A DNA stretch of 64,000 bases from Streptomyces durmitorensis (GTDB lineage: Bacteria > Actinomycetota > Actinomycetes > Streptomycetales > Streptomycetaceae): NCBI RefSeq assembly GCF_023498005.1, contig NZ_CP097289.1, positions 3,286,001 through 3,350,000 of the forward strand. Direction: 5' to 3'. Made by a program: the position numbers and the translations under genes. This document shows, in pieces, positions 1 to 64,000 of this stretch. The notes beneath the pieces were generated by a model. It worked only from the letters and a program-made list of their open reading frames with translations. It had not been told where the DNA came from and did no database searches. Numbering within the stretch: the stretch's first letter is position 1; each line of letters begins with the position of its first letter.

Positions 1-1
1 G

Positions 2-463
2 GGCGCGGGTCACGAGTGGCCCGAGTGGTCGAAGAAGCTGGGCCTCGCCCACATGCCCACCCAGAACGGCGAGGCTCCCGGCAAGGTGAGCATGTCCGGC
101 GGCTGGACCTGGGCCATCCCGACCAAGGCGTCCAACCCCGACCTGGCCTTCAAGTTCATCGAGCAGATGCAGACCAAGGCCAACGCCCAGAAGTGGTACG
201 TGGCCAACTCGGGCATCGCGGTCCGCAAGGACGTCGCCGCCGACCCCGCGTACCTCAAGGCGCAGCCCGGCCTGAAGTTCTTCACCGACCTGGTGCCCTC
301 GACCCACTACCGCCCGGCGTACCCGGCGTACCCGAAGGTCTCCACCGCGGTGCAGGAGGCCATGGAGAAGGTCACGACGGGTGACGCCTCCGTGGAGGAC
401 GCGGCGAGCGGATACGACGACGAGGTCAAGGCGGCGACGGACGGCGAGGTCGTCGAGAAGTGA
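2..463 (+). CDS. Sugar ABC transporter substrate-binding protein, C-terminal part (partial)
   Basis: The frame is open from the left edge to TGA at 461-463 and gives the last 153 residues of an extracytoplasmic solute-binding protein. The motif GWTWAIPTKASNPDLAFKFI, followed by a conserved helix and a Lys/Glu-rich end, is typical of family 1 (MalE-like) binding proteins in actinobacterial carbohydrate importers. The signal peptide and lipobox would lie upstream of the window. Two MalF/MalG-type permease genes follow on the same strand, so this is the first gene of a binding protein-permease-permease operon. No ATPase gene is present; many Streptomyces sugar importers share the ATPase MsiK (family knowledge). 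The substrate cannot be told from this fragment. Confidence 0.9.
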   Translation, partial: GAGHEWPEWSKKLGLAHMPTQNGEAPGKVSMSGGWTWAIPTKASNPDLAFKFIEQMQTKANAQKWYVANSGIAVRKDVAADPAYLKAQPGLKFFTDLVPSTHYRPAYPAYPKVSTAVQEAMEKVTTGDASVEDAASGYDDEVKAATDGEVVEK

Positions 464-527
464 CCGCCGGCGCGCGGTAGTTGTCGTCCGTACGCAAGGG
501 ATACGCAAGGGAAGTGAGTGCCCCGAG

Positions 528-1475
528 GTGACCACCGCACCCCCCGCCGGGCCCGGCGACATCGTCAAGACAGCGCCGGGCCCGTCCTCCTCTCATCCAC
601 CGTCCCGCCGCAAGCTGACGGGCCGGGCGCTGTCCCGCGCACTGCCCGTCTCGCCCGCCGTGATCCTGCTGCTCCTCTTCCTGGCAGGACCCATCGGCTA
701 CTGCGCGTACATCGCCTTCACCGACCTCCAGCTCACCGGCCAGGCGGAGTCGAGCTTCGTCGGGTTCGACAACTTCCGTAAGGCCTTCGGCGACGAGGCG
801 TTCCTCAACGCGGTCTGGCTGACCCTGGTCTTCACGGTCGTGTCCTCGCTCATCGGGCAGAACACCATCGGCCTCGCCCTCGCGTCCCTGATGCAGCGGG
901 CGTCCAAGCCGGTCCGTACGCTCACCGGTGCGATCGTGATCACGGCGTGGGTGCTTCCCGAGGTGGTGGCGGCCTTCCTCCTGTACGCGTTCTTCCGCCG
1001 CGAGGGCACGCTCAACGCGGTCCTCGACTTCCTCCATCTCCCGTCCCAGAACTGGATGTACACACTGCCGATCCTGGCGGTGTCGTTCGCCAACGTCTGG
1101 CGGGGGACGGCGTTCTCGATGCTGGTCTACTCGGCGGCCCTGAACGAGATCCCCAAGGAGATCACCGAGGCGGCCGAGGTGGACGGCGCGGGCGGCTGGC
1201 GCCGCATGTGGCACATCACGCTGCCGATGATCCGCAGGTCCATCGGCACGAACCTGATGCTGAACACCCTCCAGACCCTCTCCGTCTTCGGTCTGATCTG
1301 GGTGATGACGCGAGGCGGCCCGGGAAACCGCAGCCAGACCCTCCCTCTGTTCATGTACGAACAGGCCTTCCAGAAGAGCATGATCGGCTACGGCACGGCG
1401 GTGGCGCTTCTGCTCCTGGTCGTCGGCTCACTCTTCTCCCTCGTCTATATGCGCCTGCTCCGCACGGAGGTCTGA
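528..1475 (+). CDS. Sugar ABC transporter permease (MalF type)
   Basis: This 315-residue integral membrane protein has about six predicted hydrophobic segments, the first near residues 45-70. The cytoplasmic EAA loop (EAAEVDGAGGWRRMWHITLP), which contacts the ATPase, is clear near residue 215. The frame stays open further upstream, but the GTG at 528, preceded by AAGGGAAG, gives a normal permease length and begins with a short Pro/Ser-rich cytoplasmic tail. It lies 64 bp after the binding-protein gene, and its TGA is followed directly by the next GTG at 1476, so it is translationally coupled to the second permease. The substrate is unknown. Confidence 0.92.
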   Translation: MTTAPPAGPGDIVKTAPGPSSSHPPSRRKLTGRALSRALPVSPAVILLLLFLAGPIGYCAYIAFTDLQLTGQAESSFVGFDNFRKAFGDEAFLNAVWLTLVFTVVSSLIGQNTIGLALASLMQRASKPVRTLTGAIVITAWVLPEVVAAFLLYAFFRREGTLNAVLDFLHLPSQNWMYTLPILAVSFANVWRGTAFSMLVYSAALNEIPKEITEAAEVDGAGGWRRMWHITLPMIRRSIGTNLMLNTLQTLSVFGLIWVMTRGGPGNRSQTLPLFMYEQAFQKSMIGYGTAVALLLLVVGSLFSLVYMRLLRTEV

Positions 1476-2339
1476 GTGTCCGCGAACACCGTCAACTCCC
1501 CTGCCCGTACCATGCGTTCACGCCGTACGACGCGCCGGCTCGCGGCGGACGCGGGCCTGCTCGTGGTCGCCGCCGCGTTCGTCCTGCCGCTGGCCTGGGT
1601 GATCCTGTCCTCGCTCGACACCAAGGCCGACCTCAAGGTGAAGGTCCCCGACGGCATCACCCTGGACAACTACGACGCGGTCCTGACCCCGGAGATCACC
1701 TTCACGCCCCTCCTCAACAGCCTGCTGCTGTGCGGCGGGGGCACGCTCCTGACGGTGGTCTGCGCGGCACTCGCCGCGTACCCCCTGTCCCGCTTCAAGT
1801 CCCGCCTGAACCGCCCCTTCATGCTGACGATCCTCTTCGCGACGAGCCTGCCGATCACGGCGATCATGGTCCCGGTGTACGCGCTGTTCGTCCAGGTCGA
1901 CCTGATCGACACGATGCAGGGCACGATCTTCTTCTTCGCCGCGTCCCAACTCCCCTTCGCCATCTGGCTGATGAAGAACTTCATGGACGGCGTCCCGAAG
2001 GAGCTCGAGGAGGCGGCATGGACGGACGGCGCGTCGTCCTTCCAGTCGCTGATCCGTATCGTGCTGCCGCTGATGGGCCCGGGAGTGGCCGTGGTCACGG
2101 TCTTCTCGTTCGTCATGATGTGGGGCAACTTCTTCGTCCCGTTCATGCTGCTCCTGACCCCGGAGCAGATGCCGGCGTCGGTCAGCATCAACGACTTCTT
2201 CGGCAACAAGGGGACGGTCGTGTATGGCCAGTTGGCGGCCTTCTCGATCATCTACTCGACGCCGGTGATCCTCTTGTACGTTCTGATCTCGCGCCGGCTG
2301 GGGGGCGGGTTCGCGTTGGGGGGTGCGGTGAAGGGGTGA
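1476..2339 (+). CDS. Sugar ABC transporter permease (MalG type)
   Basis: This 287-residue membrane protein has a basic N-terminus (RSRRTTRR), a first membrane helix near residues 25-47 and five more hydrophobic segments. The EAA-type loop reads EEAAWTDGASSFQSLIRIVLP near residue 178. It is the second half of a heterodimeric binding-protein-dependent sugar importer. The GTG start immediately follows the stop codon of the preceding permease. The gene ends 33 bp before the convergent acetyltransferase gene, so the operon ends here without its own ATPase. Confidence 0.92.
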   Translation: MSANTVNSPARTMRSRRTTRRLAADAGLLVVAAAFVLPLAWVILSSLDTKADLKVKVPDGITLDNYDAVLTPEITFTPLLNSLLLCGGGTLLTVVCAALAAYPLSRFKSRLNRPFMLTILFATSLPITAIMVPVYALFVQVDLIDTMQGTIFFFAASQLPFAIWLMKNFMDGVPKELEEAAWTDGASSFQSLIRIVLPLMGPGVAVVTVFSFVMMWGNFFVPFMLLLTPEQMPASVSINDFFGNKGTVVYGQLAAFSIIYSTPVILLYVLISRRLGGGFALGGAVKG

Positions 2340-2372
2340 TCCGTCCAGGGCGGAAAGGGTGGACGCCGCGTA

Positions 2373-3239
2373 CTACCGCTCGACGCCCCGCCCTCCGCCC
2401 AGCTTCTCCTCGATCCAGGCGACACCGAAGCTCGCCACGTCCCCGGCCTCGAAGAGATGACTCCTGGCCGCCCCGACCACCCCTTCGACGCCGATCCCGG
2501 CCGCGAGCATGTCCCGCGCGATGACCTCGAAGGGCCATAGTCCTTCCGGCACCACGGAGGAGTAGTCGAAGGCGCCGTCCGACGAGTCGATGTCGCGGAA
2601 GCGCCGCCAGACCCGCTTCCCCTCCTCGATGATCGGCTGCTCGTACTCTACGAACCGCTTGCCGGGCGCATCGGCGAGCGCCTCCGCGTGGTGCAGCAGC
2701 GTGAGGGAGTCCAGCGGAGCCCCCAGCAGGAGGACCCGCCCACCCATGGCGACCAGGTGCCCCAGCGGGCTGTCGGGGCCGTGCGGATCGTCCCAGGGGT
2801 GGTCGGCCATCAGCGCGTCCGCGGCCGGGCCGAGCGCCGCGAAGCCGGCATCGGGGTGACGGCTGCGTACGGCACCCGGCCAGCGGCGAAGGGCCTCGGG
2901 GAGCCGACCGTAGTTGTGGTCGGCCTCGCTGAGAACGGGGTCGTACGCGGGGTGTTCCGCACGCACGGCGTCCTGCCAGGCCTGCGGCCAGGCGGTGAGG
3001 TCGTAGGGCGGGGCGTCGTTCCAGCCGCAGGTGACCATGAGGGTGCCGCGCTCGCCGACGACGTCGCGCAGGGCGCCGATGACGGTCGGCGGACCGCCCG
3101 CCACGTACCCGATCGCCGACATCTCGGTATGGAACATCACGGTGTCCCCGGCACGCAGGCCGAGGTCCACAAGCTCACGCCTGAGCCGACCACGGGTGAC
3201 AGGACCGCCGGAACGCTTGAGCAGGGCCATTTCGTCCAT
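2373..3239 (-). CDS. AAC(3)-family aminoglycoside N-acetyltransferase
   Basis: The 288-residue product has the AAC(3) N-terminus (LRAGDTVMFHTEMSAIGYVAGGP) and the conserved middle (HPDAGFAALGPAADAL, then DSPLGHLVAMGGRVLLLGAPLDSLTLLHHAE). This family transfers acetyl from acetyl-CoA to the 3-amino group of 2-deoxystreptamine aminoglycosides. Streptomyces chromosomes carry several such genes, some for self-protection and some of unknown role, so clinical-type resistance cannot be assumed. The length is normal. The ATG at 3239 has no Shine-Dalgarno sequence; TAGGTT lies about 6 nt upstream on this strand, which would fit a leaderless transcript (inference). No antibiotic biosynthesis gene is visible nearby. 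Confidence 0.88.
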   Translation of the reverse strand: MDEMALLKRSGGPVTRGRLRRELVDLGLRAGDTVMFHTEMSAIGYVAGGPPTVIGALRDVVGERGTLMVTCGWNDAPPYDLTAWPQAWQDAVRAEHPAYDPVLSEADHNYGRLPEALRRWPGAVRSRHPDAGFAALGPAADALMADHPWDDPHGPDSPLGHLVAMGGRVLLLGAPLDSLTLLHHAEALADAPGKRFVEYEQPIIEEGKRVWRRFRDIDSSDGAFDYSSVVPEGLWPFEVIARDMLAAGIGVEGVVGAARSHLFEAGDVASFGVAWIEEKLGGGRGVER

Positions 3240-3284
3240 TAGGCGAACCTACCCAGGGGCGGACGGGCGCCGGAGGGCCGTGGC

Positions 3285-3290
3285 TAGGAT
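3285..3290 (+). promoter_or_regulatory. Putative -10 element of the Ser/Thr kinase gene
   Basis: TAGGAT matches the Streptomyces housekeeping -10 consensus and lies 24 nt before the kinase GTG start, leaving room for the GAAGGGGGAA ribosome binding site. No good -35 is visible, so the assignment is weak. The 75-bp gap also has to hold the promoter of the divergent acetyltransferase gene. Confidence 0.4.
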
Positions 3291-3314
3291 CATCGGCGTC
3301 GAAGGGGGAACGCC

Positions 3315-5576
3315 GTGCACGGGCGGTTGCTGAACGATCGGTACGAGTTGCTGGCGCCGATCGGCTCCGGGGGCATGGGGCAGGTCTGGCGGGCCCGTGA
3401 CCGGAGCCTGGGCCGGGAGGTGGCGGTCAAGCTGCTCACGGCGACGGGCTCGGCGGGCACGGCGGGATCAGCGGGATCAACGGGATCAACGGGTGGGGAC
3501 GATCAGGACCAACTCCTGGCCAGGTTCCGGCAGGAGGCCCGCGCGGCGGCCTCGCTGGACAGCCCGTACATCGTCGCCGTCCACGACCACGGCACGGACG
3601 ACGGCACCCCGTACCTGGTGATGGCCCTGGTGCAGGGGCGCTCGCTCGACCAGGTGCTGCGCGGGAGCGTCCGCGTACCGGTGGCGGACGCGCTGCGCTG
3701 GGCGGCGGACATCTGCCGCGCCCTGGACGCGGCGCACTCGGCGGGCGTCGTGCACCGCGACATCAAACCCGGCAACGTGATGATCGCGCAGGACGGCACC
3801 GCCAAGGTCGTCGACTTCGGCATCGCGACGTTCATGGAGCGCGCCGCGGGAGACGCCCGCCTCACGCAGACCGGGCAACTGCCGTTCGGCAGCGTGCCGT
3901 ACCTGGCGCCGGAACGGTTCCGCCAGGAGGCGGGCGACGGACGTACCGACCTGTACGCGCTCGGCTGCGTCCTCTACGAACTCCTCGTCGGCAGACCGCC
4001 GTTCACCGGATCGGCGGCCGGCGTCATGTACAACCACGTCAACGACGCACCGCTGAGGCCCTCGCGGGCACGGCCCGAGGTGACGCCTCCGGTGGAGCGC
4101 CTCGTACTCGACCTCCTGGCCAAGTCCCCCGCAGACCGGCCCGCGGACGCGGCGAAGGTGCTGGAGCGGATCCTGGCGGCGGGGGCAGCAGGGGCGGAGG
4201 AGGCGGAGGGGGCAAAGGCTGGTGCCGCGTACGGCACTCCGACGCCGGACGTACAGGACTCCGTCCCCGCGGCGGACTCCCTGGTCGTCGAGGACGCCCG
4301 CCCCCAGTCATCCCACTCGCCGGGTGTCCGCAAGGAACCCACGCCCCTGGACGCGCCGGGCCGCCAACGGCGCTCACGCAAGCGCGTATTGATGACCACG
4401 GCCCTCGTCCTGGCGGCGGTCGGCATCCCGGCGGTCCTGGGCATACGTTCTCTCACCGCACCCGACACCGAGTCCGCGTCGGACGCCAAGGACACTCCGG
4501 CCGCCGTTTACACGATCGGTGTCGCACACAGCTACACCCACGTCGGCGCCGAACGCTCGACCGGCGCCGGGGACACGTACGAGAAGTCGGAGTTCAAGCA
4601 GTTCACGACGCAGCAGAAGCGCACCGTCGAGTCCGCGTTCGCCGAGACGCTCGGCGCGAAAGGCGGCAGCCGCTTCCGCGTCGTCCCCGTGTCCGCCAAT
4701 CCGGACACGACGTCCCGCAAGCTCCTCGCCAAGCATCCGGAGATGCTCGCCGTCATCGGTGACACCGTCGACTTCTCCTGGGTGCACGACACGGACGAGG
4801 CGTTCCTGCCGGAGATCAGCACGTGCTCCGAAGTCGCCCATGCGGCAGGGGCGTTCGCAATCCCGGCCGACGAGGCGCGGCAGGGCGAGGCGATGGCGGA
4901 CTACCTCCTGACGCGGACCAAGGCGCGCCGGGTGTTCGTGGCCGAGGACAAGATCTGGACGGACCGCGAGGACGGCATCGGCACCGCGCTGCGCAGGGCA
5001 GGCGTGACCACCAAGTCGCTGGACACGTCGCCCAACGAGATAAAGACGTCGCAGATCCCGGCATTGGTCGGCAGGGCACGGGCGGACGCGGTGGTGGTGC
5101 CCACGGGCGCGGACATCAACGTGTGGGCCAAGAAGCTGTGGGCCGACGGCTTCAAGGGACCGGTGCTGACCCAGAGCGATCCGGAGGGTGTCTGCGAGGA
5201 CTCGAAGGAGCGGTCCACGGCGGAGAGGAGGGACAAGACCGTCCCCGACGGCGTCCTGCGCGCCCGCAACTACTCCGGTGAACCCGACGAGAACCTCCCG
5301 GCGCGCGGCAACCAGGAGCTGTACGACGGCGCCCTGGCCCTTGCGACGGCGCTCAAGAAGCTCCCGGCCGAGGGCTCGGCCACCTCGGCGAGTTCGTTGC
5401 GGCACACCCTGGACCGCGAGATCCAGGGTGTCTCCGTCAACGGCGTACTCGACGAGGTCTCCTTCGAGAAGCGCCGTTCCGCTCGCGAGCGCCCGGTGTG
5501 GTTCGACCGCCGTGAGGACGGCAAGTGGACCGAAGTCGGCAAGGTGGACAAGGAGTTCGAGGCGACGCGGCAGTAG
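3315..5576 (+). CDS. Transmembrane Ser/Thr protein kinase with periplasmic-binding-protein-like sensor domain
   Basis: The 753-residue protein starts with a PknB-type kinase domain (about 10-285): Gly loop GSGGMGQVW, Lys39 in VAVKLL, catalytic HRDIKPGN (D149), DFG at 167-169 and the APE motif. A juxtamembrane linker precedes one membrane helix at about 357-377. The extracytoplasmic part (about 395-750) resembles branched-chain amino-acid/ligand-binding proteins (type 1 periplasmic binding fold), so it probably senses a small ligand and signals inward by phosphorylation. An odd Gly/Ser/Thr/Ala-rich insert at residues 44-61, between strand beta3 and helix alphaC, is encoded by near-identical 9-nt repeats. 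The GTG start follows GAAGGGGGAA. The ligand and the target proteins are unknown. Confidence 0.93.
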   Translation: MHGRLLNDRYELLAPIGSGGMGQVWRARDRSLGREVAVKLLTATGSAGTAGSAGSTGSTGGDDQDQLLARFRQEARAAASLDSPYIVAVHDHGTDDGTPYLVMALVQGRSLDQVLRGSVRVPVADALRWAADICRALDAAHSAGVVHRDIKPGNVMIAQDGTAKVVDFGIATFMERAAGDARLTQTGQLPFGSVPYLAPERFRQEAGDGRTDLYALGCVLYELLVGRPPFTGSAAGVMYNHVNDAPLRPSRARPEVTPPVERLVLDLLAKSPADRPADAAKVLERILAAGAAGAEEAEGAKAGAAYGTPTPDVQDSVPAADSLVVEDARPQSSHSPGVRKEPTPLDAPGRQRRSRKRVLMTTALVLAAVGIPAVLGIRSLTAPDTESASDAKDTPAAVYTIGVAHSYTHVGAERSTGAGDTYEKSEFKQFTTQQKRTVESAFAETLGAKGGSRFRVVPVSANPDTTSRKLLAKHPEMLAVIGDTVDFSWVHDTDEAFLPEISTCSEVAHAAGAFAIPADEARQGEAMADYLLTRTKARRVFVAEDKIWTDREDGIGTALRRAGVTTKSLDTSPNEIKTSQIPALVGRARADAVVVPTGADINVWAKKLWADGFKGPVLTQSDPEGVCEDSKERSTAERRDKTVPDGVLRARNYSGEPDENLPARGNQELYDGALALATALKKLPAEGSATSASSLRHTLDREIQGVSVNGVLDEVSFEKRRSARERPVWFDRREDGKWTEVGKVDKEFEATRQ

Positions 5577-5593
5577 CGCGCCCCGGTCGGGGG

Positions 5594-6094
5594 CTACGGC
5601 GAGGCGATGGCGCGCCGGAGCCGCGCGGCGATGTCGGCCATGTCGTCCGGCGCCACGTCCAGTACACCGTTCTCGGTCATCAGGACGTGGAACTGCTGCT
5701 CCTCGTACGGGACTCCGGGCGGCAGGGCGGCGATGTGCCAGTGGATGTGGCTGTTCCCCTCCTGACTGCCGAGGGAGTAGAGATAGGTCCGCTCGGAGTC
5801 GAAGACCTGCTCGACGGCGAGGGCGACTTCCCGCACGAAGAGCATGAGCCGCGCGTACGCCGCCGCGTCCAGATCACGGACGACGTGCTCGACGTGGGCT
5901 TTCGGCGCGACGAGAACTTTGCCGGGAAGGGTGGGCCACCGATCGAGAAAGGCGACGTGATCGTCGTCCTCGTGGATGGTGTGATGCGGATAGCCGGGAT
6001 CCCCGGCAAGGAACGCACAGACAAAACAGGGCCCGTTCCGCGCCCGCTCCATATACCCCTCAAGGTCCATGGCTTTCCGCCGCCCGATCCCCAT
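5594..6094 (-). CDS. HIT-family nucleotide hydrolase/transferase
   Basis: The histidine triad appears as NSHIHWHIAALPP near the C-terminus, preceded by the N-terminal CFVCAFLAGDPGY segment and the LVAPKAHVEHV strand typical of HIT proteins, which hydrolyse or transfer nucleoside monophosphates. I chose the ATG at 6094 because AAGGAG lies 5 nt upstream; this gives 166 residues, close to the family size. The frame stays open to an ATG at 6250 that would add 52 residues, so the start is not certain. The gene converges on the kinase gene with an 18-bp gap. The substrate is unknown. Confidence 0.85.
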   Translation of the reverse strand: MGIGRRKAMDLEGYMERARNGPCFVCAFLAGDPGYPHHTIHEDDDHVAFLDRWPTLPGKVLVAPKAHVEHVVRDLDAAAYARLMLFVREVALAVEQVFDSERTYLYSLGSQEGNSHIHWHIAALPPGVPYEEQQFHVLMTENGVLDVAPDDMADIAARLRRAIASP

Positions 6095-6340
6095 GAGCAC
6101 TCCTTCCCCACTTCTGACTCGCTCCGGTGCTCCGCAGTCGACGTTGGCGCCGTCGATGGCATTGAGCAGACCAAGCATCTCTGGTTCGCGAGCCGTGGGG
6201 GGATTGAAAACGTCGTCCGGATTCACCGGGATAAGCCCCGCGCGCCCCATTACTCACCAGATATCTCTCTGGTGCCACCGATCAGCGCCCACTAGCGTGC
6301 TTAGCTCGCGCCAACTCTCACCCTCACCAGGAGCCGCTCA

Positions 6341-6991
6341 GTGAACCGCCCTCTCCGTCTCGCGACGGTCGCCCTCACCGCGTCCGCAGCGTTGCTGCTG
6401 ACTTCCTGCGGAAGCGGCGACGAGTCCAAGGACAACGACAAGATCGCCGGGGCAGAGCAGGACGGCGCGAAGAAATCGGCTTCGCCCAGCGCATCGGACT
6501 CGGGGAGTGCGGACCGCCCGAAGATCGAGCTGCCCGCGGACCTGACGTACACCTTCGACTGGCCGAAGACGGGCAAGAAGGCCGATGACGCGATCCTGGC
6601 CGACAGTGAGCAGTCCATCAAGGCCGTCGACATGGCCATCGCCGAGCAGGACCCGGCGAACAAGGCGTACCGCTTCTACTACGAAGGGGAAGCCGCCGCT
6701 CAGACGCAGAAGTTCATCAAGGCCTACGTCGACGCCAAGGCGCGCACCACCGGCGCCTATCGGTACTACAACCCGGCCGTATCCGGCGATGGCGCCTTCG
6801 CCTCCCTCGTCTACTGCGAGGACCAGAGCAAGGCCTACGACAAGTACCTCAAGAAGGACAAGGTCAACAAGACTCCCGCGACGAAGAACAGCTACGTTCT
6901 CTACGCAGCCAAGCTGCAAAGGAACGACGCGGGCGTCTGGGTCACCACACAATTGAATTCCACTCGGGGGAGTGCCAAGTGCCAACCGTGA
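6341..6991 (+). CDS. Secreted lipoprotein of unknown function
   Basis: This 216-residue protein begins with a lipoprotein signal peptide (basic RPLR, hydrophobic core, lipobox LLTSC with Cys23), followed by a Ser/Asp/Lys-rich linker and a globular domain with several Tyr/Lys motifs (YRFYYEGEAAAQTQKFIKAY). I do not recognise the domain. The GTG start has CAGGAG about 6 nt upstream. The 3' end overlaps the next gene by 13 bp, so the two are translationally coupled. Together they sit just before the Rhs toxin gene, which suggests a role at the cell surface with that effector (inference). Confidence 0.8.
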   Translation: MNRPLRLATVALTASAALLLTSCGSGDESKDNDKIAGAEQDGAKKSASPSASDSGSADRPKIELPADLTYTFDWPKTGKKADDAILADSEQSIKAVDMAIAEQDPANKAYRFYYEGEAAAQTQKFIKAYVDAKARTTGAYRYYNPAVSGDGAFASLVYCEDQSKAYDKYLKKDKVNKTPATKNSYVLYAAKLQRNDAGVWVTTQLNSTRGSAKCQP

Positions 6992-8016
6992 AACTCCGCT
7001 TGAAAGTACTGACCGTCGCGGCCCTCGGCTGCATGTTCCTCAGCGCCGTCCCGGCGGCGGCTGACAACGAGATCGGCGGCGGCGCCCAGAATCCCGGATC
7101 TGACAGCGACGCCTCGGGCAACGCGGACGGCGACGAACTGTCCGCCACCGCATCCGGCATCGTCTACGACCGCTCCAAGAACGGCTCCGGCCCCAAGACC
7201 GGAGCCGTGACCCCCGCCACGAACTGGACCCCGCCCCCCTGCTGGTACGCACCCACGTACTCGCCGGCGGAGTTCAAGAAGTACGTCGAGCCGATCTGGC
7301 AGGCCGAATCGACCGGCCCCCAGTGGGACTTGGAGCAGAAGAAGCGGTACGTGGACGGCGAGCCCTACAAGAACTTCAACCTGGACAAGGCGGGCAAGGG
7401 CTTCTGGTGGACGTCCTTCCCCAACAAGAGCTTCCCACCCGGCTGGGACGGCTGCGACGAGCCCACCTTCTGGGTGGACAAGGGCGACCCGCCCCCGGCC
7501 GACATCCCCGAAGCGATAACTCCGGAGATGCTCTCCAAGCTCGCGTACGCCGAGATCCGCGTACCCGGCACCGAGGTGACCCTCGCCCCTGAAGGCGAGA
7601 CGAAGGTCAATCTGCCGACCTGGGCCTGGCTGGACGAGACGGAGTTCAAGCCGGTGTCGGTGACGGCGTCCGTCCCCGACATCGGCATCGAGGCGACGAC
7701 AACCGCGGAGCCGGTCTCCCTCAAGATCGACCCGGGCACGAAGGACGCGGAGACCTACCCCGCCTCCGGTGCCTGCCCCATCAAGAACGGCAAGATCGGC
7801 GAACCGTACGCCAAGGGCAAGTCCAAGCAGGACCCGCCCTGCGGCGTGAGGTACCTCCGCTCCTCGGGCGACGGCTCGTACCCGCTCAAGGCAACGGTCA
7901 CCTGGAAGATCCACTGGACCGGCACAGGAGTCAACGGCGAAAAGCCGCTACCTGACGGCGAGTTCGGCGCGGATCAGGACGTGGTGGTCGAGGAGGTCCA
8001 GTCGATCAACCGATAG
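6979..8016 (+). CDS. Secreted protein of unknown function, coupled to the lipoprotein
   Basis: The 345-residue product has a Sec signal peptide (KLRLKVLTVAALGCMFLSAVPAAA, cleavage after about residue 28). The mature protein is rich in Trp and Pro, with Cys residues spaced so that disulphides are possible (PPPCWYAP, GWDGCDEP, SGACPI, DPPCGV). A C-terminal beta-rich half ends in VTWKIHWTGTG. GTG 6979 is favoured by GGGGGAG 6 nt upstream; GTG 6988 is an alternative. It overlaps the lipoprotein gene by 13 bp and ends 149 bp before the Rhs gene. I recognise no enzymatic motif. A structural or docking role for the toxin module is only an inference. Confidence 0.78.
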   Translation: MPTVKLRLKVLTVAALGCMFLSAVPAAADNEIGGGAQNPGSDSDASGNADGDELSATASGIVYDRSKNGSGPKTGAVTPATNWTPPPCWYAPTYSPAEFKKYVEPIWQAESTGPQWDLEQKKRYVDGEPYKNFNLDKAGKGFWWTSFPNKSFPPGWDGCDEPTFWVDKGDPPPADIPEAITPEMLSKLAYAEIRVPGTEVTLAPEGETKVNLPTWAWLDETEFKPVSVTASVPDIGIEATTTAEPVSLKIDPGTKDAETYPASGACPIKNGKIGEPYAKGKSKQDPPCGVRYLRSSGDGSYPLKATVTWKIHWTGTGVNGEKPLPDGEFGADQDVVVEEVQSINR

Positions 8017-8165
8017 CCGACATCTCCGGTGGAGAGCAGTGGTCGTGGAAGCCGCCCGCCGGAAGCACAGCGAGGCTGGGTCCCCCATGACGTCAGTCGG
8101 TCACTTCCGGTAAATTCGCACCCGCGTACGGTGCTTGAAGTGTTGAACGTGACGGGGGTTACGAA

Positions 8166-11100
8166 GTGGGGGGCAACCGCCCAGCAGACTGGCATGTCCT
8201 GGACCTGGACAAGGATCCGACGCCCGGCGATCCGGACCGGGTGCGGAACCTGGCGAAGAATCTGCATGACTTCGCCGACGACGTGTCGAAGGTTCTTCGT
8301 GACATCAAGGGGATGGCGGGTGAGGACGCCATCCTCACCTGGGCGGGCAAGACGGCGGAGTCCTTCACGGCGGAGTTCGAGGACGCGCCGGGCAAGCTGA
8401 GGAAGCTCAAGAAGAGCTACGAGATGGCCGGCGACGCCCTCTCCACCTACTGGCCCGAGCTGGAACGCGCCCAGGCCCTCGCCGACAAGGCCCTGGTCAA
8501 GGGCCGTGAGGCGCAGGGCGATCTGTCCTCCGCCCAGACCCGGCTGACCTCCGCCGACTCCTGGATGGACAAGGCGGGCAAGGAAGCCGACAAGTACAAG
8601 GACGACAAAGACTCCGGCAAGGACGTCCCCAAGCCGGACCCGGACAAGGTCAAGGCCGCCACCCGCAACGCCAACTCCGCCGAAAAAGCGCAGACGGCGG
8701 CCAAGTCGGACGTCTCCGCCGCGAAAAGCAACCTCGATGCCGCCAAGAAGATGGCCGAGGACGCCCGCAAGATGCGCCAGGACGCCGCCGGGACCGCGAA
8801 GAAGAAGCTGGAAGACGCTTCCGACGCGGGTATTCAGAATCGCAAGTGGTGGGAGGAGGTCGGGGACTGGGTCACCGACAACTGGGACACCATCGTCGCC
8901 GTCTGCAAGGTCGTCGTCGCCGTACTCGGCATCATCGCCATGATCATCGGTGGCCCGATCCTGGGCGCCATCGTCCTCATCGCCGCCCTCGTCGTCCTCG
9001 CCGACACCCTCCACAAATACGCCAACGGGGAAGCGGGCCTACTCGACGTCGCCTTCGCCGCCCTCGACTGCATCCCCGGCATGAAGGCCCTCACCAGCCT
9101 CCGCGGCCTCGCCAAGGGCATGAAGGGCCTCAAGGCCGGGCTCAAGGGCCTCGGCAAGGGCGGGCTACGGCGCGGCGCGGACGACGCCCTTGCCAAGAGC
9201 AAGCCGGCCAAGGGCCGCTGCAAGAACGGCGACCCCATCGACATGGTCTCCGGCGAAATGCTCATGGAGCAGACCGACGTCGAGTTGCCTGGGCTGCTTC
9301 CGCTGATCCTGCGGCGTACTCATCTGTCCACCTACAGGTGGGGCCAGTGGTACGGGGACTCCTGGGCGTCCACCCTCGACGAGCGGCTGGAAATCGACAG
9401 CGCGGGCGTGTTGTTCGCCTCCGAGGACGGCATGATCCTCACTTATCCGGTGCCGCGACCCGGCACGCCGATTCTGCCCGTCGAAGGGCCACTGTGGCCA
9501 CTGAACTGGGACGGCGATGCAAGCGGGGAGATACGGATCAGCGACTCTGTCACCGGGCGTACCCGCCACTTCATGCCCCTGCCGGGCATTCCACCGACCG
9601 ACGGTCCCGCCGTCCTGCCGCTCGCTGCGATCAGTGACCGCAACGGCCACCGGGTGACATTCGAGCGCGATGCGTCCGGCGCGCCCACGGCAGTGCGGCA
9701 CTCCGGCGGATACCACCTGCGCGTCGAAACCGGCGGCGACCGCATCACAGGTCTGCGGCTGCACACCCCTGGGCCTGAGGACACCAGCACCGAACTGGTC
9801 CGCTATCAGTACAACACCGAAGGTCACCTCGCCGAGATCTACAACTCGAGCGAAACGCCGTACCAGCTGAACTACGACGACCGTGCCCGAATCACCTCCT
9901 GGACCGACCGCAACAGCTCCTGGTACCGATTCACCTACGACGACCAGGACCGCTGCATACAGGGCGAAGGCGCTGACGGCTTCCTCGACTGCACCATCAA
10001 CTACGACACTGATAACCGCACCACCCTCTACACGGACTCGCTCGGCCACACCACCCGGTACGAGTACAGCGAACGGCTGCAACTCACTGCCGAGACCGAC
10101 CCGCTGGAGAACACCACGCGCACGGCGTGGAACAGCCGTGACCAGCTCCTGTCGTGGACCGACCCGCTCGGGCACACCACCCGGTACGCATACGACGAGG
10201 CCGGGAACCTGACCAAGGTCACGCAGCCTGACGGCAATGCCGCCACTGCGGTCTTCAACGAACTGCACCAGCCGCTGACCATCACCGATCACGACGGCCT
10301 GGTCTGGCACCACTCCTATGACGAGCGCGGCAACCGGCTGACGGTGACCGACCCGGTGGGCGCCGAGACACACTTCACGTACGACGAGGCGGGGCGTCCG
10401 GTCTCCGTCACCGATCCCCTGGGCAGGGTCCAACGCGCTGTGTGTGATTCCGCCGGGCTTACGGTGGCGATCACCGATCCGCTTGGACAGACAACCGAGG
10501 CCGAACGCGACGCCTTCGGCCGGATCTGCACCGTCACCGATCCTTCCGGCGCTGTCACCCGCCTGACATGGACGGTCGAGGGTCTCATCGCGCGACGCGA
10601 ATTGGCGAATGGCTCGGTCGAGTCCTGGGAGTGGGACGGCGAGGGCAACATCCTCAAGTACGTCGATCCAGCCGGTCACACCACGCAACATGCCTACACG
10701 CACTTCGCTTTGCCGACGAGCCGGCAAGACCCCGACGGCACGGTCCACACCTTCACGTATGACACCGAGCTACAGCTGACTTCCGTGGTCAACCCGCAGC
10801 AGCTTTCCTGGCGTTACGAATTCGATGCGGCTGGGCGTCTCGTTGCCGAGAACGATTTCAACGGGCGTTCCCTCACCTACACACACGACGCATCGGGTCG
10901 GCTCACTTCACGTACAAATGGTGCGGGCGAGTTCATCCGCTACGAGCGGGACGTCTTCGGCCAGACCCTGGTGGCACAGGCGGACGACGACACGGTCACC
11001 TCATACAGTTACGACGCCTACGGCCGTCTGACCCGTGCCACCAATCGGGATGCATCGGTCGAGCTGACCTACGACGCACAGGGCCAGGTCGTGCGCGAGA

Positions 11101-12653
11101 GCGTGAACGGTGAGGTGATGTCGTACACCTACGACCTTGCCGGACGGCGGACGACTCGCAGCACACCGTCCGGAAAAGTCTCCCGGTGGGAGTACGACGC
11201 GGCCGACCGGCCGACGGTGCTTGTGCTGGGCCGTCACCGGATGGAGTTCCAGCACAACTCCGCCGGATACGAGACGAGTCGCCACTACGGTGAAGGGGTC
11301 ACACTCGCTCAGAGCTGGGATGCCGTCGGCCGGCTTGCCGACCAGACGATCAGCACGCGCTCCGACGCGACCGAGCGTGTCCTGCGACGCCGCACATACG
11401 CCTACAGGGCCGACGCACAGCTCAAGGAGATCCGCGGGTCGGATGCGAGCAGTCGGCGTTTCGACCTCGACGCAGTCGGCCGGGTCACAGGTGTGTACAG
11501 CGGCGACTGGACCGAGCGATACGCGTATGACAGCGCGGGCAATCTCAGCCACGCCGAAGTGACCCCCGCGGCAGCCATGCGCAGCAACTCCGACACCACG
11601 GCCGCGGAGAGTACCGGCTCCTGGGAGGCCACCGGGACTCTCATGCATCGGTCCGGACGTGTCCGTCACCAGCACGACGTCCAGGGACGGCTCGTTCGCC
11701 GCAGCCGCCGCCTCCTCAACGGGCAGCGGCAGGTGTGGCGATACACCTGGGATGCCGAGGACCGGCTCATCGGTGTGACGACTCCAGGCGGAGCGGCCTG
11801 GCGATATCTGTACGACCCCTTGGGACGTCGCATCGCCAAGCATCTATTGGATGCCGACGGGATGGTCATGGAGCGGACCGAATTCGCTTGGGACGGCAGC
11901 ATTCTGGCGGAGCGGACCGCCACCGATGGCACGGTGACGACCTGGGACTACGAGCCGGACTCTCACCGTCCCCTGGTCCAGACCGACCACTCCCAAGCCG
12001 ACTACGACGCGCGGTTCCACGCCATCGTCACCGATCTGGTGGGCACGCCCACAGAACTCGTCACTGCTGATGGCAATATCGCATGGCAGGCGCGCACCAC
12101 GCTCTGGGGCGTGGAAATTCCGCACGAGGGCACGACGGACGTGGAGTGCCCACTGCGCTTCCCGGGTCAATACCACGACTCGGAATCCGGGCTTAATTAC
12201 AACTATGCCCGGCATTACGATCCGGAAGCTGCCCGGTATGTATCAGCTGATCCGCTCGGCCTGGAACCAGCGCCCAATCACCATGCCTACGTACCGAATC
12301 CGCTGACCTGGCAGGACCCGCTAGGCCTTGCCCGCCGGGGTCCGAAGGACCCGATCAACCTGAGCGACGGGTACCGGGGGCGGATGGACACCTTTGACAT
12401 CGGACATGCCACGGACTTCGAGATGCACGTATACGACAAGAACGGCCGCGAGGTCGGCCTCTACGGAAGTAACGGGTGGTTCGACAAGCACCGCTTGGAT
12501 TCCAATGTAGAAGTGCCGCAGAGCGTGGAGAACCGGCTCAAGGGTGAGGCGGTAAAGTTCATGCGCAGAACCGGGCGCATTGGTCCTCGTGGTACTGAAG
12601 ACGTCTCCGGCGACAAATGGAAGCGGCCCCGCCTGAAGGGATCCTGTGGATGA
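8166..12653 (+). CDS. WXG-type Rhs/YD-repeat polymorphic toxin
   Basis: This is a 1495-residue modular protein. Residues 1-120 are helical with a WAG motif at 59-61, like WXG100-type N-termini, and there is no Sec signal. A Lys/Asp/Ala-rich coiled stretch follows (about 120-225), then two hydrophobic helices (about 238-280). CKNGDPIDMVSGEM, near residue 355, starts the DUF6531/Rhs shell. Some 20 YD repeats (YDxxGR) then run to the Rhs core end RYVSADPLGLEP. After DPLGLA at about 1389, a 106-residue tip domain forms the presumed toxin, with FDIGHATDFEMHVYD and basic residues; I do not recognise its activity. Tip DNA (12333-12653) is visibly less GC-rich than the rest. The immunity gene overlaps the stop codon. 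Export, probably through the type VII system, is inferred. Confidence 0.9.
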   Translation: MGGNRPADWHVLDLDKDPTPGDPDRVRNLAKNLHDFADDVSKVLRDIKGMAGEDAILTWAGKTAESFTAEFEDAPGKLRKLKKSYEMAGDALSTYWPELERAQALADKALVKGREAQGDLSSAQTRLTSADSWMDKAGKEADKYKDDKDSGKDVPKPDPDKVKAATRNANSAEKAQTAAKSDVSAAKSNLDAAKKMAEDARKMRQDAAGTAKKKLEDASDAGIQNRKWWEEVGDWVTDNWDTIVAVCKVVVAVLGIIAMIIGGPILGAIVLIAALVVLADTLHKYANGEAGLLDVAFAALDCIPGMKALTSLRGLAKGMKGLKAGLKGLGKGGLRRGADDALAKSKPAKGRCKNGDPIDMVSGEMLMEQTDVELPGLLPLILRRTHLSTYRWGQWYGDSWASTLDERLEIDSAGVLFASEDGMILTYPVPRPGTPILPVEGPLWPLNWDGDASGEIRISDSVTGRTRHFMPLPGIPPTDGPAVLPLAAISDRNGHRVTFERDASGAPTAVRHSGGYHLRVETGGDRITGLRLHTPGPEDTSTELVRYQYNTEGHLAEIYNSSETPYQLNYDDRARITSWTDRNSSWYRFTYDDQDRCIQGEGADGFLDCTINYDTDNRTTLYTDSLGHTTRYEYSERLQLTAETDPLENTTRTAWNSRDQLLSWTDPLGHTTRYAYDEAGNLTKVTQPDGNAATAVFNELHQPLTITDHDGLVWHHSYDERGNRLTVTDPVGAETHFTYDEAGRPVSVTDPLGRVQRAVCDSAGLTVAITDPLGQTTEAERDAFGRICTVTDPSGAVTRLTWTVEGLIARRELANGSVESWEWDGEGNILKYVDPAGHTTQHAYTHFALPTSRQDPDGTVHTFTYDTELQLTSVVNPQQLSWRYEFDAAGRLVAENDFNGRSLTYTHDASGRLTSRTNGAGEFIRYERDVFGQTLVAQADDDTVTSYSYDAYGRLTRATNRDASVELTYDAQGQVVRESVNGEVMSYTYDLAGRRTTRSTPSGKVSRWEYDAADRPTVLVLGRHRMEFQHNSAGYETSRHYGEGVTLAQSWDAVGRLADQTISTRSDATERVLRRRTYAYRADAQLKEIRGSDASSRRFDLDAVGRVTGVYSGDWTERYAYDSAGNLSHAEVTPAAAMRSNSDTTAAESTGSWEATGTLMHRSGRVRHQHDVQGRLVRRSRRLLNGQRQVWRYTWDAEDRLIGVTTPGGAAWRYLYDPLGRRIAKHLLDADGMVMERTEFAWDGSILAERTATDGTVTTWDYEPDSHRPLVQTDHSQADYDARFHAIVTDLVGTPTELVTADGNIAWQARTTLWGVEIPHEGTTDVECPLRFPGQYHDSESGLNYNYARHYDPEAARYVSADPLGLEPAPNHHAYVPNPLTWQDPLGLARRGPKDPINLSDGYRGRMDTFDIGHATDFEMHVYDKNGREVGLYGSNGWFDKHRLDSNVEVPQSVENRLKGEAVKFMRRTGRIGPRGTEDVSGDKWKRPRLKGSCG

Positions 12654-13123
12654 GGTACGTGAAGGTCGACTGGGACCTCGAGCTACGCGGTTTCCGGACT
12701 GACGCACGCGACTACCTGGCGGTCCTGCCGGAGCTGAAGGACGCACTTCCGTCAGGAGCAATGGCCTTCGCGTCCGACGCCGGACATTACGACTACGCAA
12801 GCGAACGGTGCGTCAAAGACCTGGAGCTCGCGGAGATCTCCCTGCCCACGACCACCGCGGGCCGGTCCGGCACAGCATCCCTCGACTTCCGGCCGAACCA
12901 GTGGAAGCACTCCGCCGGTCTGCGCATCGAGTATGCCGACGTCTCGCACTTCTCGGTCGACTATGAGTCGTCGATCGACTGGACGGCAGCGATCACGGTA
13001 CTGCTCGATGAAGTTCTGCCACACGAGGGTGGCATCGTGCATGAGATCGAACTGACCGACGCAACGATCACGGTGCACTGTGCGGACCTGACCGCGACCT
13101 GGGCGGAAATCCAGGGCACATGA
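12650..13123 (+). CDS. Presumed immunity protein for the Rhs toxin
   Basis: The ATG at 12650 overlaps the TGA of the toxin gene (ATGA), with GAAGGG 9 nt upstream, giving a 157-residue soluble protein with no signal peptide or membrane segment. It has aromatic and acidic beta-strand-like segments (VKVDWDLELRG, FSVDYESSIDWTAAITVLLDE, ITVHCADLTATWAEI). I do not recognise the family. A small gene coupled to the 3' end of an Rhs toxin gene is the standard position of the cognate immunity gene, so the function is inferred from position only. Confidence 0.75.
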   Translation: MRYVKVDWDLELRGFRTDARDYLAVLPELKDALPSGAMAFASDAGHYDYASERCVKDLELAEISLPTTTAGRSGTASLDFRPNQWKHSAGLRIEYADVSHFSVDYESSIDWTAAITVLLDEVLPHEGGIVHEIELTDATITVHCADLTATWAEIQGT

Positions 13124-13340
13124 CCCGAACTGGATCACGCCCTTCGACGTCACCCGTGAACTCCAGGGTCGACCAGGACGGGCGGCTCGGGTAGGTCGTG
13201 CATCTGGAGGAGTCGAACTTCCACCTCTGGGGAACCGTCCGCAGGACGGCTCACACGTCAGGACCACCCCCGTAGCTTCGCACCAATCCGCAACCTCGTA
13301 TGAACGCACCGTAGTCGCCAGCCCCCCGCACCCATACCGT

Positions 13341-14081
13341 GTGCCCGTGCAACCGAGCCAACCGCCGCACCAGCCCACACCCCCGTTCAACTTCCCCGCC
13401 GCCCGGCGCCTTCGTGAGGCGCTGGGGATGGCGCACGGGCACGTCGCCTACGGGATGCGGGCGAGCTATGGGCTCTCCTACATCACCCCCGAGACCATCG
13501 CCGCCTGGGAACGCGGGCTCGCCTCGCCCACTTCCGCCGAGCTCACCGCCCTCGCCGGGACGTTGTGGTGCTCGCCGGGGGAGCTCATGGGCGCCGCGAC
13601 CACCCTGCGCGAGCATCGGATCGCCCGGGGGCTCGCTCCCGACGACGTGGCCCGCGGGTCCGGGGTCGAGCTCCAGGCGTATCTGCGCATGGAGGAGACC
13701 AACACCTGGCGCGGAAACGAGCGGCAGTCCGCCGCCCTCGCCGAGGTGCTGCAGCTCCCCCTGCCCGACTTCATCACCGTCACCGGACGCGCCGACGACC
13801 TCGCCGAGCTGCTGCGCAGCGCCGTGACCTCGCGCTGGCAGGGGTACGTCCGGCCCGTCAGCAAGATGCTGCCGGTGCCGAAGCGGCACCTTGAGGACGT
13901 GCTCCAGCAGCTGCACGCCGACTATCAGGCCCGCATGGTGCGCACGCTCAGCTGGGGCGGCGGTGCCGGGGCCGATGCGTCAGGGAGTGCCGGGCGGGAC
14001 TTCCTGGACAAGATCCTTGAGCATTTCTGGGCTCAGGTCCGGGGGACGGGAGGCGGTGGCGGCAGCAGCACCGGGGGGTAA
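13341..14081 (+). CDS. Helix-turn-helix DNA-binding protein with two XRE-like domains
   Basis: The 246-residue protein contains two Cro/C1-like regions, about residues 20-75 (ARRLREALGMAHGHVAYGM...ITPETIAAWERG) and 92-145 (LREHRIARGLAPDDVARGSGVELQAYLRMEE), then an alpha-helical C-terminal part and a Gly/Ser-rich tail. It starts at GTG 13341; no strong Shine-Dalgarno sequence is visible. The gene converges on pfkA with a 62-bp gap that contains three direct copies of AAGCCGCTC. The target genes are not evident. The 217 bp before it, after the immunity gene, contain nothing I can identify. Confidence 0.8.
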   Translation: MPVQPSQPPHQPTPPFNFPAARRLREALGMAHGHVAYGMRASYGLSYITPETIAAWERGLASPTSAELTALAGTLWCSPGELMGAATTLREHRIARGLAPDDVARGSGVELQAYLRMEETNTWRGNERQSAALAEVLQLPLPDFITVTGRADDLAELLRSAVTSRWQGYVRPVSKMLPVPKRHLEDVLQQLHADYQARMVRTLSWGGGAGADASGSAGRDFLDKILEHFWAQVRGTGGGGGSSTGG

Positions 14082-14143
14082 TCACCCTCCCCCCGGCCCG
14101 CCGAAAAGCCGCTCAAGCCGCTCAAGCCGCTGCCGAAAAGCCC

Positions 14144-15169
14144 CTAGAAGACCGACTCCGCCTCGTCCATCCGGTCCTTCGGCACCGTCTTCAGCTCGGT
14201 GACCGCCTCCGCCAGCGGCACCATCGTGATGTCCGTGCCCCGCAGCGCCGTCATGCGGCCGAAGTCCTGGCGGTGCGCCGCCTCCACCGCGTGCCAGCCG
14301 AAGCGGGTCGCCAGGACGCGGTCGTACGCCGTCGGGGTGCCGCCTCGCTGGACGTGGCCCAGGATGACCGGCTTGGCCTCCTTGCCGAGGCGGGTCTCCA
14401 GTTCGTACGCGAGCGCCGTACCGATGCCCTGGAAGCGCTCGTGGCCGAACTGGTCGATCGCGCCGACACCGTAATTCATGGTGCCCTCCTGCGGGTGCGC
14501 GCCCTCGGCCACGCAGATCACCGCGAACTTCTTGCCGCGCGAGAACCGCTCCTCGACCAGTTTGACCAGGTCAGCGGGGTCGAAGGGGCGCTCGGGGAGG
14601 CAGATGCCGTGGGCTCCGCCCGCCATGCCCGACTCCAGGGCGATCCAGCCCGCGTGGCGGCCCATGACCTCGACCACCATCACGCGCTGGTGGGACTCGG
14701 CCGTCGTCTTGAGGCGGTCCATCGCCTCGGTGGCCACGCCCACCGCCGTGTCGAAGCCGAAGGTGCGGTCCGTCGACGAGATGTCGTTGTCGATCGTCTT
14801 CGGGACGCCCACCACCGACAGACCCGCGTCCGACAGCATCTTCGCGGCCGTGAGCGTGCCCTCGCCGCCGATGGGGATCAGGACGTCGAAGCCGATCTCC
14901 TTGGCGAGCGCGGGCGCGTCCTCGCAGGCCGCGCGGAAGCGGTCGCGCTCCAGGCGCGATGAGCCGAGAATCGTTCCGCCACGGGCCAGGATGCCGCTGA
15001 CCTCGTTCAGGCCGAGCGAGCGGTAGCGGCCGTCGAGCAGGCCGGCGTAACCGTCCTCGAAGCCGATGACCTCGTCGCCGTAGTGCGTCACGGCTCGGTG
15101 CACGACCGACCGGATCACTGCGTTGAGGCCGGGGCAGTCGCCGCCTGCGGTGAGAATTCCGATACGCAT
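14144..15169 (-). CDS. pfkA: 6-phosphofructokinase
   Basis: The 341-residue enzyme phosphorylates fructose 6-phosphate to fructose 1,6-bisphosphate in glycolysis. Visible motifs are GILTAGGDCPGLNAVIR at the N-terminus, GGEGT at 101-105 and PKTIDND at 123-129 with the catalytic Asp127; MGRHAGWIALE follows. Gly104 is the residue linked to ATP use, whereas pyrophosphate enzymes usually carry Asp there. Lys124 is the less usual partner found in actinobacterial group III enzymes, so ATP dependence is likely but inferred. ATG 15169 has AGGAGA 9 nt upstream. It is divergent from pta; from memory the S. coelicolor counterpart is SCO5426. Confidence 0.95.
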   Translation of the reverse strand: MRIGILTAGGDCPGLNAVIRSVVHRAVTHYGDEVIGFEDGYAGLLDGRYRSLGLNEVSGILARGGTILGSSRLERDRFRAACEDAPALAKEIGFDVLIPIGGEGTLTAAKMLSDAGLSVVGVPKTIDNDISSTDRTFGFDTAVGVATEAMDRLKTTAESHQRVMVVEVMGRHAGWIALESGMAGGAHGICLPERPFDPADLVKLVEERFSRGKKFAVICVAEGAHPQEGTMNYGVGAIDQFGHERFQGIGTALAYELETRLGKEAKPVILGHVQRGGTPTAYDRVLATRFGWHAVEAAHRQDFGRMTALRGTDITMVPLAEAVTELKTVPKDRMDEAESVF

Positions 15170-15371
15170 CGCGCTGTGTCTCCTGCTCGCTGTTGATGCT
15201 TGTGAGCCGGTCTGATTGTTCCACGGCCGCGAACCGGTCGCCGCTCACACATCAAGCGTCGCACCGAGCGACACCGCTCACGGCTGTTCCGTCCGGTCCT
15301 GGGGAGGAGGCCTTTGGGCCCGCTCCACGAGGCCTTTCGTCCGGCGGGCGACCTAGCCAGCCACAGAGGTA

Positions 15372-15400
15372 TTGTCAAGAGGGCACGGCAACCATATCGG
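15372..15400 (+). promoter_or_regulatory. Possible pta-ackA promoter in the pfkA-pta intergenic region
   Basis: The 312-bp gap (15170-15481) holds TTGTCA (15372-15377), a 17-bp spacer and TATCGG (15395-15400), about 80 nt before the pta start. The -35 is good and the -10 is poor, so the call is tentative. The rest of the gap must also contain the pfkA promoter; I see no other clear element. Confidence 0.35.
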
Positions 15401-15481
15401 GTCATTTGTCCGGCCCTGAGGCACCTCGCCCGGTCTCACCGGGCGCGCAGGGACACCGCAGCGAAGAAGGGGAGAGCACGC

Positions 15482-17566
15482 GTGACGCGCAGCGTGTACG
15501 TGACCGGGATCGACCGGGGCGACGGCCGCCAGGTCATCGAGCTGGGAGTCATGGAGCTCCTGACCCGTCAGGTCGACCGGGTGGGGGTCTTCCGTCCGCT
15601 GGTCCACGACGGGCCCGACCGGCTCTTCGACCTCCTGCGGGCCCGCTACCGGCTCGCGCAGGACGCGGCCTCCGGGTACGGGATGGATTACCACGAGGCC
15701 TCCGCGATCCAGGCCGAGCAGGGCACCGACGAGCTGGTCTCCCAGCTCGTCGACCGTTTTCACCGGGTGGCCAGGGACTACGAGGTCGTCCTCGTGCTCG
15801 GCACGGACTTCGCCGACACCCAGCTCCCGGACGAGCTCTCCCTCAACGCCCGCCTCGCCAACGAGTTCGGGGCGTCGGTGATACCCGTCGTCGGCGGCAA
15901 GGACCAGACCGCCGAATCCGTCCGCGCCGAGACGCGCAACGCCTACCGCGCGTACGAGTCCCTGGGCTGCGACGTCCTCGCGATGGTCACCAACCGCGTG
16001 GCGCCCGCCGACCGCGACGAGATCCACGAGGGCCTCGCGTCCGGCCTCCCCGTGCCCAGCTACGTACTGCCCGACGAGCCCGCGCTCGCCGCCCCCACGG
16101 TCGCCCAGATCACCCACGCGCTCGGCGGCCGCGTCGTGCTCGGCGACGACGCGGGCCTGGCCCGTGACGCGCTCGACTTCGTCTTCGGCGGCGCGATGCT
16201 GCCGAACTTCCTGAACGCCCTGACCCCGGGCTGCCTGGTGGTCACCCCCGGCGACCGCGCCGACCTCGTGGTGGGCTCGCTCGCCGCGCACAGCGCCGGT
16301 ACGCCGCCCATCGCGGGCGTCCTGCTCACCCTCAACGAACAGCCAGGCGAGGCGATCCTGAAGCTCGCCGACCGCCTCGCGCCGGGCACCCCGGTCATCG
16401 CCGTGACCGGCGGCTCCTTCCCCACGGCGGGTGAACTCTTCGCCCTGGAGGGGAAGTTGAACGCCGCCACGCCCCGCAAGGCGGAGACGGCCCTCGGTCT
16501 CTTCGAGCGGTACGTGGACACGGCCGGGCTGCGCAGCCGCGTACAGGCCCCCAGCAGCGACCGCGTCACGCCGATGATGTTCGAGCACAAGCTCCTGGAG
16601 CAGGCGCGCTCCGACAAGCGCCGCGTCGTGCTTCCCGAAGGCACCGAGGAGCGCGTCCTGCGCGCCGCCGACGTGCTCCTGCGCCGCGGTGTCTGCGACC
16701 TGACGCTGCTCGGCCCCGCCGAACAGATCCGCAAGAAGGCCGCGGACCTCGGCATCGACCTCGCCGACTCGCAGGTCATCGACCCGCAGACCTCGGAGCT
16801 GCGGGACGCCTTCGCCACCAAGTACGCCGAGCTGCGCGCCCACAAGGGCGTCACCGTCGAGCTCGCGTACGACGTCGTCGCGGACGTGAACTACTTCGGC
16901 ACCCTGATGGTGCAGGAAGGGTTCGCCGACGGCATGGTTTCGGGTTCTGTTCACTCCACGGCCGCCACCATCCGGCCCGCCTTCGAGATCATCAAGACGA
17001 AGCCCGATGCCTCGATCGTCAGTTCCGTCTTCTTCATGTGCCTGGCCGACAAGGTGCTCGTCTACGGCGACTGCGCCGTGAACCCGGACCCGAACGCCGA
17101 GCAGCTCGCCGACATCGCCGTCCAGGCGGCGGCCACCGCCGAGCAGTTCGGTGTGGAGCCGCGGATCGCGATGCTGTCGTACTCGACGGGTACGTCGGGT
17201 TCGGGCGCCGACGTCGACAAGGTGCGCGAGGCGACCGAGCTGGTGCGCGCGAGCCGCGGCGACCTGAAGATCGAGGGGCCGATCCAGTACGACGCCGCCG
17301 TGGAGCCCTCGGTCGCGGCGACGAAGCTGCCCGAGTCGGAGGTCGCGGGCCAGGCGAGCGTGCTGATCTTCCCGGACCTGAACACCGGCAACAACACCTA
17401 CAAGGCCGTCCAGCGCTCGGCCGGCGCGATCGCCGTCGGGCCGGTCCTCCAGGGCCTGCGCAAGCCGGTGAACGACCTGTCCCGCGGCGCTCTCGTGCAG
17501 GACATCGTGAACACCGTCGTGATCACCGCGATCCAGGCCCAGGGCGGCCCGGCCACCTCCGCCTAG
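15482..17566 (+). CDS. pta: Phosphate acetyltransferase, long three-domain form
   Basis: The 694-residue enzyme interconverts acetyl-CoA and acetyl phosphate. The N-terminal 220 residues form a P-loop dethiobiotin-synthetase-like domain (RSVYVTGIDRGDGRQVIELG). A DRTGG domain follows, then the catalytic PTA/PTB domain from about 365 (MFEHKLLEQARSDKRRVVLPEG), including VSGSVHSTAATIRPA, SYSTGTSGSG and the C-terminal LNTGNNTYKAVQRSA. The frame is open further upstream, but GTG 15482, preceded by GAAGAAGGGGAGAG, gives the standard N-terminus. The next gene is ackA, 18 bp downstream, so they form the Pta-AckA acetate pathway operon. The N-terminal domain usually regulates the enzyme. Confidence 0.95.
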   Translation: MTRSVYVTGIDRGDGRQVIELGVMELLTRQVDRVGVFRPLVHDGPDRLFDLLRARYRLAQDAASGYGMDYHEASAIQAEQGTDELVSQLVDRFHRVARDYEVVLVLGTDFADTQLPDELSLNARLANEFGASVIPVVGGKDQTAESVRAETRNAYRAYESLGCDVLAMVTNRVAPADRDEIHEGLASGLPVPSYVLPDEPALAAPTVAQITHALGGRVVLGDDAGLARDALDFVFGGAMLPNFLNALTPGCLVVTPGDRADLVVGSLAAHSAGTPPIAGVLLTLNEQPGEAILKLADRLAPGTPVIAVTGGSFPTAGELFALEGKLNAATPRKAETALGLFERYVDTAGLRSRVQAPSSDRVTPMMFEHKLLEQARSDKRRVVLPEGTEERVLRAADVLLRRGVCDLTLLGPAEQIRKKAADLGIDLADSQVIDPQTSELRDAFATKYAELRAHKGVTVELAYDVVADVNYFGTLMVQEGFADGMVSGSVHSTAATIRPAFEIIKTKPDASIVSSVFFMCLADKVLVYGDCAVNPDPNAEQLADIAVQAAATAEQFGVEPRIAMLSYSTGTSGSGADVDKVREATELVRASRGDLKIEGPIQYDAAVEPSVAATKLPESEVAGQASVLIFPDLNTGNNTYKAVQRSAGAIAVGPVLQGLRKPVNDLSRGALVQDIVNTVVITAIQAQGGPATSA

Positions 17567-17584
17567 CAGTCCCGCACCTCCCGT

Positions 17585-18823
17585 ATGACGTCTACAGAAA
17601 GCATTCCTCCTGTGACCGCCACCCGCGTCCTCGTCCTCAACTCCGGCTCCTCGTCGGTGAAGTACCAGTTGCTCGACATGCGCGACAGCTCCCGTCTCGC
17701 GGTCGGCCTGGTCGAGCGCATCGGCGAGGAGACCTCGCGGCTCAAGCACACCCCGCTGACGGGCGGCGGCGAGGAGCGTGAGCGCGAGGAGCCGATCGCC
17801 GACCACGAGGCCGCCCTGAAGGCGGTCTCCGCCGAGCTGACCGCGGACGGGCTCGGCCTGGACTCCCCCGAGCTGGCCGCGATCGGTCACCGCGTGGTGC
17901 ACGGCGGCCTGAAGTTCACCGCGCCGACGGTCGTCACGGACGAGGTGCTCGCGGAGATCCAGCGGCTCGTCCCGGTGGCCCCGCTGCACAACCCGGCCAA
18001 CATCACCGGGATCCGCACGGCCCAGGCGCTGCGCCCCGACCTCCCCCAGGTCGCCGTCTTCGACACGGCGTTCCACACGACGATGCCGGAGTCGGCGGCC
18101 CGCTACGCGATCGACGTGGCCACCGCCGACCAGCACCGCGTGCGGCGCTACGGCTTCCACGGGACGTCGCACGCGTACGTGTCCCGCGAGACCGCCGGGC
18201 TGCTCGGCAAGGCGCCCGAGGACATGAACGTCATCGTGCTGCACCTGGGCAACGGCGCCTCCGCGAGCGCGGTACGGGGCGGCAGGTGCGTGGAGACCTC
18301 GATGGGGCTCACGCCGCTTGAGGGGCTCGTGATGGGTACCCGTTCCGGTGACGTGGATCCGGCGGTCGTCTTCCACCTGGCCCGCGTCGGCGGGATGTCG
18401 ATCGACGAGGTCGACACCCTGCTCAACAAGAAGAGCGGTCTGGTCGGTCTCTGCGGCGACAACGACATGCGGGAGATCCGGCGCCGTATCGACGAGGGCG
18501 ACGAGGCTGCCGCGCTCGCCTTCGACATCTACATCCACCGTCTGAAGAAGTACATCGGCGCCTACTACGCGGTGCTCGGCCGGGTGGACGCCATCGCGTT
18601 CACGGCGGGGGTCGGTGAGAACGCGGCGCCGGTGCGGGAGGCTGCCGTCGCGGGTCTGGAGGAGCTGGGGCTCGCGGTCGACGGAGAACTCAACGCTGTA
18701 CGTTCCGACGAGGCTCGGCTGATCTCACCGGAGTACGCACGGGTCGCGGTCGCCGTCGTCCCCACGGACGAGGAGCTGGAGATCGCGCGGCAGACCTACG
18801 CACTGGTCGGAAACCCGTCATAA
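17585..18823 (+). CDS. ackA: Acetate kinase
   Basis: The 412-residue protein carries all the acetokinase signatures: NSGSSSVKYQL, HRVVHGG, FDTAFHTTMP, FHGTSHAYV, HLGNGAS, ETSMGLTPLEGLVMGTRSGD and the C-terminal TAGVGENA. It converts acetyl phosphate and ADP to acetate and ATP, completing the pathway begun by Pta 18 bp upstream. The ATG at 17585 is used here; GTG 17612 (VTATRVLVLN) is also possible and neither has a good Shine-Dalgarno sequence, so translation may be coupled to pta. Pyruvate kinase follows on the same strand after 111 bp with its own promoter. Confidence 0.95.
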   Translation: MTSTESIPPVTATRVLVLNSGSSSVKYQLLDMRDSSRLAVGLVERIGEETSRLKHTPLTGGGEEREREEPIADHEAALKAVSAELTADGLGLDSPELAAIGHRVVHGGLKFTAPTVVTDEVLAEIQRLVPVAPLHNPANITGIRTAQALRPDLPQVAVFDTAFHTTMPESAARYAIDVATADQHRVRRYGFHGTSHAYVSRETAGLLGKAPEDMNVIVLHLGNGASASAVRGGRCVETSMGLTPLEGLVMGTRSGDVDPAVVFHLARVGGMSIDEVDTLLNKKSGLVGLCGDNDMREIRRRIDEGDEAAALAFDIYIHRLKKYIGAYYAVLGRVDAIAFTAGVGENAAPVREAAVAGLEELGLAVDGELNAVRSDEARLISPEYARVAVAVVPTDEELEIARQTYALVGNPS

Positions 18824-18893
18824 ACGCAATACATCAGCAATTCATTACCGCAACGCCTGAGCGCCCTTCCGCCCATTTGTAGATTCCACCAGA

Positions 18894-18927
18894 CGGAATA
18901 TTCCGAAGCGAAACAAACCGATAGGAT
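18894..18927 (+). promoter_or_regulatory. pyk promoter: palindrome plus -10 of a probable leaderless transcript
   Basis: TAGGAT at 18922-18927 lies only 7 nt before the pyk ATG and there is no Shine-Dalgarno sequence, so transcription probably starts at or next to the ATG. The perfect palindrome CGGAATATTCCG (18894-18905) covers the position where the -35 should be, and no TTGACA-like hexamer is present. It could be an operator or an activator site. Confidence 0.45.
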
Positions 18928-18934
18928 CGCCCCC

Positions 18935-20365
18935 ATGCGCCGTTCCAAAATCGTCTGCACGCTGGGCCCCGCCGTCGACTCCGAAGAGCAGCTCGTCTCG
19001 CTGATCGAAGCCGGCATGAATGTGGCCCGCTTCAACTTCAGCCACGGCACGCACGCCGAGCACCAGGGCCGGTACGACCGTGTCCGTGCCGCTGCCGACA
19101 AGACCGGCCGTGCCGTCGGCGTCCTCGCCGACCTGCAGGGTCCGAAGATCCGTCTGGAGACCTTCGCCGAGGGACCCGTCGAGCTGGTGCGCGGTGACGA
19201 GTTCACCATCACCACCGAGGACGTCCCCGGCGACAAGTCCATCTGCGGCACCACCTACAAGGGCCTGCCCGGAGACGTCTCCAAGGGCGACCAGGTCCTG
19301 ATCAACGACGGCAACGTCGAGCTGCGCGTCGTCGAGGTCGACGGCCCGCGCGTGAAGACGATCGTCGTCGAGGGCGGTGTCATCTCCGACCACAAGGGCA
19401 TCAACCTGCCCGGCGCGGCCGTGAACGTGCCCGCGCTCTCCGAGAAGGACGTCGAGGACCTGCGCTTCGCCCTGAAGATGGGCTGCGACATGGTCGCCCT
19501 GTCCTTCGTGCGCGACGCCGGCGACGTCAAGGACGTCCACAAGGTGATGGACGAGGAGGGCCGCCGGGTCCCCGTCATCGCCAAGGTGGAGAAGCCGCAG
19601 GCCGTCGACAACATGGAGGGCGTCGTCGCGGCCTTCGACGCCGTCATGGTCGCCCGTGGTGACCTGGCCGTCGAGTACCCGCTCGAGAAGGTCCCGATGG
19701 TGCAGAAGCGCCTCGTGGAGATGTGCCGCCGCAACGCCAAGCCGGTGATCGTCGCGACCCAGATGATGGAGTCGATGATCACCAACTCGCGCCCCACGCG
19801 CGCCGAGGCGTCGGATGTCGCCAACGCGATCCTGGACGGCGCGGACGCGGTCATGCTCTCCGCCGAGTCGTCCGTGGGCGCCTACCCGATCGAGACCGTC
19901 AAGACGATGTCGAAGATCGTCGTCGCGGCCGAGGAGGAGCTGCTCGCCAAGGGGTTGCAGCCGCTCGTGCCCGGCAAGAAGCCGCGTACGCAGGGTGGTT
20001 CGGTGGCCCGTGCCGCGTGCGAGATCGCGGACTTCCTGGGCGGCGAGGCGCTGATCGCCTTCACGCAGTCCGGTGACACGGCCCGCCGGCTGTCCCGCTA
20101 CCGCGCGGCCCAGCCGATCCTGGCCTTCACCACCGACCAGGCCACCCGCAACCAGCTCACCCTGAGCTGGGGCGTGGACTCGTACGTCGTGCCGCACGTC
20201 GACAACACCGACGCGATGGTCGAGCTCGTCGACGCCGAGCTGGTCCGTCTCAACCGCTTCAACGACGGCGACACCGTGGTCATCACGGCCGGTTCGCCCC
20301 CCGGCGTCCCCGGCACCACCAACATGGTCCGGGTGCACCACCTGGGCGGCGGAGAGCGCGACTGA
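18935..20365 (+). CDS. pyk: Pyruvate kinase
   Basis: The 476-residue enzyme converts phosphoenolpyruvate and ADP to pyruvate and ATP. Visible motifs are SKIVCTLGPAVDS at the N-terminus, NVARFNFSHG, DLQGPKIR, the active-site region VPVIAKVEKPQAV and MVARGDLAVEYPLEKVPMVQK, then ATQMMESMI. The C-terminal allosteric domain begins near 350 (ARAACEIADFLGGEALIAFTQSG). It follows pta-ackA and faces pfkA-linked genes, so the cluster joins lower glycolysis with acetate overflow. From memory the S. coelicolor counterpart is SCO5423. A strong terminator hairpin lies 27 bp after the stop. Confidence 0.96.
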   Translation: MRRSKIVCTLGPAVDSEEQLVSLIEAGMNVARFNFSHGTHAEHQGRYDRVRAAADKTGRAVGVLADLQGPKIRLETFAEGPVELVRGDEFTITTEDVPGDKSICGTTYKGLPGDVSKGDQVLINDGNVELRVVEVDGPRVKTIVVEGGVISDHKGINLPGAAVNVPALSEKDVEDLRFALKMGCDMVALSFVRDAGDVKDVHKVMDEEGRRVPVIAKVEKPQAVDNMEGVVAAFDAVMVARGDLAVEYPLEKVPMVQKRLVEMCRRNAKPVIVATQMMESMITNSRPTRAEASDVANAILDGADAVMLSAESSVGAYPIETVKTMSKIVVAAEEELLAKGLQPLVPGKKPRTQGGSVARAACEIADFLGGEALIAFTQSGDTARRLSRYRAAQPILAFTTDQATRNQLTLSWGVDSYVVPHVDNTDAMVELVDAELVRLNRFNDGDTVVITAGSPPGVPGTTNMVRVHHLGGGERD

Positions 20366-20392
20366 GGTTCCTCCGTACGACCTGGTACGACA

Positions 20393-20427
20393 CTGAGGGC
20401 GCCCCCTGGTTCAGGGGGCGCCCTCAG
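20393..20427 (+). terminator. Strong hairpin terminator of pyk, probably bidirectional
   Basis: A perfect 16-bp stem, CTGAGGGCGCCCCCTG with its complement, closes on the 3-nt loop GTT. No U-run follows, as is usual for Streptomyces terminators. It lies between the convergent pyk and secreted acidic protein genes and can serve both. Confidence 0.85.
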
Positions 20428-20499
20428 CGCTTGTGCGGCTCCCGGTGGGGTTTGAGCTCCCGGTGGGGTCTTGATGACCGGCGGCTGATCGCAGGACGG

Positions 20500-21849
20500 T
20501 CAGTCGGTGATCGTCTGGCTCAGGCCGGGTACGTGCAGGTTGCCGCCGAACTGGCCCGCCTGCTTGACCTTCACGTCCGTGAAGTAGATCAGCGGGATGT
20601 TCAGGGGCGGCGGGTGCTCCGGGTCGAACGTGATCGGGATCAGGCCGAAGAGCTTGCCGGAGATCGACTCGGTGTACATCGTCGTCTCCCCGCCACGGAT
20701 CGTGGACGTGGAGCCCTTCTCGGCCTGGACGTGGTACTTCTTGCCGGCCGGGCCCTCGACGATCTGGTGCAGGTCGCCGATGTCCGTGTTCTGGACGACG
20801 TACTTCAGTGCCTGCTTGGACTGGCCGTTGGGCATCGTCAGGTTCACGACCCCCTGGTAGTCCGCGCCCTTGAGGGTCAGCGAGCTTGCTTCCAGGTTCC
20901 ACGGCTGGTTCGGGATCGGCGCGGGCGTCTGCTCGGCCTTTCCGTCGACCTTCTTCTCGACCACGCACGGGAACGGCTTCTTGCCGTTCTCGTCCGGTGC
21001 CATCGGGTCCGCGGACTCCTCGGCCTCGGCCTTGTCGGCAGCCTCTTCAGCTGCCTTCTCGGCCTCTTCCTTGGCCTTGTCGACCGTGTCCTCGGCCTTG
21101 TCGGCACCGTCCTTGACGCCGTCAGTGACTCCGTCGACCGTGTCCTTGACGGGCTTGGTGACGTCGTCGACGGTGTCCTTCGCCGTGTCCTCGGCGGACT
21201 CCGAAGACTCGGCCTCCTCCGAGGCGGAGGGGGTCGGCGTGGGGCTCGCGGATTCCTTCTCGTCGGGCGTGAAGAGGTCCTTGAGAGCGGGACCGACGCC
21301 CAGCGGGTCCAGCGGGTTCTTGGTCTCGGAGGGCTCCGGAGCAGGCTCTTCGGCCTTGTCGGCCTCGTCGTCCTTCGAAGCGGACGAATCCGGCTCGGCC
21401 TTGTCGCCGTCCGAGCCCGCGTCGTCACCGGCGGAGGGCGAGGGCGTCGGCTCGGCGGTGGCCTCGCCGGAGTCGTCCTTGCCGCTCTTGTCGGCCTTCT
21501 CGGCGGCGTCCTTCTCCGCCTGCTCGGCCTTCTCCTTCTCCGCCTTCTGAGCGGCAGCCTCGTCGGCTTCCTTCTCTGCGTCCTTGGTGGCCTCGGATGC
21601 ATCGTCCGGCGCCGTGACGCACGGGCCGTCCTGGAAGGGGTTCTTCGGCAGCGGCTTGGCCTGCGCGAGCTGGGGGGTCAGGCCCATGCCCATGAGGACG
21701 GCGGTCGGCATGGCCGCGATGGCTATCGCCTTGCCCGCCGGCACGTGCAGGCGGGTGAGGAGCGGCTTTCTGGGTGCCGCGTGGCGCGGCCCGGATCTCA
21801 CGCGGGGCTCACCCGCGGAGTCCAGTTGGTGCACCTCGTCAGCCGGCAC
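20500..21849 (-). CDS. Secreted acidic low-complexity protein of the DUF6230/DUF6114 operon
   Basis: The 449-residue protein has a 40-residue cytoplasmic lead and a signal-like hydrophobic segment (AIAIAAMPTAVLMGMGLTPQLAQA). A roughly 240-residue region follows that is dominated by Ala, Glu, Lys, Asp, Ser and Pro and is probably disordered or coiled (repeats such as KDTVDGVTDGVKDGADKAEDTV). The last 150 residues are a beta-rich domain (PWNLEASSLTLKGADYQGVVNLTMPNG, IYFTDVKVKQAGQFGGNLHVPGLS). The FTDVK stretch and spacing recall the end of the DUF6230 protein two genes upstream, so the domains may be paralogous. The GTG start with GGGAGG overlaps the DUF6114 gene by 11 bp. The function is unknown. 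Confidence 0.82.
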   Translation of the reverse strand: MPADEVHQLDSAGEPRVRSGPRHAAPRKPLLTRLHVPAGKAIAIAAMPTAVLMGMGLTPQLAQAKPLPKNPFQDGPCVTAPDDASEATKDAEKEADEAAAQKAEKEKAEQAEKDAAEKADKSGKDDSGEATAEPTPSPSAGDDAGSDGDKAEPDSSASKDDEADKAEEPAPEPSETKNPLDPLGVGPALKDLFTPDEKESASPTPTPSASEEAESSESAEDTAKDTVDDVTKPVKDTVDGVTDGVKDGADKAEDTVDKAKEEAEKAAEEAADKAEAEESADPMAPDENGKKPFPCVVEKKVDGKAEQTPAPIPNQPWNLEASSLTLKGADYQGVVNLTMPNGQSKQALKYVVQNTDIGDLHQIVEGPAGKKYHVQAEKGSTSTIRGGETTMYTESISGKLFGLIPITFDPEHPPPLNIPLIYFTDVKVKQAGQFGGNLHVPGLSQTITD

Positions 21850-22393
21850 GGTGCCTCCCGTTCGTCCCGTTGTCCGGGCTCGTTCCTGACAGATCGTCCG
21901 TAGTGCCGCTCACCCCGTTCGCGGCCCCCGCGGCCGCGGGCTCCGGCGCCCCGTCGTCGGACCTGTCGGCCCGTCCCTTCGCGGATCCCTTCGCGGGCTT
22001 GTCCGCCGCCCAGGAGATGCCGAGGGCACCGCCGAGCAGGGCGAGCAGGAAGCCGATGACGAAGCCGCCGAAGTTGGAGACCACCAGAGAGACCAGGGCG
22101 AGCAGAATCGCCGCGACACCCGCGAAGATCCGGGAATGCGGCTGGAACCACATGGTCAGGCCGAGCACGACAAGCAGGACGCCGATGATCAGCGAGCCGG
22201 CACCGGCGGTCGTCGCCATCCGGATCGTCATCGTGCCGAGCGTGAGGTTCGCGTACGGGAAGTACATGATCGGGATGCCGCCGAGCAATGTCAGCAGACC
22301 ACCCCAGAACGGGCGCTGACCGCGCCACCCTCGGAACGATTGGCGCATCCGACCGAGCTTGTCGCCCAGTCCCACTTGCGCTTCGGCGCTCAT
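21839..22393 (-). CDS. DUF6114 membrane protein
   Basis: This is a 184-residue membrane protein. After an amphipathic N-terminus (GQRPFWGGLLTLLGGIPIMYFPY) it has about four hydrophobic segments (TAGAGSLIIGVLLVVLGLTMWF, IFAGVAAILLALVSLVV, FGGFVIGFLLALLGGALGI) and an Asp/Ala/Gly-rich cytoplasmic tail. I recognise it as the Streptomyces DUF6114 family, usually encoded next to DUF6230. The ATG at 22393 is preceded by GAGGAG at an 8-nt distance; an upstream GTG at 22450 lacks a ribosome site. It lies 143 bp after the DUF6230 gene and overlaps the next gene. The function is unknown; a membrane partner for the exported proteins is a reasonable guess. Confidence 0.85.
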   Translation of the reverse strand: MSAEAQVGLGDKLGRMRQSFRGWRGQRPFWGGLLTLLGGIPIMYFPYANLTLGTMTIRMATTAGAGSLIIGVLLVVLGLTMWFQPHSRIFAGVAAILLALVSLVVSNFGGFVIGFLLALLGGALGISWAADKPAKGSAKGRADRSDDGAPEPAAAGAANGVSGTTDDLSGTSPDNGTNGRHRAG

Positions 22394-22536
22394 GTCGTAC
22401 AGCTCCTCGGGGAATGGCGTTGGTTCTGTGTGTGCTGCGGATTCGGGCACGGGGACGGTGTGAGGTCAAGATTCCGTCGCGCCCCCGCGCCCGGCCGTGC
22501 TGCGCAACAAGTACCGCTGTCAAGGCATCAATTGCC

Positions 22537-23154
22537 TCAGTAGCACTCGTGCTTGCCCTTCTTGACCGACATGGCCAGACCGGAGAGCTTGAAGGTGCCG
22601 GCGGTGGTCGCCCACGCGCGCTGCTTGACGTCGGTGAACCGCACCTTGTCAGCCTGCTGCGCGAACGAGTCCGGGGCGTACTTGTCGCCCTTCGACGGGC
22701 CGGGACCCTTGGTGGTCTGGTCGATCGAGACACCGATGTCGACGTTGGTGAACGTCGCATCCGCCTTCAGGTCATCGGCGTCGATGTAGAGCTTCTTCGC
22801 CTCGACCCTCGGGCCGCCCTCGCCGCCGGCCTTGAGGGTCATCGACACATCGCCGAAGACGGGGACCGGAACGACGACGGACTGACACAGGTTGGTGATC
22901 TTGGCCGAGTTGAGGCCGACGACGGCGACCGGGTGGTTACCCGACTTGCCGCTGTCAAGCGCCCCGTACTGGACGAATCCCGTACCGTCGAGCTGCTTGG
23001 CAGTCACCTTGAACTGCTGACCGGACACACTGAACGATGCCGCGAGTGCACCCTGCGAAAGGGCCACGCCTATCGCGGCAGTCGCCGCGACGCTCGGCAC
23101 CATGACTACGGCGAACCGCTTCCATCTGGTTCCGCCACGAGCCACGGACTCCAT
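22537..23154 (-). CDS. DUF6230 exported protein
   Basis: The 205-residue protein has a signal segment (RFAVVMVPSVAATAAIGVALSQGALA) and a beta-rich mature domain: FSVSGQQFKVTAKQLDGTGFVQYG, VVGLNSAKITNLCQSVVVPVPVFG, then VRFTDVKQRAWATTAGTFKLSGLAMSV and a terminal CY. It belongs to DUF6230, sometimes mislabelled cholesterol esterase in Streptomyces annotations. The two cysteines (one in ITNLCQS, one at the end) could form a disulphide. ATG 23154 has a perfect AAGGAGG 7 nt upstream, which implies strong translation. It is the first gene of the operon with the DUF6114 and acidic-protein genes. The role is unknown; probably a surface or cell-wall protein. Confidence 0.87.
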   Translation of the reverse strand: MESVARGGTRWKRFAVVMVPSVAATAAIGVALSQGALAASFSVSGQQFKVTAKQLDGTGFVQYGALDSGKSGNHPVAVVGLNSAKITNLCQSVVVPVPVFGDVSMTLKAGGEGGPRVEAKKLYIDADDLKADATFTNVDIGVSIDQTTKGPGPSKGDKYAPDSFAQQADKVRFTDVKQRAWATTAGTFKLSGLAMSVKKGKHECY

Positions 23155-23475
23155 GACTTTCCTCCTTCTCGGACGTACATCTCCGGCCCTGGCTGCTGCC
23201 GTTCGGGCGGCTCAGCCGGGCAGGGATGGGAGAAGCGCTACGTCCTCGGGAGATCACCCCCGAGCGACAACCACTGGTCGCACGCGACACGCACAACCTG
23301 CCGGACAGGCCCTGCCGGATGGCAGAGACCCCCCTGTCCAAGACCGGTGACGGGGTGTCTCCGGCCTGCTCGGTGGGGACCCAGAAACCCCGCTCCCGAC
23401 TGGCTTTCGGGCTGCGGGTTATTGGACCGAGCGTCGCCGATCGTGGTGCATTCTCGGCCCCCGCACAAGGGGGTT

Positions 23476-23493
23476 CGTTACTGGCTAGTAACG
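23476..23493. promoter_or_regulatory. Palindromic operator candidate upstream of the DUF6230 operon
   Basis: CGTTACT and AGTAACG form 7-bp perfect arms around a 4-bp centre. It lies 322 bp upstream of the DUF6230 start, and the half-sites recur at 23608-23620. A TetR-type dimer site is the best guess. Confidence 0.5.
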
Positions 23494-23607
23494 GCGCGAT
23501 AACCGAACCACGACCGCGCGGTATCGGTCGGCCACAGACGGTGTCCCCATGACCAGGAACAGACCGGGATGTTGAAGGGCACAACAGGACAGAAGGCTGG
23601 CCTGGGC

Positions 23608-23620
23608 TTACTCCAAGTAA
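23608..23620. promoter_or_regulatory. Second TTACT/AGTAA palindrome
   Basis: TTACTCCAAGTAA has the same 5-bp half-sites as the 23476-23493 element but a 3-bp centre. It directly abuts the left arm of the large hairpin that follows. Confidence 0.4.
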
Positions 23621-23663
23621 CAGTGGCCGCGTTTACCAAGATTTGGTAAAGCGCGGCCACTGT
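23620..23663 (-). terminator. Large hairpin, probable terminator of the thioredoxin/TPR gene
   Basis: The arm ACAGTGGCCGCGTTTACCAA (23620-23639) pairs over 20 bp with 23643-23663, with a 3-nt loop and a single bulged G. It lies 120 bp after the stop of the leftward thioredoxin-like gene. No U-run is present. Confidence 0.65.
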
Positions 23664-23782
23664 GACGCCTTGGAAGCGATTTTTTCACTCGGGCATCACA
23701 AGCCCCAGTGTTTAACGACTGGTCAGCGAACGGCTCGCGAGGGGTCGAACAGCCTGGCGCACGGAGTGGCCGTACGGCTGTG

Positions 23783-24769
23783 TCAGAAGAGCACCCGTGC
23801 GAGCTGCGTGCGCGCCGCGGTCACCCGCGGGTCGTCCGAGCCGACCACTTCGAGGAGTTCGAGCAGCCGCACGCGCGCGGCGTCCCGGTCCTCGCCCGCC
23901 GTACGCCGGACCGCCTCGATGAGCCGCCCGAACGCGTCCTCCACATGACCGCCCACCAGGTCGAGGTCGGCGGCGGCGATCTGCGCGGCCACATCGCCGG
24001 GACGGTCGGCGGCGTCCTTGCGGACCTGCTGCGCGTCCAGACCCTGGACACGCTGCAGCAGTTCGGCCTGGGCGAGGCCGAGCTTGGCCTCCGTGTTGCC
24101 CGGGTCGTCGCTCAGCACATTGCGGTAGGCCTGCACGGCGCCGGCCAAGTCGCCCGCGTCCAGCGCCTGGACGGCGGCTTCGAGCAGGGCGTCGTACGGA
24201 CCGGCGGGCACCTCGGCGACGGGGGCTTCCTGCTGCTCCCCGCCCTGGGCGTCCGCGTCGACGGCGAGACCGGTGAGACCGAAGCGCTCCTCGCCGACCT
24301 GGATCAGCTGGTCCAGGGTCTGGCGGATCTGCTCCACCGGTGCGGCGCCCTGGAAGAGCGGCAGGGCCTGTCCGGCCACCACCGCGAAGACGGCCGGGAT
24401 CCCCTGGACCCCGAACTGCTGCATCAGCATCTGATTGGCGTCTACGTCGATCTTGGCGAGGACGAAGCGGCCGTTGTACTCCCGCGCGAGGCCTTCGAGC
24501 AGCGGGCTCAGCTGCTTGCACGGCTCGCACCACTCGGCCCAGAAGTCGATGACTACGGGCACTTCGGTGGAGCGCTGGAGGACCTCGCGCTCGAAGCCCG
24601 CCTCGTCGACGTCGATGACGAGGCTCGACGGGGAGACCGCGGGGACCGCGCCCCCGCCCTGCCTGGCCGCTTCGGCGCGCGCCTGCTCCGCCTTCGCCTT
24701 GGCCTCCTGGGCCGCCTTCACGGCGGCGAGGTCGACGACTCCGCTCATGGACATGTTCCGTGGCTGCAT
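23783..24769 (-). CDS. Thioredoxin/TPR-type holdase (YbbN/CnoX-like)
   Basis: The 328-residue protein begins with an Ala/Lys/Glu-rich helix, then a thioredoxin domain (about 55-160) with the redox motif FWAEWCEPCKQLSP and the cis-Pro region GVQGIPAVF. The C-terminal half is alpha-helical and TPR-like (YDALLEAAVQALDAGDLAGAVQAYRNVLSDDPGNTEAKLGLAQAELL, then LDLVGGHVEDAFGRLIEAVRR). This is the YbbN/CnoX architecture: a cytoplasmic co-chaperone that protects or reduces clients for chaperonin or DnaK. Unlike E. coli CnoX, both active-site cysteines are present. ATG 24769 with GGGGGAGG upstream was chosen over an open but low-complexity extension to 25045. Confidence 0.88.
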   Translation of the reverse strand: MQPRNMSMSGVVDLAAVKAAQEAKAKAEQARAEAARQGGGAVPAVSPSSLVIDVDEAGFEREVLQRSTEVPVVIDFWAEWCEPCKQLSPLLEGLAREYNGRFVLAKIDVDANQMLMQQFGVQGIPAVFAVVAGQALPLFQGAAPVEQIRQTLDQLIQVGEERFGLTGLAVDADAQGGEQQEAPVAEVPAGPYDALLEAAVQALDAGDLAGAVQAYRNVLSDDPGNTEAKLGLAQAELLQRVQGLDAQQVRKDAADRPGDVAAQIAAADLDLVGGHVEDAFGRLIEAVRRTAGEDRDAARVRLLELLEVVGSDDPRVTAARTQLARVLF

Positions 24770-25178
24770 GAGTACATCCTCCCCCAAGCCGTGCGGGAAC
24801 CGCGCCCGTCCGGAGCCCCCCCCCGCCGGATTGCGGGGCCGCGGACGGCCGTGGCGCCAAGGTCCCGAGGAGGACCGATGGTTGTGGCGCGGGGTCCCCA
24901 CCCCGTGCCGGTGCCGCTGCTGTGGTTGTCGCCGTGCTGTGTTGCTGTGCTGTGTTGCTGTGCTTTGCCGCTGTGCTGTGTCGCTGGTTGCCGCTCGGCG
25001 AAGGAGCGTGGGCGCCGAGGAGGAATTGCCGTTCGTCCCGCCCACATCTCTTTCGCTACGAGTCGTAGCGTAACTGCCGTGCGCTGCCGTGCGGGAGGCG
25101 GACCTGCGCGAACTTCGGTGATCTGCCTCACTCGGCCGCCGCTCCGGCCTCTTCCGTACTGGCCGGTATGGTCACGGG
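24770..25178. repeat. 409-bp intergenic region with a 13-bp tandem repeat
   Basis: Four tandem 13-bp units related to GCTGTGTTGCTGT occupy 24936-24987; the first two are identical and the last two diverge. They lie in the upstream region of the thioredoxin-like gene. The rest of the gap holds the palindrome at 25054-25070; no gene is supported. Confidence 0.7.
25054..25070. promoter_or_regulatory. Perfect palindrome, candidate operator of the adjacent TetR regulator
   Basis: CGCTACGA, a central G, then TCGTAGCG: 8-bp perfect arms, 109 bp before the TetR start and in the divergent region shared with the thioredoxin-like gene. The size and symmetry fit a TetR dimer, so autoregulation and control of the neighbour are likely. 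Confidence 0.55.
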
Positions 25179-25835
25179 ATGCAGAGCCGCATCCCCCCTC
25201 ACGCCCGCACCGGCGGCCGCCCCCGCAACGCCGCGGCGGACACCGCGATCCTGGAGTCGACCCGCCAGGCCCTGGTCGAACTGGGCTGGTCCAAGCTGAC
25301 GCTCGGCGATGTCGCCACGCGCGCGGGGGTCGCCAAGACGACGCTGTACCGGCGCTGGGCGGGCAAGAGCGAGCTGGTCGTGGACGCGGTGGCGGAGCTG
25401 TTCGACGAGCTGGAGCTGCCGGACCGCGGCAGCCTCGCGGCGGACATCGAGGGTGTGGTGCTCCAGTTCGCGGCGCTGCTCGGCCGTCCCGAGACGAAAA
25501 CGGCGCTGATGGCGGTGGTGGCGGAGTCGACGTCGGACGAACCGCTGCGGGAGCGGATCCGTACGTCGATCGTGAACCGCCAGAAGCGGCTTGTCCTCGC
25601 GGGGCGGAAGCGGGCGCAGGAGCGGGGCGAACTCCCTCCGGAGCCGGACCCCGCCGCTGCCGGGCGGACGGCGGACCTCATCTTCGACGTGATCGCCGGA
25701 GCGGTGGTGCACCGCGCCCTGGTCAGCGCGGAGCCGGTCGACGAGGACTGGGCCGCGCGCTTCACGTTGCTCTTGCTGGGCGGTTTGGCCGCGGCAGCGG
25801 CAGCGGCCGGGCCGGAGGCCTCCACCACCCCCTGA
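25179..25835 (+). CDS. TetR-family transcriptional regulator
   Basis: The 218-residue protein has the TetR helix-turn-helix in residues 20-65 (ILESTRQALVELGWSKLTLGDVATRAGVAKTTLYRRWAGKSELVVDAV) and a helical ligand-binding domain with TADLIFDVIAGAVVHRAL typical of the TetR_C subfamily with that ending. ATG 25179 is the only reasonable start. It is divergent from the thioredoxin/TPR gene, with a perfect palindrome between them that is its likely operator. The ligand is unknown. The 361 bp after it hold only repeats. Confidence 0.88.
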   Translation: MQSRIPPHARTGGRPRNAAADTAILESTRQALVELGWSKLTLGDVATRAGVAKTTLYRRWAGKSELVVDAVAELFDELELPDRGSLAADIEGVVLQFAALLGRPETKTALMAVVAESTSDEPLRERIRTSIVNRQKRLVLAGRKRAQERGELPPEPDPAAAGRTADLIFDVIAGAVVHRALVSAEPVDEDWAARFTLLLLGGLAAAAAAAGPEASTTP

Positions 25836-26196
25836 CGTCACCCCCCCTGCGGGGGCAGCGTGCCTGCGACTGCGGCTGACCCCGGGCCACGGCTTCCTCC
25901 GCCCTGCGGGGCAGCGTGCCTGCGGCTGCAACAAACCCTGAGCCGCCGCTTCGCGGCGAGTCCCCCCCACCCACCCACCCGATCACCCCGCAGCACACAC
26001 CGCCGGGCAATCGGGCGGGCGGGTGGGGGAATCCGCCGCGCAGCGGCGAACTGATCCGCACGCCGAGGTCACCAGCCAAGCCCCGAAGCCCGCCCATAAG
26101 ACCCGGGGCAATCGGGTGGGTGGGCGGGAAGGGCGCCGCGCAGCGGCGAACCACCGGTCAGAGGAAGGCACTGCTCCAGCCCACCGCAGGTGACCC
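25836..26196. repeat. Convergent intergenic region with G-quadruplex palindromic repeats (copy A)
   Basis: No gene is supported in these 361 bp. A 30-bp unit (CCTGCGGGGCAGCGTGCCTG and flanks) is duplicated at about 25849 and 25902. From 25942, a left arm (CCGCCGCTTCGCGGCGA, then a CCC-ACCC-ACCC-ACCC run) can pair with two right-arm copies near 26006-26048 and 26104-26150, each containing GGGGCAATCGGG-type sequence. Four-GGG runs with 1-nt loops are at 26013-26027 and 26114-26128. It separates the convergent TetR and epimerase genes and may end both transcripts. Confidence 0.65.
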
Positions 26197-27213
26197 TCAG
26201 ACCTGGTACCGCTCCGCCGCGAAGAGGCGGAGGTTTTCCGCGACCCACTCCGACGTCCGCTTCAGGCCCTCCGCCAAGGAGACCTCCGGAGTCCACCCGG
26301 CCCACTCTCTCGCCCGGGAGTTGTCCGACAGAAGCCGCTGGACCTCGCTGCCCGAGGGACGCAGCCGCGCCGGGTCCACGACCACCTTCGCCGCACGCCC
26401 CGACGCCTCGATCAGCGCCTCCGCCAGGTCGCCGATCGAGATCTCCTGCCCCACTCCCAGGTTCACCGCGTGGCCCACGGCCGCCTCGCACTCCGCCAGC
26501 GCCATGAAACCCCGCGCGGTGTCCGTCACGTACGTGAAGTCACGCGTCGGCGTGAGCGAGCCCAGCTTGATCTCCCGCGCCCCGGAGTGCAGTTGGGCAA
26601 GGATCGTGGGGATCACCGCGCGGGCCGACTGCCGCGGACCATACGTGTTGAAGGGGCGCACCACCGTCACCGGCAGCTCGAAGGCGTGCCAGTGCGACAG
26701 CGCCATCATGTCGGCGCCTATCTTCGACGCGGAGTAGGGAGATTGCGGCTGGAGCGGGTGCTCCTCCGAGATGGGGGCGGTCAGCGCCGTCCCGTACACC
26801 TCGCTCGTCGACGTGTGAACGAGCCGCCGCACCACATGCCGCCGGCACGCCTCCGCCACGTTCTCCGTGCCGACGACGTTCGTCTGGACGTACGCCCCCG
26901 GGGAGTCGTACGAGTACGGGATCCCGATCAGCGCGGCCAGATGGAAGACCGTGTCGCAGCCCTCCACCGCGTCCATCACACGCCCCGCGTCCCGTACGTC
27001 GCCCGCGAGCATCTCGACCCGCGGGTCCCCGAGGAGATGCGCGAGGTGGCCCTTCTCCGCGTACGGCTTGTAGTGCACGAAGGCGCGGACCTTCGCGCCC
27101 TGCTCCAGGAGCAGGTCGACGAGCGTCGAGCCGATGAAGCCCTCGGCCCCGGTGACGAGGACCGTGCGACCGGCCCAGCCGAAGGTGCTGTTACTGCTCG
27201 TACTCGTACTCAT
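26197..27213 (-). CDS. NAD-dependent sugar epimerase/dehydratase (SDR)
   Basis: The 338-residue extended short-chain dehydrogenase has the NAD-binding GAEGFIGSTL near residue 22, DVRDAGRVMDAVEGCDTVFHLAALIGIPYS, the catalytic STSEVYG and YSASK (Tyr/Lys), and the substrate-binding FNTYGPRQSARAVIP. This points to a nucleotide-sugar epimerase or dehydratase, closest to the GDP/UDP-sugar group. ATG 27213 has GGAG 7 nt upstream and overlaps the stop of the MurG-like gene by 4 bp (ATGA), so the two are coupled. The frame is open beyond this start, but that region codes for the MurG-like protein. The exact sugar is not determined. Confidence 0.9.
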   Translation of the reverse strand: MSTSTSSNSTFGWAGRTVLVTGAEGFIGSTLVDLLLEQGAKVRAFVHYKPYAEKGHLAHLLGDPRVEMLAGDVRDAGRVMDAVEGCDTVFHLAALIGIPYSYDSPGAYVQTNVVGTENVAEACRRHVVRRLVHTSTSEVYGTALTAPISEEHPLQPQSPYSASKIGADMMALSHWHAFELPVTVVRPFNTYGPRQSARAVIPTILAQLHSGAREIKLGSLTPTRDFTYVTDTARGFMALAECEAAVGHAVNLGVGQEISIGDLAEALIEASGRAAKVVVDPARLRPSGSEVQRLLSDNSRAREWAGWTPEVSLAEGLKRTSEWVAENLRLFAAERYQV

Positions 27214-28391
27214 GCGTACTCCAAGTGCGCTGTGTGGTGGGTGAGTTGGATGACCCGCTCGGCGAGCAGATCGGCGGCGTGCGCATGCGTGCCCGGATCG
27301 GCCGCCCCGCTCATCGCGGCGAGCCGCGCCGGATCGGCAAGGAGCGGCCCGACGAGCTCGGCGAGCCGCGCCGCCGTCGTCTCGCCGTCGGGCAGGAGCA
27401 GGCCCGCGCCCGCGTCGGAGAGGACCCGCGCGTTGTGCGTCTGGTGGTCGCCGGGTGCGTGCGGGTAGGGGACCAGGACGGCGGGGACCCCGGTGGCCGC
27501 GAGTTCGGCCACCGTCGCCGAACCGGCACGGCAGACCACCAGGTCGGCCGCGGCGTACGCGAGGTCCATCCGGTCGAGATAGGGCACGGCCTTGGCGACC
27601 GCGTCCCCGCCCGACTCCACGAGCCGCCGCCGCGTCTCGTCGAGCGCTGCGGGCCCCGTCTTGATCAGCAGATGGACGTCGGAGCGGTGCCGCCAGCTCG
27701 CCGCGAGCCCCACCGCCGCCTCGGTGAGACGGGCCGCGCCGAGACTGCCGCCGTTGAAGAGCAGCATCCGGGCCCCGTCCGGCACCCCGAACTCCCGGCG
27801 GGCCTCGGCCCGCAGCGCCCTGCGGTCGAGCACGGCGAGCGGCGCCGCGATGGGCATCCCGGTGGTGTACGCGCGCTCGCCGCCCGGCAGATGCTCCCGG
27901 CTGCGGTCGAAGGCCACCGCGATGTTCGGGGTGAGGCGGGCCGCGAACCGGTTGGCGCGGCCGGGGACGGCGTTGGACTCGTGGATGAGGCTCGGAAGAC
28001 CGGCCATCCTGGCGCCGACGATGACGGGAGCGCTGGGATAGCCGCCCATCCCGACGGCGACCTGCGCGCCCTGCGCCCGCAGGATCGCCCGGCACTGGGC
28101 GCCGGACTTCACCAGGGCGGCGGGCAGGAGATACCGCTTGGCGCCGAGCGACGGGTCGAAGGGGATCATGTCGACGGTGTGCAGGCGGTACCCGGCGTCC
28201 GGTATCAGCCGGGTCTCAAGACCTCGCTGCGTACCGACGAAGGAGACGACCGCGCCCGGCACGGCACGGCGCAGGGCGTCGGCGAGGGCGAGCCCGGGAT
28301 AGATGTGTCCACCGGTGCCGCCCGCGCCGATGACGACGGAGAGAGGGGCACGGGCCCCTGACTCGGGAGATCGCATATCGGGTGTTCGCAT
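27210..28391 (-). CDS. MurG-like UDP-GlcNAc glycosyltransferase paralogue
   Basis: The 393-residue GT28 protein contains the MurG hallmarks: GAGGTGGHIYPGLALADAL, GMGGYPSAPVIVGARMAGLPSLIHESNAVPGRANR, FNGGSLGAARL, and the donor motif CRAGSATVAELAATGVPAVLVPYPHAPGDHQTHNA. MurG makes lipid II from lipid I at the inner face of the membrane. The essential copy normally lies in the dcw division cluster, but no dcw genes are here, so this is a second, specialised enzyme. Coupling to a sugar epimerase suggests an altered glycan or a secondary surface polymer (inference). Start ATG 28391 lacks a clear ribosome site; ATG 28376 is an alternative. Confidence 0.87.
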   Translation of the reverse strand: MRTPDMRSPESGARAPLSVVIGAGGTGGHIYPGLALADALRRAVPGAVVSFVGTQRGLETRLIPDAGYRLHTVDMIPFDPSLGAKRYLLPAALVKSGAQCRAILRAQGAQVAVGMGGYPSAPVIVGARMAGLPSLIHESNAVPGRANRFAARLTPNIAVAFDRSREHLPGGERAYTTGMPIAAPLAVLDRRALRAEARREFGVPDGARMLLFNGGSLGAARLTEAAVGLAASWRHRSDVHLLIKTGPAALDETRRRLVESGGDAVAKAVPYLDRMDLAYAAADLVVCRAGSATVAELAATGVPAVLVPYPHAPGDHQTHNARVLSDAGAGLLLPDGETTAARLAELVGPLLADPARLAAMSGAADPGTHAHAADLLAERVIQLTHHTAHLEYA

Positions 28392-28415
28392 GGCAATGGA
28401 GCATCACGAGCAGGT

Positions 28416-28433
28416 CTAAGAGGGTTTTAAGAG
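28416..28433. promoter_or_regulatory. Direct repeats, candidate response-regulator site
   Basis: CTAAGAG (28416-28422) and TTAAGAG (28427-28433) are repeated with an 11-bp period in the divergent promoter region between the MurG-like and response regulator genes. OmpR-type regulators bind such tandem half-sites, so control of both operons is plausible. Confidence 0.4.
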
Positions 28434-28523
28434 CCGCGTTTGGCACCTTTGGACCATGAGATCTCCGAGGAGCTCGCCCTGCGGGCAGCCAGGCCGCCCC
28501 CGTCGCACCCAGGCAGGTCCGGC

Positions 28524-29228
28524 GTGACCACACCCCCCGCGCCCAAGATCCTCGTGGTCGACGACGACCCGGAAGTCCGCGCGGCGGTGGAGGACGCCCT
28601 CACGATCGAGGGCCACTCCGTCCGCGGCGCCGCCGACGGCAGCCGCGCGCTCGGCGCCATCGCCCGGTGGGAGCCGGACCTCGTGGTCCTTGACGTGATG
28701 ATGCCGGTGATGGACGGCCTCGCCGTCTGCCGCCAGATGCGCGCCATCGGCGACCGCACCCCGGTCCTCGTCCTCACCGCCCTCGGCTCCGTCAGCGAAC
28801 GCGTCGACGGCCTCGACGCGGGCGCCGACGACTATCTGGTGAAGCCCTTCGCCCTGGACGAGCTCGTTGCCCGCGTCCGCGCCCTCCTGCGCCGCGCCGC
28901 ACCCGAGCAGCGCTCCCCCGCCGACGGCGACGACCTCGCGTACGCCGATCTCGTCCTGGACCCGGCGACCCGCACCGGCCGCCGCGGCCACCGCGCGGTC
29001 GAGTTCAGCCGCACCGAGTTCGCCCTGCTCGAACTGCTCCTGCGCAACGCGGGACAGGTGCTCCCGCGCGAGCTCATCCAGGAGTCGGTCTGGGGACGCG
29101 ACTTCGGGCCCGACTCCAACTCCCTTGCCGTGTACGTCGGTTACCTGCGCCGCAAGCTGGAGTCGGGCGGCGAGCCCCGCCTCGTGCACACCGTGCACGG
29201 CGTCGGCTACCGGCTCGGCAGCCCGTGA
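28524..29228 (+). CDS. OmpR-family response regulator
   Basis: The 234-residue protein has a receiver domain (acidic pocket VVDDDPEV, phosphoacceptor Asp in VVLDVMMPVMDG, conserved Lys in VKPFALDEL) and a C-terminal winged helix (RTEFALLELLLRNAGQVLPRELIQESVWGRD...VYVGYLRRKLE). GTG 28524 begins just before the receiver; the frame is open upstream to a TTG at 28440 but this is unlikely coding. The stop overlaps the start of the sensor kinase by 4 bp. It is divergent from the MurG-like/epimerase operon, a likely target involving the cell envelope (inference). Confidence 0.92.
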   Translation: MTTPPAPKILVVDDDPEVRAAVEDALTIEGHSVRGAADGSRALGAIARWEPDLVVLDVMMPVMDGLAVCRQMRAIGDRTPVLVLTALGSVSERVDGLDAGADDYLVKPFALDELVARVRALLRRAAPEQRSPADGDDLAYADLVLDPATRTGRRGHRAVEFSRTEFALLELLLRNAGQVLPRELIQESVWGRDFGPDSNSLAVYVGYLRRKLESGGEPRLVHTVHGVGYRLGSP

Positions 29229-30613
29229 GCGCCCGGCGCAGGCTCGGTGCCCGGTGGCGGCGCAGGCGTCCGCTGCGCACCCGGCTGGCGCTGGCCGCGG
29301 CGGCGGCCGTCGCGCTGGTCGCGGTCGGGGTGTGCGTGGCCGCGTTCCTCGTCATCCGCTACAAGCTCTACCAGCAGCTCGACCAGAACCTCGCCCAGTC
29401 GGCGACCCTCATCGCCCAGCAGCGGAACTACGACGCCGAGCCGGGCGTCGTGACGGGCGAGTGCCGCTTCCTGGGCGCCCCCGCCTGCTCGCAGATCGTC
29501 CCCGCCGACCCGGCCGACGATCCGTCGAAGCCCTATCTGCTCCCGGTCACCCACTCCACGCGGCTGGTCGCGGGCGGCAAGGCGTCTCCGTACTACACGA
29601 GCCTCACGCTCCAGGGGCGGCCGACCCGGATGTACACCACCCACTACGGCAAGGGCGACGCCGTCCAGGTCGCCCTGCGCGCCGACATCGCCGAGCGCGG
29701 CGTGCGGCAGGCCGCCGGGCTCCTGTCGGCGGTGGGCGGCGCCGGGGTGCTCCTGTCGGGGCTCGGCGGCTACTGGGTCTCGCGCACCGGCCTCGCCCCG
29801 GTCGCCCGCCTCACCGCCACGGCGGAACGCATCGCGGCGACCCGCGACGCCCGTCACCGCATCGAGCTGCCGCCGGGGCCACCGGGCCGCGAGGACGAAG
29901 TGACGCGCCTGGCCGCCTCGTTCAACGCGATGCTGGCCGAGCTGGAGAAGTCGGTCACCGCGCAGCGCCGCCTGGTCGCCGACGCCTCGCACGAGCTGCG
30001 TACTCCGCTGACGGCACTGCGTACGAACGCCGAACTGCTCGCCCGCGCCGACCGGTTGAACGAGGCCCAGCGCGAACGGGCGTCCGGCGCCCTCGCCCGC
30101 CAGCTGCGCGAAGTCACCGGCATGGTCAACGACTTGATCGAGCTGGCCCGCGACGAGGAGCCGCAGCCCCTCCTGGAGGAAGTACGGCTCGCTCCCCTGG
30201 TCGCCCATGTCGTGGACGCGGCGCGCGGCCACTGGCCGCAGGTGCCCTTCACGCTCCAGGTGACCCCGGAAGCGGCGGACCTGAGCATCCCCGGGGTCCC
30301 CGCGCGCCTCTCGCGCCTGGTCACCAACCTCCTGGACAACGCGGCCAAGTTCAGCCCGCCGGGCACCCCCGTGGAGGCCTCCCTCACGGCCACCGCCCTG
30401 ACGGTCCGCGACCACGGGCCCGGCATCGCGGAGGAGGACCTTCCCTACGTCTTCGACCGCTTCTACCGCGCGGAGAAGGCCCGCGCCCTGCCGGGCTCGG
30501 GCCTGGGTCTCGCGATGGCCCGCCAGATCGCCCACGCGCACGGAGCTGAGCTCTCGGCGGAGAGGGCGCCGGGCGGGGGCGCGCTGTTCAGACTGACGCT
30601 GGGCCAGAATTAA
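29225..30613 (+). CDS. Sensor histidine kinase
   Basis: The 462-residue protein has a basic N-terminus, a first membrane helix about 20-45 and an extracytoplasmic sensor of about 120 residues with a possible disulphide ([12 protein letters not shown]). A second helix near 165-185 is followed by HAMP, then HisKA with the phospho-His in [20 protein letters not shown] and HATPase_c motifs [20 protein letters not shown] and [20 protein letters not shown] 29225 overlaps the regulator stop (GTGA), so they are translated as a pair. The stimulus is unknown. The short gap after it carries AGCCCGTCCGGCGATTGAGG (30613-30632), a sequence I recall as repeated in Streptomyces intergenic DNA. Confidence 0.92.
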
Positions 30614-30645
30614 GCCCGTCCGGCGATTGAGGACATTGGTGACCG

Positions 30646-31743
30646 CTAGCGAGACCAGGCGCAACTGCCAAGAGTGGCCCGCTCCTTGGCAACGAGGCTG
30701 TCCGCTTCCCGCGCGGGCAGGACGCGGCTGTGCTTGCCACGGCAGATGACCGTGCGGTCACCGTGTCCGGCCAGGTCGACCAGGATCTGGTCCCAGTGGC
30801 GGTACTGCACGTCGTGCCCGGAGTCCGCGTACGTCCGCACCTTCGCCTTGCCGGGCAGCGCGTCCTGCCAGGTCTTGAGCGTCGCCGGCGGCACCGTCGT
30901 GTCCTTCTCGCCGCCGTAGAGGTACACGGGCGCGTCGAGCTTCTTCAGGTCCGGGCCCGGCCGTCCGCAGTACAGCTTCTGCTCGTGCACCTGCGGCGCG
31001 GGGTCCGCCTGCTGGCCGCGCTGGTTGTAGGTGCGCGCGCCTTCCTCGTACGCCGTGTCGGCGAAGCCCGGTATCGACTTCACGGGGCTGTCGTCGGGGA
31101 AGGCCCACCACTTGCGCGGGTCCCGGATGGAGTCCTTGACGGTGTCGGCCAGCTCGTCGTCGGACATCGAGCAGTACGCGGGCTTCGCGCCGTAGGGCGG
31201 CAGGGCCGCCGCGAGGTGCAGGGCCGAGATCCGCTCGGGGGCGCGCCCGGCGAGCTCCGCGGCGTACGGACCGCCGCCCGAGATCGCGATCACGCTCACG
31301 TCGTCCACGCCGAGCTTGTCGAGGACTTCGAGGGTGTCGTCGGCGAAGTCGGCCTTGCCGAGCTTCTCGTCGTACTCCGTGTCGCCGAAGCCGTTGCGCT
31401 CGACGGAGATGAGGCGCAGACCCAGGTCCTCGCGGGTCGTGCGGAAGAAGTCCGTCATGTGCGCGGCGCGGGCGCTCGTGCCGGTGCCGCCTATGAAGAG
31501 GACGGGCTTGCCCTTCTTGTTCCCGGTGTCGGAGTAGTGGGCCGTCCGGCCGTTCGACAGCTTCGCCGCGTGCACCTCCGGGCCCAGCGAGTCGAAGGTG
31601 TCCTGGACCTTCGGCTCGGCCGGCGGGCTCGCGCTCACCTCACCGGAGCCGTACACCGTCAGCGCACCGAGCAGCGTGAGCGTGGCGGCTCCAATGGCGA
31701 TCACAGCGGTACGAGTGGGGCCGGGCAGGCTCACGGGTGACAC
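30646..31743 (-). CDS. Secreted alpha/beta-hydrolase
   Basis: The 365-residue protein has an N-terminal membrane/signal segment (TAVIAIGAATLTLLGALTVYGSG) and an alpha/beta-hydrolase fold: oxyanion region VLFIGGTGTSARAAHM, nucleophile elbow VIAISGGGPYA (Ser in a GGG context rather than canonical GxSxG), acid in YGGEKDTTVPP and catalytic His in YADSGHDVQYRHW. Four or more Cys suggest disulphides outside the cell. The GTG start at 31743 has GGAG 8 nt upstream. The substrate is unknown; this is probably an esterase or lipase-like enzyme. It converges with the sensor kinase and stands alone on its strand. Confidence 0.85.
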   Translation of the reverse strand: MSPVSLPGPTRTAVIAIGAATLTLLGALTVYGSGEVSASPPAEPKVQDTFDSLGPEVHAAKLSNGRTAHYSDTGNKKGKPVLFIGGTGTSARAAHMTDFFRTTREDLGLRLISVERNGFGDTEYDEKLGKADFADDTLEVLDKLGVDDVSVIAISGGGPYAAELAGRAPERISALHLAAALPPYGAKPAYCSMSDDELADTVKDSIRDPRKWWAFPDDSPVKSIPGFADTAYEEGARTYNQRGQQADPAPQVHEQKLYCGRPGPDLKKLDAPVYLYGGEKDTTVPPATLKTWQDALPGKAKVRTYADSGHDVQYRHWDQILVDLAGHGDRTVICRGKHSRVLPAREADSLVAKERATLGSCAWSR

Positions 31744-31835
31744 AGGGTGACTCCAGGGGAAGGAGGGACTGACGCGAGCGCGCGCCTACCCAGCTCCTTG
31801 CATCTGACACCAACAACTTTCAGCCGAACCCCGAC

Positions 31836-31875
31836 GGGCGCCCCCGTAGGGGCGCGGGGAACTGCGCGACCAGCC
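31836..31875 (-). repeat. Dispersed 3'-end element, copy 1 (after icmA)
   Basis: It contains GGGGCGCGGGGAACTGCGCG (31849-31868) and a CGCCCC/GGGGCG hairpin next to it. It lies about 45 bp after the icmA stop on the transcribed strand. The same 20-mer is found after the DUF3817 gene and after filP, each time in the same orientation to the gene. Confidence 0.75.
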
Positions 31876-31916
31876 AAAACAGATCCGCAGATCCCCACGC
31901 ACCACAGGCAACCGAA

Positions 31917-33617
31917 CTAGAACCCCGGCGGCTCGGTGTAGATCCCCCACTCGCCCCGCAGGGCATTACAGATCTCCCCGAGGGTCGCCTCGGCCCGAAC
32001 CGCCTCCAACATGGGGCCGATCATGTTCGACCCGTCCCGCGCAGCCGCAACCATCGCGTCCAGCGCGCCCCGCACCCGCTCATCGCCCCGCGCCGAGCGG
32101 CGCGCGCCCAGGACCTTGACCTGCTCCCGCTCCACCTCGTGGGAGACCCGCAGGATCTCCAGGTCGCCGGTGACGGAGCCGTGGTGGACATTGACGCCCA
32201 CGACGCGCTTGTCGCCCTTCTCCAGGGACTGCTGGTACTGGAACGCCGACTCGGCGATCTCCCCGGTGAACCAGCCGTCCTCGATGCCGCGCAGGATCCC
32301 GGAGGTGATGGGCCCGATGGGGTGCTGCCCGTCGGGGTGCGCCCTGCGCCCCCGCTCCTTGATCTGCTCGAAGATCTTCTCGGCGTCGGCCTCGATGCGG
32401 TCGGTGAGCTGCTCGACGTACCAGGAGCCGCCCAGCGGGTCCGCCACGTTGGCGACGCCCGTCTCCTCCATGAGCACCTGCTGCGTGCGCAGCGCGATCT
32501 CGGCGGCCTGCTCGCTCGGCAGCGCGAGGGTCTCGTCGAGGGCGTTCGTGTGCAGGGAGTTCGTGCCGCCGAGGACCGCGGAGAGTGCCTCGACAGCGGT
32601 GCGTACGACGTTGTTGTAGGGCTGCTGTGCCGTCAGCGAGACGCCCGCGGTCTGCGTGTGGAAGCGCAGCCACTGGGCCTTGTCGGTCTTCGCTCCGTAC
32701 ACGTCGCGCATCCAGCGGGCCCAGATCCGGCGCGCGGCACGGAACTTGGCGATCTCCTCGAAGAAGTCCAGGTGCGCGTCGAAGAAGAAGCTGAGTCCGG
32801 GCGCGAAGACGTCCACGTCCATGCCGCGGCTCAGGCCGAGCTCGACGTACCCGAATCCGTCCGCGAGCGTGTACGCGAGCTCCTGCGCGGCCGTCGCACC
32901 GGCCTCACGGATGTGGTAGCCGGAGACGGACAGGGGCTTGTACGCGGGGATGTCGCGCGCGCAGTGCTCCATCAGGTCGCCGATGAGGCGCAGGTGCGGC
33001 TCGGGCTGGAAGAGCCACTCCTTCTGCGCGATGTACTCCTTGAAGATGTCCGTCTGGAGCGTGCCGTTCAGGACGGCCGGGTCGATGCCCTGCCGCTCGG
33101 CGGCGACCAGATACATGCAGAAGACGGGGACGGCGGGTCCGGAGATCGTCATCGACGTCGTGACGTCACCGAGCGGGATGTCCTTGAACAGGACCTCCAT
33201 GTCGGCGGCCGAGTCGATGGCGACCCCGCAGTGCCCGACCTCGCCGAGTGACTGGGGCTCGTCGGAGTCCCGGCCCATCAGGGTCGGCATGTCGAAGGCC
33301 ACGGAGAGACCTCCGCCGCCGTTGGCCAGGATCATCTTGTAGCGCTCGTTCGTCTGCTCGGCGTTGCCGAAGCCCGCGAACTGGCGGATGGTCCAGGTCC
33401 GGCCGCGGTAGCCGGTGGCGTGCAGTCCGCGGGTGAAGGGGTACTCGCCGGGCCATCCGATCCGCTCGAAACCCTCGTACGTGTCCCCGGGCCGTGGCCC
33501 GTAGACCGGCTCGACCGGGTCTCCGGAGAGCGTGGTGAAATCCGCGTCGCGCTTCTTCGCGGTGTCGTACCGGGCCTGCCAGCGACGGCGGCCCTCCTCG
33601 ATGGCGTCAGCGTCCAT
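31917..33617 (-). CDS. icmA: Isobutyryl-CoA mutase large subunit
   Basis: This 566-residue protein, the same length as known IcmA, is the substrate-binding TIM-barrel subunit of the B12-dependent mutase that interconverts isobutyryl-CoA and n-butyryl-CoA, linking valine and fatty acid metabolism to polyketide precursors. It has the MCM-like motifs [22 protein letters not shown] and [26 protein letters not shown] and no C-terminal cobalamin-binding domain, so it needs a separate small subunit (IcmB), not seen here. Phe80 (TIRQF) and Gln198 (EYIAQ) occupy the positions that are Tyr and Arg in methylmalonyl-CoA mutase, which supports isobutyryl specificity. A 24-bp palindrome lies 7 bp before the ATG. 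Confidence 0.94.
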
Positions 33618-33624
33618 ACCTCGA

Positions 33625-33648
33625 ATTTACTAGGACGTCCTAGTAAAT
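33625..33648. promoter_or_regulatory. 24-bp perfect palindrome, operator of icmA
   Basis: ATTTACTAGGAC is followed directly by its reverse complement. CCTCGA and TCGAGG extend the symmetry outward with one extra base on one side. It ends 7 bp before the icmA ATG, where a bound dimer would block transcription or initiation. The nearby MarR protein is a candidate ligand-responsive repressor. Confidence 0.75.
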
Positions 33649-33744
33649 GTCGAGGCGCTGCGACATTAGCTGCTCCGCAGCGGGGCCACGGGTATGTCCG
33701 TGGCGGCACTTCGAGGCGAGGGGCCAGGCGGACTCGACGCATAC

Positions 33745-33796
33745 AGGGGCGCGATACCGCGCCCCGTAAGGGGCGCGGGGAACTGCGCGACCGGCC
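33745..33796 (-). repeat. Dispersed 3'-end element, copy 2 (after DUF3817)
   Basis: It has the same core 20-mer at 33770-33789, plus a hairpin with CGCGCCCC against GGGGCGCG and a TTAC loop. It lies 45-96 bp after the DUF3817 stop and before the icmA promoter, so it probably ends the MFS-MarR-DUF3817 transcript. Confidence 0.72.
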
Positions 33797-33840
33797 CCCA
33801 CCGGCCCGCGGGTCCATCACCGCACTTCCCAGCGGAGCGC

Positions 33841-34173
33841 TTACGCCTTGGCGGTGGCCGGGGAACCGTCGACGATCAGCGGCTCGACTTCGCGGGCCAC
33901 CTTGCGCTCGACCACGAAAGCCGCCGTCGGGATCGTCCCCGAAATCAACACCCACAGAAGCTTGCCGAACGACCACTTGGCCTTGGAGCCGAGGTCGAAG
34001 GCGAAGATCAAGTAAATGATGTAGAGGACGCCATGGACCTGCGAGACCACCAGGGTCAGGCCCTCGCCCTTGTCGAAGCCGTACTTGGCCACCATGCACG
34101 CGCACAGGATGAGGAGCATGACGGCGGTGACGTAAGCCATCACCCGGTAGCGGGTCAGCACGCTGGATTTCAT
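33841..34173 (-). CDS. DUF3817 membrane protein
   Basis: The 110-residue protein has three hydrophobic segments (VMAYVTAVMLLILCACMV, VHGVLYIIYLIFAFDL, LLWVLISGTIPTAAFVVERKV) with the family pattern of a central HGxLYxxY and a C-terminal ERK. DUF3817 proteins (YvaD-like) are small integral membrane proteins of unknown function. ATG 34173 was chosen over an upstream ATG at 34221 that lies inside the CRISPR-like repeat. It is on the same strand as the MarR gene, 142 bp downstream. A second paralogue is at 45034-45378. Confidence 0.85.
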   Translation of the reverse strand: MKSSVLTRYRVMAYVTAVMLLILCACMVAKYGFDKGEGLTLVVSQVHGVLYIIYLIFAFDLGSKAKWSFGKLLWVLISGTIPTAAFVVERKVAREVEPLIVDGSPATAKA

Positions 34174-34192
34174 GGCTACGAGCGTAACCGTC

Positions 34193-34282
34193 CGAAAAAT
34201 CCCCGCGTACACGGGGATCACACATCATGCTGCTCATGCTCTGCACCCGCATGCGGGCCATCCCCACACCGGTGGGGAGCAC
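34193..34282 (-). CRISPR. Two degenerate type I-E-like CRISPR repeats, 61 bp apart
   Basis: Two 29-nt units (34193-34221 and 34254-34282) share the frame ATCCCC-N8-GGGGA-(T/G)-CAC; on the reverse strand they read GTGATCCCC...GGGGAT and GTGCTCCCC...GGGGATGG, like type I-E repeats. Their spacing of exactly 61 bp is the canonical type I-E repeat-spacer period, leaving a 32-nt spacer-like stretch. The loops differ and no cas gene is in the window, so this is a remnant or orphan array, not a functional one. Confidence 0.5.
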
Positions 34283-34315
34283 CGTACTGACCCGCGCAAA
34301 CGCTAACGCGCCCGC

Positions 34316-34828
34316 TCAGCCCTTGTCCTCGAAATCCTCCGCAGCCACCCGCAAGGGTCTGAGCATCGCGAAGATCTCCGCGCACTCCTCGGCGTCGTAG
34401 ACCCCGAGCCCGAAGTCCATGGCCATCAGCTCGCGCGTGGCCGCCTCGACGACCTCGCGGCCCTTCTCCGTGATGGAGGCGAGGGTGCCGCGCCCGTCGT
34501 TCGGATTGGGGCGCTTGTCGACGAGGCCGGACTTGACCAGCCGGTCGACGGTGTTGGTGACGGAGGTGGGATGGACCATCAGACGCTCGCCGATCTTGGA
34601 CATCGGCAACTCGCCCGCCTGCGAGAAGGTGAGAAGCACCAGCGCCTCGTACCGAGCGAAGGTCAGTCCGTACGGCTTGACGACGGCGTCGACCTCGGCG
34701 AGCAGGATCTGGTGCGCCCGCATGATCGAGGTGATCGCGCCCATGGCCGGTACGGATCCCCAGCGCTGCTTCCAGAGTTCGTCGGCGCGGGCGATGGGAT
34801 CGAAGGGGAGGCTGAGCGGCTTCGGCAC
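34316..34828 (-). CDS. MarR-family transcriptional regulator
   Basis: The 170-residue protein has the MarR winged helix (YEALVLLTFSQAGELPMSKIGERLMVHPTSVTNTVDRLVKSGLVDKRPNPNDGRGTLASITEKG) between dimerisation helices. GTG 34828 with AAGG upstream begins only 10 bp after the stop of the MFS transporter gene, so both are one transcript. MarR proteins usually repress their own operon and release DNA on binding a phenolic or acyl ligand. The palindrome before icmA, three genes downstream, is a possible target. The ligand is unknown. Confidence 0.9.
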   Translation of the reverse strand: MPKPLSLPFDPIARADELWKQRWGSVPAMGAITSIMRAHQILLAEVDAVVKPYGLTFARYEALVLLTFSQAGELPMSKIGERLMVHPTSVTNTVDRLVKSGLVDKRPNPNDGRGTLASITEKGREVVEAATRELMAMDFGLGVYDAEECAEIFAMLRPLRVAAEDFEDKG

Positions 34829-34838
34829 GCCAAAGACC

Positions 34839-36248
34839 TTACCCGCCGGTCATATGGTGGTCAGCCCCGTCTCGCGATTCGGTCACGTGTTCCCGTAGGT
34901 TGGCGGGTTTACCCTCTTCCCCTCCGCCGTCCGTACGGTGCGTGGCGCGGACCTCGGCGGCCAGGACCAGGCAGCAGACCGTGCCGAGCACCCCCGACGC
35001 GGCGACGACGGTGCTCACCGCGAAGAACTCCGCCGCGAGCCCGGCGAGCGCCATCCCGATCCCCTGGATCGTCATGAGCCCCGCCGTGTGCACGGTCATG
35101 GCCCGCCCGCGCAGCTCCTGGGGCACGGCGTCGACGAACCACCGGTCGACGCCCAGCGTGTACGCGGATCCCGCGCCGGCGAGCGCGAGCGCGAGCATCG
35201 CCCACATGAGGCCCGGGGTGACGGCGTACACCGTGAGCGGCAGGAGCGTGAAGGAGGCGAGCGGCAGGGCGATGCGGGCCCGGGTGGTGGCGGAGAGCGC
35301 GGACCCGGCGTACAGCTCCGCCGCGATCGTGCCGACCGGCAGCGCGCACATCAGGAGTCCGACGCCCGCGACACCGACGCCGATCTGATCGGCGTACGGA
35401 GCGGCGAGCGCCTCCGGGGCGACCATGAACATGGGCGGCGCCCACAGGAGGAGCAGCAGCGCCCTGATCCGCCGGTCGCCGAGCACCTGCCGCGCGCCGC
35501 CGAGCGAGTACTTCACCAGCGCGGAGCCGCCGCCCCCGCGCGCGGGCCGGCGCTGCGTCCCGCACCGCAGGAACAGCGCGGACGCGGCGAACGTGCCCAC
35601 GGTGATGAGGAGCGCCTCGCGCGGCGACACGACGGTGAGCAGGGCGCCGCCGAGCCCGAAGCCGACGAGCACGGAGCTCTGCGAGACGATCCGCAGCAGG
35701 GAACGCCCGAGGACGAACAGGTCGCCGTCCCCGAGGATGTCGGCGAGGGTCGCCATCCGCGTCCCGTTGAACACGGGCGAGACGACGGCGATGACGCACC
35801 GCAGCGCGAGCAGCCCGAAGACGGGCGTGACGGGCAGAGCCATGAGGGCGGCGCACACGGCACACACGACGTCGCACACGACGAGCACCCGGCGCGGCGG
35901 ATACCGGTCGGCGATCCCGGACAGCAGGGTCCCGCCCACGAGGTAGGGCAGCATCCCCAGCGCGAAGGTGAGCGCGCTGAGCAGCGGCGACCCGGTGAGC
36001 CCGTACACGAGCACGGTGAGCGCGACCTCGCTGACGACGACGCCGAGCAGCGAGAGGGCGTGGGCGAGGAAGACGGCACGGAACTCGCGGATCTTGAAGA
36101 GGCGGAGGTAGCCCGGGGGTTCGGAGATGCACTTGTCTGAGGTGTGCGGGCAGGGGGTGCGCTTGTCTGAGGTGCAGTTGTCTGAGGTGTGCGGGCAGGG
36201 GGTGCACTTGTCTGAGGTGCAGTTGTCTGAGGTGTGCTCGTCGGACAT
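34839..36248 (-). CDS. MFS transporter with Cys/His-rich N-terminal repeats
   Basis: The 469-residue protein has about twelve hydrophobic helices of the enterobactin-exporter/MFS type (AHALSLLGVVVSEVALTVLVYGLTGSPLLSALTFALGMLPYLVGG, then SGIADRYPPRRVLVVCD). It is unusual in beginning with about 40 residues made of a 15-residue unit HTSDNCTSDKCTPCP (two full copies and a partial third) encoded by 45-bp tandem repeats at 36139-36228. No alternative start lies between this region and the first helix, so the repeats must be translated. ATG 36248 was preferred to GTG 36263. It is coupled to the MarR gene and divergent from an ArsR-type regulator. The cargo is unknown. Confidence 0.87.
   Translation of the reverse strand: MSDEHTSDNCTSDKCTPCPHTSDNCTSDKRTPCPHTSDKCISEPPGYLRLFKIREFRAVFLAHALSLLGVVVSEVALTVLVYGLTGSPLLSALTFALGMLPYLVGGTLLSGIADRYPPRRVLVVCDVVCAVCAALMALPVTPVFGLLALRCVIAVVSPVFNGTRMATLADILGDGDLFVLGRSLLRIVSQSSVLVGFGLGGALLTVVSPREALLITVGTFAASALFLRCGTQRRPARGGGGSALVKYSLGGARQVLGDRRIRALLLLLWAPPMFMVAPEALAAPYADQIGVGVAGVGLLMCALPVGTIAAELYAGSALSATTRARIALPLASFTLLPLTVYAVTPGLMWAMLALALAGAGSAYTLGVDRWFVDAVPQELRGRAMTVHTAGLMTIQGIGMALAGLAAEFFAVSTVVAASGVLGTVCCLVLAAEVRATHRTDGGGEEGKPANLREHVTESRDGADHHMTGG
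36139..36237 (-). repeat. 45-bp coding tandem repeat
   Basis: Two nearly identical 45-bp units (36139-36183 and 36184-36228) and 9 bp of a third encode the Cys/His repeats at the N-terminus of the MFS transporter. The units differ at one base, which points to recent duplication and possible copy-number change. Confidence 0.9.
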
Positions 36249-36321
36249 GTCCGCACCCTGCACGGGCCCGCGCCGGTCGCCCTAGAGTTTCGGCTCCAGG
36301 CGAATCGTGGGGGGCGGGAGC

Positions 36322-37308
36322 GTGCCGGACCGGTTGCACTTCGGGCCCGACGATCTCTTGCGGTGCCGGTTCGCCGTCTCGCCGCTGTGGGAGACGCAGG
36401 AAGCCGTACGCACCCTCAAGCGGCCCGACCGGCACGGCTACCACCCGCAGTGGCTCCGGCGGATCCGCGACGCGAGTGCCGGGCTCGAACTCCGGACGCT
36501 GTGGCTGCTGATGCCGCAGCGCGGCTACTCCCCCGACTTCATCGGCCCTCCCCCCATCGGCCCCGCCGCCACCTTCGAGGAGGAGATCGCGGCCGTGCGC
36601 GCCGCCGACCCCGAAGCCGCGCGCGAGGAGCTGACGCGGGCGCTCGCCTGCACCGCGGGAGCCGCCGAATCGCCGCAGGGGCGCGCGCTGCTCGCCGATC
36701 CGGCGCGCGCGGTGCGGGATCTCGCCGACGCCATGGAGGCCGCCTGGCACACCCTCGTCGAGCCGGACTGGCCCCGGCTCCGCGCGCTCCTCGAGGCGGA
36801 CGTCGCCTTCCATTCGCGGCGGCTCGCGGAGGTCGGCCTCGGCGCGCTCGTCGCCGAGCTCGACCCGAGGTTCGCCTGGGACGCGGAGACCCTGACCGTC
36901 GCGCGCAGGGGCGACCACGTAAGGCAGTTGGCGGGGCAGGGCCTCGTCCTGATGCCCAGCGTCTTCACCTGGCCCGACGTGGTGGGCGGCCACGAGCCGC
37001 CCTGGCAGCCGACCCTCGTCTATCCCGCCCGCGGGATCGGCGGCCTCTGGGCCGAGCCGAGCGACCGTACGTCCGAAGCGCTCGTACGGCTCCTGGGGCG
37101 AGGCAGGGCGAACGTCCTGGCCGCGCTCACCGACCCGGCCACCACCTCGGCCCTCGCGCATCGCCTGGGGCTCGCCCCCTCGTCCGTCTCCGCGCACCTC
37201 GGCGCCCTGCGCGGCGCCGGGCTGCTGGTCTCGCGGCGGTACGGGCACCAGGTGCTCTACGAACGCACCCCGCTGGGCATCGCGCTGGCGAGCGGCGGCG
37301 GCATCTGA
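36322..37308 (+). CDS. ArsR-type winged-helix regulator (DUF5937-like N-terminus)
   Basis: The 328-residue protein begins LHFGPDDLLRCRFAVSPLWETQEAVRTL, the pattern of DUF5937, and ends in an ArsR-like winged helix (LGRGRANVLAALTDPATTSALAHRLGLAPSSVSAHLGALRGAGLLVSRRYGHQVLYERTPLG). The large N-terminal region probably binds a ligand. GTG 36322 with GGGAG/GGGGG upstream was chosen because the family start is FGPDDL-like; GTG 36307 is also in frame. It is divergent from the MFS gene, which it probably controls. The ligand is unknown. Confidence 0.85.
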   Translation: MPDRLHFGPDDLLRCRFAVSPLWETQEAVRTLKRPDRHGYHPQWLRRIRDASAGLELRTLWLLMPQRGYSPDFIGPPPIGPAATFEEEIAAVRAADPEAAREELTRALACTAGAAESPQGRALLADPARAVRDLADAMEAAWHTLVEPDWPRLRALLEADVAFHSRRLAEVGLGALVAELDPRFAWDAETLTVARRGDHVRQLAGQGLVLMPSVFTWPDVVGGHEPPWQPTLVYPARGIGGLWAEPSDRTSEALVRLLGRGRANVLAALTDPATTSALAHRLGLAPSSVSAHLGALRGAGLLVSRRYGHQVLYERTPLGIALASGGGI

Positions 37309-37399
37309 CATCGCCCGGCGTCCGGCCCGGTGTCGTAACCAAGGGTGATTGGCCCCTTATGTAACGATTGCCGTCGTTACCGTCGCCCAAGGGGGCTGG

Positions 37400-38428
37400 A
37401 TGCACCGCCTGGTCCGTACGTTCACCGCACTCACGGCCCTCACGGCCCTCGGGCTCACGGCAGGGTGCTCCTCCGACTCCGGCTCCCAGGGCAAGGAGAG
37501 GACGGCCTCCGAGGCAGGTCCCTCCACCGAGGCCGCGAAGAAGACGCAGAGCGCCTTCTGGGTCGACCCGCAGAGCGCCGCCGCCCGGCAGGTCAGGCAG
37601 TGGGAGCAGGAAGGCCGCACCCAGGACGCCGCCGCCCTGAAGCGGATCTCCGAGCAGCCCATGGCCGTGTGGCCCGCGGGCGACGACCCGGTGCCGGACA
37701 TCAAGGCGGCCGTCGACGGCGCCGCGCAGGCCGACCGCACCGCCGTACTCGTCGCGTACAACATCCCGCACCGCGACTGCGGCCAGCACTCCGCCGGCGG
37801 CGCGCACAGCTCGGACTTCTACCGGCAGTGGATCGACAAGTTCGCGGGCGCCATCGGCGAGAGCCCGGCCGTCGTCATCCTGGAGCCGGACGCGATCCCG
37901 CACATCGTGGACGGCTGCACCCCCGCCGAGTACCACGCCGACCGCTACCAACTGCTCTCCAAAGGCATCCAACGGCTCAAGGAGCAGCCAAGGACGAAGG
38001 TCTATCTGGACGCGGGCAACCCGAGCTGGATCACCGAGGCGGGCAAGCTCGCGCAGCCGCTCCAGCAGGCCGGGATCGCCCAGGCCGACGGCTTCTCGCT
38101 GAACGTGTCGAACTTCCAGAGCGACGAGACCATCAAGGCGTACGGCCGCAGCCTCTCGGGGATCGTCGACGGCAAGCACTTCGTGATGGACACCAGCCGC
38201 AACGGCAAGGGCCCGCTCGCCGGGGACCGCGCCGACGCCTGGTGCAATCCGCCGGGCCGCGGCCTCGGCACCCCGCCCACGGACAAGACCGGTGACGCGC
38301 TGCTCGACGCGGTCCTGTGGATCAAGCGGCCCGGCGACTCGGACGGACCGTGCCGCGGCGGCCCGGCGGCGGGCCAGTGGTGGCCCGACTACGCGCTCGG
38401 TCTCGCGCGCAACGCCAAGGCCACCTGA
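37400..38428 (+). CDS. cslZ: Glycoside hydrolase family 6 lipoprotein (CslZ-like endoglucanase)
   Basis: The 342-residue protein carries a lipoprotein signal peptide (LTALTALGLTAGC, Cys at about 24), a short linker, and a GH6 domain with LVAYNIPHRDCGQHSAGG, the catalytic-acid strand VVILEPDAIPHI, DAGNPSWI, and the loop SRNGKGP with AWCNPPGRGLG. GH6 enzymes cut beta-1,4-glucans with inversion. ATG 37400 with AAGGGGG is the clear start. It converges on glxA with a 7-bp gap. From memory, S. coelicolor CslZ is a GH6 protein encoded beside glxA-cslA that trims or releases the CslA glucan at hyphal tips. Confidence 0.88.
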   Translation: MHRLVRTFTALTALTALGLTAGCSSDSGSQGKERTASEAGPSTEAAKKTQSAFWVDPQSAAARQVRQWEQEGRTQDAAALKRISEQPMAVWPAGDDPVPDIKAAVDGAAQADRTAVLVAYNIPHRDCGQHSAGGAHSSDFYRQWIDKFAGAIGESPAVVILEPDAIPHIVDGCTPAEYHADRYQLLSKGIQRLKEQPRTKVYLDAGNPSWITEAGKLAQPLQQAGIAQADGFSLNVSNFQSDETIKAYGRSLSGIVDGKHFVMDTSRNGKGPLAGDRADAWCNPPGRGLGTPPTDKTGDALLDAVLWIKRPGDSDGPCRGGPAAGQWWPDYALGLARNAKAT

Positions 38429-38435
38429 CCGGCAC

Positions 38436-40400
38436 TCACTTCTGCCCGACGTGGATCCACTTCGCCTCTGACGACGTGCCGTCCTGGTCCGTCACGAAGA
38501 GCATGTACCAGCCGGGCGGCACCAGAGCGGTGTCGCCCTTGGGTACGTCCACCGTCACCTCGCCCTTGCCCTTGGTGAGGCCGAGCGCGATCGACCGCTG
38601 CTCGACGTCCGTCGTGTGCGTCACCGCGCTGGGACGCATCAGGCGGGCCGAGGCGATCTTGTCGGGGGTCTTCGTGCGGAACGTCGCGCGGCCGTCCGCC
38701 GCCAGCTGTTCGGGGCCCTCGCCCAGGACCGGACGGTTGTTGCCCGCCTTGTGCAGCGTGGGCGGCGTGAAGACCTCCATGCGCTGCTCGAAGTGGCCGA
38801 GCTTGGTGTTCTCCTGGTTGTCGAAGAGCGGGTCGGAGCCGAAGGTGACGACCCGTCCGTCGGGCAGGAGCAGCGCCTCCGAGTGGTAGTTGCGGCCCAC
38901 CTTGGGGGACGCCGCCTCGCGGAAGCTGTTCGTCCTGGGGTCGTAGAACTGCGCCTTGAGGATGTTGCTGCCGCCGCGCCCCCGGTAGTCCTTGGAGCCG
39001 TTGGACGTGAACACCGAGTCGTCCGGCAGGATCACGCTGTTCAAGTAGCGCGTGCCCTGCGGGAGTTCGGGCCCGGTCCTGAAGGCGGGGCTGTCCTCCT
39101 TGAGGTCCACCACGGCCGTGCGCCGGGTCGCCTTGTCGGACTCGCCGACGCCTCCGCCGCCCAGGATCATCACCTTCTGGTCCTGCGCCGGGGGCAGCAG
39201 GACGGACGCGGACGTCTCGGTCTGGTCGAGGTCGACGAGGCCGGGGATCTTCTCGAACTTGTTGGTCTTCAGGTCCCACAGGCCCGGGTCACGCCCCTTG
39301 TCGGCGGGCCCGTAGCCCGCGTTCGACGCCGGGTAGAAGAGCTTGCCGCCCTTGGTGAGGAAGAGCGCGGGGTAGGTCGGGAAGTAGCGCTTGGGGCCGT
39401 TGGTCCACTTCTTCGTCTTCGGGTCGTAGATCTCGTTGTCGCCCGGGTCGATCATGCCCACGTCGTCGAGGCCGGAGACGGCGAGCACCTTGCCGTCGTC
39501 GAGACCGACGAGCGTGGGGTACCAGCGGGCCTTCTCCATCGGCTCCACGGGGACGTATTTCTCGGCCTTCGGGTCGAACTCGTACGCCGCCTTGATCCCC
39601 TGGAAGTCCTGCTTGTCCATGGTGATCTTCTCGGCGATCCCGTAGGCGTTGTCCGCGTCCTTGCCGGTGAGGCCCTCGATCTCGTACTGCGCGGACTTCT
39701 CGTTGACGAACTCCTCGCCCTCCTGCGCGGCTTCGACGAAGACGCGGGACTCGCTCGCCTTGACCGTCGTCTTCCAGGGCTGCATCACACCAGCCTTGTT
39801 GTACGTGATCTTGTAGTCCCGCTTGGCCTTGGGGACGTTGACGTCGAACTTGCTCACGTACTCGACGCCCGACGGGGAGCGGAAACGGGTGCCCTTCTTG
39901 AGGACGATGGCCTTGTCGGGGTTCTCGTTCTTGACGCGCATGCCGCCGCCGGCGCGGTTGATCTCTCCGTCGAGGAGTTCGTAGCGCGCCGTGCCGCCCG
40001 CCACCAGCAGGCGCCCGTCGGGGAGTTGGGCGTGCCCCGAGCAGAAGAAGTCCTCCGGGGTCGCGACCTTCTTGAAGGTGTCCGTCCTCGGGTCCCAGAG
40101 GATCGTGTCGAACGACCCCTTGTCGAACTTCTTCTGCTCGTTCCCGGAGCCCGCGACGATCAGGACCTTGCCGGTGTGCAGGAGCGCGGCGTGGATGGCG
40201 TTCGTGCGGTACTCGTCGGGGATGCCGATCTGCTTCCAGGAGCCGTACTTCGCCTTGTAGCCGGGCTGGGCGATCTTGTACGCGTAGTACCTCTCCTCGG
40301 CGAAGGAGAGTGCCGCCGGTGCGTTGAGTCCGACGAGCAGAGCGCCCGCACCGACTCCGAGGAGCGTCTTCTTGGTCCGCTTAGAGGGCCGGTAAGCCAT
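38436..40400 (-). CDS. glxA: Mononuclear copper radical oxidase GlxA
   Basis: The 654-residue protein has an N-terminal membrane anchor (TLLGVGAGALLVGLNAPAALSF), then a kelch-type propeller and a C-terminal galactose-oxidase-like domain. Expected copper and radical residues are visible: Cys120 (FFCSGH), Tyr294 with Trp293 before it (ARWYPT) for the Cys-Tyr crosslink, Tyr/His in RNYHSEALLLPDGRV and His in THTTDVEQRSI. GlxA oxidises glycan primary alcohols or aldehydes and is needed for glucan deposition at tips and for aggregate formation in streptomycetes. The start is 3 bp after the cslA stop, so the two are translationally coupled. Confidence 0.94.
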   Translation of the reverse strand: MAYRPSKRTKKTLLGVGAGALLVGLNAPAALSFAEERYYAYKIAQPGYKAKYGSWKQIGIPDEYRTNAIHAALLHTGKVLIVAGSGNEQKKFDKGSFDTILWDPRTDTFKKVATPEDFFCSGHAQLPDGRLLVAGGTARYELLDGEINRAGGGMRVKNENPDKAIVLKKGTRFRSPSGVEYVSKFDVNVPKAKRDYKITYNKAGVMQPWKTTVKASESRVFVEAAQEGEEFVNEKSAQYEIEGLTGKDADNAYGIAEKITMDKQDFQGIKAAYEFDPKAEKYVPVEPMEKARWYPTLVGLDDGKVLAVSGLDDVGMIDPGDNEIYDPKTKKWTNGPKRYFPTYPALFLTKGGKLFYPASNAGYGPADKGRDPGLWDLKTNKFEKIPGLVDLDQTETSASVLLPPAQDQKVMILGGGGVGESDKATRRTAVVDLKEDSPAFRTGPELPQGTRYLNSVILPDDSVFTSNGSKDYRGRGGSNILKAQFYDPRTNSFREAASPKVGRNYHSEALLLPDGRVVTFGSDPLFDNQENTKLGHFEQRMEVFTPPTLHKAGNNRPVLGEGPEQLAADGRATFRTKTPDKIASARLMRPSAVTHTTDVEQRSIALGLTKGKGEVTVDVPKGDTALVPPGWYMLFVTDQDGTSSEAKWIHVGQK

Positions 40401-40403
40401 GGG

Positions 40404-42233
40404 TCAGTTCCCTCCTGTCGTCGTACCGGTGGCGAACGCCGGCTCCGGCTCGCCGTCCGCGCCGCCCGGTGCGCCCAGGCCTTCCGCGTCCTGCCTGCCG
40501 CGCTGCCGCGCCCTCTGGCGGGCCTCGCCGTGCACCTTGCTTTCCTTGCGCTCCTTGACCAGCGTGAAGCTCCAGATCGCGATCGGCGCGAGCGAGATGA
40601 CCATCGCGAGGACGGCCCAGGTGCGCATCGCCGCGTGGGTGTGGCCGAGCACGAACGAGGCGGCCAGCGAACTGGCGAGCACCGCCGCCCAGAAGAGATG
40701 GATCCGGAAGGTCATCACCCGGTCCGGACTGGCGTCGCCGCCCTTGGGCGTGACCACGAAGCGGCTCGGGCGGCGCAGGACGGCGGCGCCGAGCGACTTG
40801 GCGTAGATGGGCGCGGAGAGCGCGGACATCGCCATGCCCGCGAGGCCTCCGGAGCCTTCCGGTTCGTGCGGGGAGACGTTGTGGCGGCGGTTCCAGAGGT
40901 AGAGCCCGACCTGGAGGGCTGCCGCGTCGCTGTAGAGCATAAGCCAGACGGAGGCAGCGACTTGGGTCCCGGAGGCCCCGAACCAGAGGAAGAGCACACA
41001 ACTCAACACACCCAGAAGCCAGTTGACGGCCGTCATCGGGTAGTAGACGAGCATCATCGTGTACGAGAACAGCCGTCCTGGCGGCATCGTGAACGGCGCC
41101 TTCCAGTACTGCTTGAACAGCGTCTCGTACGTCCCGCGCGACCAGCGCATCTGCTGGGTGAAGAAGTCCGTCCAGGAGGCGGGCCCCTCACCGACGGCGA
41201 GCACGTCCGGGGTGTAGACGGACCGCCAGTGCTTCCTGGTGAGGGGGTTCTTGTGGCGGTGCAGCTCGAAGCCGGTCGCCATGTCCTCGGTGATGGAGTC
41301 GTACAGGCCGCCGACCTGACGGAGCGCCTGGATGCGTACGACGTTGTTGGTGCCGACGAACATGGGCGCGCGATAGCGGTTGCCGGCGCGCTGGATCAGG
41401 GCGTGGAAGAGGAACTGCTGGGACTCGGCGGCCTTGGTGACGGGAGAGTCGTAGTTCCCGTAGACCTGGGGCCCGACGACGAACGCCACGTCCTCGTCCC
41501 GGAAGTAACCCATCATCCGCTCAAGGAAGTTGGGGAGGGGGACGTGGTCGGTGTCCACCGAGGCGAAGAAGTCGTAGTCGCCGCCGTGCATCGCGAGCCA
41601 GGCGTTGTAGTTGCCGTGCTTGGTGCGGGCCTTGTGGACACCCTTCTTGCGGTTCCACTCGGGGACACCGTTGCGGGTGAAGTGGAGGACGCCGAGTTCG
41701 CCGCAGAGCGCCTTGGCGTCCTCGCTGTCCCCTTCGTCCAGGAGCCAGACGTCGAGGGGTCCTGTGTGGTGTATCCGCTTGGCCCCTTCGAGGGTGGCGC
41801 GGACCATGCTGAGGGGTTCCTTGCCGGGGACGTACGTCGTGAGGAACGCGACGCGGGTGCCGGGCTCGGGGGTGACCGGTATCGGGTCCCTCGCCACCAT
41901 CGTCGCGTGGGCGATCGAGATGACGTTGACGAGCATGAAGAGCTCGATGAGCCCGATCGCGACGAGCATCGTGACGTCGAGTCCGATGAGCCAGCGGTCG
42001 GCGCCCTCGCGCTGCGTCCAGTGGGTGGGCCAGACGAGGTAGACGAGGAGGAGACCGGTGAGGACGGGCGCGAGCGTCATGAGGATGACGGCTCGTATTC
42101 GGTGGGGCTCACGGGAGAGCAGCTTGCTGTACCGCACCCGATAGCGATCACTGCTGCCGCCGTCGCCGTCCGGCTCGGTGAGCGGTCCGGCGAGTGTGCT
42201 GTGGGTGTCGTAGTCGTAGCCCTCCGGCCGCAC
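40404..42233 (-). CDS. cslA: Cellulose-synthase-like glycosyltransferase CslA
   Basis: The 609-residue GT2 membrane protein has two N-terminal helices (AVILMTLAPVLTGLLLVYLVW, LIGLDVTMLVAIGLIELFMLVNVI). The catalytic domain follows with LLDEGDS, the DxD-type ASVDTDH, TEDMA and QQMRW, so all processive-synthase motifs (D, DxD, TED, QxxRW) are intact, then four or more C-terminal helices. It makes a beta-glucan at growing hyphal tips, and the family member in S. coelicolor interacts with DivIVA. GTG 42233 has GGAGGG just upstream. It is the first gene of the cslA-glxA operon. The 357 bp upstream hold a repeat and the likely promoter. Confidence 0.94.
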   Translation of the reverse strand: MRPEGYDYDTHSTLAGPLTEPDGDGGSSDRYRVRYSKLLSREPHRIRAVILMTLAPVLTGLLLVYLVWPTHWTQREGADRWLIGLDVTMLVAIGLIELFMLVNVISIAHATMVARDPIPVTPEPGTRVAFLTTYVPGKEPLSMVRATLEGAKRIHHTGPLDVWLLDEGDSEDAKALCGELGVLHFTRNGVPEWNRKKGVHKARTKHGNYNAWLAMHGGDYDFFASVDTDHVPLPNFLERMMGYFRDEDVAFVVGPQVYGNYDSPVTKAAESQQFLFHALIQRAGNRYRAPMFVGTNNVVRIQALRQVGGLYDSITEDMATGFELHRHKNPLTRKHWRSVYTPDVLAVGEGPASWTDFFTQQMRWSRGTYETLFKQYWKAPFTMPPGRLFSYTMMLVYYPMTAVNWLLGVLSCVLFLWFGASGTQVAASVWLMLYSDAAALQVGLYLWNRRHNVSPHEPEGSGGLAGMAMSALSAPIYAKSLGAAVLRRPSRFVVTPKGGDASPDRVMTFRIHLFWAAVLASSLAASFVLGHTHAAMRTWAVLAMVISLAPIAIWSFTLVKERKESKVHGEARQRARQRGRQDAEGLGAPGGADGEPEPAFATGTTTGGN

Positions 42234-42590
42234 AGCGCCCTCCAGGTCTTGGGTGATCTGGTAATGGCAGGTTCAGGTGCGAACAAGCCGATACCCACAC
42301 AAAAGGGGAGTTTCTTCGGCGTGTCGAACCGGGTGCGTCCGAGCGGGCGGTTTTAGGGTGAGCGGTTTGGCTGCGGTTGCGGGAGACGCTGGGGGATGCG
42401 GGGCTGGTACGTACGCCCTCCCTCCCGCCCACCCCACTGCCGCGCCTCCCTCTTGGCACCACGGGGCAATCGGGTGGGTGGGCGGGAGAGCTTGTTCGCC
42501 CGGAGTCGGATGCGGGGCAATCGGGCGGGCGGGAGGGAGAGGCCCGTCCGGAGGGCCCACCGCCGGGCAAGGGCACCCCGAGGAAAAGGC
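42234..42590. repeat. Intergenic region with G-quadruplex palindromic repeats (copy B)
   Basis: The C-rich arm CTCCCGCCCACCC (42422-42434) can pair with GGGTGGGCGGGAG (42476-42488). Four-GGG runs occur at 42472-42486 and 42523-42537, each preceded by GGGGCAATC. The region lies after the leftward TetR gene and before cslA, so it separates the two transcripts. No gene is supported here. Confidence 0.68.
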
Positions 42591-43223
42591 TCAGGACTGC
42601 TTGGCCCGCCGCAGCCGATGCCGCATGGCCCGCTGCGCAAGCGGCCCCAGATTCTCAACCGCCGTCACCAGGACGGACAGTTGCTCCAGGGCATCCAGCG
42701 CCCTGCCCGCACCGGCGGCGTCCACGCCCTCGTACAGCTCGATGCCCACGAACGACGCCGCCACGGCCCGCGCAAGCCCCACGGGGTCAGCGAACTCCCC
42801 GAGCGGCGTCGCCGAGAGGACCCGGACCAGGACCTTCTCGATCTCCTCGATCCACAGGGCGAGGCCCGCGGCCGTCGCGGGCGCCAGCCGCGGCTGCGTC
42901 TGCGCCCCGGCCAGGAGCTGGCCGAGGACCGCCACATGTCCCGCGGCCCGCTCCTCCTCGTGCATCTCGCGCCCGAATTCGAGGAGTTCGGCCAGCGAGG
43001 ACACCGCGTCGAGCCGCTCCCGATAGCGGGAGACCCGCTGCTCCGAGCCGTGGCGGCAGGCCGCGGCGAGGAGCTCGTCGACCGATCCGAAGTGGTAGAA
43101 GACCAGCGCCTGATTGACCCCGGCGGCAGCCGCGATCGTCCGGGCGGACGTCTTCGCGATGCCCTGCTCCGTCAGCGTGCGCAGGGCCCCTTCGAGGAGT
43201 TTCTGCTTCGTGTCGGCGCTCAC
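42591..43223 (-). CDS. TetR-family regulator of the SRPBCC/DUF4166 operon
   Basis: The 210-residue protein has the TetR DNA-binding domain at its N-terminus (LLEGALRTLTEQGIAKTSARTIAAAAGVNQALVFYHFGSVDELLAAAC). The GTG start at 43223, with GAGGAGG upstream, overlaps the stop of the DUF4166 gene by 4 bp, so it is the third gene of a coupled operon. Two copies of a 16-bp TTGAGC-N4-GCTCAA palindrome upstream of the first gene are the obvious operators, giving autoregulation. The ligand is unknown; the partners suggest a hydrophobic or lipid-like compound. Confidence 0.9.
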   Translation of the reverse strand: MSADTKQKLLEGALRTLTEQGIAKTSARTIAAAAGVNQALVFYHFGSVDELLAAACRHGSEQRVSRYRERLDAVSSLAELLEFGREMHEEERAAGHVAVLGQLLAGAQTQPRLAPATAAGLALWIEEIEKVLVRVLSATPLGEFADPVGLARAVAASFVGIELYEGVDAAGAGRALDALEQLSVLVTAVENLGPLAQRAMRHRLRRAKQS

Positions 43224-43903
43224 GCCCTCGCCTCCTCACGGACGGGCCGCAGCCCCGGGCGCACGCCACAGCCACGGACGTCCGTGTACGCCGCCGTGAA
43301 GGAACCCTCGTACCCGAAGAGCGGTCCGAAGTACCGGTTCACCACACGGACCCGGATACGGAAGCGGCCCGTCGAGTCGTCGTACGACTCCCGCACCTCG
43401 GCGTCCCCGCCGATCAGTTCGGGGACCCTGACGTCCACAGGACCCTCCCGGAATCGGTGCTCTCCGGAGCGGATCAGCAGGGAACCGTCCGGCTCCGCCC
43501 GGAGGTGGAGATCGCTCGCGAGGTGCTGGTGGGTGCCGAGGTAGTCGAGGATCCGGTCGCCCTGGGGACCGAGGACCATCTGGGCGTCGAAGCGGCGCGA
43601 GCGGCCGGGAAGATCGAAGGTGCGCACGAAGCTCACCGTCTCACGGCCGAACGTGTCGGCGTACGGCACGTTCTCGATGGTGAAGGGGACATCGCGTCCC
43701 GCGCGCGGGACGAGGATGTTGCGGGTGCCGCCCAGCGCCAGGAACGGTTTCACGAAGCCCGCGCCGTGCCAGATCCGGTCCATGACCCCCCGTCCTGTGC
43801 ATGCCTCGCCGCTCGCCAGGCCCACGGAGAAGCGGCGTTGCAGCTGGGGGTGCAGGCGGTCGAAGTCGGATCCCATCACCGTGCGGAAGATCGACGGCTG
43901 CAT
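43220..43903 (-). CDS. DUF4166 protein
   Basis: The 227-residue protein matches the DUF4166 pattern: an N-terminal FRTVMGSDFDRLHPQLQRRFSVGLASGEACTGRGVMDRIWHG, and a C-terminal beta-rich half with YFGPLFGYEGSFTAAYTD. DUF4166 often occurs fused to or beside saccharopine-dehydrogenase-like or SRPBCC proteins; its function is unknown. ATG 43903 has GGAG 5 nt upstream and shares one base with the stop of the preceding SRPBCC gene. It is the middle gene of a TetR-controlled operon. Confidence 0.82.
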   Translation of the reverse strand: MQPSIFRTVMGSDFDRLHPQLQRRFSVGLASGEACTGRGVMDRIWHGAGFVKPFLALGGTRNILVPRAGRDVPFTIENVPYADTFGRETVSFVRTFDLPGRSRRFDAQMVLGPQGDRILDYLGTHQHLASDLHLRAEPDGSLLIRSGEHRFREGPVDVRVPELIGGDAEVRESYDDSTGRFRIRVRVVNRYFGPLFGYEGSFTAAYTDVRGCGVRPGLRPVREEARA

Positions 43904-44595
43904 CACCGCTCCTGGAGGGTCGTCAGGACGCGCGGTGCACGCGCGCGTGGCGGCGGCTTCCGCAGGCAGCGGCGCGCCGCCGGTGTCGTCGGCAGGGGCG
44001 GCAGGACGAAGGCGAGCGCCAGGGTCGCCAGTGCCACCATCGGGGCGGCGACGACGGCCGCGACCACGCACCCGACGCGCACGGCCACCTCGGCGAGACC
44101 GTGCAGCAGCTGGCGCTCGGGCGTGATCCCCCGCTCCAGCCAGAGGCGCAGCCGGTCGAAGGACCAGGCCGTGGCCCAGCCCATCAGGGGGCGCAGGACG
44201 AGCCGGTCGGCGAGCGCGCCGAAGCGGCCCCAGCGCGGCCGGTAGTCGTAGCCGGTGAGGAAGCGGATGCCGCCGTCCGGGGCGGGGACGTAGCGCCAGT
44301 AGCCCGAGCCCTCCTGGAGGAACGAGAGCGGGTGCGGCGAGGAGAAGCGCAGCGCCGATGTCCGGGTGCCGTCCTCGCGGCGCTTCTCGCCGGCGGAGAT
44401 CCCGGTGCCCGCGATGGTGAGGAAGGGCAGTACGCGCGTGCCGTACCGGAAGTGCTGCGGCTCGCCGGGCACCTGCGGAAGGTAGTCGATCTCGGTGAAG
44501 CGGAGGTCCCAGCGCTGGTGCTGGGACGGCTCCTGGGTGCGTGCCCAGAGCTCGTCGAGGTCGGCGTCTATACGCGCTTCGACGTACAGGCTCAC
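43903..44595 (-). CDS. SRPBCC-type lipid-binding-like protein with C-terminal membrane segment
   Basis: The 230-residue protein starts YVEARIDADLDELWARTQEPSQHQRWDLRFTEIDYLP, the N-terminal strand and helix of polyketide-cyclase/SRPBCC folds, which hold hydrophobic ligands. The C-terminal third has a hydrophobic stretch (VGCVVAAVVAAPMVALATLALAFVLPPLP) and a basic tail, suggesting membrane attachment. GTG 44595 (GGGGG 7 nt upstream) was preferred; the frame is open further upstream through the operator sites. It is the first gene of the operon with DUF4166 and TetR. The role is not known. Confidence 0.8.
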   Translation of the reverse strand: MSLYVEARIDADLDELWARTQEPSQHQRWDLRFTEIDYLPQVPGEPQHFRYGTRVLPFLTIAGTGISAGEKRREDGTRTSALRFSSPHPLSFLQEGSGYWRYVPAPDGGIRFLTGYDYRPRWGRFGALADRLVLRPLMGWATAWSFDRLRLWLERGITPERQLLHGLAEVAVRVGCVVAAVVAAPMVALATLALAFVLPPLPTTPAARRCLRKPPPRARAPRVLTTLQER

Positions 44596-44620
44596 GACAT
44601 ACCCCCATGTCAGTGCGGTT

Positions 44621-44669
44621 TTGAGCGAGTGCTCAAGAGGATCGTAGATACTTTTGAGCACTCGCTCAA
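44621..44669. promoter_or_regulatory. Two TetR operators, 33 bp centre to centre
   Basis: TTGAGCGAGTGCTCAA (44621-44636) and TTGAGCACTCGCTCAA (44654-44669) are reverse complements of each other and each is a 6-4-6 palindrome. Centres are 33 bp apart, three helical turns, so two dimers would sit on one face. They lie 26 bp before the SRPBCC gene start. Confidence 0.8.
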
Positions 44670-44683
44670 GTCCGCGTACAAGA

Positions 44684-44716
44684 AGAAGCCCCCGCCGACT
44701 TCCGGCGGGGGCTTCT
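44684..44716 (-). terminator. Hairpin terminator of the thiamine-binding-like operon
   Basis: A perfect 14-bp stem, AGAAGCCCCCGCCG with its complement, closes on a 5-nt loop; TCTTGT follows on the transcribed strand. It lies 27 bp after the stop of the leftward MTH1187-family gene and insulates the TetR-controlled promoter. Confidence 0.85.
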
Positions 44717-44743
44717 CTCCGTACAGGAGGCGGCTGTGCGCGG

Positions 44744-45037
44744 CTACTCGGAAAGGTGCCGCTCCACCGTCTCGACCTTCGATGTCATCCCGTCCGTCAC
44801 CCCGGGGCGGATGTCCGCCTTCATGACGACGGAGACGCGCGGCGCCCGCGCCTCGACCGCGGCGACGGCGCGCTTGACGACGTCCATCACCTCGTCCCAC
44901 TCGCCCTCGACGGAGGTGAACATCGCGTCGGTCCGGTTGGGCAGGCCGGATTCGCGGACGACGCGGACCGCGTCGGCGACGTACTCGCCCACGTCCTCGC
45001 CGACGCCCAGCGGCGTCACGGAGAAGGCGACGATCAT
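44744..45037 (-). CDS. MTH1187-family (YkoF-like) thiamine-binding protein
   Basis: The 97-residue protein has the ferredoxin-like MTH1187 pattern: [32 protein letters not shown] near the start, then [41 protein letters not shown]. Family members form oligomers and some bind thiamine or hydroxymethylpyrimidine; the precise role is open. The ATG overlaps the stop of the DUF3817 gene by 4 bp, so they are co-translated. No TPP riboswitch was seen nearby. Confidence 0.88.
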
Positions 45038-45378
45038 GCGCTCACGACACCTTCGCGGCGGGCGCGCGACGCGATCACGGCGGCCTCGGCCTCACGCTTC
45101 AGCTTCCGCTCGGCGAAGAAACCGCCGGCCGGCAGGACGGAGAGGATGAAGTAGAGAGCGGCCGTCTTCACGTTCCACTTCGTGCGGTTCCAGGCGTCGA
45201 GCCAGAACAGCACGTACAGGATGAAGAGCACGCCGTGGACCATGCCCATCACCGGCACGGCGTTGAAGTCCGTGGTCCGCTTGAGCACCGAGCAGATGAT
45301 CAGGAGCAGGAAGGAGACGGCCTCGGGGGCCGAGACCAGGCGGAGGCGGCGGAGTGCGGAAGCGGTCTTGATGTCCAC
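45034..45378 (-). CDS. DUF3817 membrane protein (second copy)
   Basis: The 114-residue protein has three hydrophobic segments with the same layout as the copy at 33841-34173: [38 protein letters not shown], then [26 protein letters not shown]. The HGVLFxLY and C-terminal ERKLxRE features define DUF3817. GTG 45378 has AAGGTGA upstream. It is the first gene of a two-gene operon with the MTH1187 protein. The function is unknown. Confidence 0.86.
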
Positions 45379-45546
45379 GGATCACCTTCGGTGGGAGGGC
45401 GGGAGCGAGGGGCGGGGCCGCTCGACGGCATCGATCTTGTGAATGCGCGCACAAGCGACCCCCATTGTGACATCGGGGTGTTCTCCGGGTTCGCTCAGGG
45501 GCCGATGCCCTGTTCCGACCCCATATCCGACGGCTACCGTCGATAC

Positions 45547-46185
45547 GTGGCAACGTTCCGACTGCAAGGCAGCAGGGTGCTCGCCGTGGACATGTCCGGC
45601 GACGCCGTCAAGGCGAAGAACGGCTCGATGGTCGCGTACGACGGCCAGATGGCCTTCAAAAAGATGACCGGCGGCGGCGAGGGCGTGCGGGGCATGGTGA
45701 CCCGCCGCCTCACCGGCGAGCAGATGACGGTGATGGAGGTGAAGGGGCACGGCACATGCTGGTTCGCCGACCGCGCCACGGAGATCAACCTCGTGGAGCT
45801 GCGCGGCGAGAAGCTCTTCGTCGAGGCAGGCAATCTCCTGTGCACGGACGCGGGCCTGCACACCGGCACCCACTTCACGGGCGTGCGCGGCGCCTCACAG
45901 GGCAACGGCCTGTTCACCACGACCGTCGAGGGCTCGGGCCAGGCGGCGATCATGTCCGACGGCCCCGCGGTGGTCCTGCGCGTGAGCCGGCAGTATCCCC
46001 TCACGGTGGACCCGGGGGCGTATGTCGCGCATCAAGGAGACCTCCGCCAGAACCTCCAGTCGGGCGTCACTTTCCGTACGTTGCTCGGCGAGGGCGGCGG
46101 CGAAGCCTTCCAGATCCGCTTCGAGGGCGAGGGACTCGTCTATGTCCAGCCCAGCGAGCGGACCACGATCGCGGGGGACGTCTGA
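45547..46185 (+). CDS. AIM24-family protein 1
   Basis: The 212-residue protein has the AIM24/TRAP-like beta-barrel pattern: VLAVDMSGDAVKAKNGSMVAYDGQMAFKK, GLFTTTVEGSGQAAIMSDGPAVVLRV, VDPGAYVAHQGDLRQNLQSG and a C-terminal GEAFQIRFEGEGLVYVQPSE. AIM24 domains occur in mitochondria and bacteria, with no defined enzymatic role in bacteria. GTG 45547 has no Shine-Dalgarno sequence; TACCGT lies 6 nt upstream, so a leaderless transcript is possible. The frame is open further upstream but not AIM24-like. It is the first of three tandem paralogues. Confidence 0.87.
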   Translation: MATFRLQGSRVLAVDMSGDAVKAKNGSMVAYDGQMAFKKMTGGGEGVRGMVTRRLTGEQMTVMEVKGHGTCWFADRATEINLVELRGEKLFVEAGNLLCTDAGLHTGTHFTGVRGASQGNGLFTTTVEGSGQAAIMSDGPAVVLRVSRQYPLTVDPGAYVAHQGDLRQNLQSGVTFRTLLGEGGGEAFQIRFEGEGLVYVQPSERTTIAGDV

Positions 46186-46186
46186 C

Positions 46187-46837
46187 ATGCCCTTCCGAGA
46201 GATCAACTCGAAGATGGTCGAGGCGACCGTCCTTCCGGGCCAGCGCCTGTTCAGCCAGCGCGGCGCCATGCTCGCCTACAAGGGAGACGTCGCGTTCACC
46301 CCCAACATCCAGGGCGGGCAGGGCGGCCTGGCCTCCATGCTCGGGCGCCGGATCGCCAATGAGGCGACCCCCCTGATAACCGTCGAGGGCAGCGGCACCG
46401 TCCTGTTCGGACACTGCGGCCACCACATCCAGGTGATCACCCTCGCCGGGGACACCCTCTATGTGGAGGCGGACCGACTGCTCGCCTTCGACGGCACACT
46501 CCAGCAGGGCACGATGTTCATGGGCTCGCAGGGCGGCGTCATGGGCATGGTGCGCGGCCAGGTCACAGGGCAGGGCCTCTTCACGACCACCCTCAAGGGC
46601 CAGGGCGCGGTCGCCGTCATGGCGCACGGCGGGGTCATCGAGGTGCCGATCACCCCGCAGCGCCCGGTCCATGTGGACCCGCAGGCGTATGTGGCGCACC
46701 ACGGCGACGTACGCAACAAGCTCTCCACCGCGCTCGGCTGGCGCGACATGGTGGGGCGGGGCTCGGGCGAGGCCTTCCAGCTGGAGCTGTCCGGAAGCGG
46801 TGCGGTGTACGTCCAGGCGTCGGAGGAGAAGCTGTGA
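46187..46837 (+). CDS. AIM24-family protein 2
   Basis: The 216-residue paralogue has INSKMVEATVLPGQRLFSQRGAMLAYKGDVAFTPN, GNxLFTTTLKGQGAVAVMAHGGVIEVPI-like strands and VDPQAYVAHHGDVRNKLSTALGWRDMVGRGSGEAFQLELSGSGAVYVQASE. It starts at ATG 46187, one base after the stop of paralogue 1, with GGGGGA upstream. The last codons overlap the start of paralogue 3. The tandem coupled order suggests the three proteins assemble together (inference). Confidence 0.88.
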   Translation: MPFREINSKMVEATVLPGQRLFSQRGAMLAYKGDVAFTPNIQGGQGGLASMLGRRIANEATPLITVEGSGTVLFGHCGHHIQVITLAGDTLYVEADRLLAFDGTLQQGTMFMGSQGGVMGMVRGQVTGQGLFTTTLKGQGAVAVMAHGGVIEVPITPQRPVHVDPQAYVAHHGDVRNKLSTALGWRDMVGRGSGEAFQLELSGSGAVYVQASEEKL

Positions 46838-47646
46838 ATCCCGGTGTGAACCCCTCGATGCCCGCGGGAGCGCCCGCGGCCCTCGACCCGATGACGCTGC
46901 CGAGCGACGACAGCGTGAACGCGTACACCTTCTGCGTGGAGCTCAAGGGGAGCCAGTGGTTCCTGCAGAAGGGGAAGATGATCGCCTATTACGGGTCGAT
47001 CGAGTTCAACGGCATCGGGCACGGCCGCCTGGACCGCCTGGTGCGCACGAGTTTTCATTCGCCCCTGCACGCGAGCGACTGGGTCGTGGCCGACGGCCAG
47101 GGCAAGATGCTCCTCGCCGACCGGGCCTTCGACGTGAATTCGTACGACCTCGAAGACGGCAACCTCACCATTCGCTCGGGCAACCTCCTCGCTTTTCAGC
47201 CAACTCTCGCGCTGAAGCAATCCATCGTTCCGGGCTTTCTGACCCTGATCGGGACCGGAAAGTTCGTGGCCGCTTCGAACGGCCCCGTGGTGTTCATGGA
47301 GCCGCCGATCCGGGTCGACCCGCAGGCCCTGGTGGGCTGGGCCGACTGCCCCTCGCCCTGCCATCACTACGACCACGGATATCTGACCGGAGTCATCGGG
47401 GGCGTACGGGCGCTGACCGGGATCGGTGGCACCTCGGGCGAGGAGCACCAGTTCGAGTTCGTGGGGGCGGGCACGGTGCTCCTGCAGTCCTCGGAGGCGC
47501 TCATGGCCGAGCAGGCGATGGGTGCGGTGCCGCAGCAGGCGGGCGTGCCGGGGGGCCAGGGCGCACCGGGTCAACACGGGCAGCAGCCGGGGCAACCGCG
47601 CCTTCCCGGACAACTGGGGGACCTCCAGCGTCGCTTCGGCCTGTGA
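46834..47646 (+). CDS. AIM24-family protein 3 with Gln/Pro-rich tail
   Basis: The 270-residue paralogue has a Pro/Ala-rich N-terminus and the AIM24 core (YTFCVELKGSQWFLQKGKMIAYYGSIEFNG...IRVDPQALVGWADCPSPCHHYDHGY...EEHQFEFVGAGTVLLQSSE). A disordered Gln/Gly/Pro tail (PQQAGVPGGQGAPGQHGQQPGQPRLPGQLG) follows. GTG 46834 overlaps the previous stop (GTGA). The cluster CPSPCHHYDH is absent from the other two paralogues and could bind a metal. The function is unknown. Confidence 0.87.
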   Translation: MNPGVNPSMPAGAPAALDPMTLPSDDSVNAYTFCVELKGSQWFLQKGKMIAYYGSIEFNGIGHGRLDRLVRTSFHSPLHASDWVVADGQGKMLLADRAFDVNSYDLEDGNLTIRSGNLLAFQPTLALKQSIVPGFLTLIGTGKFVAASNGPVVFMEPPIRVDPQALVGWADCPSPCHHYDHGYLTGVIGGVRALTGIGGTSGEEHQFEFVGAGTVLLQSSEALMAEQAMGAVPQQAGVPGGQGAPGQHGQQPGQPRLPGQLGDLQRRFGL

Positions 47647-47751
47647 GCGGTAGTCTGCGGAGTGTGACGGCGAACGTCTGTGCCCCTCTGTCACCTGGGG
47701 GGTGAGAGGCGCGTGTCACACACCGACATTCGTTCACCTTTCAACTTCTTA

Positions 47752-47765
47752 GGTAGAATCGATTC
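47752..47765 (+). promoter_or_regulatory. -10 element and palindrome of the MarR gene
   Basis: TAGAAT (47754-47759) lies 7 nt before the ATG with no Shine-Dalgarno sequence, as in leaderless transcripts. The perfect palindrome GAATCGATTC (47756-47765) overlaps it, and TTCT/AGAA half-sites flank its left side; self-repression by the MarR product is likely. Confidence 0.45.
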
Positions 47766-47766
47766 C

Positions 47767-48243
47767 ATGGAGACCGATACGGCCCCGCAGTGGCTGACCA
47801 ACGAGGAACAGTGCGCCTGGCGCACCCACGTGGAGGTCAACAGGATGCTGACATATCAGCTCGAGAAAGACCTCCAGCCGTTCAACCTGACCATGAACGA
47901 CTACGACATCCTCGTGCATCTCTCCGAATCGGAGGAGAAGCGGATGCGTATGAGCGATCTCGCGGCCGCCACACTGCAGTCCAAGAGCCGCCTGTCCCAT
48001 CAGATCACCCGTATGGAGAACGCGGGCCTGGTCCGCCGGGAGAACTGCGAGTCCGACCGGCGCGGGCTCTACACCGTCCTCACGGACGAGGGCATGGAGA
48101 CCATGCAGCGGGTCGCCCCGCACCACGTGGCCTCGGTCCGCCAGCACTTCGTCGACCTGATCTCACCCGAGGCGCTCGGCGAACTCCACAAGGCCCTGAC
48201 GCCGATCGCGGAACACCTCCGCGCCCAGCGGGGCAAGCCCTGA
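47767..48243 (+). CDS. MarR-family transcriptional regulator
   Basis: The 158-residue protein has the MarR winged helix (YDILVHLSESEEKRMRMSDLAAATLQSKSRLSHQITRMENAGLVRRENCESDRRGLYTVLTDEGMETMQ) with dimerisation helices at both ends. ATG 47767 directly follows a -10-like TAGAAT. It lies 120 bp after the AIM24 operon and ends 3 bp before the convergent sensor kinase gene. Cys in RRENCESD is within the wing and could be redox-active, but this is speculative. The target genes are unknown apart from probable autoregulation. Confidence 0.9.
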   Translation: METDTAPQWLTNEEQCAWRTHVEVNRMLTYQLEKDLQPFNLTMNDYDILVHLSESEEKRMRMSDLAAATLQSKSRLSHQITRMENAGLVRRENCESDRRGLYTVLTDEGMETMQRVAPHHVASVRQHFVDLISPEALGELHKALTPIAEHLRAQRGKP

Positions 48244-48246
48244 CCC

Positions 48247-49679
48247 TCACCGGGAAGCGGCAGGGATCCTGAGCTCGAAGAGCGCTCCCCCACCGGGGGC
48301 CTCTTCGACCGTGAGGGTCCCGCCGTGGCGTGCGGCGACGTCGCGCGCGATGGCGAGGCCAAGACCCGCCCCGCCGTCATCCCGGGTGCGGGCGTCGTCG
48401 AGGCGGACGAAGCGCTCGAAGATCCGGTCGCGTTCGCTCTCCGGTACGCCGTCCCCGTCGTCGGAGACCTCAAGGACCGCCCATGGGCCCTCGGCGCGGG
48501 TGGCGACCGTGACGTGCGAGCGCGCGTGACGCTGCGCGTTGTTCACGAGGTTGCCGAGCACGCGCGCCAACTGGCTCCGGGAGCCGACGACTTCGACGTT
48601 CTTCAGATCCATGCGGACATCGGCACGGTCCCGTGTGCGCTGCGAGAGCTCCTCACGGGCCAGCGCCGCCAGGTCCACGTGTCCCCCGCCCGGCTTCTCC
48701 CCCGCGTCGAGGCGGGCCAGGAGAAGCAGGTCGGCGGCCAGTTCCTGAAGTCGTACGGTGTCCTCGACCGCACCGTCCACATCCAGCAACTCCGGGTGGG
48801 CCGCGCCCACTTCGAGCTGTGTGCGCAAGGAGGCGATGGGGCTGCGCAGTTCGTGCGAGGCGTCGGCCACGAAGCGGCGCTGGCGCTCCACCGAGCTCTG
48901 CAGGGCGGCGAGCGTCTCGTTCGTGGTCGTGGCAAGGCGGGCGATCTCGTCGTGCGTGTCCGGCTCGGGCACGCGGCGCGCGAGGTCCTCGGACGCGGTG
49001 ATGGCCGCCATCTCGGAGCGGATCGCGTCCACCGGGCGCAGTGCGCGCCGCGTCACCAGCCAGGTCACCCCGGCGATGACGGCAAGGAGCAGCGGGAAGC
49101 CGATGAGCATGGACGTCAACGCCGTGGACACCGCGCTCTGTTGGGCGGCGAGGGACGCGCCCGCGTAGACGGTGAGGTCGCCCTTGTTCTCGACGTTCAC
49201 CTCGACGGCGGCGAAGCGGTAGTCCTCCGTCTCGCCGTCGACGGTGGCGGAGCCGGTGGTGAGGCGCGGCCGGTCATCGGAGATCTCCCCGGCTTCGAGC
49301 GCTTCGCCCTCGCTCTCGTCGTCGTCATCGTCGTCACCCTTGGCGGGCGGCGTGGTGGACGCGGGCCGGGGCTTGACGGCGTCGGTCGCCGTGCCGCTGA
49401 TGGCCTCCAGCTCCTCGCTGGCTGCGACGAGCCGCTTGTCGCCGTCGACGACCTGGACCGGGGTTTCCTCGTCGTCCAGGTCCAGCTCGCCGTACGCCTT
49501 GTTCGCGGCGAGCTGCGAGGCCACCCCGCGGGCGGAGGACTCGGCCTGACCGCCCGCCTGGTCCACCAGATTGGCGCGCAGCGAGAGCAGCACGGCGGCT
49601 CCGGCGGCGACCAGCGCGACGGCGACGACGAGGGAGGCGCCGAGGGTCGCCCTGGCCCGTACGGAACTGAAGAAGCGCC

Positions 49680-49683
<4 letters not shown>
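48247..49683 (-). CDS. Sensor histidine kinase with Asp-rich sensor loop
   Basis: The 478-residue protein has a first membrane helix about 12-35 and an extracytoplasmic region up to about 185 with an acidic run (KGDDDDDDESEGEALEAGE). A second helix (MLIGFPLLLAVIAGVTWLV) and HAMP follow, then HisKA ([19 protein letters not shown]) and HATPase motifs NLVNNAQRHA, DDGDGVPE and GAGLGLAIARDVAARHGG. It overlaps the response regulator gene by 4 bp. The acidic sensor and the acidic PepSY target across the divergent promoter suggest cation or cationic-peptide sensing (inference). Confidence 0.92.
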
Positions 49684-50375
<692 letters not shown>

Positions 50376-50409
50376 GCGTTCAGGGTGACAGAGCGAACCT
50401 GAAGAGTTC

Positions 50410-50446
50410 TTCAGGCGGCTTCAGGCTGGCTTCAGCATCGCTCAGC
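50410..50446. promoter_or_regulatory. Four direct half-sites between regulator and PepSY genes
   Basis: TTCAGG at 50410 and 50420, TTCAGC at 50431 and CTCAGC at 50441 are spaced 10, 11 and 10 bp apart, and the inverted copy CCTGAA lies at 50398-50403. Such helical-phase direct repeats are typical of OmpR-family binding sites, so this regulator probably controls both directions. Confidence 0.65.
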
Positions 50447-50520
50447 CAGATTGGTTCTTGTCGAAAGCGAACGGCAGCGGCCCCCGGGCCGCACAGCCAC
50501 CGTCTCGGGAGGAACCCCTT

Positions 50521-51216
50521 ATGAAGCGCAACATCGTCATCGCCACTGTCGCGGCCATCGCCCTGGTCGGGGGCGGCACGGCGACAGCGCTCGCCGCCTC
50601 CGGCGACGACGAGTCGTCGGCTGCCGCCAAGAAGTCCAGCGTTCAGCTGAAGGACAACGACCGGGACGACGACCGGGACGACCGGTACGACGACCGCGAC
50701 GACGCCAAGGAGAACACCACCGAGGTGAAGGCCGCCAAGGTGACCGCGGCCGACGCGATCAAGGCGGCCCTCGCGAACCAGTCCGGTACGGCGGTCTCCG
50801 CCGAGCTGGACGACGAGGACAACGGCGGCCTGGTCTGGGACGTCGACGTGCTCGGCAAGGGCAGCACCTGGCACAGCGTGCAGGTCGACCCCGGCACGGG
50901 CAAGGTCCTTGGCTCGCACACCGAGCAGGACGAGGACGGCGACGCGAAGCGCGTGGCCGCCGCCCTGAACGGTGCGTCCACCTCGGCGCAGGACGCGGCT
51001 GAGGCCGCTGCGGCCAAGGGCACGGTCACGTCCGTGGACCTGGACGACGACGGTGCGGCCGGTGCCTGGGAGGCGGAGACGTCCAACTCCAAGGGTGCGG
51101 AGTCCGACTGGAAGGTCGACCTGCAGTCGGGCAAGGTCACGGCCGACAAGTCGGACAGCCACGACGACTCGGACCACGACTCGGACGACGACGACGCTGA
51201 CGGCTCCGACGACTAA
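50521..51216 (+). CDS. Exported Asp-rich PepSY-domain protein
   Basis: The 231-residue protein has a signal peptide (NIVIATVAAIALVGGGTATALAA), an acidic linker (DNDRDDDRDDRYDDRDDAKE), two PepSY-like units (about 75-140 and 145-200: VTAADAIKAALANQSGTAVSAELDDED, then SAQDAAEAAAAKGTVTSVDLDDDG) and an Asp/His/Ser-rich C-terminus (SHDDSDHDSDDDDADGSDD). PepSY proteins often bind or inhibit extracytoplasmic partners. ATG 50521 with GGGAGG is clear. It is divergent from the two-component system and very probably its target. The acidic ends may bind metal ions. Confidence 0.88.
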   Translation: MKRNIVIATVAAIALVGGGTATALAASGDDESSAAAKKSSVQLKDNDRDDDRDDRYDDRDDAKENTTEVKAAKVTAADAIKAALANQSGTAVSAELDDEDNGGLVWDVDVLGKGSTWHSVQVDPGTGKVLGSHTEQDEDGDAKRVAAALNGASTSAQDAAEAAAAKGTVTSVDLDDDGAAGAWEAETSNSKGAESDWKVDLQSGKVTADKSDSHDDSDHDSDDDDADGSDD

Positions 51217-51235
51217 TTGGCCCCGTCCCCCCGGA

Positions 51236-51272
51236 GAGCCGGCCCCGCAGGAATGTCCTGCGGGGCCGGCTC
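51236..51272 (+). terminator. Perfect hairpin terminator of the PepSY gene
   Basis: A 17-bp perfect stem, GAGCCGGCCCCGCAGGA with its complement, closes on a 3-nt loop 20 bp after the PepSY stop. No U-run is present. Confidence 0.88.
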
Positions 51273-51323
51273 GCGTCGTGCGTGTGCCTGAACCGCCGCT
51301 TCGCCGGCCCGTCACAGCCTGAA

Positions 51324-51415
51324 CCGCCGCTTCGCGGCGATTTTTCCCGCCCACCCACCCGATTACCCCGGAGTAACGGGTGGGTGGGCGGGAAAGATTC
51401 GCCGCGAAGCGGCGG
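51324..51415. repeat. G-quadruplex palindromic repeat, best-formed copy (copy C)
   Basis: A two-part hairpin: outer arms CCGCCGCTTCGCGGCGA (51324-51340 with 51399-51415) and inner arms CCCGCCCACCCACCCG (51346-51361 with 51377-51392), with a short loop. The inner right arm contains four GGG runs with 1-nt loops (51378-51392), a parallel G-quadruplex motif. It lies between the convergent PepSY and meaB genes and may end meaB transcription. The same design is present at about 26.0 and 42.5 kb. Confidence 0.75.
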
Positions 51416-51487
51416 CTCGTTCGGCTGCGGGGCCACCAGAAGCGGGGGATCCGTGAACCCACCGGTTCACCGAGCCGATCCAGGCCC

Positions 51488-52444
51488 TCACCCCGAGGTC
51501 AGGCTGGCCACCAGCTCATCCGCCGCCGCGTAAGGGTCCAGCTCCCCGGCAACGATCCGCTCCGCCAGAGCGGACAGCCGCGCATCACCATGGAGATCAG
51601 CAATACGCTCCCGCAAGGCCGTGACCGCGATGGTCTCCACCTCCCGCGCCGCCCGCGCCGCACGACGCTCCGCGAGGACCCCCCGCTCCTCCATCCACGC
51701 CCGGTGCTTCTCCAGGGCCTCGACGACCTCGTCGATCCCCTCGCCCCGTGCGGCCACCGTCTTCACGATGGGCGGGCGCCAGTCACCGGCGCCGCGCGAT
51801 TCCCCGAGCCCCAGCATGTGGTTCAGCTCGCGCGCGGTCGCGTCCGCGCCGTCCCGGTCCGCCTTGTTCACGACGTACACATCGCCGATCTCCAGGATTC
51901 CGGCCTTCGCCGCCTGGATCCCGTCCCCCATCCCGGGGGCGAGAAGCACCACCGACGTGTCCGCCTGCGAGGCGATCTCCACCTCGGACTGGCCCACGCC
52001 GACCGTCTCGACCAGGATGACGTCGCAGCCCGCCGCGTCCAGGACACGGATCGCCTGCGGGGCCGACCACGCGAGGCCGCCGAGGTGGCCGCGCGTCGCC
52101 ATGGAGCGGATGTAGACCCCGGGGTCGGACGCGTGCTCCGACATCCGGACCCGGTCGCCGAGCAGCGCGCCCCCGGAGAAGGGGGACGAGGGGTCGACGG
52201 CCAGGACGCCGACCCGCTTGCCCGCCCTGCGGTACGCGGACACGAGCGCCGACGTCGAAGTCGACTTGCCGACACCGGGAGATCCCGTGAGGCCCACCAC
52301 GTACGCATGGCCCGCCAGCGGAGCCAGCGCCGCCATGACCTCGCGGAGCTGCGGTGACGCCCCCTCGACCAGTGAGATCAGCCGGGCCACGGCCCGTGGC
52401 CTGCCCTCGCGGGCCTGTGCCACCAGGGAGGGGACGTCCTGCAT
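51488..52444 (-). CDS. meaB: MeaB-type GTPase, mutase chaperone
   Basis: The 318-residue P-loop GTPase has GLTGSPGVGKSTSTSALV (Walker A), VDPSSPFSGGALLGDRVRM, ETVGVGQSEVEIASQADTSVVLLAPGMGD (switch and Walker B region) and VNKADRDGA for base recognition, matching the G3E MeaB/ArgK family. MeaB guards loading and repair of the B12 cofactor of methylmalonyl-CoA or isobutyryl-CoA mutases; icmA in this window is a plausible client. ATG 52444 has GGAG 9 nt upstream. It follows the thiolase gene on the same strand after 52 bp. Confidence 0.93.
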   Translation of the reverse strand: MQDVPSLVAQAREGRPRAVARLISLVEGASPQLREVMAALAPLAGHAYVVGLTGSPGVGKSTSTSALVSAYRRAGKRVGVLAVDPSSPFSGGALLGDRVRMSEHASDPGVYIRSMATRGHLGGLAWSAPQAIRVLDAAGCDVILVETVGVGQSEVEIASQADTSVVLLAPGMGDGIQAAKAGILEIGDVYVVNKADRDGADATARELNHMLGLGESRGAGDWRPPIVKTVAARGEGIDEVVEALEKHRAWMEERGVLAERRAARAAREVETIAVTALRERIADLHGDARLSALAERIVAGELDPYAAADELVASLTSG

Positions 52445-52496
52445 GTCAGACAGCTCCGTTCCAAGACGTAGGGAAGGCTCGCACGCGCGAAACGCG

Positions 52497-53699
52497 TCAG
52501 GCCTTCGCCACCTTCACGATCAGCGCGTCGCCCTGCCCGCCGCCACCGCACAGCGCGGCAGCGCCCACGCCGCCGCCACGGCGCTTCAGCTCAAGGGCGA
52601 GGTGCAGCACCACGCGCGCGCCGGACATCCCGATCGGATGACCCAGGGCGATGGCTCCGCCGTTGACGTTCACCTTTTCCGAGGACACCCCGAGGTCCTT
52701 CATTGACTGCACCGCGACCGCGGCGAAGGCCTCGTTGATCTCGATCAGGTCGAGGTCGGCGACGTCAAGGCCCTCCTTCTTCAGGGCGTGCTGGATCGCG
52801 TTCGACGGCTGCGACTGGAGCGAGTTGTCCGGGCCCGCCACGTTGCCGTGGGCCCCGATCTCGGCGATCCAGTCAAGGCCCAGCTCCTCGGCCTTGGCCT
52901 TGGACATCACCACGACCGCCGCGGCGCCGTCGGAGATCTGCGAGGACGTGCCCGCCGTGATCGTGCCGTCCTTGGTGAAGGCGGGGCGCAGCTTGCCGAG
53001 GGACTCGGCGGTCGTCTCGGCGCGGATGCCCTCGTCCTTGGAGAACAGGACCGGGTCGCCCTTGCGCTGCGGGATCTCGACCGGGGTGATCTCGGCCTCG
53101 AAGATGCCGTTCTTCTGCGCCGCTGCGGCCCGCTGGTGGGAGGCGGCGGCGATCGCGTCCTGCTCGGGGCGTGCGATGCCCAGGCGGGTGTTGTGCTTCT
53201 CCGTGGACTCGCCCATGGCGATGTTCTCGAAGGAGTCGGTCAGGCCGTCGTACGCCATGGAGTCGAGCATCTCGATGGCGCCGTACTTGAAGCCCTCGCG
53301 CGACTTCGGGAGGAGGTGCGGCGCGTTCGTCATCGACTCCTGGCCGCCGGCGACGACGACGTCGAACTCGCCCGCGCGGATCAGCTGGTCGGCGAGCGCG
53401 ATCGCGTCGAGCCCGGAGAGACACACCTTGTTGACGGTGAGCGCCGGGACGTTCATGGGGATGCCCGCCTTGACGGCGGCCTGACGTGCCGGGATCTGCC
53501 CTGCCCCGGCCGTGAGGACCTGCCCCATGATCACGTACTGCACCTGGTCGCCGCCGATCCCGGCCCGGTCGAGGGCGGCCTTGATCGCGAAACCGCCCAG
53601 GTCGGCGCCTGAGAAGGACTTGAGGGAGCCCAGCAGGCGGCCCATGGGCGTTCGGGCGCCCGCGACGATCACTGAGGTGGTACCGGTCGTTCCAGACAT
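52497..53699 (-). CDS. Acetyl-CoA C-acetyltransferase (thiolase)
   Basis: The 400-residue thiolase II has the nucleophile Cys in [10 protein letters not shown], the His motif [11 protein letters not shown], the second Cys in [11 protein letters not shown] and INEAFAAVA. It condenses two acetyl-CoA to acetoacetyl-CoA or cleaves it, feeding the ethylmalonyl-CoA pathway or fatty acid turnover. The start ATG 53699 ([19 protein letters not shown]) has AAGGGG upstream. It is co-directional with meaB and divergent from mce, so the cluster serves methylmalonyl-CoA and acetoacetyl-CoA metabolism. From memory the S. coelicolor counterpart is SCO5399. Confidence 0.93.
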
Positions 53700-53835
53700 G
53701 TGCCACGGCCCCTTGGGAGGAGGAGTTAATGAGGGTTTACTTGAATGTACTGAGCGGTACGCCGGGCGTCATCGGGAGTTCGGTGTGATCGCGCGCACGT
53801 TGCGTAATCAGCGCCGGAAGGGCTGGACTTAAGAC

Positions 53836-54276
53836 ATGCTGACGCGAATCGATCACATCGGGATCGCCTGTTTCGACCTCGACAAGACCGTCGAGTTCTA
53901 CCGGGAGACGTACGGCTTCACGGTGTTCCACACCGAAGTCAATGAAGAGCAGGGGGTGCGCGAGGCCATGCTCAAGATCAACGAGACGAGCGACGGCGGC
54001 GCTTCCTACCTGCAGCTCCTCGAACCCACTCGCGACGACTCCGCCGTGGGCAAGTGGCTGGCCAAGAACGGCGAGGGCGTGCACCACATCGCCTTCGGCA
54101 CCGCGGACGTGGACGGCGACGCCGCCGCCATCAAGGACAAGGGCGTACGCGTCCTTTATCAGGAGCCCCGAATCGGCTCCATGGGATCCCGCATCACCTT
54201 CCTGCACCCCAAGGACTGCCACGGCGTACTGACCGAACTCGTCACCTCGGCAGCTCAGGAGTCACCGGAGCACTGA
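53836..54276 (+). CDS. mce: Methylmalonyl-CoA epimerase
   Basis: The 146-residue vicinal-oxygen-chelate protein starts LTRIDHIGIACFDLDKTVEFYRETYGF and contains GEGVHHIAFGTADVDGDAAAIKDKG and HPKDCHGVLTEL, with metal ligands expected at His7, the His in VHHIAF and the C-terminal Glu. It interconverts (2R)- and (2S)-methylmalonyl-CoA, linking the mutase pathway to carboxylation and polyketide extender units. It is divergent from the thiolase-meaB operon; 136 bp between them hold the promoters. ATG 53836 has no strong Shine-Dalgarno sequence. Confidence 0.93.
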   Translation: MLTRIDHIGIACFDLDKTVEFYRETYGFTVFHTEVNEEQGVREAMLKINETSDGGASYLQLLEPTRDDSAVGKWLAKNGEGVHHIAFGTADVDGDAAAIKDKGVRVLYQEPRIGSMGSRITFLHPKDCHGVLTELVTSAAQESPEH

Positions 54277-54508
54277 CCTCCGCATACTTGGGCCGGTAGG
54301 GTTGGGGTCGGCCGTCCGAAGTATGGGGCGGCCGGTCGTCCGTACGCTGGGCGGCCGCTTGCCGGGGTCCGGGTTTCGGGGGACGAGCGTCAGGGCAGCA
54401 GCCCATGCTCTGCTGTTGATCTGACACCATTCCCCGTGGGCCCCGTTCGGCGGATGGACAGGGCTCGTACGAAGAGACTTGCGACCAGGGGACGGATGGG
54501 ACCGCGCA

Positions 54509-57500
54509 GTGCGGGGCTACGAACGCCAAGAGAGCTCGCGGGCTGAGACGGACCATCTTTCGCGGTTCGAGGCCGAGATGGACCGGCTGAAGACCGAACG
54601 AGAGAAGGCTGTTCAGCACGCCGAAGACCTCGGCTACCAGGTCGAGGTGTTGCGCGCCAAGCTTCACGAGGCGCGCCGCAACCTCGCGTCCCGCCCTGCC
54701 TACGACGGCGCGGACATCGGCTACCAGGCCGAGCAGTTGCTCCGTAATGCCCAGATCCAGGCCGACCAGCTGCGCCAGGACGCGGAGCGCGAGCTGCGCG
54801 AGGCCCGTGCGCAGACCCAGCGCATCCTCCAGGAGCACGCCGAGCAGCAGGCCAGGCTCCAGTCCGAGCTGCACTCCGAGGCGGTGTCACGCCGTCAGCA
54901 GCTCGACCAGGAGCTGTCCGAGCGCCGCCAGACCGTCGAGTCGCACGTCAACGAGAACGTGGCGTGGGCCGAGCAGCTGCGGGCCCGCACGGAACAGCAG
55001 GCGCGCCGCCTGCTCGACGAGTCGCGTGCCGAGGCCGATCAGGCCCTGGCCGCCGCCCGCGCCGAGGCCGAGCGCGTGGCCGAAGAGGCCCGCCAGCGCC
55101 TGACGAGCGACGCCGAGGCCGCCCGAGCCGAGGCCGAAGCGATCCTGCGCCGGGCCCGCTCGGACGCCGAGCGCCTCCTGAACGCCGCGTCCACGCAGGC
55201 CCAGGAGGCCACCGACCACGCGGAGCAGCTGCGCTCCAGCACGGCCACCGAGTCCGAGCAGGCCCGCCGTCAGGCCACCGAGGCGAGCCGGGCCGCCGAG
55301 CAGCGCATGACGGAGGCCGAGACGGCTCTGCGCGAGGCGCGCGCGGAGGCGGAGAAGGTCCTCTCCGAGGCCAAGGACACCGCGTCCAAACAGCTCTCGG
55401 CCGCCGAGGGCGCCAACGAACAGCGCACGCGCACCGCCAAGGAGCAGGTCGCCCGCCTGGTCGGCGAGGCCACGAAGGAGGCCGAGGCCACCAAGGCCGA
55501 GGCCGAGCAGCTCGTCGCCGACGCCCGCGCCGAGGCCGAGCAGCTGATCAAGGAAGCCGCCGAGAAGGCGCGCACGATCACCGCCGAGGAGACCGCGGGC
55601 CAGCTCGCCAAGGCCGCGCGCACCGCGGAGGACGTCCTGGACAAGGCGTCCAAGGACGCCAAGGAGACGACGAAGGCCGCCACGGAGGAGGCCGAGCGGA
55701 TCCGCACCGAGGCCGAGACCGAGGCGGACCGGCTGCGCGCCGAGGCGCACGACATCGCCGAGCAGCTCAAGGGCACGGCGAAGGACGACACCAAGGAGTA
55801 CCGCGCCAAGACCGTCGAGCTGCAGGAGGAGGCGCGCCGGCTGCGCGGCGAGGCCGAGCAGCTGCGGGCCGACGCGGTCGCCGAGGGCGAGCGGATCCGC
55901 AGCGAGGCCCGGCGCGAGGCCGTCCAGCAGATCGAGGAGGCGGCCAAGTCCGCCGAGGAGCTCCTCGCCAAGGCGAAGGCCGACGGCGACGAGCTGAAGA
56001 CGGCGGCGACCGCCGAGAGCGAGCGGCTGCGCACCGAGGCGATCGAGCGCGCCACGAGCCTGCGCAAGCAGGCCGAGGAGACCCTGGAGCGCACCCGCGC
56101 GGAGGCCGAGCGGCACCGCGAGGAGGCCGCCGAGCAGGCCGAGGCCACGAAGTCCGAGGCAAAGGACGCCGCGCGCGCCCTGCACGAGGAGACCGAGCGG
56201 GCCATAGCGGCGCGTCAGGCCGAGGCAGCCGACGAGCTGACGCGCCTGCACGCGGAGGCCGAGGAGCGTGTCGCCTCCGCCGAGCAGGCCCTGACCGACG
56301 CCCGCGCGGAGGCCGAGCGCATCCGCAAGGAGGCGTCGGACGAGACGGACCGCCTGCGTGCGGAGTCCGCCGAGCGGATCCGCACCCTTCAGTCGCAGGC
56401 CGAGACCGAGGCCGAGCGGCTGCGCACCGAGGCCGCGGCCGACGCCTCGCAGGCGCGCGCCGAGGGCGAGAACATCGCCGTGCGGCTGCGTTCGGACGCC
56501 GCGGCCGAGGCCGAGCGGCTCAAGACCGAGGCCCAGGAGTCGGCCGACCGTCTCCGCTCGGAGGCCGCGGCAGCCGCCGAGCGCGTGGGCACGGAGGCCG
56601 CCGAGGCCCTGTCCGCCGCCCAGGAGGAGGCCGCGCGGCGCCGCCGGGAGGCCGAGGAGACCCTCAGCTCCGCGCGCGCGGAGGCCGACCAGGAGCGCGA
56701 GCGGGCCCGCGAGCAGAGCGAGGAACTCCTCGCCTCCGCCCGCAAGCGCGTCGAGGAGGCCCAGGCCGAGGCCGTCCGCCTCGTCGAGGAGGCCGACCGC
56801 AGGGCGACCGAGATGGTCTCCAGCGCCGAGCAGACCGCCCAGTCCGTACGGGACTCCGTGTCGGGCCTTCAGGAGGCCGCGCAGGAGGAGATCGCGGGTC
56901 TGCGCAGCGCCGCCGAGCACGCGGCGGAGCGCACCCGGACCGAGGCACAGGAGGAGGCGGACCGCGTCCGCGCCGACGCGTATGCCGAGCGGGAGCGTGC
57001 CACCGAGGACGCGGGCCGCACCCGGCGCGAGGCAAACGAAGAAGCCGAGGCCGCCAAGTCGCTTGCCGAGCGCACCGTTTCGGAGGCGATCGCGGAGGCC
57101 GAGCGGCTGCGTTCGGACGCTTCCGAGTACGCCCAGCGTTCGCGCACAGAGGCCTCGGACGCGATCGCTTCGGCCGAGCAGGACGCGTCCCGCACCCGTG
57201 CCGACGCCCGCGAGGACGCCAACCGCATCCGCAGCGACGCGGCGAGCCAGGCCGACCAGTTGATCGGCGAGGCGCGCAGCGAGGCGGAACGGCTGCAGAC
57301 CGAAACGGTCGCGGAGGCCGAGCGGCTCAAGGCCGACACGGTCGCGGAAGCCGAGCGCCTCAAGGCCGAGACGACCGCCGAGGCCGAGCGGGTGCGCGCG
57401 GAGTCGGTGGCCAAGGCCGAGAAGCTCATCTCGGACGCGACGGGCGACGCCGAGCGGCTTCGCGCGGACGCGGCCGAGACGGTCGGCTCCGCCCAGCAGC

Positions 57501-58426
57501 ACGCCGAGCGGATCCGCTCCGACGCCGAGCGCGTCAAGGCGGAGGCTGCGGCCGAGGCCGAGCGGCTCACCTCGCAGGCGCGGGAGGAGGCCGAGCGGAT
57601 CCAGGACGAGGCACGCCAGGCCGCCAACAAGCGCCGCTCCGAGGCTGCCGAGCAGGTCGACACGCTCATCTCGGAGACGGCTGCCGAGGCCGACAAGCTG
57701 ACGAAGGACGCCCAGGAGAAGGCCCTCAAGGCCACCACGGACGCGGAGGCGCAGGCCGACACGATGGTCGGCGCGGCCCGCACGGAGGCCGACCGCCTTG
57801 TCTCCGAGGCGACGGTCGAGGGCAACTCCCTGGTGGAGAAGGCCCGTACGGACGCGGACGAACTGCTCATCGGCGCCCGCAGGGACGCCACGGCCATAAG
57901 GGAGCGCTCCGAGGAGCAGCGTGACCGGCTCACCGCCGAGATCGAGGAGCTGCACGAGCGTGCGCGCCGCGAGTCCGCCGAGGCGATGAAGACCGCCGGT
58001 GAGCGCTGCGACGCCCTGGTGAAGGCCGCGGAGGAGCAGCTCGCCGAGGCTGAGGCGAAGGCCAAGGAGCTGGTGTCGGACGCGAGTTCCGAGGCCGGCA
58101 AGGTACGGATCTCCGCCGTGAAGCGGGCCGAGGCGCTGCTCAAGGAGGCCGAGACGAAGGTGGCCGAGCTGGTGCGCGACGCCGAGCGCGTCAAGGCGGA
58201 GGCCCAGGCGGAAGCCGAGCGTACGGTTGACGAGGGCAAACGGGAGCTCGAAGTCCTGGTCCGGCGCCGTGAGGACATCAACGCCGAGATTTCCCGTGTC
58301 CAGGACGTGCTGGAGGCGTTGGAGTCTTTTGAGGCCCCACCGGTCCCCGGCGCGAAGGACGGTGGCGTCAAGGCTGGTGCGGCGGCAGGGTCAACTCGAT
58401 CGGGTGGCAAGCCGTCTGAGGGCTAG
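54509..58426 (+). CDS. scy: Scy, giant coiled-coil polarity organiser
   Basis: This protein of about 1305 residues is almost entirely coiled coil. An N-terminal part (SRFEAEMDRLKTEREKAVQHAEDLGYQVEVLRAKLHEARR) is followed by hundreds of residues with repeated AEAERLRTEA-type units of hendecad-like spacing, and the C-terminal end is RREDINAEISRVQDVLEALESFEAPP. Scy assembles at hyphal tips with DivIVA and FilP and helps set new tip positions. GTG 54509 starts the conserved RGYERQE; a TTG at 54479 also is in frame. It lies 232 bp after mce, and filP follows. From memory S. coelicolor Scy (SCO5397) is similar in size. Confidence 0.94.
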   Translation: MRGYERQESSRAETDHLSRFEAEMDRLKTEREKAVQHAEDLGYQVEVLRAKLHEARRNLASRPAYDGADIGYQAEQLLRNAQIQADQLRQDAERELREARAQTQRILQEHAEQQARLQSELHSEAVSRRQQLDQELSERRQTVESHVNENVAWAEQLRARTEQQARRLLDESRAEADQALAAARAEAERVAEEARQRLTSDAEAARAEAEAILRRARSDAERLLNAASTQAQEATDHAEQLRSSTATESEQARRQATEASRAAEQRMTEAETALREARAEAEKVLSEAKDTASKQLSAAEGANEQRTRTAKEQVARLVGEATKEAEATKAEAEQLVADARAEAEQLIKEAAEKARTITAEETAGQLAKAARTAEDVLDKASKDAKETTKAATEEAERIRTEAETEADRLRAEAHDIAEQLKGTAKDDTKEYRAKTVELQEEARRLRGEAEQLRADAVAEGERIRSEARREAVQQIEEAAKSAEELLAKAKADGDELKTAATAESERLRTEAIERATSLRKQAEETLERTRAEAERHREEAAEQAEATKSEAKDAARALHEETERAIAARQAEAADELTRLHAEAEERVASAEQALTDARAEAERIRKEASDETDRLRAESAERIRTLQSQAETEAERLRTEAAADASQARAEGENIAVRLRSDAAAEAERLKTEAQESADRLRSEAAAAAERVGTEAAEALSAAQEEAARRRREAEETLSSARAEADQERERAREQSEELLASARKRVEEAQAEAVRLVEEADRRATEMVSSAEQTAQSVRDSVSGLQEAAQEEIAGLRSAAEHAAERTRTEAQEEADRVRADAYAERERATEDAGRTRREANEEAEAAKSLAERTVSEAIAEAERLRSDASEYAQRSRTEASDAIASAEQDASRTRADAREDANRIRSDAASQADQLIGEARSEAERLQTETVAEAERLKADTVAEAERLKAETTAEAERVRAESVAKAEKLISDATGDAERLRADAAETVGSAQQHAERIRSDAERVKAEAAAEAERLTSQAREEAERIQDEARQAANKRRSEAAEQVDTLISETAAEADKLTKDAQEKALKATTDAEAQADTMVGAARTEADRLVSEATVEGNSLVEKARTDADELLIGARRDATAIRERSEEQRDRLTAEIEELHERARRESAEAMKTAGERCDALVKAAEEQLAEAEAKAKELVSDASSEAGKVRISAVKRAEALLKEAETKVAELVRDAERVKAEAQAEAERTVDEGKRELEVLVRRREDINAEISRVQDVLEALESFEAPPVPGAKDGGVKAGAAAGSTRSGGKPSEG

Positions 58427-58562
58427 CCAAAGAACATCTCGCGTGCTTTGTAAGGACCTTCGGCACTGTCGCTGGCAAGTGCTCTGGCGGTTAGCCACTC
58501 AAAAGGGGTGTCATTCTCCAGATCAAACGGGCATCCGCTCGATGACACGCCGCTTGGACCCC

Positions 58563-58568
58563 TAGGAT
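58563..58568 (+). promoter_or_regulatory. Putative -10 of filP
   Basis: TAGGAT lies 40 nt before the filP ATG in the 182-bp scy-filP gap. Upstream, GATGAC is a poor -35. It suggests that filP can be expressed apart from scy. Confidence 0.4.
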
Positions 58569-58608
58569 TCCCCCTATCACCTCACCGGTCTCATTCGACA
58601 GGAACCCC

Positions 58609-59544
58609 ATGAGCGACACTTCCCCCTACGGCTTCGAGCTTGTGCGGCGTGGGTACGACCGCGCTCAGGTGGACGAACGTATCTCCAAGCTCGTCTCCGA
58701 CCGTGACAGCGCTCTTGCTCGTATCACTGCTCTGGAAAAGCGCATTGAAGAGCTGCACCTCGAGACGCAGAACGCGCAGGCGCAGGTAGCCGACGCCGAA
58801 CCGTCGTACGCGGGTCTCGGCGCGCGTGTCGAGAAGATCCTCCGCCTCGCCGAGGAGGAGGCGAAGGACCTGCGCGAGGAGGCCCGTCGCGCAGCCGAGC
58901 AGCACCGCGAGCTCGCCGAGTCGGCGGCCCAGCAGGTGCGCAACGACGCCGAGTCGTTCGCGGCCGAGCGCAAGGCCAAGGCGGAGGACGAGGGCGTCCG
59001 GATCGTCGAGAAGGCCAAGGGCGAGGCGGGCACGCTGCGCAGCGAGGCTCAGAAGGACGCCCAGCAGAAGCGCGAGGAGGCGGACGCCCTCTTCGAGGAG
59101 ACCCGCGCCAAGGCCGCCCAGGCCGCGGCCGACTTCGAGACGAACCTCGCCAAGCGCCGCGAGCAGTCGGAGCGTGACCTGGCCTCGCGTCAGGCCAAGG
59201 CCGAGAAGCGTCTCGCGGAGATCGAGCACCGTGCGGAGCAGCTTCGGCTTGAGGCCGAGAAGCTTCGTACCGACGCCGAGCGTCGCGCCCGTCAGACGGT
59301 GGAGACCGCTCAGCGTCAGGCCGAGGACATCGTCGCCGATGCGAACGCCAAGGCCGACCGGATCCGTTCGGAATCGGAGCGCGAGCTCGCGGCGCTCACC
59401 AACCGCCGGGACTCGATCAACGCTCAGCTCACCAACGTGCGCGAGATGCTGGCCACCCTCACGGGTGCGGCGGTGGCTGCCGCCGGTTCGCCCGCCGAGG
59501 ACGAGCCGGTCTCCCGCGGGGTTCCGGCTCAGCAGACCCGCTGA
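58609..59544 (+). CDS. filP: FilP, intermediate-filament-like coiled-coil protein
   Basis: The 311-residue protein has a short DivIVA-like head (TSPYGFELVRRGYDRAQVDERISKLVSDRDSALARITALEKRIEELH), a kink region (SYAGLGARVEKILRLAEEEAKDLREEA) and a long rod rich in Ala, Glu, Lys and Arg. The end, LAALTNRRDSINAQLTNVREMLATL, resembles the end of Scy. FilP forms filaments and networks that give mechanical support behind hyphal tips and binds DivIVA and Scy. ATG 58609 has AGGAA upstream. The length matches S. coelicolor FilP. Confidence 0.95.
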   Translation: MSDTSPYGFELVRRGYDRAQVDERISKLVSDRDSALARITALEKRIEELHLETQNAQAQVADAEPSYAGLGARVEKILRLAEEEAKDLREEARRAAEQHRELAESAAQQVRNDAESFAAERKAKAEDEGVRIVEKAKGEAGTLRSEAQKDAQQKREEADALFEETRAKAAQAAADFETNLAKRREQSERDLASRQAKAEKRLAEIEHRAEQLRLEAEKLRTDAERRARQTVETAQRQAEDIVADANAKADRIRSESERELAALTNRRDSINAQLTNVREMLATLTGAAVAAAGSPAEDEPVSRGVPAQQTR

Positions 59545-59580
59545 AGCACCGGGGAGACCTGCGGGCGCGTCGTGGCTGAG

Positions 59581-59600
59581 CGCGCAGTTCCCCGCGCCCC
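59581..59600 (+). repeat. Dispersed 3'-end element, copy 3 (after filP)
   Basis: CGCGCAGTTCCCCGCGCCCC is the exact reverse complement of the 20-mer at 31849-31868 and 33770-33789. Seen along the transcript, all three read the same way 3' of their gene. The hairpin half is weaker here than in the other copies. Confidence 0.72.
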
Positions 59601-59614
59601 TCACGGGACGCTTT

Positions 59615-59647
59615 CAGAGCCCTCTGTCCAAGTGGCAGGGGGCTCTG
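59615..59647 (+). terminator. Terminator after filP
   Basis: A 12-bp stem, CAGAGCCCTCTG with CAGGGGGCTCTG (one G-U pair), is followed by TCCCGTTTTAG with a short T run. It separates filP from the first ABC exporter operon. Confidence 0.65.
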
Positions 59648-59667
59648 TCCCGTTTTAGCGTTGCCGC

Positions 59668-60660
59668 ATGATCGAGCTCGAGGGGCTGACCAAGCGGTAC
59701 GGCGAGAAACTGGCCGTCAACAACCTCACCTTCACCGTGCATCCGGGCATCGTCACCGGCTTCCTCGGGCCCAACGGCGCGGGCAAGTCCACGACGATGC
59801 GGATGATGCTCGGGCTCGACAACCCCACGGCGGGGGCCGCGCGGATCGACGGCAAGCGCTACGCCCAGCTGAAGGATCCCCTCAAGTACATCGGCGCCCT
59901 GCTCGACGCCAAGGCCATGCACGGCGGGCGCAGCGCCTTCAATCACCTTCTGTGCCTCGCGCAGAGCAACGGCATCCCGCGCGCCCGCGTCCACGAGGTC
60001 CTCGACACCGTCGGCCTGACGCAGGTCGCCAAGAAGAAGGCCAAGGGCTTCTCGCTCGGCATGGGCCAGCGGCTCGGCATCGCGGGCGCGCTGCTCGGCG
60101 ACCCCGAGATCCTGATGTTCGACGAGCCGGTCAACGGACTCGACCCCGAGGGCATCCACTGGATCCGGAATCTGATGAAGTCCCTCGCCTCGCAGGGCCG
60201 TACGGTCTTCGTCTCCTCCCACCTGATGAGCGAGATGGCGCTGACCGCCGACCACCTCGTCGTCATCGGGCAGGGGCGGCTCCTCGCCGACACCTCCATG
60301 GCGGACTTCATCCACCAGAACTCGCGCAGCTACGTCCGGCTGCGCTCCCCGCAGCGCGAGCGCCTCCTCGACGTGCTGCACCAGGAGGGCGTCACCGCCG
60401 TCGAGGCGGGCAACGGCACCCTTGAGGTCGACGGCACCACCTCTGAGGACCTCGGTGAACTCGCCGCCCGCCATCAGCTCGTACTCCATGAACTGAGCCC
60501 CCAGCGGGCCTCGCTCGAAGAGGCGTTCATGCAGCTCACCGCGGAGTCGGTCGAGTATCACGCGCACGCCGACCACGCGGCCCCCGGCGCCGCCCCGCCA
60601 CCGCCCACGCAGGCCGAGGGCTGGGGCGAGAGCTGGCAGCAGCAGAAGAAGGGGTCCTGA
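59668..60660 (+). CDS. ABC-2 exporter ATPase (pair 1)
   Basis: The 330-residue ATPase has Walker A GPNGAGKST, a signature GFSLGMGQRLGIAGALLG in which the canonical LSGGQ is replaced by SLGMGQ, and Walker B ILMFDEPVNGLDPEG with SSHLMSEM after it. A C-terminal extension with a small beta domain (VTAVEAGNGTLEVDGTTSEDLGELA) and a Pro-rich tail follows, as in drug/lantibiotic exporters. ATG 59668 starts MIELEGLTKRYG. The permease starts 3 bp after its stop. The cargo is unknown. Confidence 0.92.
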   Translation: MIELEGLTKRYGEKLAVNNLTFTVHPGIVTGFLGPNGAGKSTTMRMMLGLDNPTAGAARIDGKRYAQLKDPLKYIGALLDAKAMHGGRSAFNHLLCLAQSNGIPRARVHEVLDTVGLTQVAKKKAKGFSLGMGQRLGIAGALLGDPEILMFDEPVNGLDPEGIHWIRNLMKSLASQGRTVFVSSHLMSEMALTADHLVVIGQGRLLADTSMADFIHQNSRSYVRLRSPQRERLLDVLHQEGVTAVEAGNGTLEVDGTTSEDLGELAARHQLVLHELSPQRASLEEAFMQLTAESVEYHAHADHAAPGAAPPPPTQAEGWGESWQQQKKGS

Positions 60661-60663
60661 GCG

Positions 60664-61434
60664 ATGGCCGCGACGCAGGTACTGAAGTCGGAGTGGACCA
60701 AGATCCGCTCGGTCTCGTCGACCGTGTGGACGCTGGGTCTCGCCGTGGTCGTCACGGTCGGGCTCGGCCTGCTGATCAGCATTCTGGCGAAGAACGACTA
60801 CGACAGTCTCAACGCCCAGGACCGCAGGGTCTTCGATCCGACCTTCACCAGCTTCGCCGGCATGAGCCTCGGCCAGCTCGCGATGATCGTCTTCGGGGTG
60901 CTCGTCGTCTCGAACGAGTACAGCACCGGAATGATCCGCACCTCGCTCTCCGCGGTGCCGCAGCGCGCCACCTTCATGGCGAGCAAGGTCGCGGTCGCCA
61001 CCCTGCTCTGTCTGGTGGTCGGCCTGGTCACGAGCTTCATCGCGTTCTTCGTGGGGCAGGCGATGCTCGGCGAGCACAAGGCCGTGATCAGCGATCCGGG
61101 CGTGCTGCGCGCGGTGATCGGCGGCGGGCTCTACATGACGCTCATCGCGATGTTCTCGATGGGCGTCGCCACGATGCTGCGCAGCCCGATGCTGTCGCTG
61201 GGCATCCTGATGCCGTTCTTCTTCCTGATCTCCAGCATCCTGGGCAACGTCTCGGCGACGAAGAAGATCGGCCGCTTCCTGCCCGACCAGGCCGGAAGCA
61301 AGATCATGCAGGTGAAGACACCGCTGGACGACGACACCCCGTACGGGCCCTGGGGCGGGCTCGCGATCATGGTGGTGTGGGTCGTGGTGGCGCTGATCGG
61401 TGGCTATACGCTGCTGAAGAAGCGGGACGCCTAG
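60664..61434 (+). CDS. ABC-2 exporter permease (pair 1)
   Basis: The 256-residue membrane protein has about six hydrophobic helices: VWTLGLAVVVTVGLGLLISILA, SLGQLAMIVFGVLVVSNEYSTGMIRTSLSAVPQR (the ABC-2 hallmark), VATLLCLVVGLVTSFIAFFVG, LSLGILMPFFFLISSILGNV and a C-terminal AIMVVWVVVALIGGYTLLKKR. It pairs with the ATPase just upstream. The N-terminal QVLKSEWTKIRS matches the start of the permease at the right edge (ALASEWTKIKS), showing a duplicated pair. Confidence 0.9.
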   Translation: MAATQVLKSEWTKIRSVSSTVWTLGLAVVVTVGLGLLISILAKNDYDSLNAQDRRVFDPTFTSFAGMSLGQLAMIVFGVLVVSNEYSTGMIRTSLSAVPQRATFMASKVAVATLLCLVVGLVTSFIAFFVGQAMLGEHKAVISDPGVLRAVIGGGLYMTLIAMFSMGVATMLRSPMLSLGILMPFFFLISSILGNVSATKKIGRFLPDQAGSKIMQVKTPLDDDTPYGPWGGLAIMVVWVVVALIGGYTLLKKRDA

Positions 61435-61453
61435 GCCCGCCACGGGGAGCGCG

Positions 61454-62251
61454 ATGGCGGAGGACCGGAGTCTGGCCGCGCTCGGGCTTGATGTCGTGCC
61501 CGCCCTGGAGCCGCTGGTCTATCCGGGGCGGCCCGTCCGTGGCCCCTCGCTCCTGACCGGCGACGAGCTTCTCCCCCTCGATGTACGTCCGCTGCCGCTC
61601 GGTCAGTGGCACGTGGCGGGGCAGCCGCTCGACGAGGCCTTGGGTGAGCGGGGCGTGGTCCCTGTCGGCCGCCGCCACGCCGTCATCGCCGTCGGGTCGA
61701 ACGCCTCGCCCGCGCAGGTCGCGTACAAGCTCATGCGGCGCGGCATCTCCGCCGCTGTGCCGATGGTGCCGGTGCGGGTGCGCGGCATCGCCGTCGGCTG
61801 CTCGGCGCACATCGGGCGCGCCGGTTATGTGGCGGCGGCCCCGTATCTCGATCCGGTGGCCGAAACCTCCCTCGTCGTGAGCTGGCTCGATCAGGACCAG
61901 TTCCGGGCGGTCGACGAAACCGAGTTCCCCAACTACCGGCGGGCGCTGATCCCGGGCGACGGCTTCGCGCTCGCCATGCCGTCCGGCGAGAAGCTCGACG
62001 GCGCCCACCTCTACGTCAGCTCGTACGGCGTCCTCGTCGATCCGGACACCGGCCTGCCGCGCCCCGGCGGCGGCAACCAGGCGGCGCTGCTCGCCTCGCT
62101 CCTCGGGGCTTCGGCCGCGCTGCGGCGCCTGCTCGGGCCCGGTCCAGCCGACTGGGTGCGCACGGCCGCCGGGGACCGTACGCTGCGCGAGCTGGGGACG
62201 CGCGCCTTCGCCGACGCGGGCTGGGCGCTGCCGCAGCCGGGCTTCCCTTGA
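61454..62251 (+). CDS. Unidentified conserved-looking protein between the two exporter pairs
   Basis: The 265-residue soluble protein has codon usage like its neighbours and a coherent sequence: VIAVGSNASPAQVAYKLMRRGISAAVPMVPVRVRGIAVGCSAHIGRAGYVAAAPYLDP, SLVVSWLDQDQFRAVDETEFPNYRRALIPGD, LYVSSYGVLVDPDTGLPRPGGGNQAAL. The VGSN motif recalls gamma-glutamylcyclotransferase-like proteins, but I cannot confirm this and no catalytic Glu is certain. It starts 19 bp after the permease and shares its strand, with no signal peptide. The function is unknown. Confidence 0.8.
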   Translation: MAEDRSLAALGLDVVPALEPLVYPGRPVRGPSLLTGDELLPLDVRPLPLGQWHVAGQPLDEALGERGVVPVGRRHAVIAVGSNASPAQVAYKLMRRGISAAVPMVPVRVRGIAVGCSAHIGRAGYVAAAPYLDPVAETSLVVSWLDQDQFRAVDETEFPNYRRALIPGDGFALAMPSGEKLDGAHLYVSSYGVLVDPDTGLPRPGGGNQAALLASLLGASAALRRLLGPGPADWVRTAAGDRTLRELGTRAFADAGWALPQPGFP

Positions 62252-62361
62252 CGGGGAGAGTTTTACCCGCTCTTGGCTGGAACCGTCAGCTCCCCGATAT
62301 CCTCCTAACCCTTACGGGGGCGTGTGCCCCGACGTCCTGAACCATTCGATGGGTGCGGAGA

Positions 62362-63561
62362 ATGATCGAGGCAGTCGGCCTGACGAAGCGCTACGGCGCC
62401 AAGACAGCCGTGTACAACCTTTCCTTTCAGGTGCGACCCGGCACGGTCACCGGCTTCCTGGGCCCGAACGGCTCCGGCAAGTCGACGACCATGCGCATGA
62501 TCCTCGGGCTCGACCAACCCACCACGGGCCAGGTGACGATCGGCGGCTACCCGTACCGCAAGCTCCCCAACGCCCCCCGCCAGGTCGGCGCGCTGCTCGA
62601 CGCCAAGGCGGTGCACGGCGGCAGGCACGCCCGCAACCACCTTCTGTGCCTCGCCCAGCTCTCCGGCATCCCGGCCCGCCGGGTGGACGAGGTGCTCGGC
62701 GTCGTGGGCCTCCAGGAGGTCGCGAAGAAGCGCTCCAAGGGCTTCTCGCTCGGCATGGGCCAGCGGCTCGGTATCGCCGCCGCCCTGCTCGGCGACCCGC
62801 AGGTGCTGCTCTTCGACGAGCCGGTCAACGGCCTCGACCCCGAGGGCATCCTCTGGGTCAGGAACCTGATGAAGTCGCTCGCGGCCGAGGGGCGCACGGT
62901 CTTCGTCTCCTCGCACCTGATGAGCGAGATGGCCCTCACCGCCGAGCACCTGATCGTGATCGGCCGCGGGCAGCTGCTCGCGGACATGAGCGTCAAGGAC
63001 TTCATCTCGCACAACTCCGCCGACTTCGCCCGGGTGCGTACGCCGGACACCGACCCGCAGCAGCGCGAGAAGCTCTCGGCCGCGCTGACCGAGGCGGGCG
63101 GCCAGGTCATGCCCGAGCAGGACGGCGCGCTGCGCGTGACCGGTCTTCCGCTCCCCCGCATCAGCGACCTCGCGCACGGCGCGGACGTCCGCGTGTGGGA
63201 GCTCTCGCCGCACCAGGCCTCGCTGGAAGAGGCGTACATGCGGATGACGCAGGGCGCCGTCGACTACCGCTCGACGGTCGACCAGCGCGCGGGTCTCCAG
63301 CAGCAGCTGCCGCCGGGTGCGATGCCGCAGCAGCCGATGCCGGTGGCAGGACAGGGCCAGCCCGGGTGGTACGCACCGCCGCCGCCCCAGCAGGGCGGCC
63401 AGCCGTTCGCGATGCCGCAGGGCGCGCCGCAGGGAGCTCCTGTGGCCCCTGGCGCACCGCAGGGTGCCATGCCCAACCCGTACGCGGCCGCCGCCCCGCA
63501 GGCGCCCGCCTCCGCCCCCGCCCCCGAGATGACCAAGCGCGACAGCGAGGACCCGCGATGA
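62362..63561 (+). CDS. ABC-2 exporter ATPase (pair 2) with Pro/Gln-rich tail
   Basis: The 399-residue ATPase is a close paralogue of that at 59668: MIEAVGLTKRYGAK, GPNGSGKST, GFSLGMGQRLGIAAALLG and VLLFDEPVNGLDPEG all match. The C-terminal tail of about 90 residues is Pro, Gln, Ala and Met rich (MPQQPMPVAGQGQPGWYAPPPPQQGGQPFAMPQGAPQGAP). ATG 62362 was chosen by comparison with the paralogue; GTG 62353 is possible. The stop overlaps the permease start by 4 bp (ATGA). Confidence 0.9.
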   Translation: MIEAVGLTKRYGAKTAVYNLSFQVRPGTVTGFLGPNGSGKSTTMRMILGLDQPTTGQVTIGGYPYRKLPNAPRQVGALLDAKAVHGGRHARNHLLCLAQLSGIPARRVDEVLGVVGLQEVAKKRSKGFSLGMGQRLGIAAALLGDPQVLLFDEPVNGLDPEGILWVRNLMKSLAAEGRTVFVSSHLMSEMALTAEHLIVIGRGQLLADMSVKDFISHNSADFARVRTPDTDPQQREKLSAALTEAGGQVMPEQDGALRVTGLPLPRISDLAHGADVRVWELSPHQASLEEAYMRMTQGAVDYRSTVDQRAGLQQQLPPGAMPQQPMPVAGQGQPGWYAPPPPQQGGQPFAMPQGAPQGAPVAPGAPQGAMPNPYAAAAPQAPASAPAPEMTKRDSEDPR

Positions 63562-64000
63562 CCACGCCTCCGACTCCGCAGCCGCAGGCGCAGCCCCAGC
63601 AGGCGTACGCACAGGCCGGTGCCCCCGTGCCTCAAGGCGCTCCCGTTCCCCAGGGTGCCCCGATGCCGCAAGGCGCCCCGATGGCTCCCCCGCCGGCCGC
63701 CCCCGCGCCGCCCTCCGCCTGGCAGCAGGCGATGAACAACGCCTACACCTCGCCGATCCCGGTCAAGAAGACCCACCTCGGCAACGCCCTGGCGTCCGAG
63801 TGGACGAAGATCAAGTCGGTCCGCTCGACGATGTGGACCCTCGGCGTCTTCTTCCTGCTGGTCGTCGGCATCGGACTGCTCGTCGCCGGGAACACGCAGG
63901 ACCGCGACTACGCGGACGTGCCGTTCACGATCCCGGCGTTCTTCGGTCTCGTGCTCGGCCAGATCTGCCTGATCACGCTGGGCGTCCTGGTGACGTCGTC
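63558..64000 (+). CDS. ABC-2 exporter permease (pair 2), N-terminal part (partial)
   Basis: The frame starts at ATG 63558 inside the stop of the ATPase and runs off the right edge, giving 147 residues. A roughly 65-residue N-terminal low-complexity region with PQGAP units (QGAPVPQGAPVPQGAPMPQG) precedes ALASEWTKIKSVRSTMWTLGVFFLLVVGIGLLVAG and a second helix. This matches the first permease, so it is the membrane half of the second exporter. The repeated Pro/Gln tails on both partners are unusual and could link them. Confidence 0.88.
   Translation, partial: MTTPPTPQPQAQPQQAYAQAGAPVPQGAPVPQGAPMPQGAPMAPPPAAPAPPSAWQQAMNNAYTSPIPVKKTHLGNALASEWTKIKSVRSTMWTLGVFFLLVVGIGLLVAGNTQDRDYADVPFTIPAFFGLVLGQICLITLGVLVTS

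Follow-up and report, generated by a model that had tools for sequence, protein, structure and literature searches.

In the T6SS protein Rhs1 of P. laumondii, an Rhs shell is followed by two DPLGL motifs 17 residues apart, then by an alanine and the toxin, and an excerpt of PMC8636562 places the cut after the second DPLGL, before this Ala. The same excerpt gives PVSMVTGE and PVYVASGE as N-terminal autocleavage motifs of other Rhs proteins. As stated in a passage of PMC11217815, several T7SS types have Rhs toxins linked to them, and EccB is part of all five mycobacterial ESX systems. The PT7(Bc)/PIM7(Bc) pair of Bacillus (PDB 8owu; Nachmias et al.) is a DNase toxin-immunity complex in which PT7 is probably secreted by a T7SS, according to a section of PMC9990079. 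Imm50 (PF15594) is described, in a part of PMC3482391, as a mostly-beta immunity protein of polymorphic toxins.

The gene pair considered here lies in the window, i.e. the whole stretch of 64,000 nucleotides of Streptomyces durmitorensis that was analysed. It resembles Rhs1 by its shell, its two DPLGL motifs followed by Ala and a similar N-terminal DP....GE motif, and differs from it by a WXG/T7SS-signal-like N-terminus in place of PAAR and by another toxin tip. The preferred reading, to which a probability of roughly 55% is given, is that of a toxin with its antidote, an Rhs shell carrying a nuclease tip and an overlapping gene encoding the blocker of this tip. Its sequence-based part consists of the domain layout with its DPLGL motifs, a tip exchanged from one carrier to another, and a partner that is linked to the tip and more widely kept. 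In the proposed mechanism, the Rhs shell would enclose the tip and cut itself after DPLGL (residue 1388), thereby releasing about 107 residues in the target cell. The tip, with its three-stranded sheet, invariant D-x-E-x-H strand, K-H pair and two invariant Arg, would then cut nucleic acid, PT7 suggesting DNA as the most likely substrate. By binding to the tip, the acidic partner would mask the active site, so that the producer and its kin would be protected.

Architecture of the Rhs gene

The following features are found on the locus.

8166..12653, + strand: Rhs polymorphic toxin gene, ORF with a GTG start, 1495 aa (Pfam, NCBIfam)
8226..8825, + strand: N-terminal helical T7SS_signal/WXG-like domain, residues 21-220 (PF21725, E 7.8e-11, over cut-off; PF06013, E 1.2e-4, below cut-off)
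8892..9014, + strand: hydrophobic stretch with two predicted membrane helices, about residues 243-283 (hydropathy)
9228..9446, + strand: DUF6531, residues 355-427, opening with DPIDMVSGE (Pfam; motif position)
9447..12104, + strand: YD/RHS repeat shell (18 RHS_repeat stretches in Pfam; 16 YD_repeat_2x stretches in NCBIfam)
12105..12329, + strand: Rhs core end, residues 1314-1388 (NCBIfam Rhs_assc_core), with predicted aspartyl autocleavage after Leu1388
12330..12650, + strand: variable tip, predicted toxin domain, residues 1389-1495, with three strands, one helix and a conserved C-terminal loop (25-tip alignment; AF2 model)
12650..13123, + strand: predicted immunity protein, 157 aa, pI 4.5, with the fold of chains D/E of the PT7-PIM7 complex (ORF; AF2 model; fold search)

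The product displays the architecture of an Rhs-type polymorphic toxin, with an N-terminal delivery domain, a repeat shell, the Rhs core end and then a variable tip. In Pfam, T7SS_signal covers residues 21-220 with 42.7 bits for a cut-off of 27, and WXG100 covers residues 22-93 with 22.7 bits, below its cut-off of 27.3; a WAG motif stands at residue 59. DPIDMVSGE begins at residue 356 and is similar to PVSMVTGE and PVYVASGE, the N-terminal autocleavage motifs cited above, and the RHS domain of Pfam spans residues 1287-1315. The two DPLGL of the core end are located at residues 1362 and 1384 (12249-12263 and 12315-12329), 17 residues apart. By analogy with Rhs1, cut after DPLGL and before an Ala, the tip would be freed from Ala1389 and would count 107 residues. 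GC content falls along the gene from the N-terminus (0.668) to the core (0.653) and the tip (0.604), the window standing at 0.695.

The first-pass annotation had proposed the ORF, an ATGA-coupled downstream gene and a succession of WAG helical N-terminus, two hydrophobic helices, DUF6531, about 20 YD repeats, core end and tip. Both genes are present as described, and the elements up to the core end are recovered with Pfam, NCBIfam or hydropathy. The tip itself stands, and its length would become 107 residues from Ala1389, by analogy with Rhs1, instead of the 106 first proposed.

Tip family and its spread

Aligned over about 100 residues, 25 tips share 16 invariant columns, a likeness beyond chance. 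The tip of the window matches nothing in Pfam, NCBIfam or PADLOC, and the 25 tips, compared one by one with Pfam, NCBIfam and PHROGs, match no toxin family, the only matches being those of single members at E of at least 0.02. Ntox24 loci were set aside, no tip member having matched this family. Among the papers listed by literature searches, no title deals with this tip or with T7SS-less Rhs of Streptomyces. Judged by sequence comparison, tip and partner are a family without a name, the term unnamed being relative to the profile libraries searched (Pfam, NCBIfam, PADLOC and PHROGs). With 25 aligned tips and a candidate active site, a putative toxin-immunity family is thus added to those described.

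A contig search finds tip relatives at 16 loci, including those of Amycolatopsis, Actinoplanes, Embleya, Actinocrinis and Catenulispora. The tip occurs in 5 genomes out of 61 and in 18 of 392 Streptomyces (14 near-full, the rest fragments), own genome included in both cases, and in a single one of 396 genomes sampled across the phylum, namely the own genome.

Exchange of the tip between carriers

The same tip is borne by Rhs proteins, by PT-HINT carriers (L010, L013, P0064, P0065), by an ALF-repeat carrier (L018) and by an unassigned one (L015). Three Rhs paralogues of the own genome, with N-termini 95-96% identical, and four Rhs proteins from relatives end with other tips and are followed by other downstream genes. 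Of the seven alignments with the Rhs protein of the window, four end at residue 1388-1389, and the other three stop at 1396, 1404 and 1471. The tip is therefore not retained as a part of the conserved Rhs core, four of the seven alignments stopping at residue 1388-1389. As in polymorphic toxins, one tip is shared by unlike carriers, and carriers of one type bear varied tips.

Some of these loci display peculiarities of their own. The three paralogues of the own genome (L042-L044) keep their 95-96% identity to the Rhs of the window over the first 330-345 residues, whereas identity along the full aligned carrier is only about 56-58%, a pattern suggestive of N-terminal homogenisation by gene conversion. 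L015 (5327-7300) is an unusual carrier with a proline-rich start, one hydrophobic stretch seen by eye and no Pfam domain. On the same contig as L013, L002 includes (about 2459-3046) a frame 3' of the immunity gene in which the HINT end of the upstream carrier appears again, joined to another C-terminal domain, resembling an orphan tip cassette.

The partner gene

The partner ORF begins with the ATG at 12650, overlapping the rhs stop TGA (12651-12653) as ATGA. A partner homologue in one open frame begins no more than 15 bases from where the tip match ends in 26 of the 27 near-full tip loci, the exception being L037, where the partner is split over three frames. These 27 loci are the window, L008-L022, L026, L027 and L029-L037; L002-L004, L025 and L028 are left out as repeats of L013, L021, L022, L016 and L015, respectively. 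Where the tip is truncated or interrupted (L023, L038-L041), all five loci keep the partner in one open frame over at least 140 of the 154 model positions, the match of L040 being devoid of the first eight. Directly downstream position and co-occurrence with the tip are those of an immunity gene.

Partners outnumber tips in Streptomyces, with near-full partners in 37 of 295 genomes (51 with fragments) vs near-full tips in 14 of 392 (18 with fragments). Among 30 loci fetched by means of the partner (58 matches listed), the tip is full in 8 and a remnant in 4, and in 18 none is detected within the available bases, so that orphan immunity genes are commoner than the toxin. Such lopsided decay, in which tips are lost and partners are kept, is what a toxin with its antidote predicts, and it provides a case of antidotes outnumbering toxins in Streptomyces. 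The 18 partners with no detected upstream tip are those of L078, L082, L084, L086, L088, L089, L091, L093 and L095-L104, with 556 bases available 5' of the partner in L095.

The partner family gathers 56 proteins of the protein database, own included, those with a source name being hypothetical or uncharacterised according to it and none having a precomputed Pfam domain. Imm50 was considered and rejected for this family: PF15594 is not among the 9 families matched by the 33 partner members scanned, and profile comparison with 18 Streptomyces Imm50 sequences gives a probability of 1%.

The reading of the first-pass annotation, a polymorphic toxin tip with its immunity gene, is well supported at the sequence level by a tip shared by several carriers, varied tips on related Rhs proteins, a linked partner and decayed tips beside intact partners. 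An invariant tip with no linked immunity gene had been named as the argument against it; here, carriers and tips vary and the partner is linked. The statement that the tip matches no toxin family also holds, with no strong match in the profile libraries and no convincing one in the fold search.

Predicted structure and target of the tip

Two motifs of the tip are candidates for its active site.

12414..12428, + strand: invariant D-x-E-x-H of strand 2, residues 1417-1421 (D, E and H in 25/25 tips)
12486..12491, + strand: invariant Lys-His, residues 1441-1442 (25/25 tips)

The AF2 model of the tip (pLDDT 85.1, pTM 0.79) is constituted of a sheet with strands 15-23, 26-34 and 40-45, a helix (63-80) and a conserved, confidently placed C-terminal loop, residue 1 being residue 1390 of the protein. 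In this numbering, D19, D28, E30, H32, S46, K52, H53, R78, R82 and D94 are the polar residues invariant in 25/25 tips, R17 and E40 being nearly so (23/25 and 24/25). If residues 24-25 form a two-residue turn, one side of the hairpin would bring R17, D19 and F21 opposite H32, E30 and D28, and the mostly hydrophobic residues 18, 29, 31 and 33 would occupy the opposite face, a placement deduced from DSSP strand limits, not from coordinates. Tips have a mean pI of 8.7 (range 5.5-9.8) and a mean net charge of +2.8, and their partners a mean pI of 4.9 (4.5-5.9) and a mean net charge of -11.5. The tip model has no convincing match in the fold search. The partner model (pLDDT 90.1) strongly matches the fold of chains D and E of 8owu, which may be either molecule of the complex.

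A nuclease activity is predicted for the tip from the invariant residues, the charge and the fold match of the partner. The first-pass annotation had considered a possibly new target, whereas the partner fold and the charge pattern point to nucleic acid, a target of known kind. The fold-level link of the partner to the Bacillus DNase toxin-immunity complex makes the target directly testable. A true toxin-immunity pair with a tip of another chemistry, e.g. a nucleotide-, NAD- or protein-modifying enzyme, is the most serious competitor and a sizeable, if clearly lesser, possibility. Against it stand the fold that the partner shares with a chain of a DNase toxin-immunity complex, the strongly acidic character of the partners facing mostly basic tips, and the invariant acidic, His, Lys and Arg residues that fit phosphodiester cleavage.

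Delivery and upstream neighbours

Two genes located 5' of rhs are considered together with its delivery.

6341..6991, + strand: small lipoprotein-like gene, 216 aa, with an LLTSC lipobox seen by eye, 5' of the 345-aa gene and rhs (ORF; no Pfam or NCBIfam family over cut-off)
6979..8016, + strand: 345-aa protein with a signal-peptide-like start seen by eye, candidate Rhs companion (ORF; no Pfam or NCBIfam family)

The T7SS_signal domain suggests export by a T7SS. Export of the Rhs protein as an ordinary substrate by the ESX-type T7SS of actinobacteria would agree with PF21725 over its cut-off, with the WXG100-like stretch, with the Rhs toxins already linked to several T7SS types and with the occurrence of the tip family in EccB genomes (G069, and as a remnant G033). 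However, EccB is found in 52 of 61 Streptomyces genomes and was not found in the own genome G000, 100% complete by estimate. In G013, a T7SS block of about 29 kb (C1:6300547-6329623) stands between a gene that we take to be SCO5716-like and rpsO-pnp, whereas the same flanks are about 2 kb apart in G000 (C1:2898149-2900151), with no match to this block over the filters (matches >120 bits in one comparison, >110 bits and 55% identity in the other). The names rpsO, pnp, ribF, MycP and SCO5716-like are presumed ones in this synteny, in part given by eye. EccD (TIGR03920) has no match in the genome in a search run without a positive control, which is not counted as evidence.

The N-terminal domain of an ESX substrate is thus present while the core machinery was not found, either as EccB or as a T7SS block at the syntenic site. 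For these two reasons, delivery of the Rhs protein by a T7SS is doubtful, and its status as an ordinary ESX substrate appears rather improbable. The WXG label initially given to the protein keeps its value for the N-terminal domain, identified by T7SS_signal with WXG100 below cut-off, and is doubtful as a pointer to T7SS export. The route may be a divergent T7SS that has a different EccC ATPase, the T7SSd of other Actinomycetota or a further variant.

The N-terminus of this Rhs protein occurs in 8 of 9 EccB-less genomes vs 3 of 52 with EccB (Fisher p 5e-7, kinship uncorrected), or 5 of 52 when the weak matches of G019 and G083 are counted (Fisher p 4e-6, kinship uncorrected). The 345-aa family is present in 9/9 EccB-less genomes vs 6/52 with EccB (Fisher p about 3e-7, kinship uncorrected). 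These comparisons presume that the 61 EccB-typed genomes lie among the 199 searched for the Rhs N-terminus and the 345-aa family, and one lineage may account for the EccB-less genomes by a single T7SS loss. G069, with both tip and EccB, and G033, with a tip remnant and EccB, are counterexamples to a simple rule. The pairing of WXG-type Rhs proteins with EccB-less genomes turns the way in which such proteins exit Streptomyces into a testable question.

In all 17 cases in which a homologue of the 345-aa protein occurs within 5 kb of the Rhs gene, it is placed on the N-terminal side; 6 homologues share the strand of the Rhs gene and 11 are on the opposite one, so that no operon is claimed in general. 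These cases come from the best 45 Rhs matches and a selection of 345-aa matches, 17/45 being a lower bound. The family has 9 matches in the own genome and is found in 51 of 199 Streptomyces genomes at E 1e-20. Owing to its position 5' of rhs and on the N-terminal side in all 17 cases, the 345-aa protein is named as candidate delivery partner and, the ordinary T7SS being seemingly missing, it would be the main candidate helper for export. The full combination, a WXG-type Rhs that bears a nuclease toxin of unnamed fold, has an antidote of the PIM7 type and is exported in this Streptomyces lineage without an ESX T7SS by means of the 345-aa protein and the lipoprotein, is put forward as a speculative proposal, improbable as a whole. 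Further upstream of rhs, 3315-5576 encodes a protein kinase whose C-terminal stretch resembles a receptor (ANF_receptor, below cut-off).

Relation to PT7/PIM7

A last question is whether the tip could be a divergent member of the PT7 family and PIM7 a homologous antidote. The fold match of the partner to 8owu and the probable T7SS secretion of PT7 speak in this direction. Nevertheless, the tip profile matches none of the chains of 8owu, and none of them stands among the 50 matches shown for the tip model, a result that is not decisive. The resemblance to PT7/PIM7 is that of the partner to the fold of chains D/E, with no detectable sequence relation to tip or partner; the match begins at partner residue 37, the partner displaying an N-terminal extension, and the pair is actinobacterial, whereas PT7/PIM7 comes from Bacillus. 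Membership of the tip in the PT7 family is regarded as unlikely. Another likeness, at 14% identity, is to 5v77, an uncharacterised Neisseria gonorrhoeae protein whose entry title names no function. That the Rhs protein is no weapon but serves structure or adhesion, its C-terminal domain being incidental and its neighbour unrelated, is highly improbable, as the tip keeps its partner from carrier to carrier and from genus to genus, and partners persist where tips decay.
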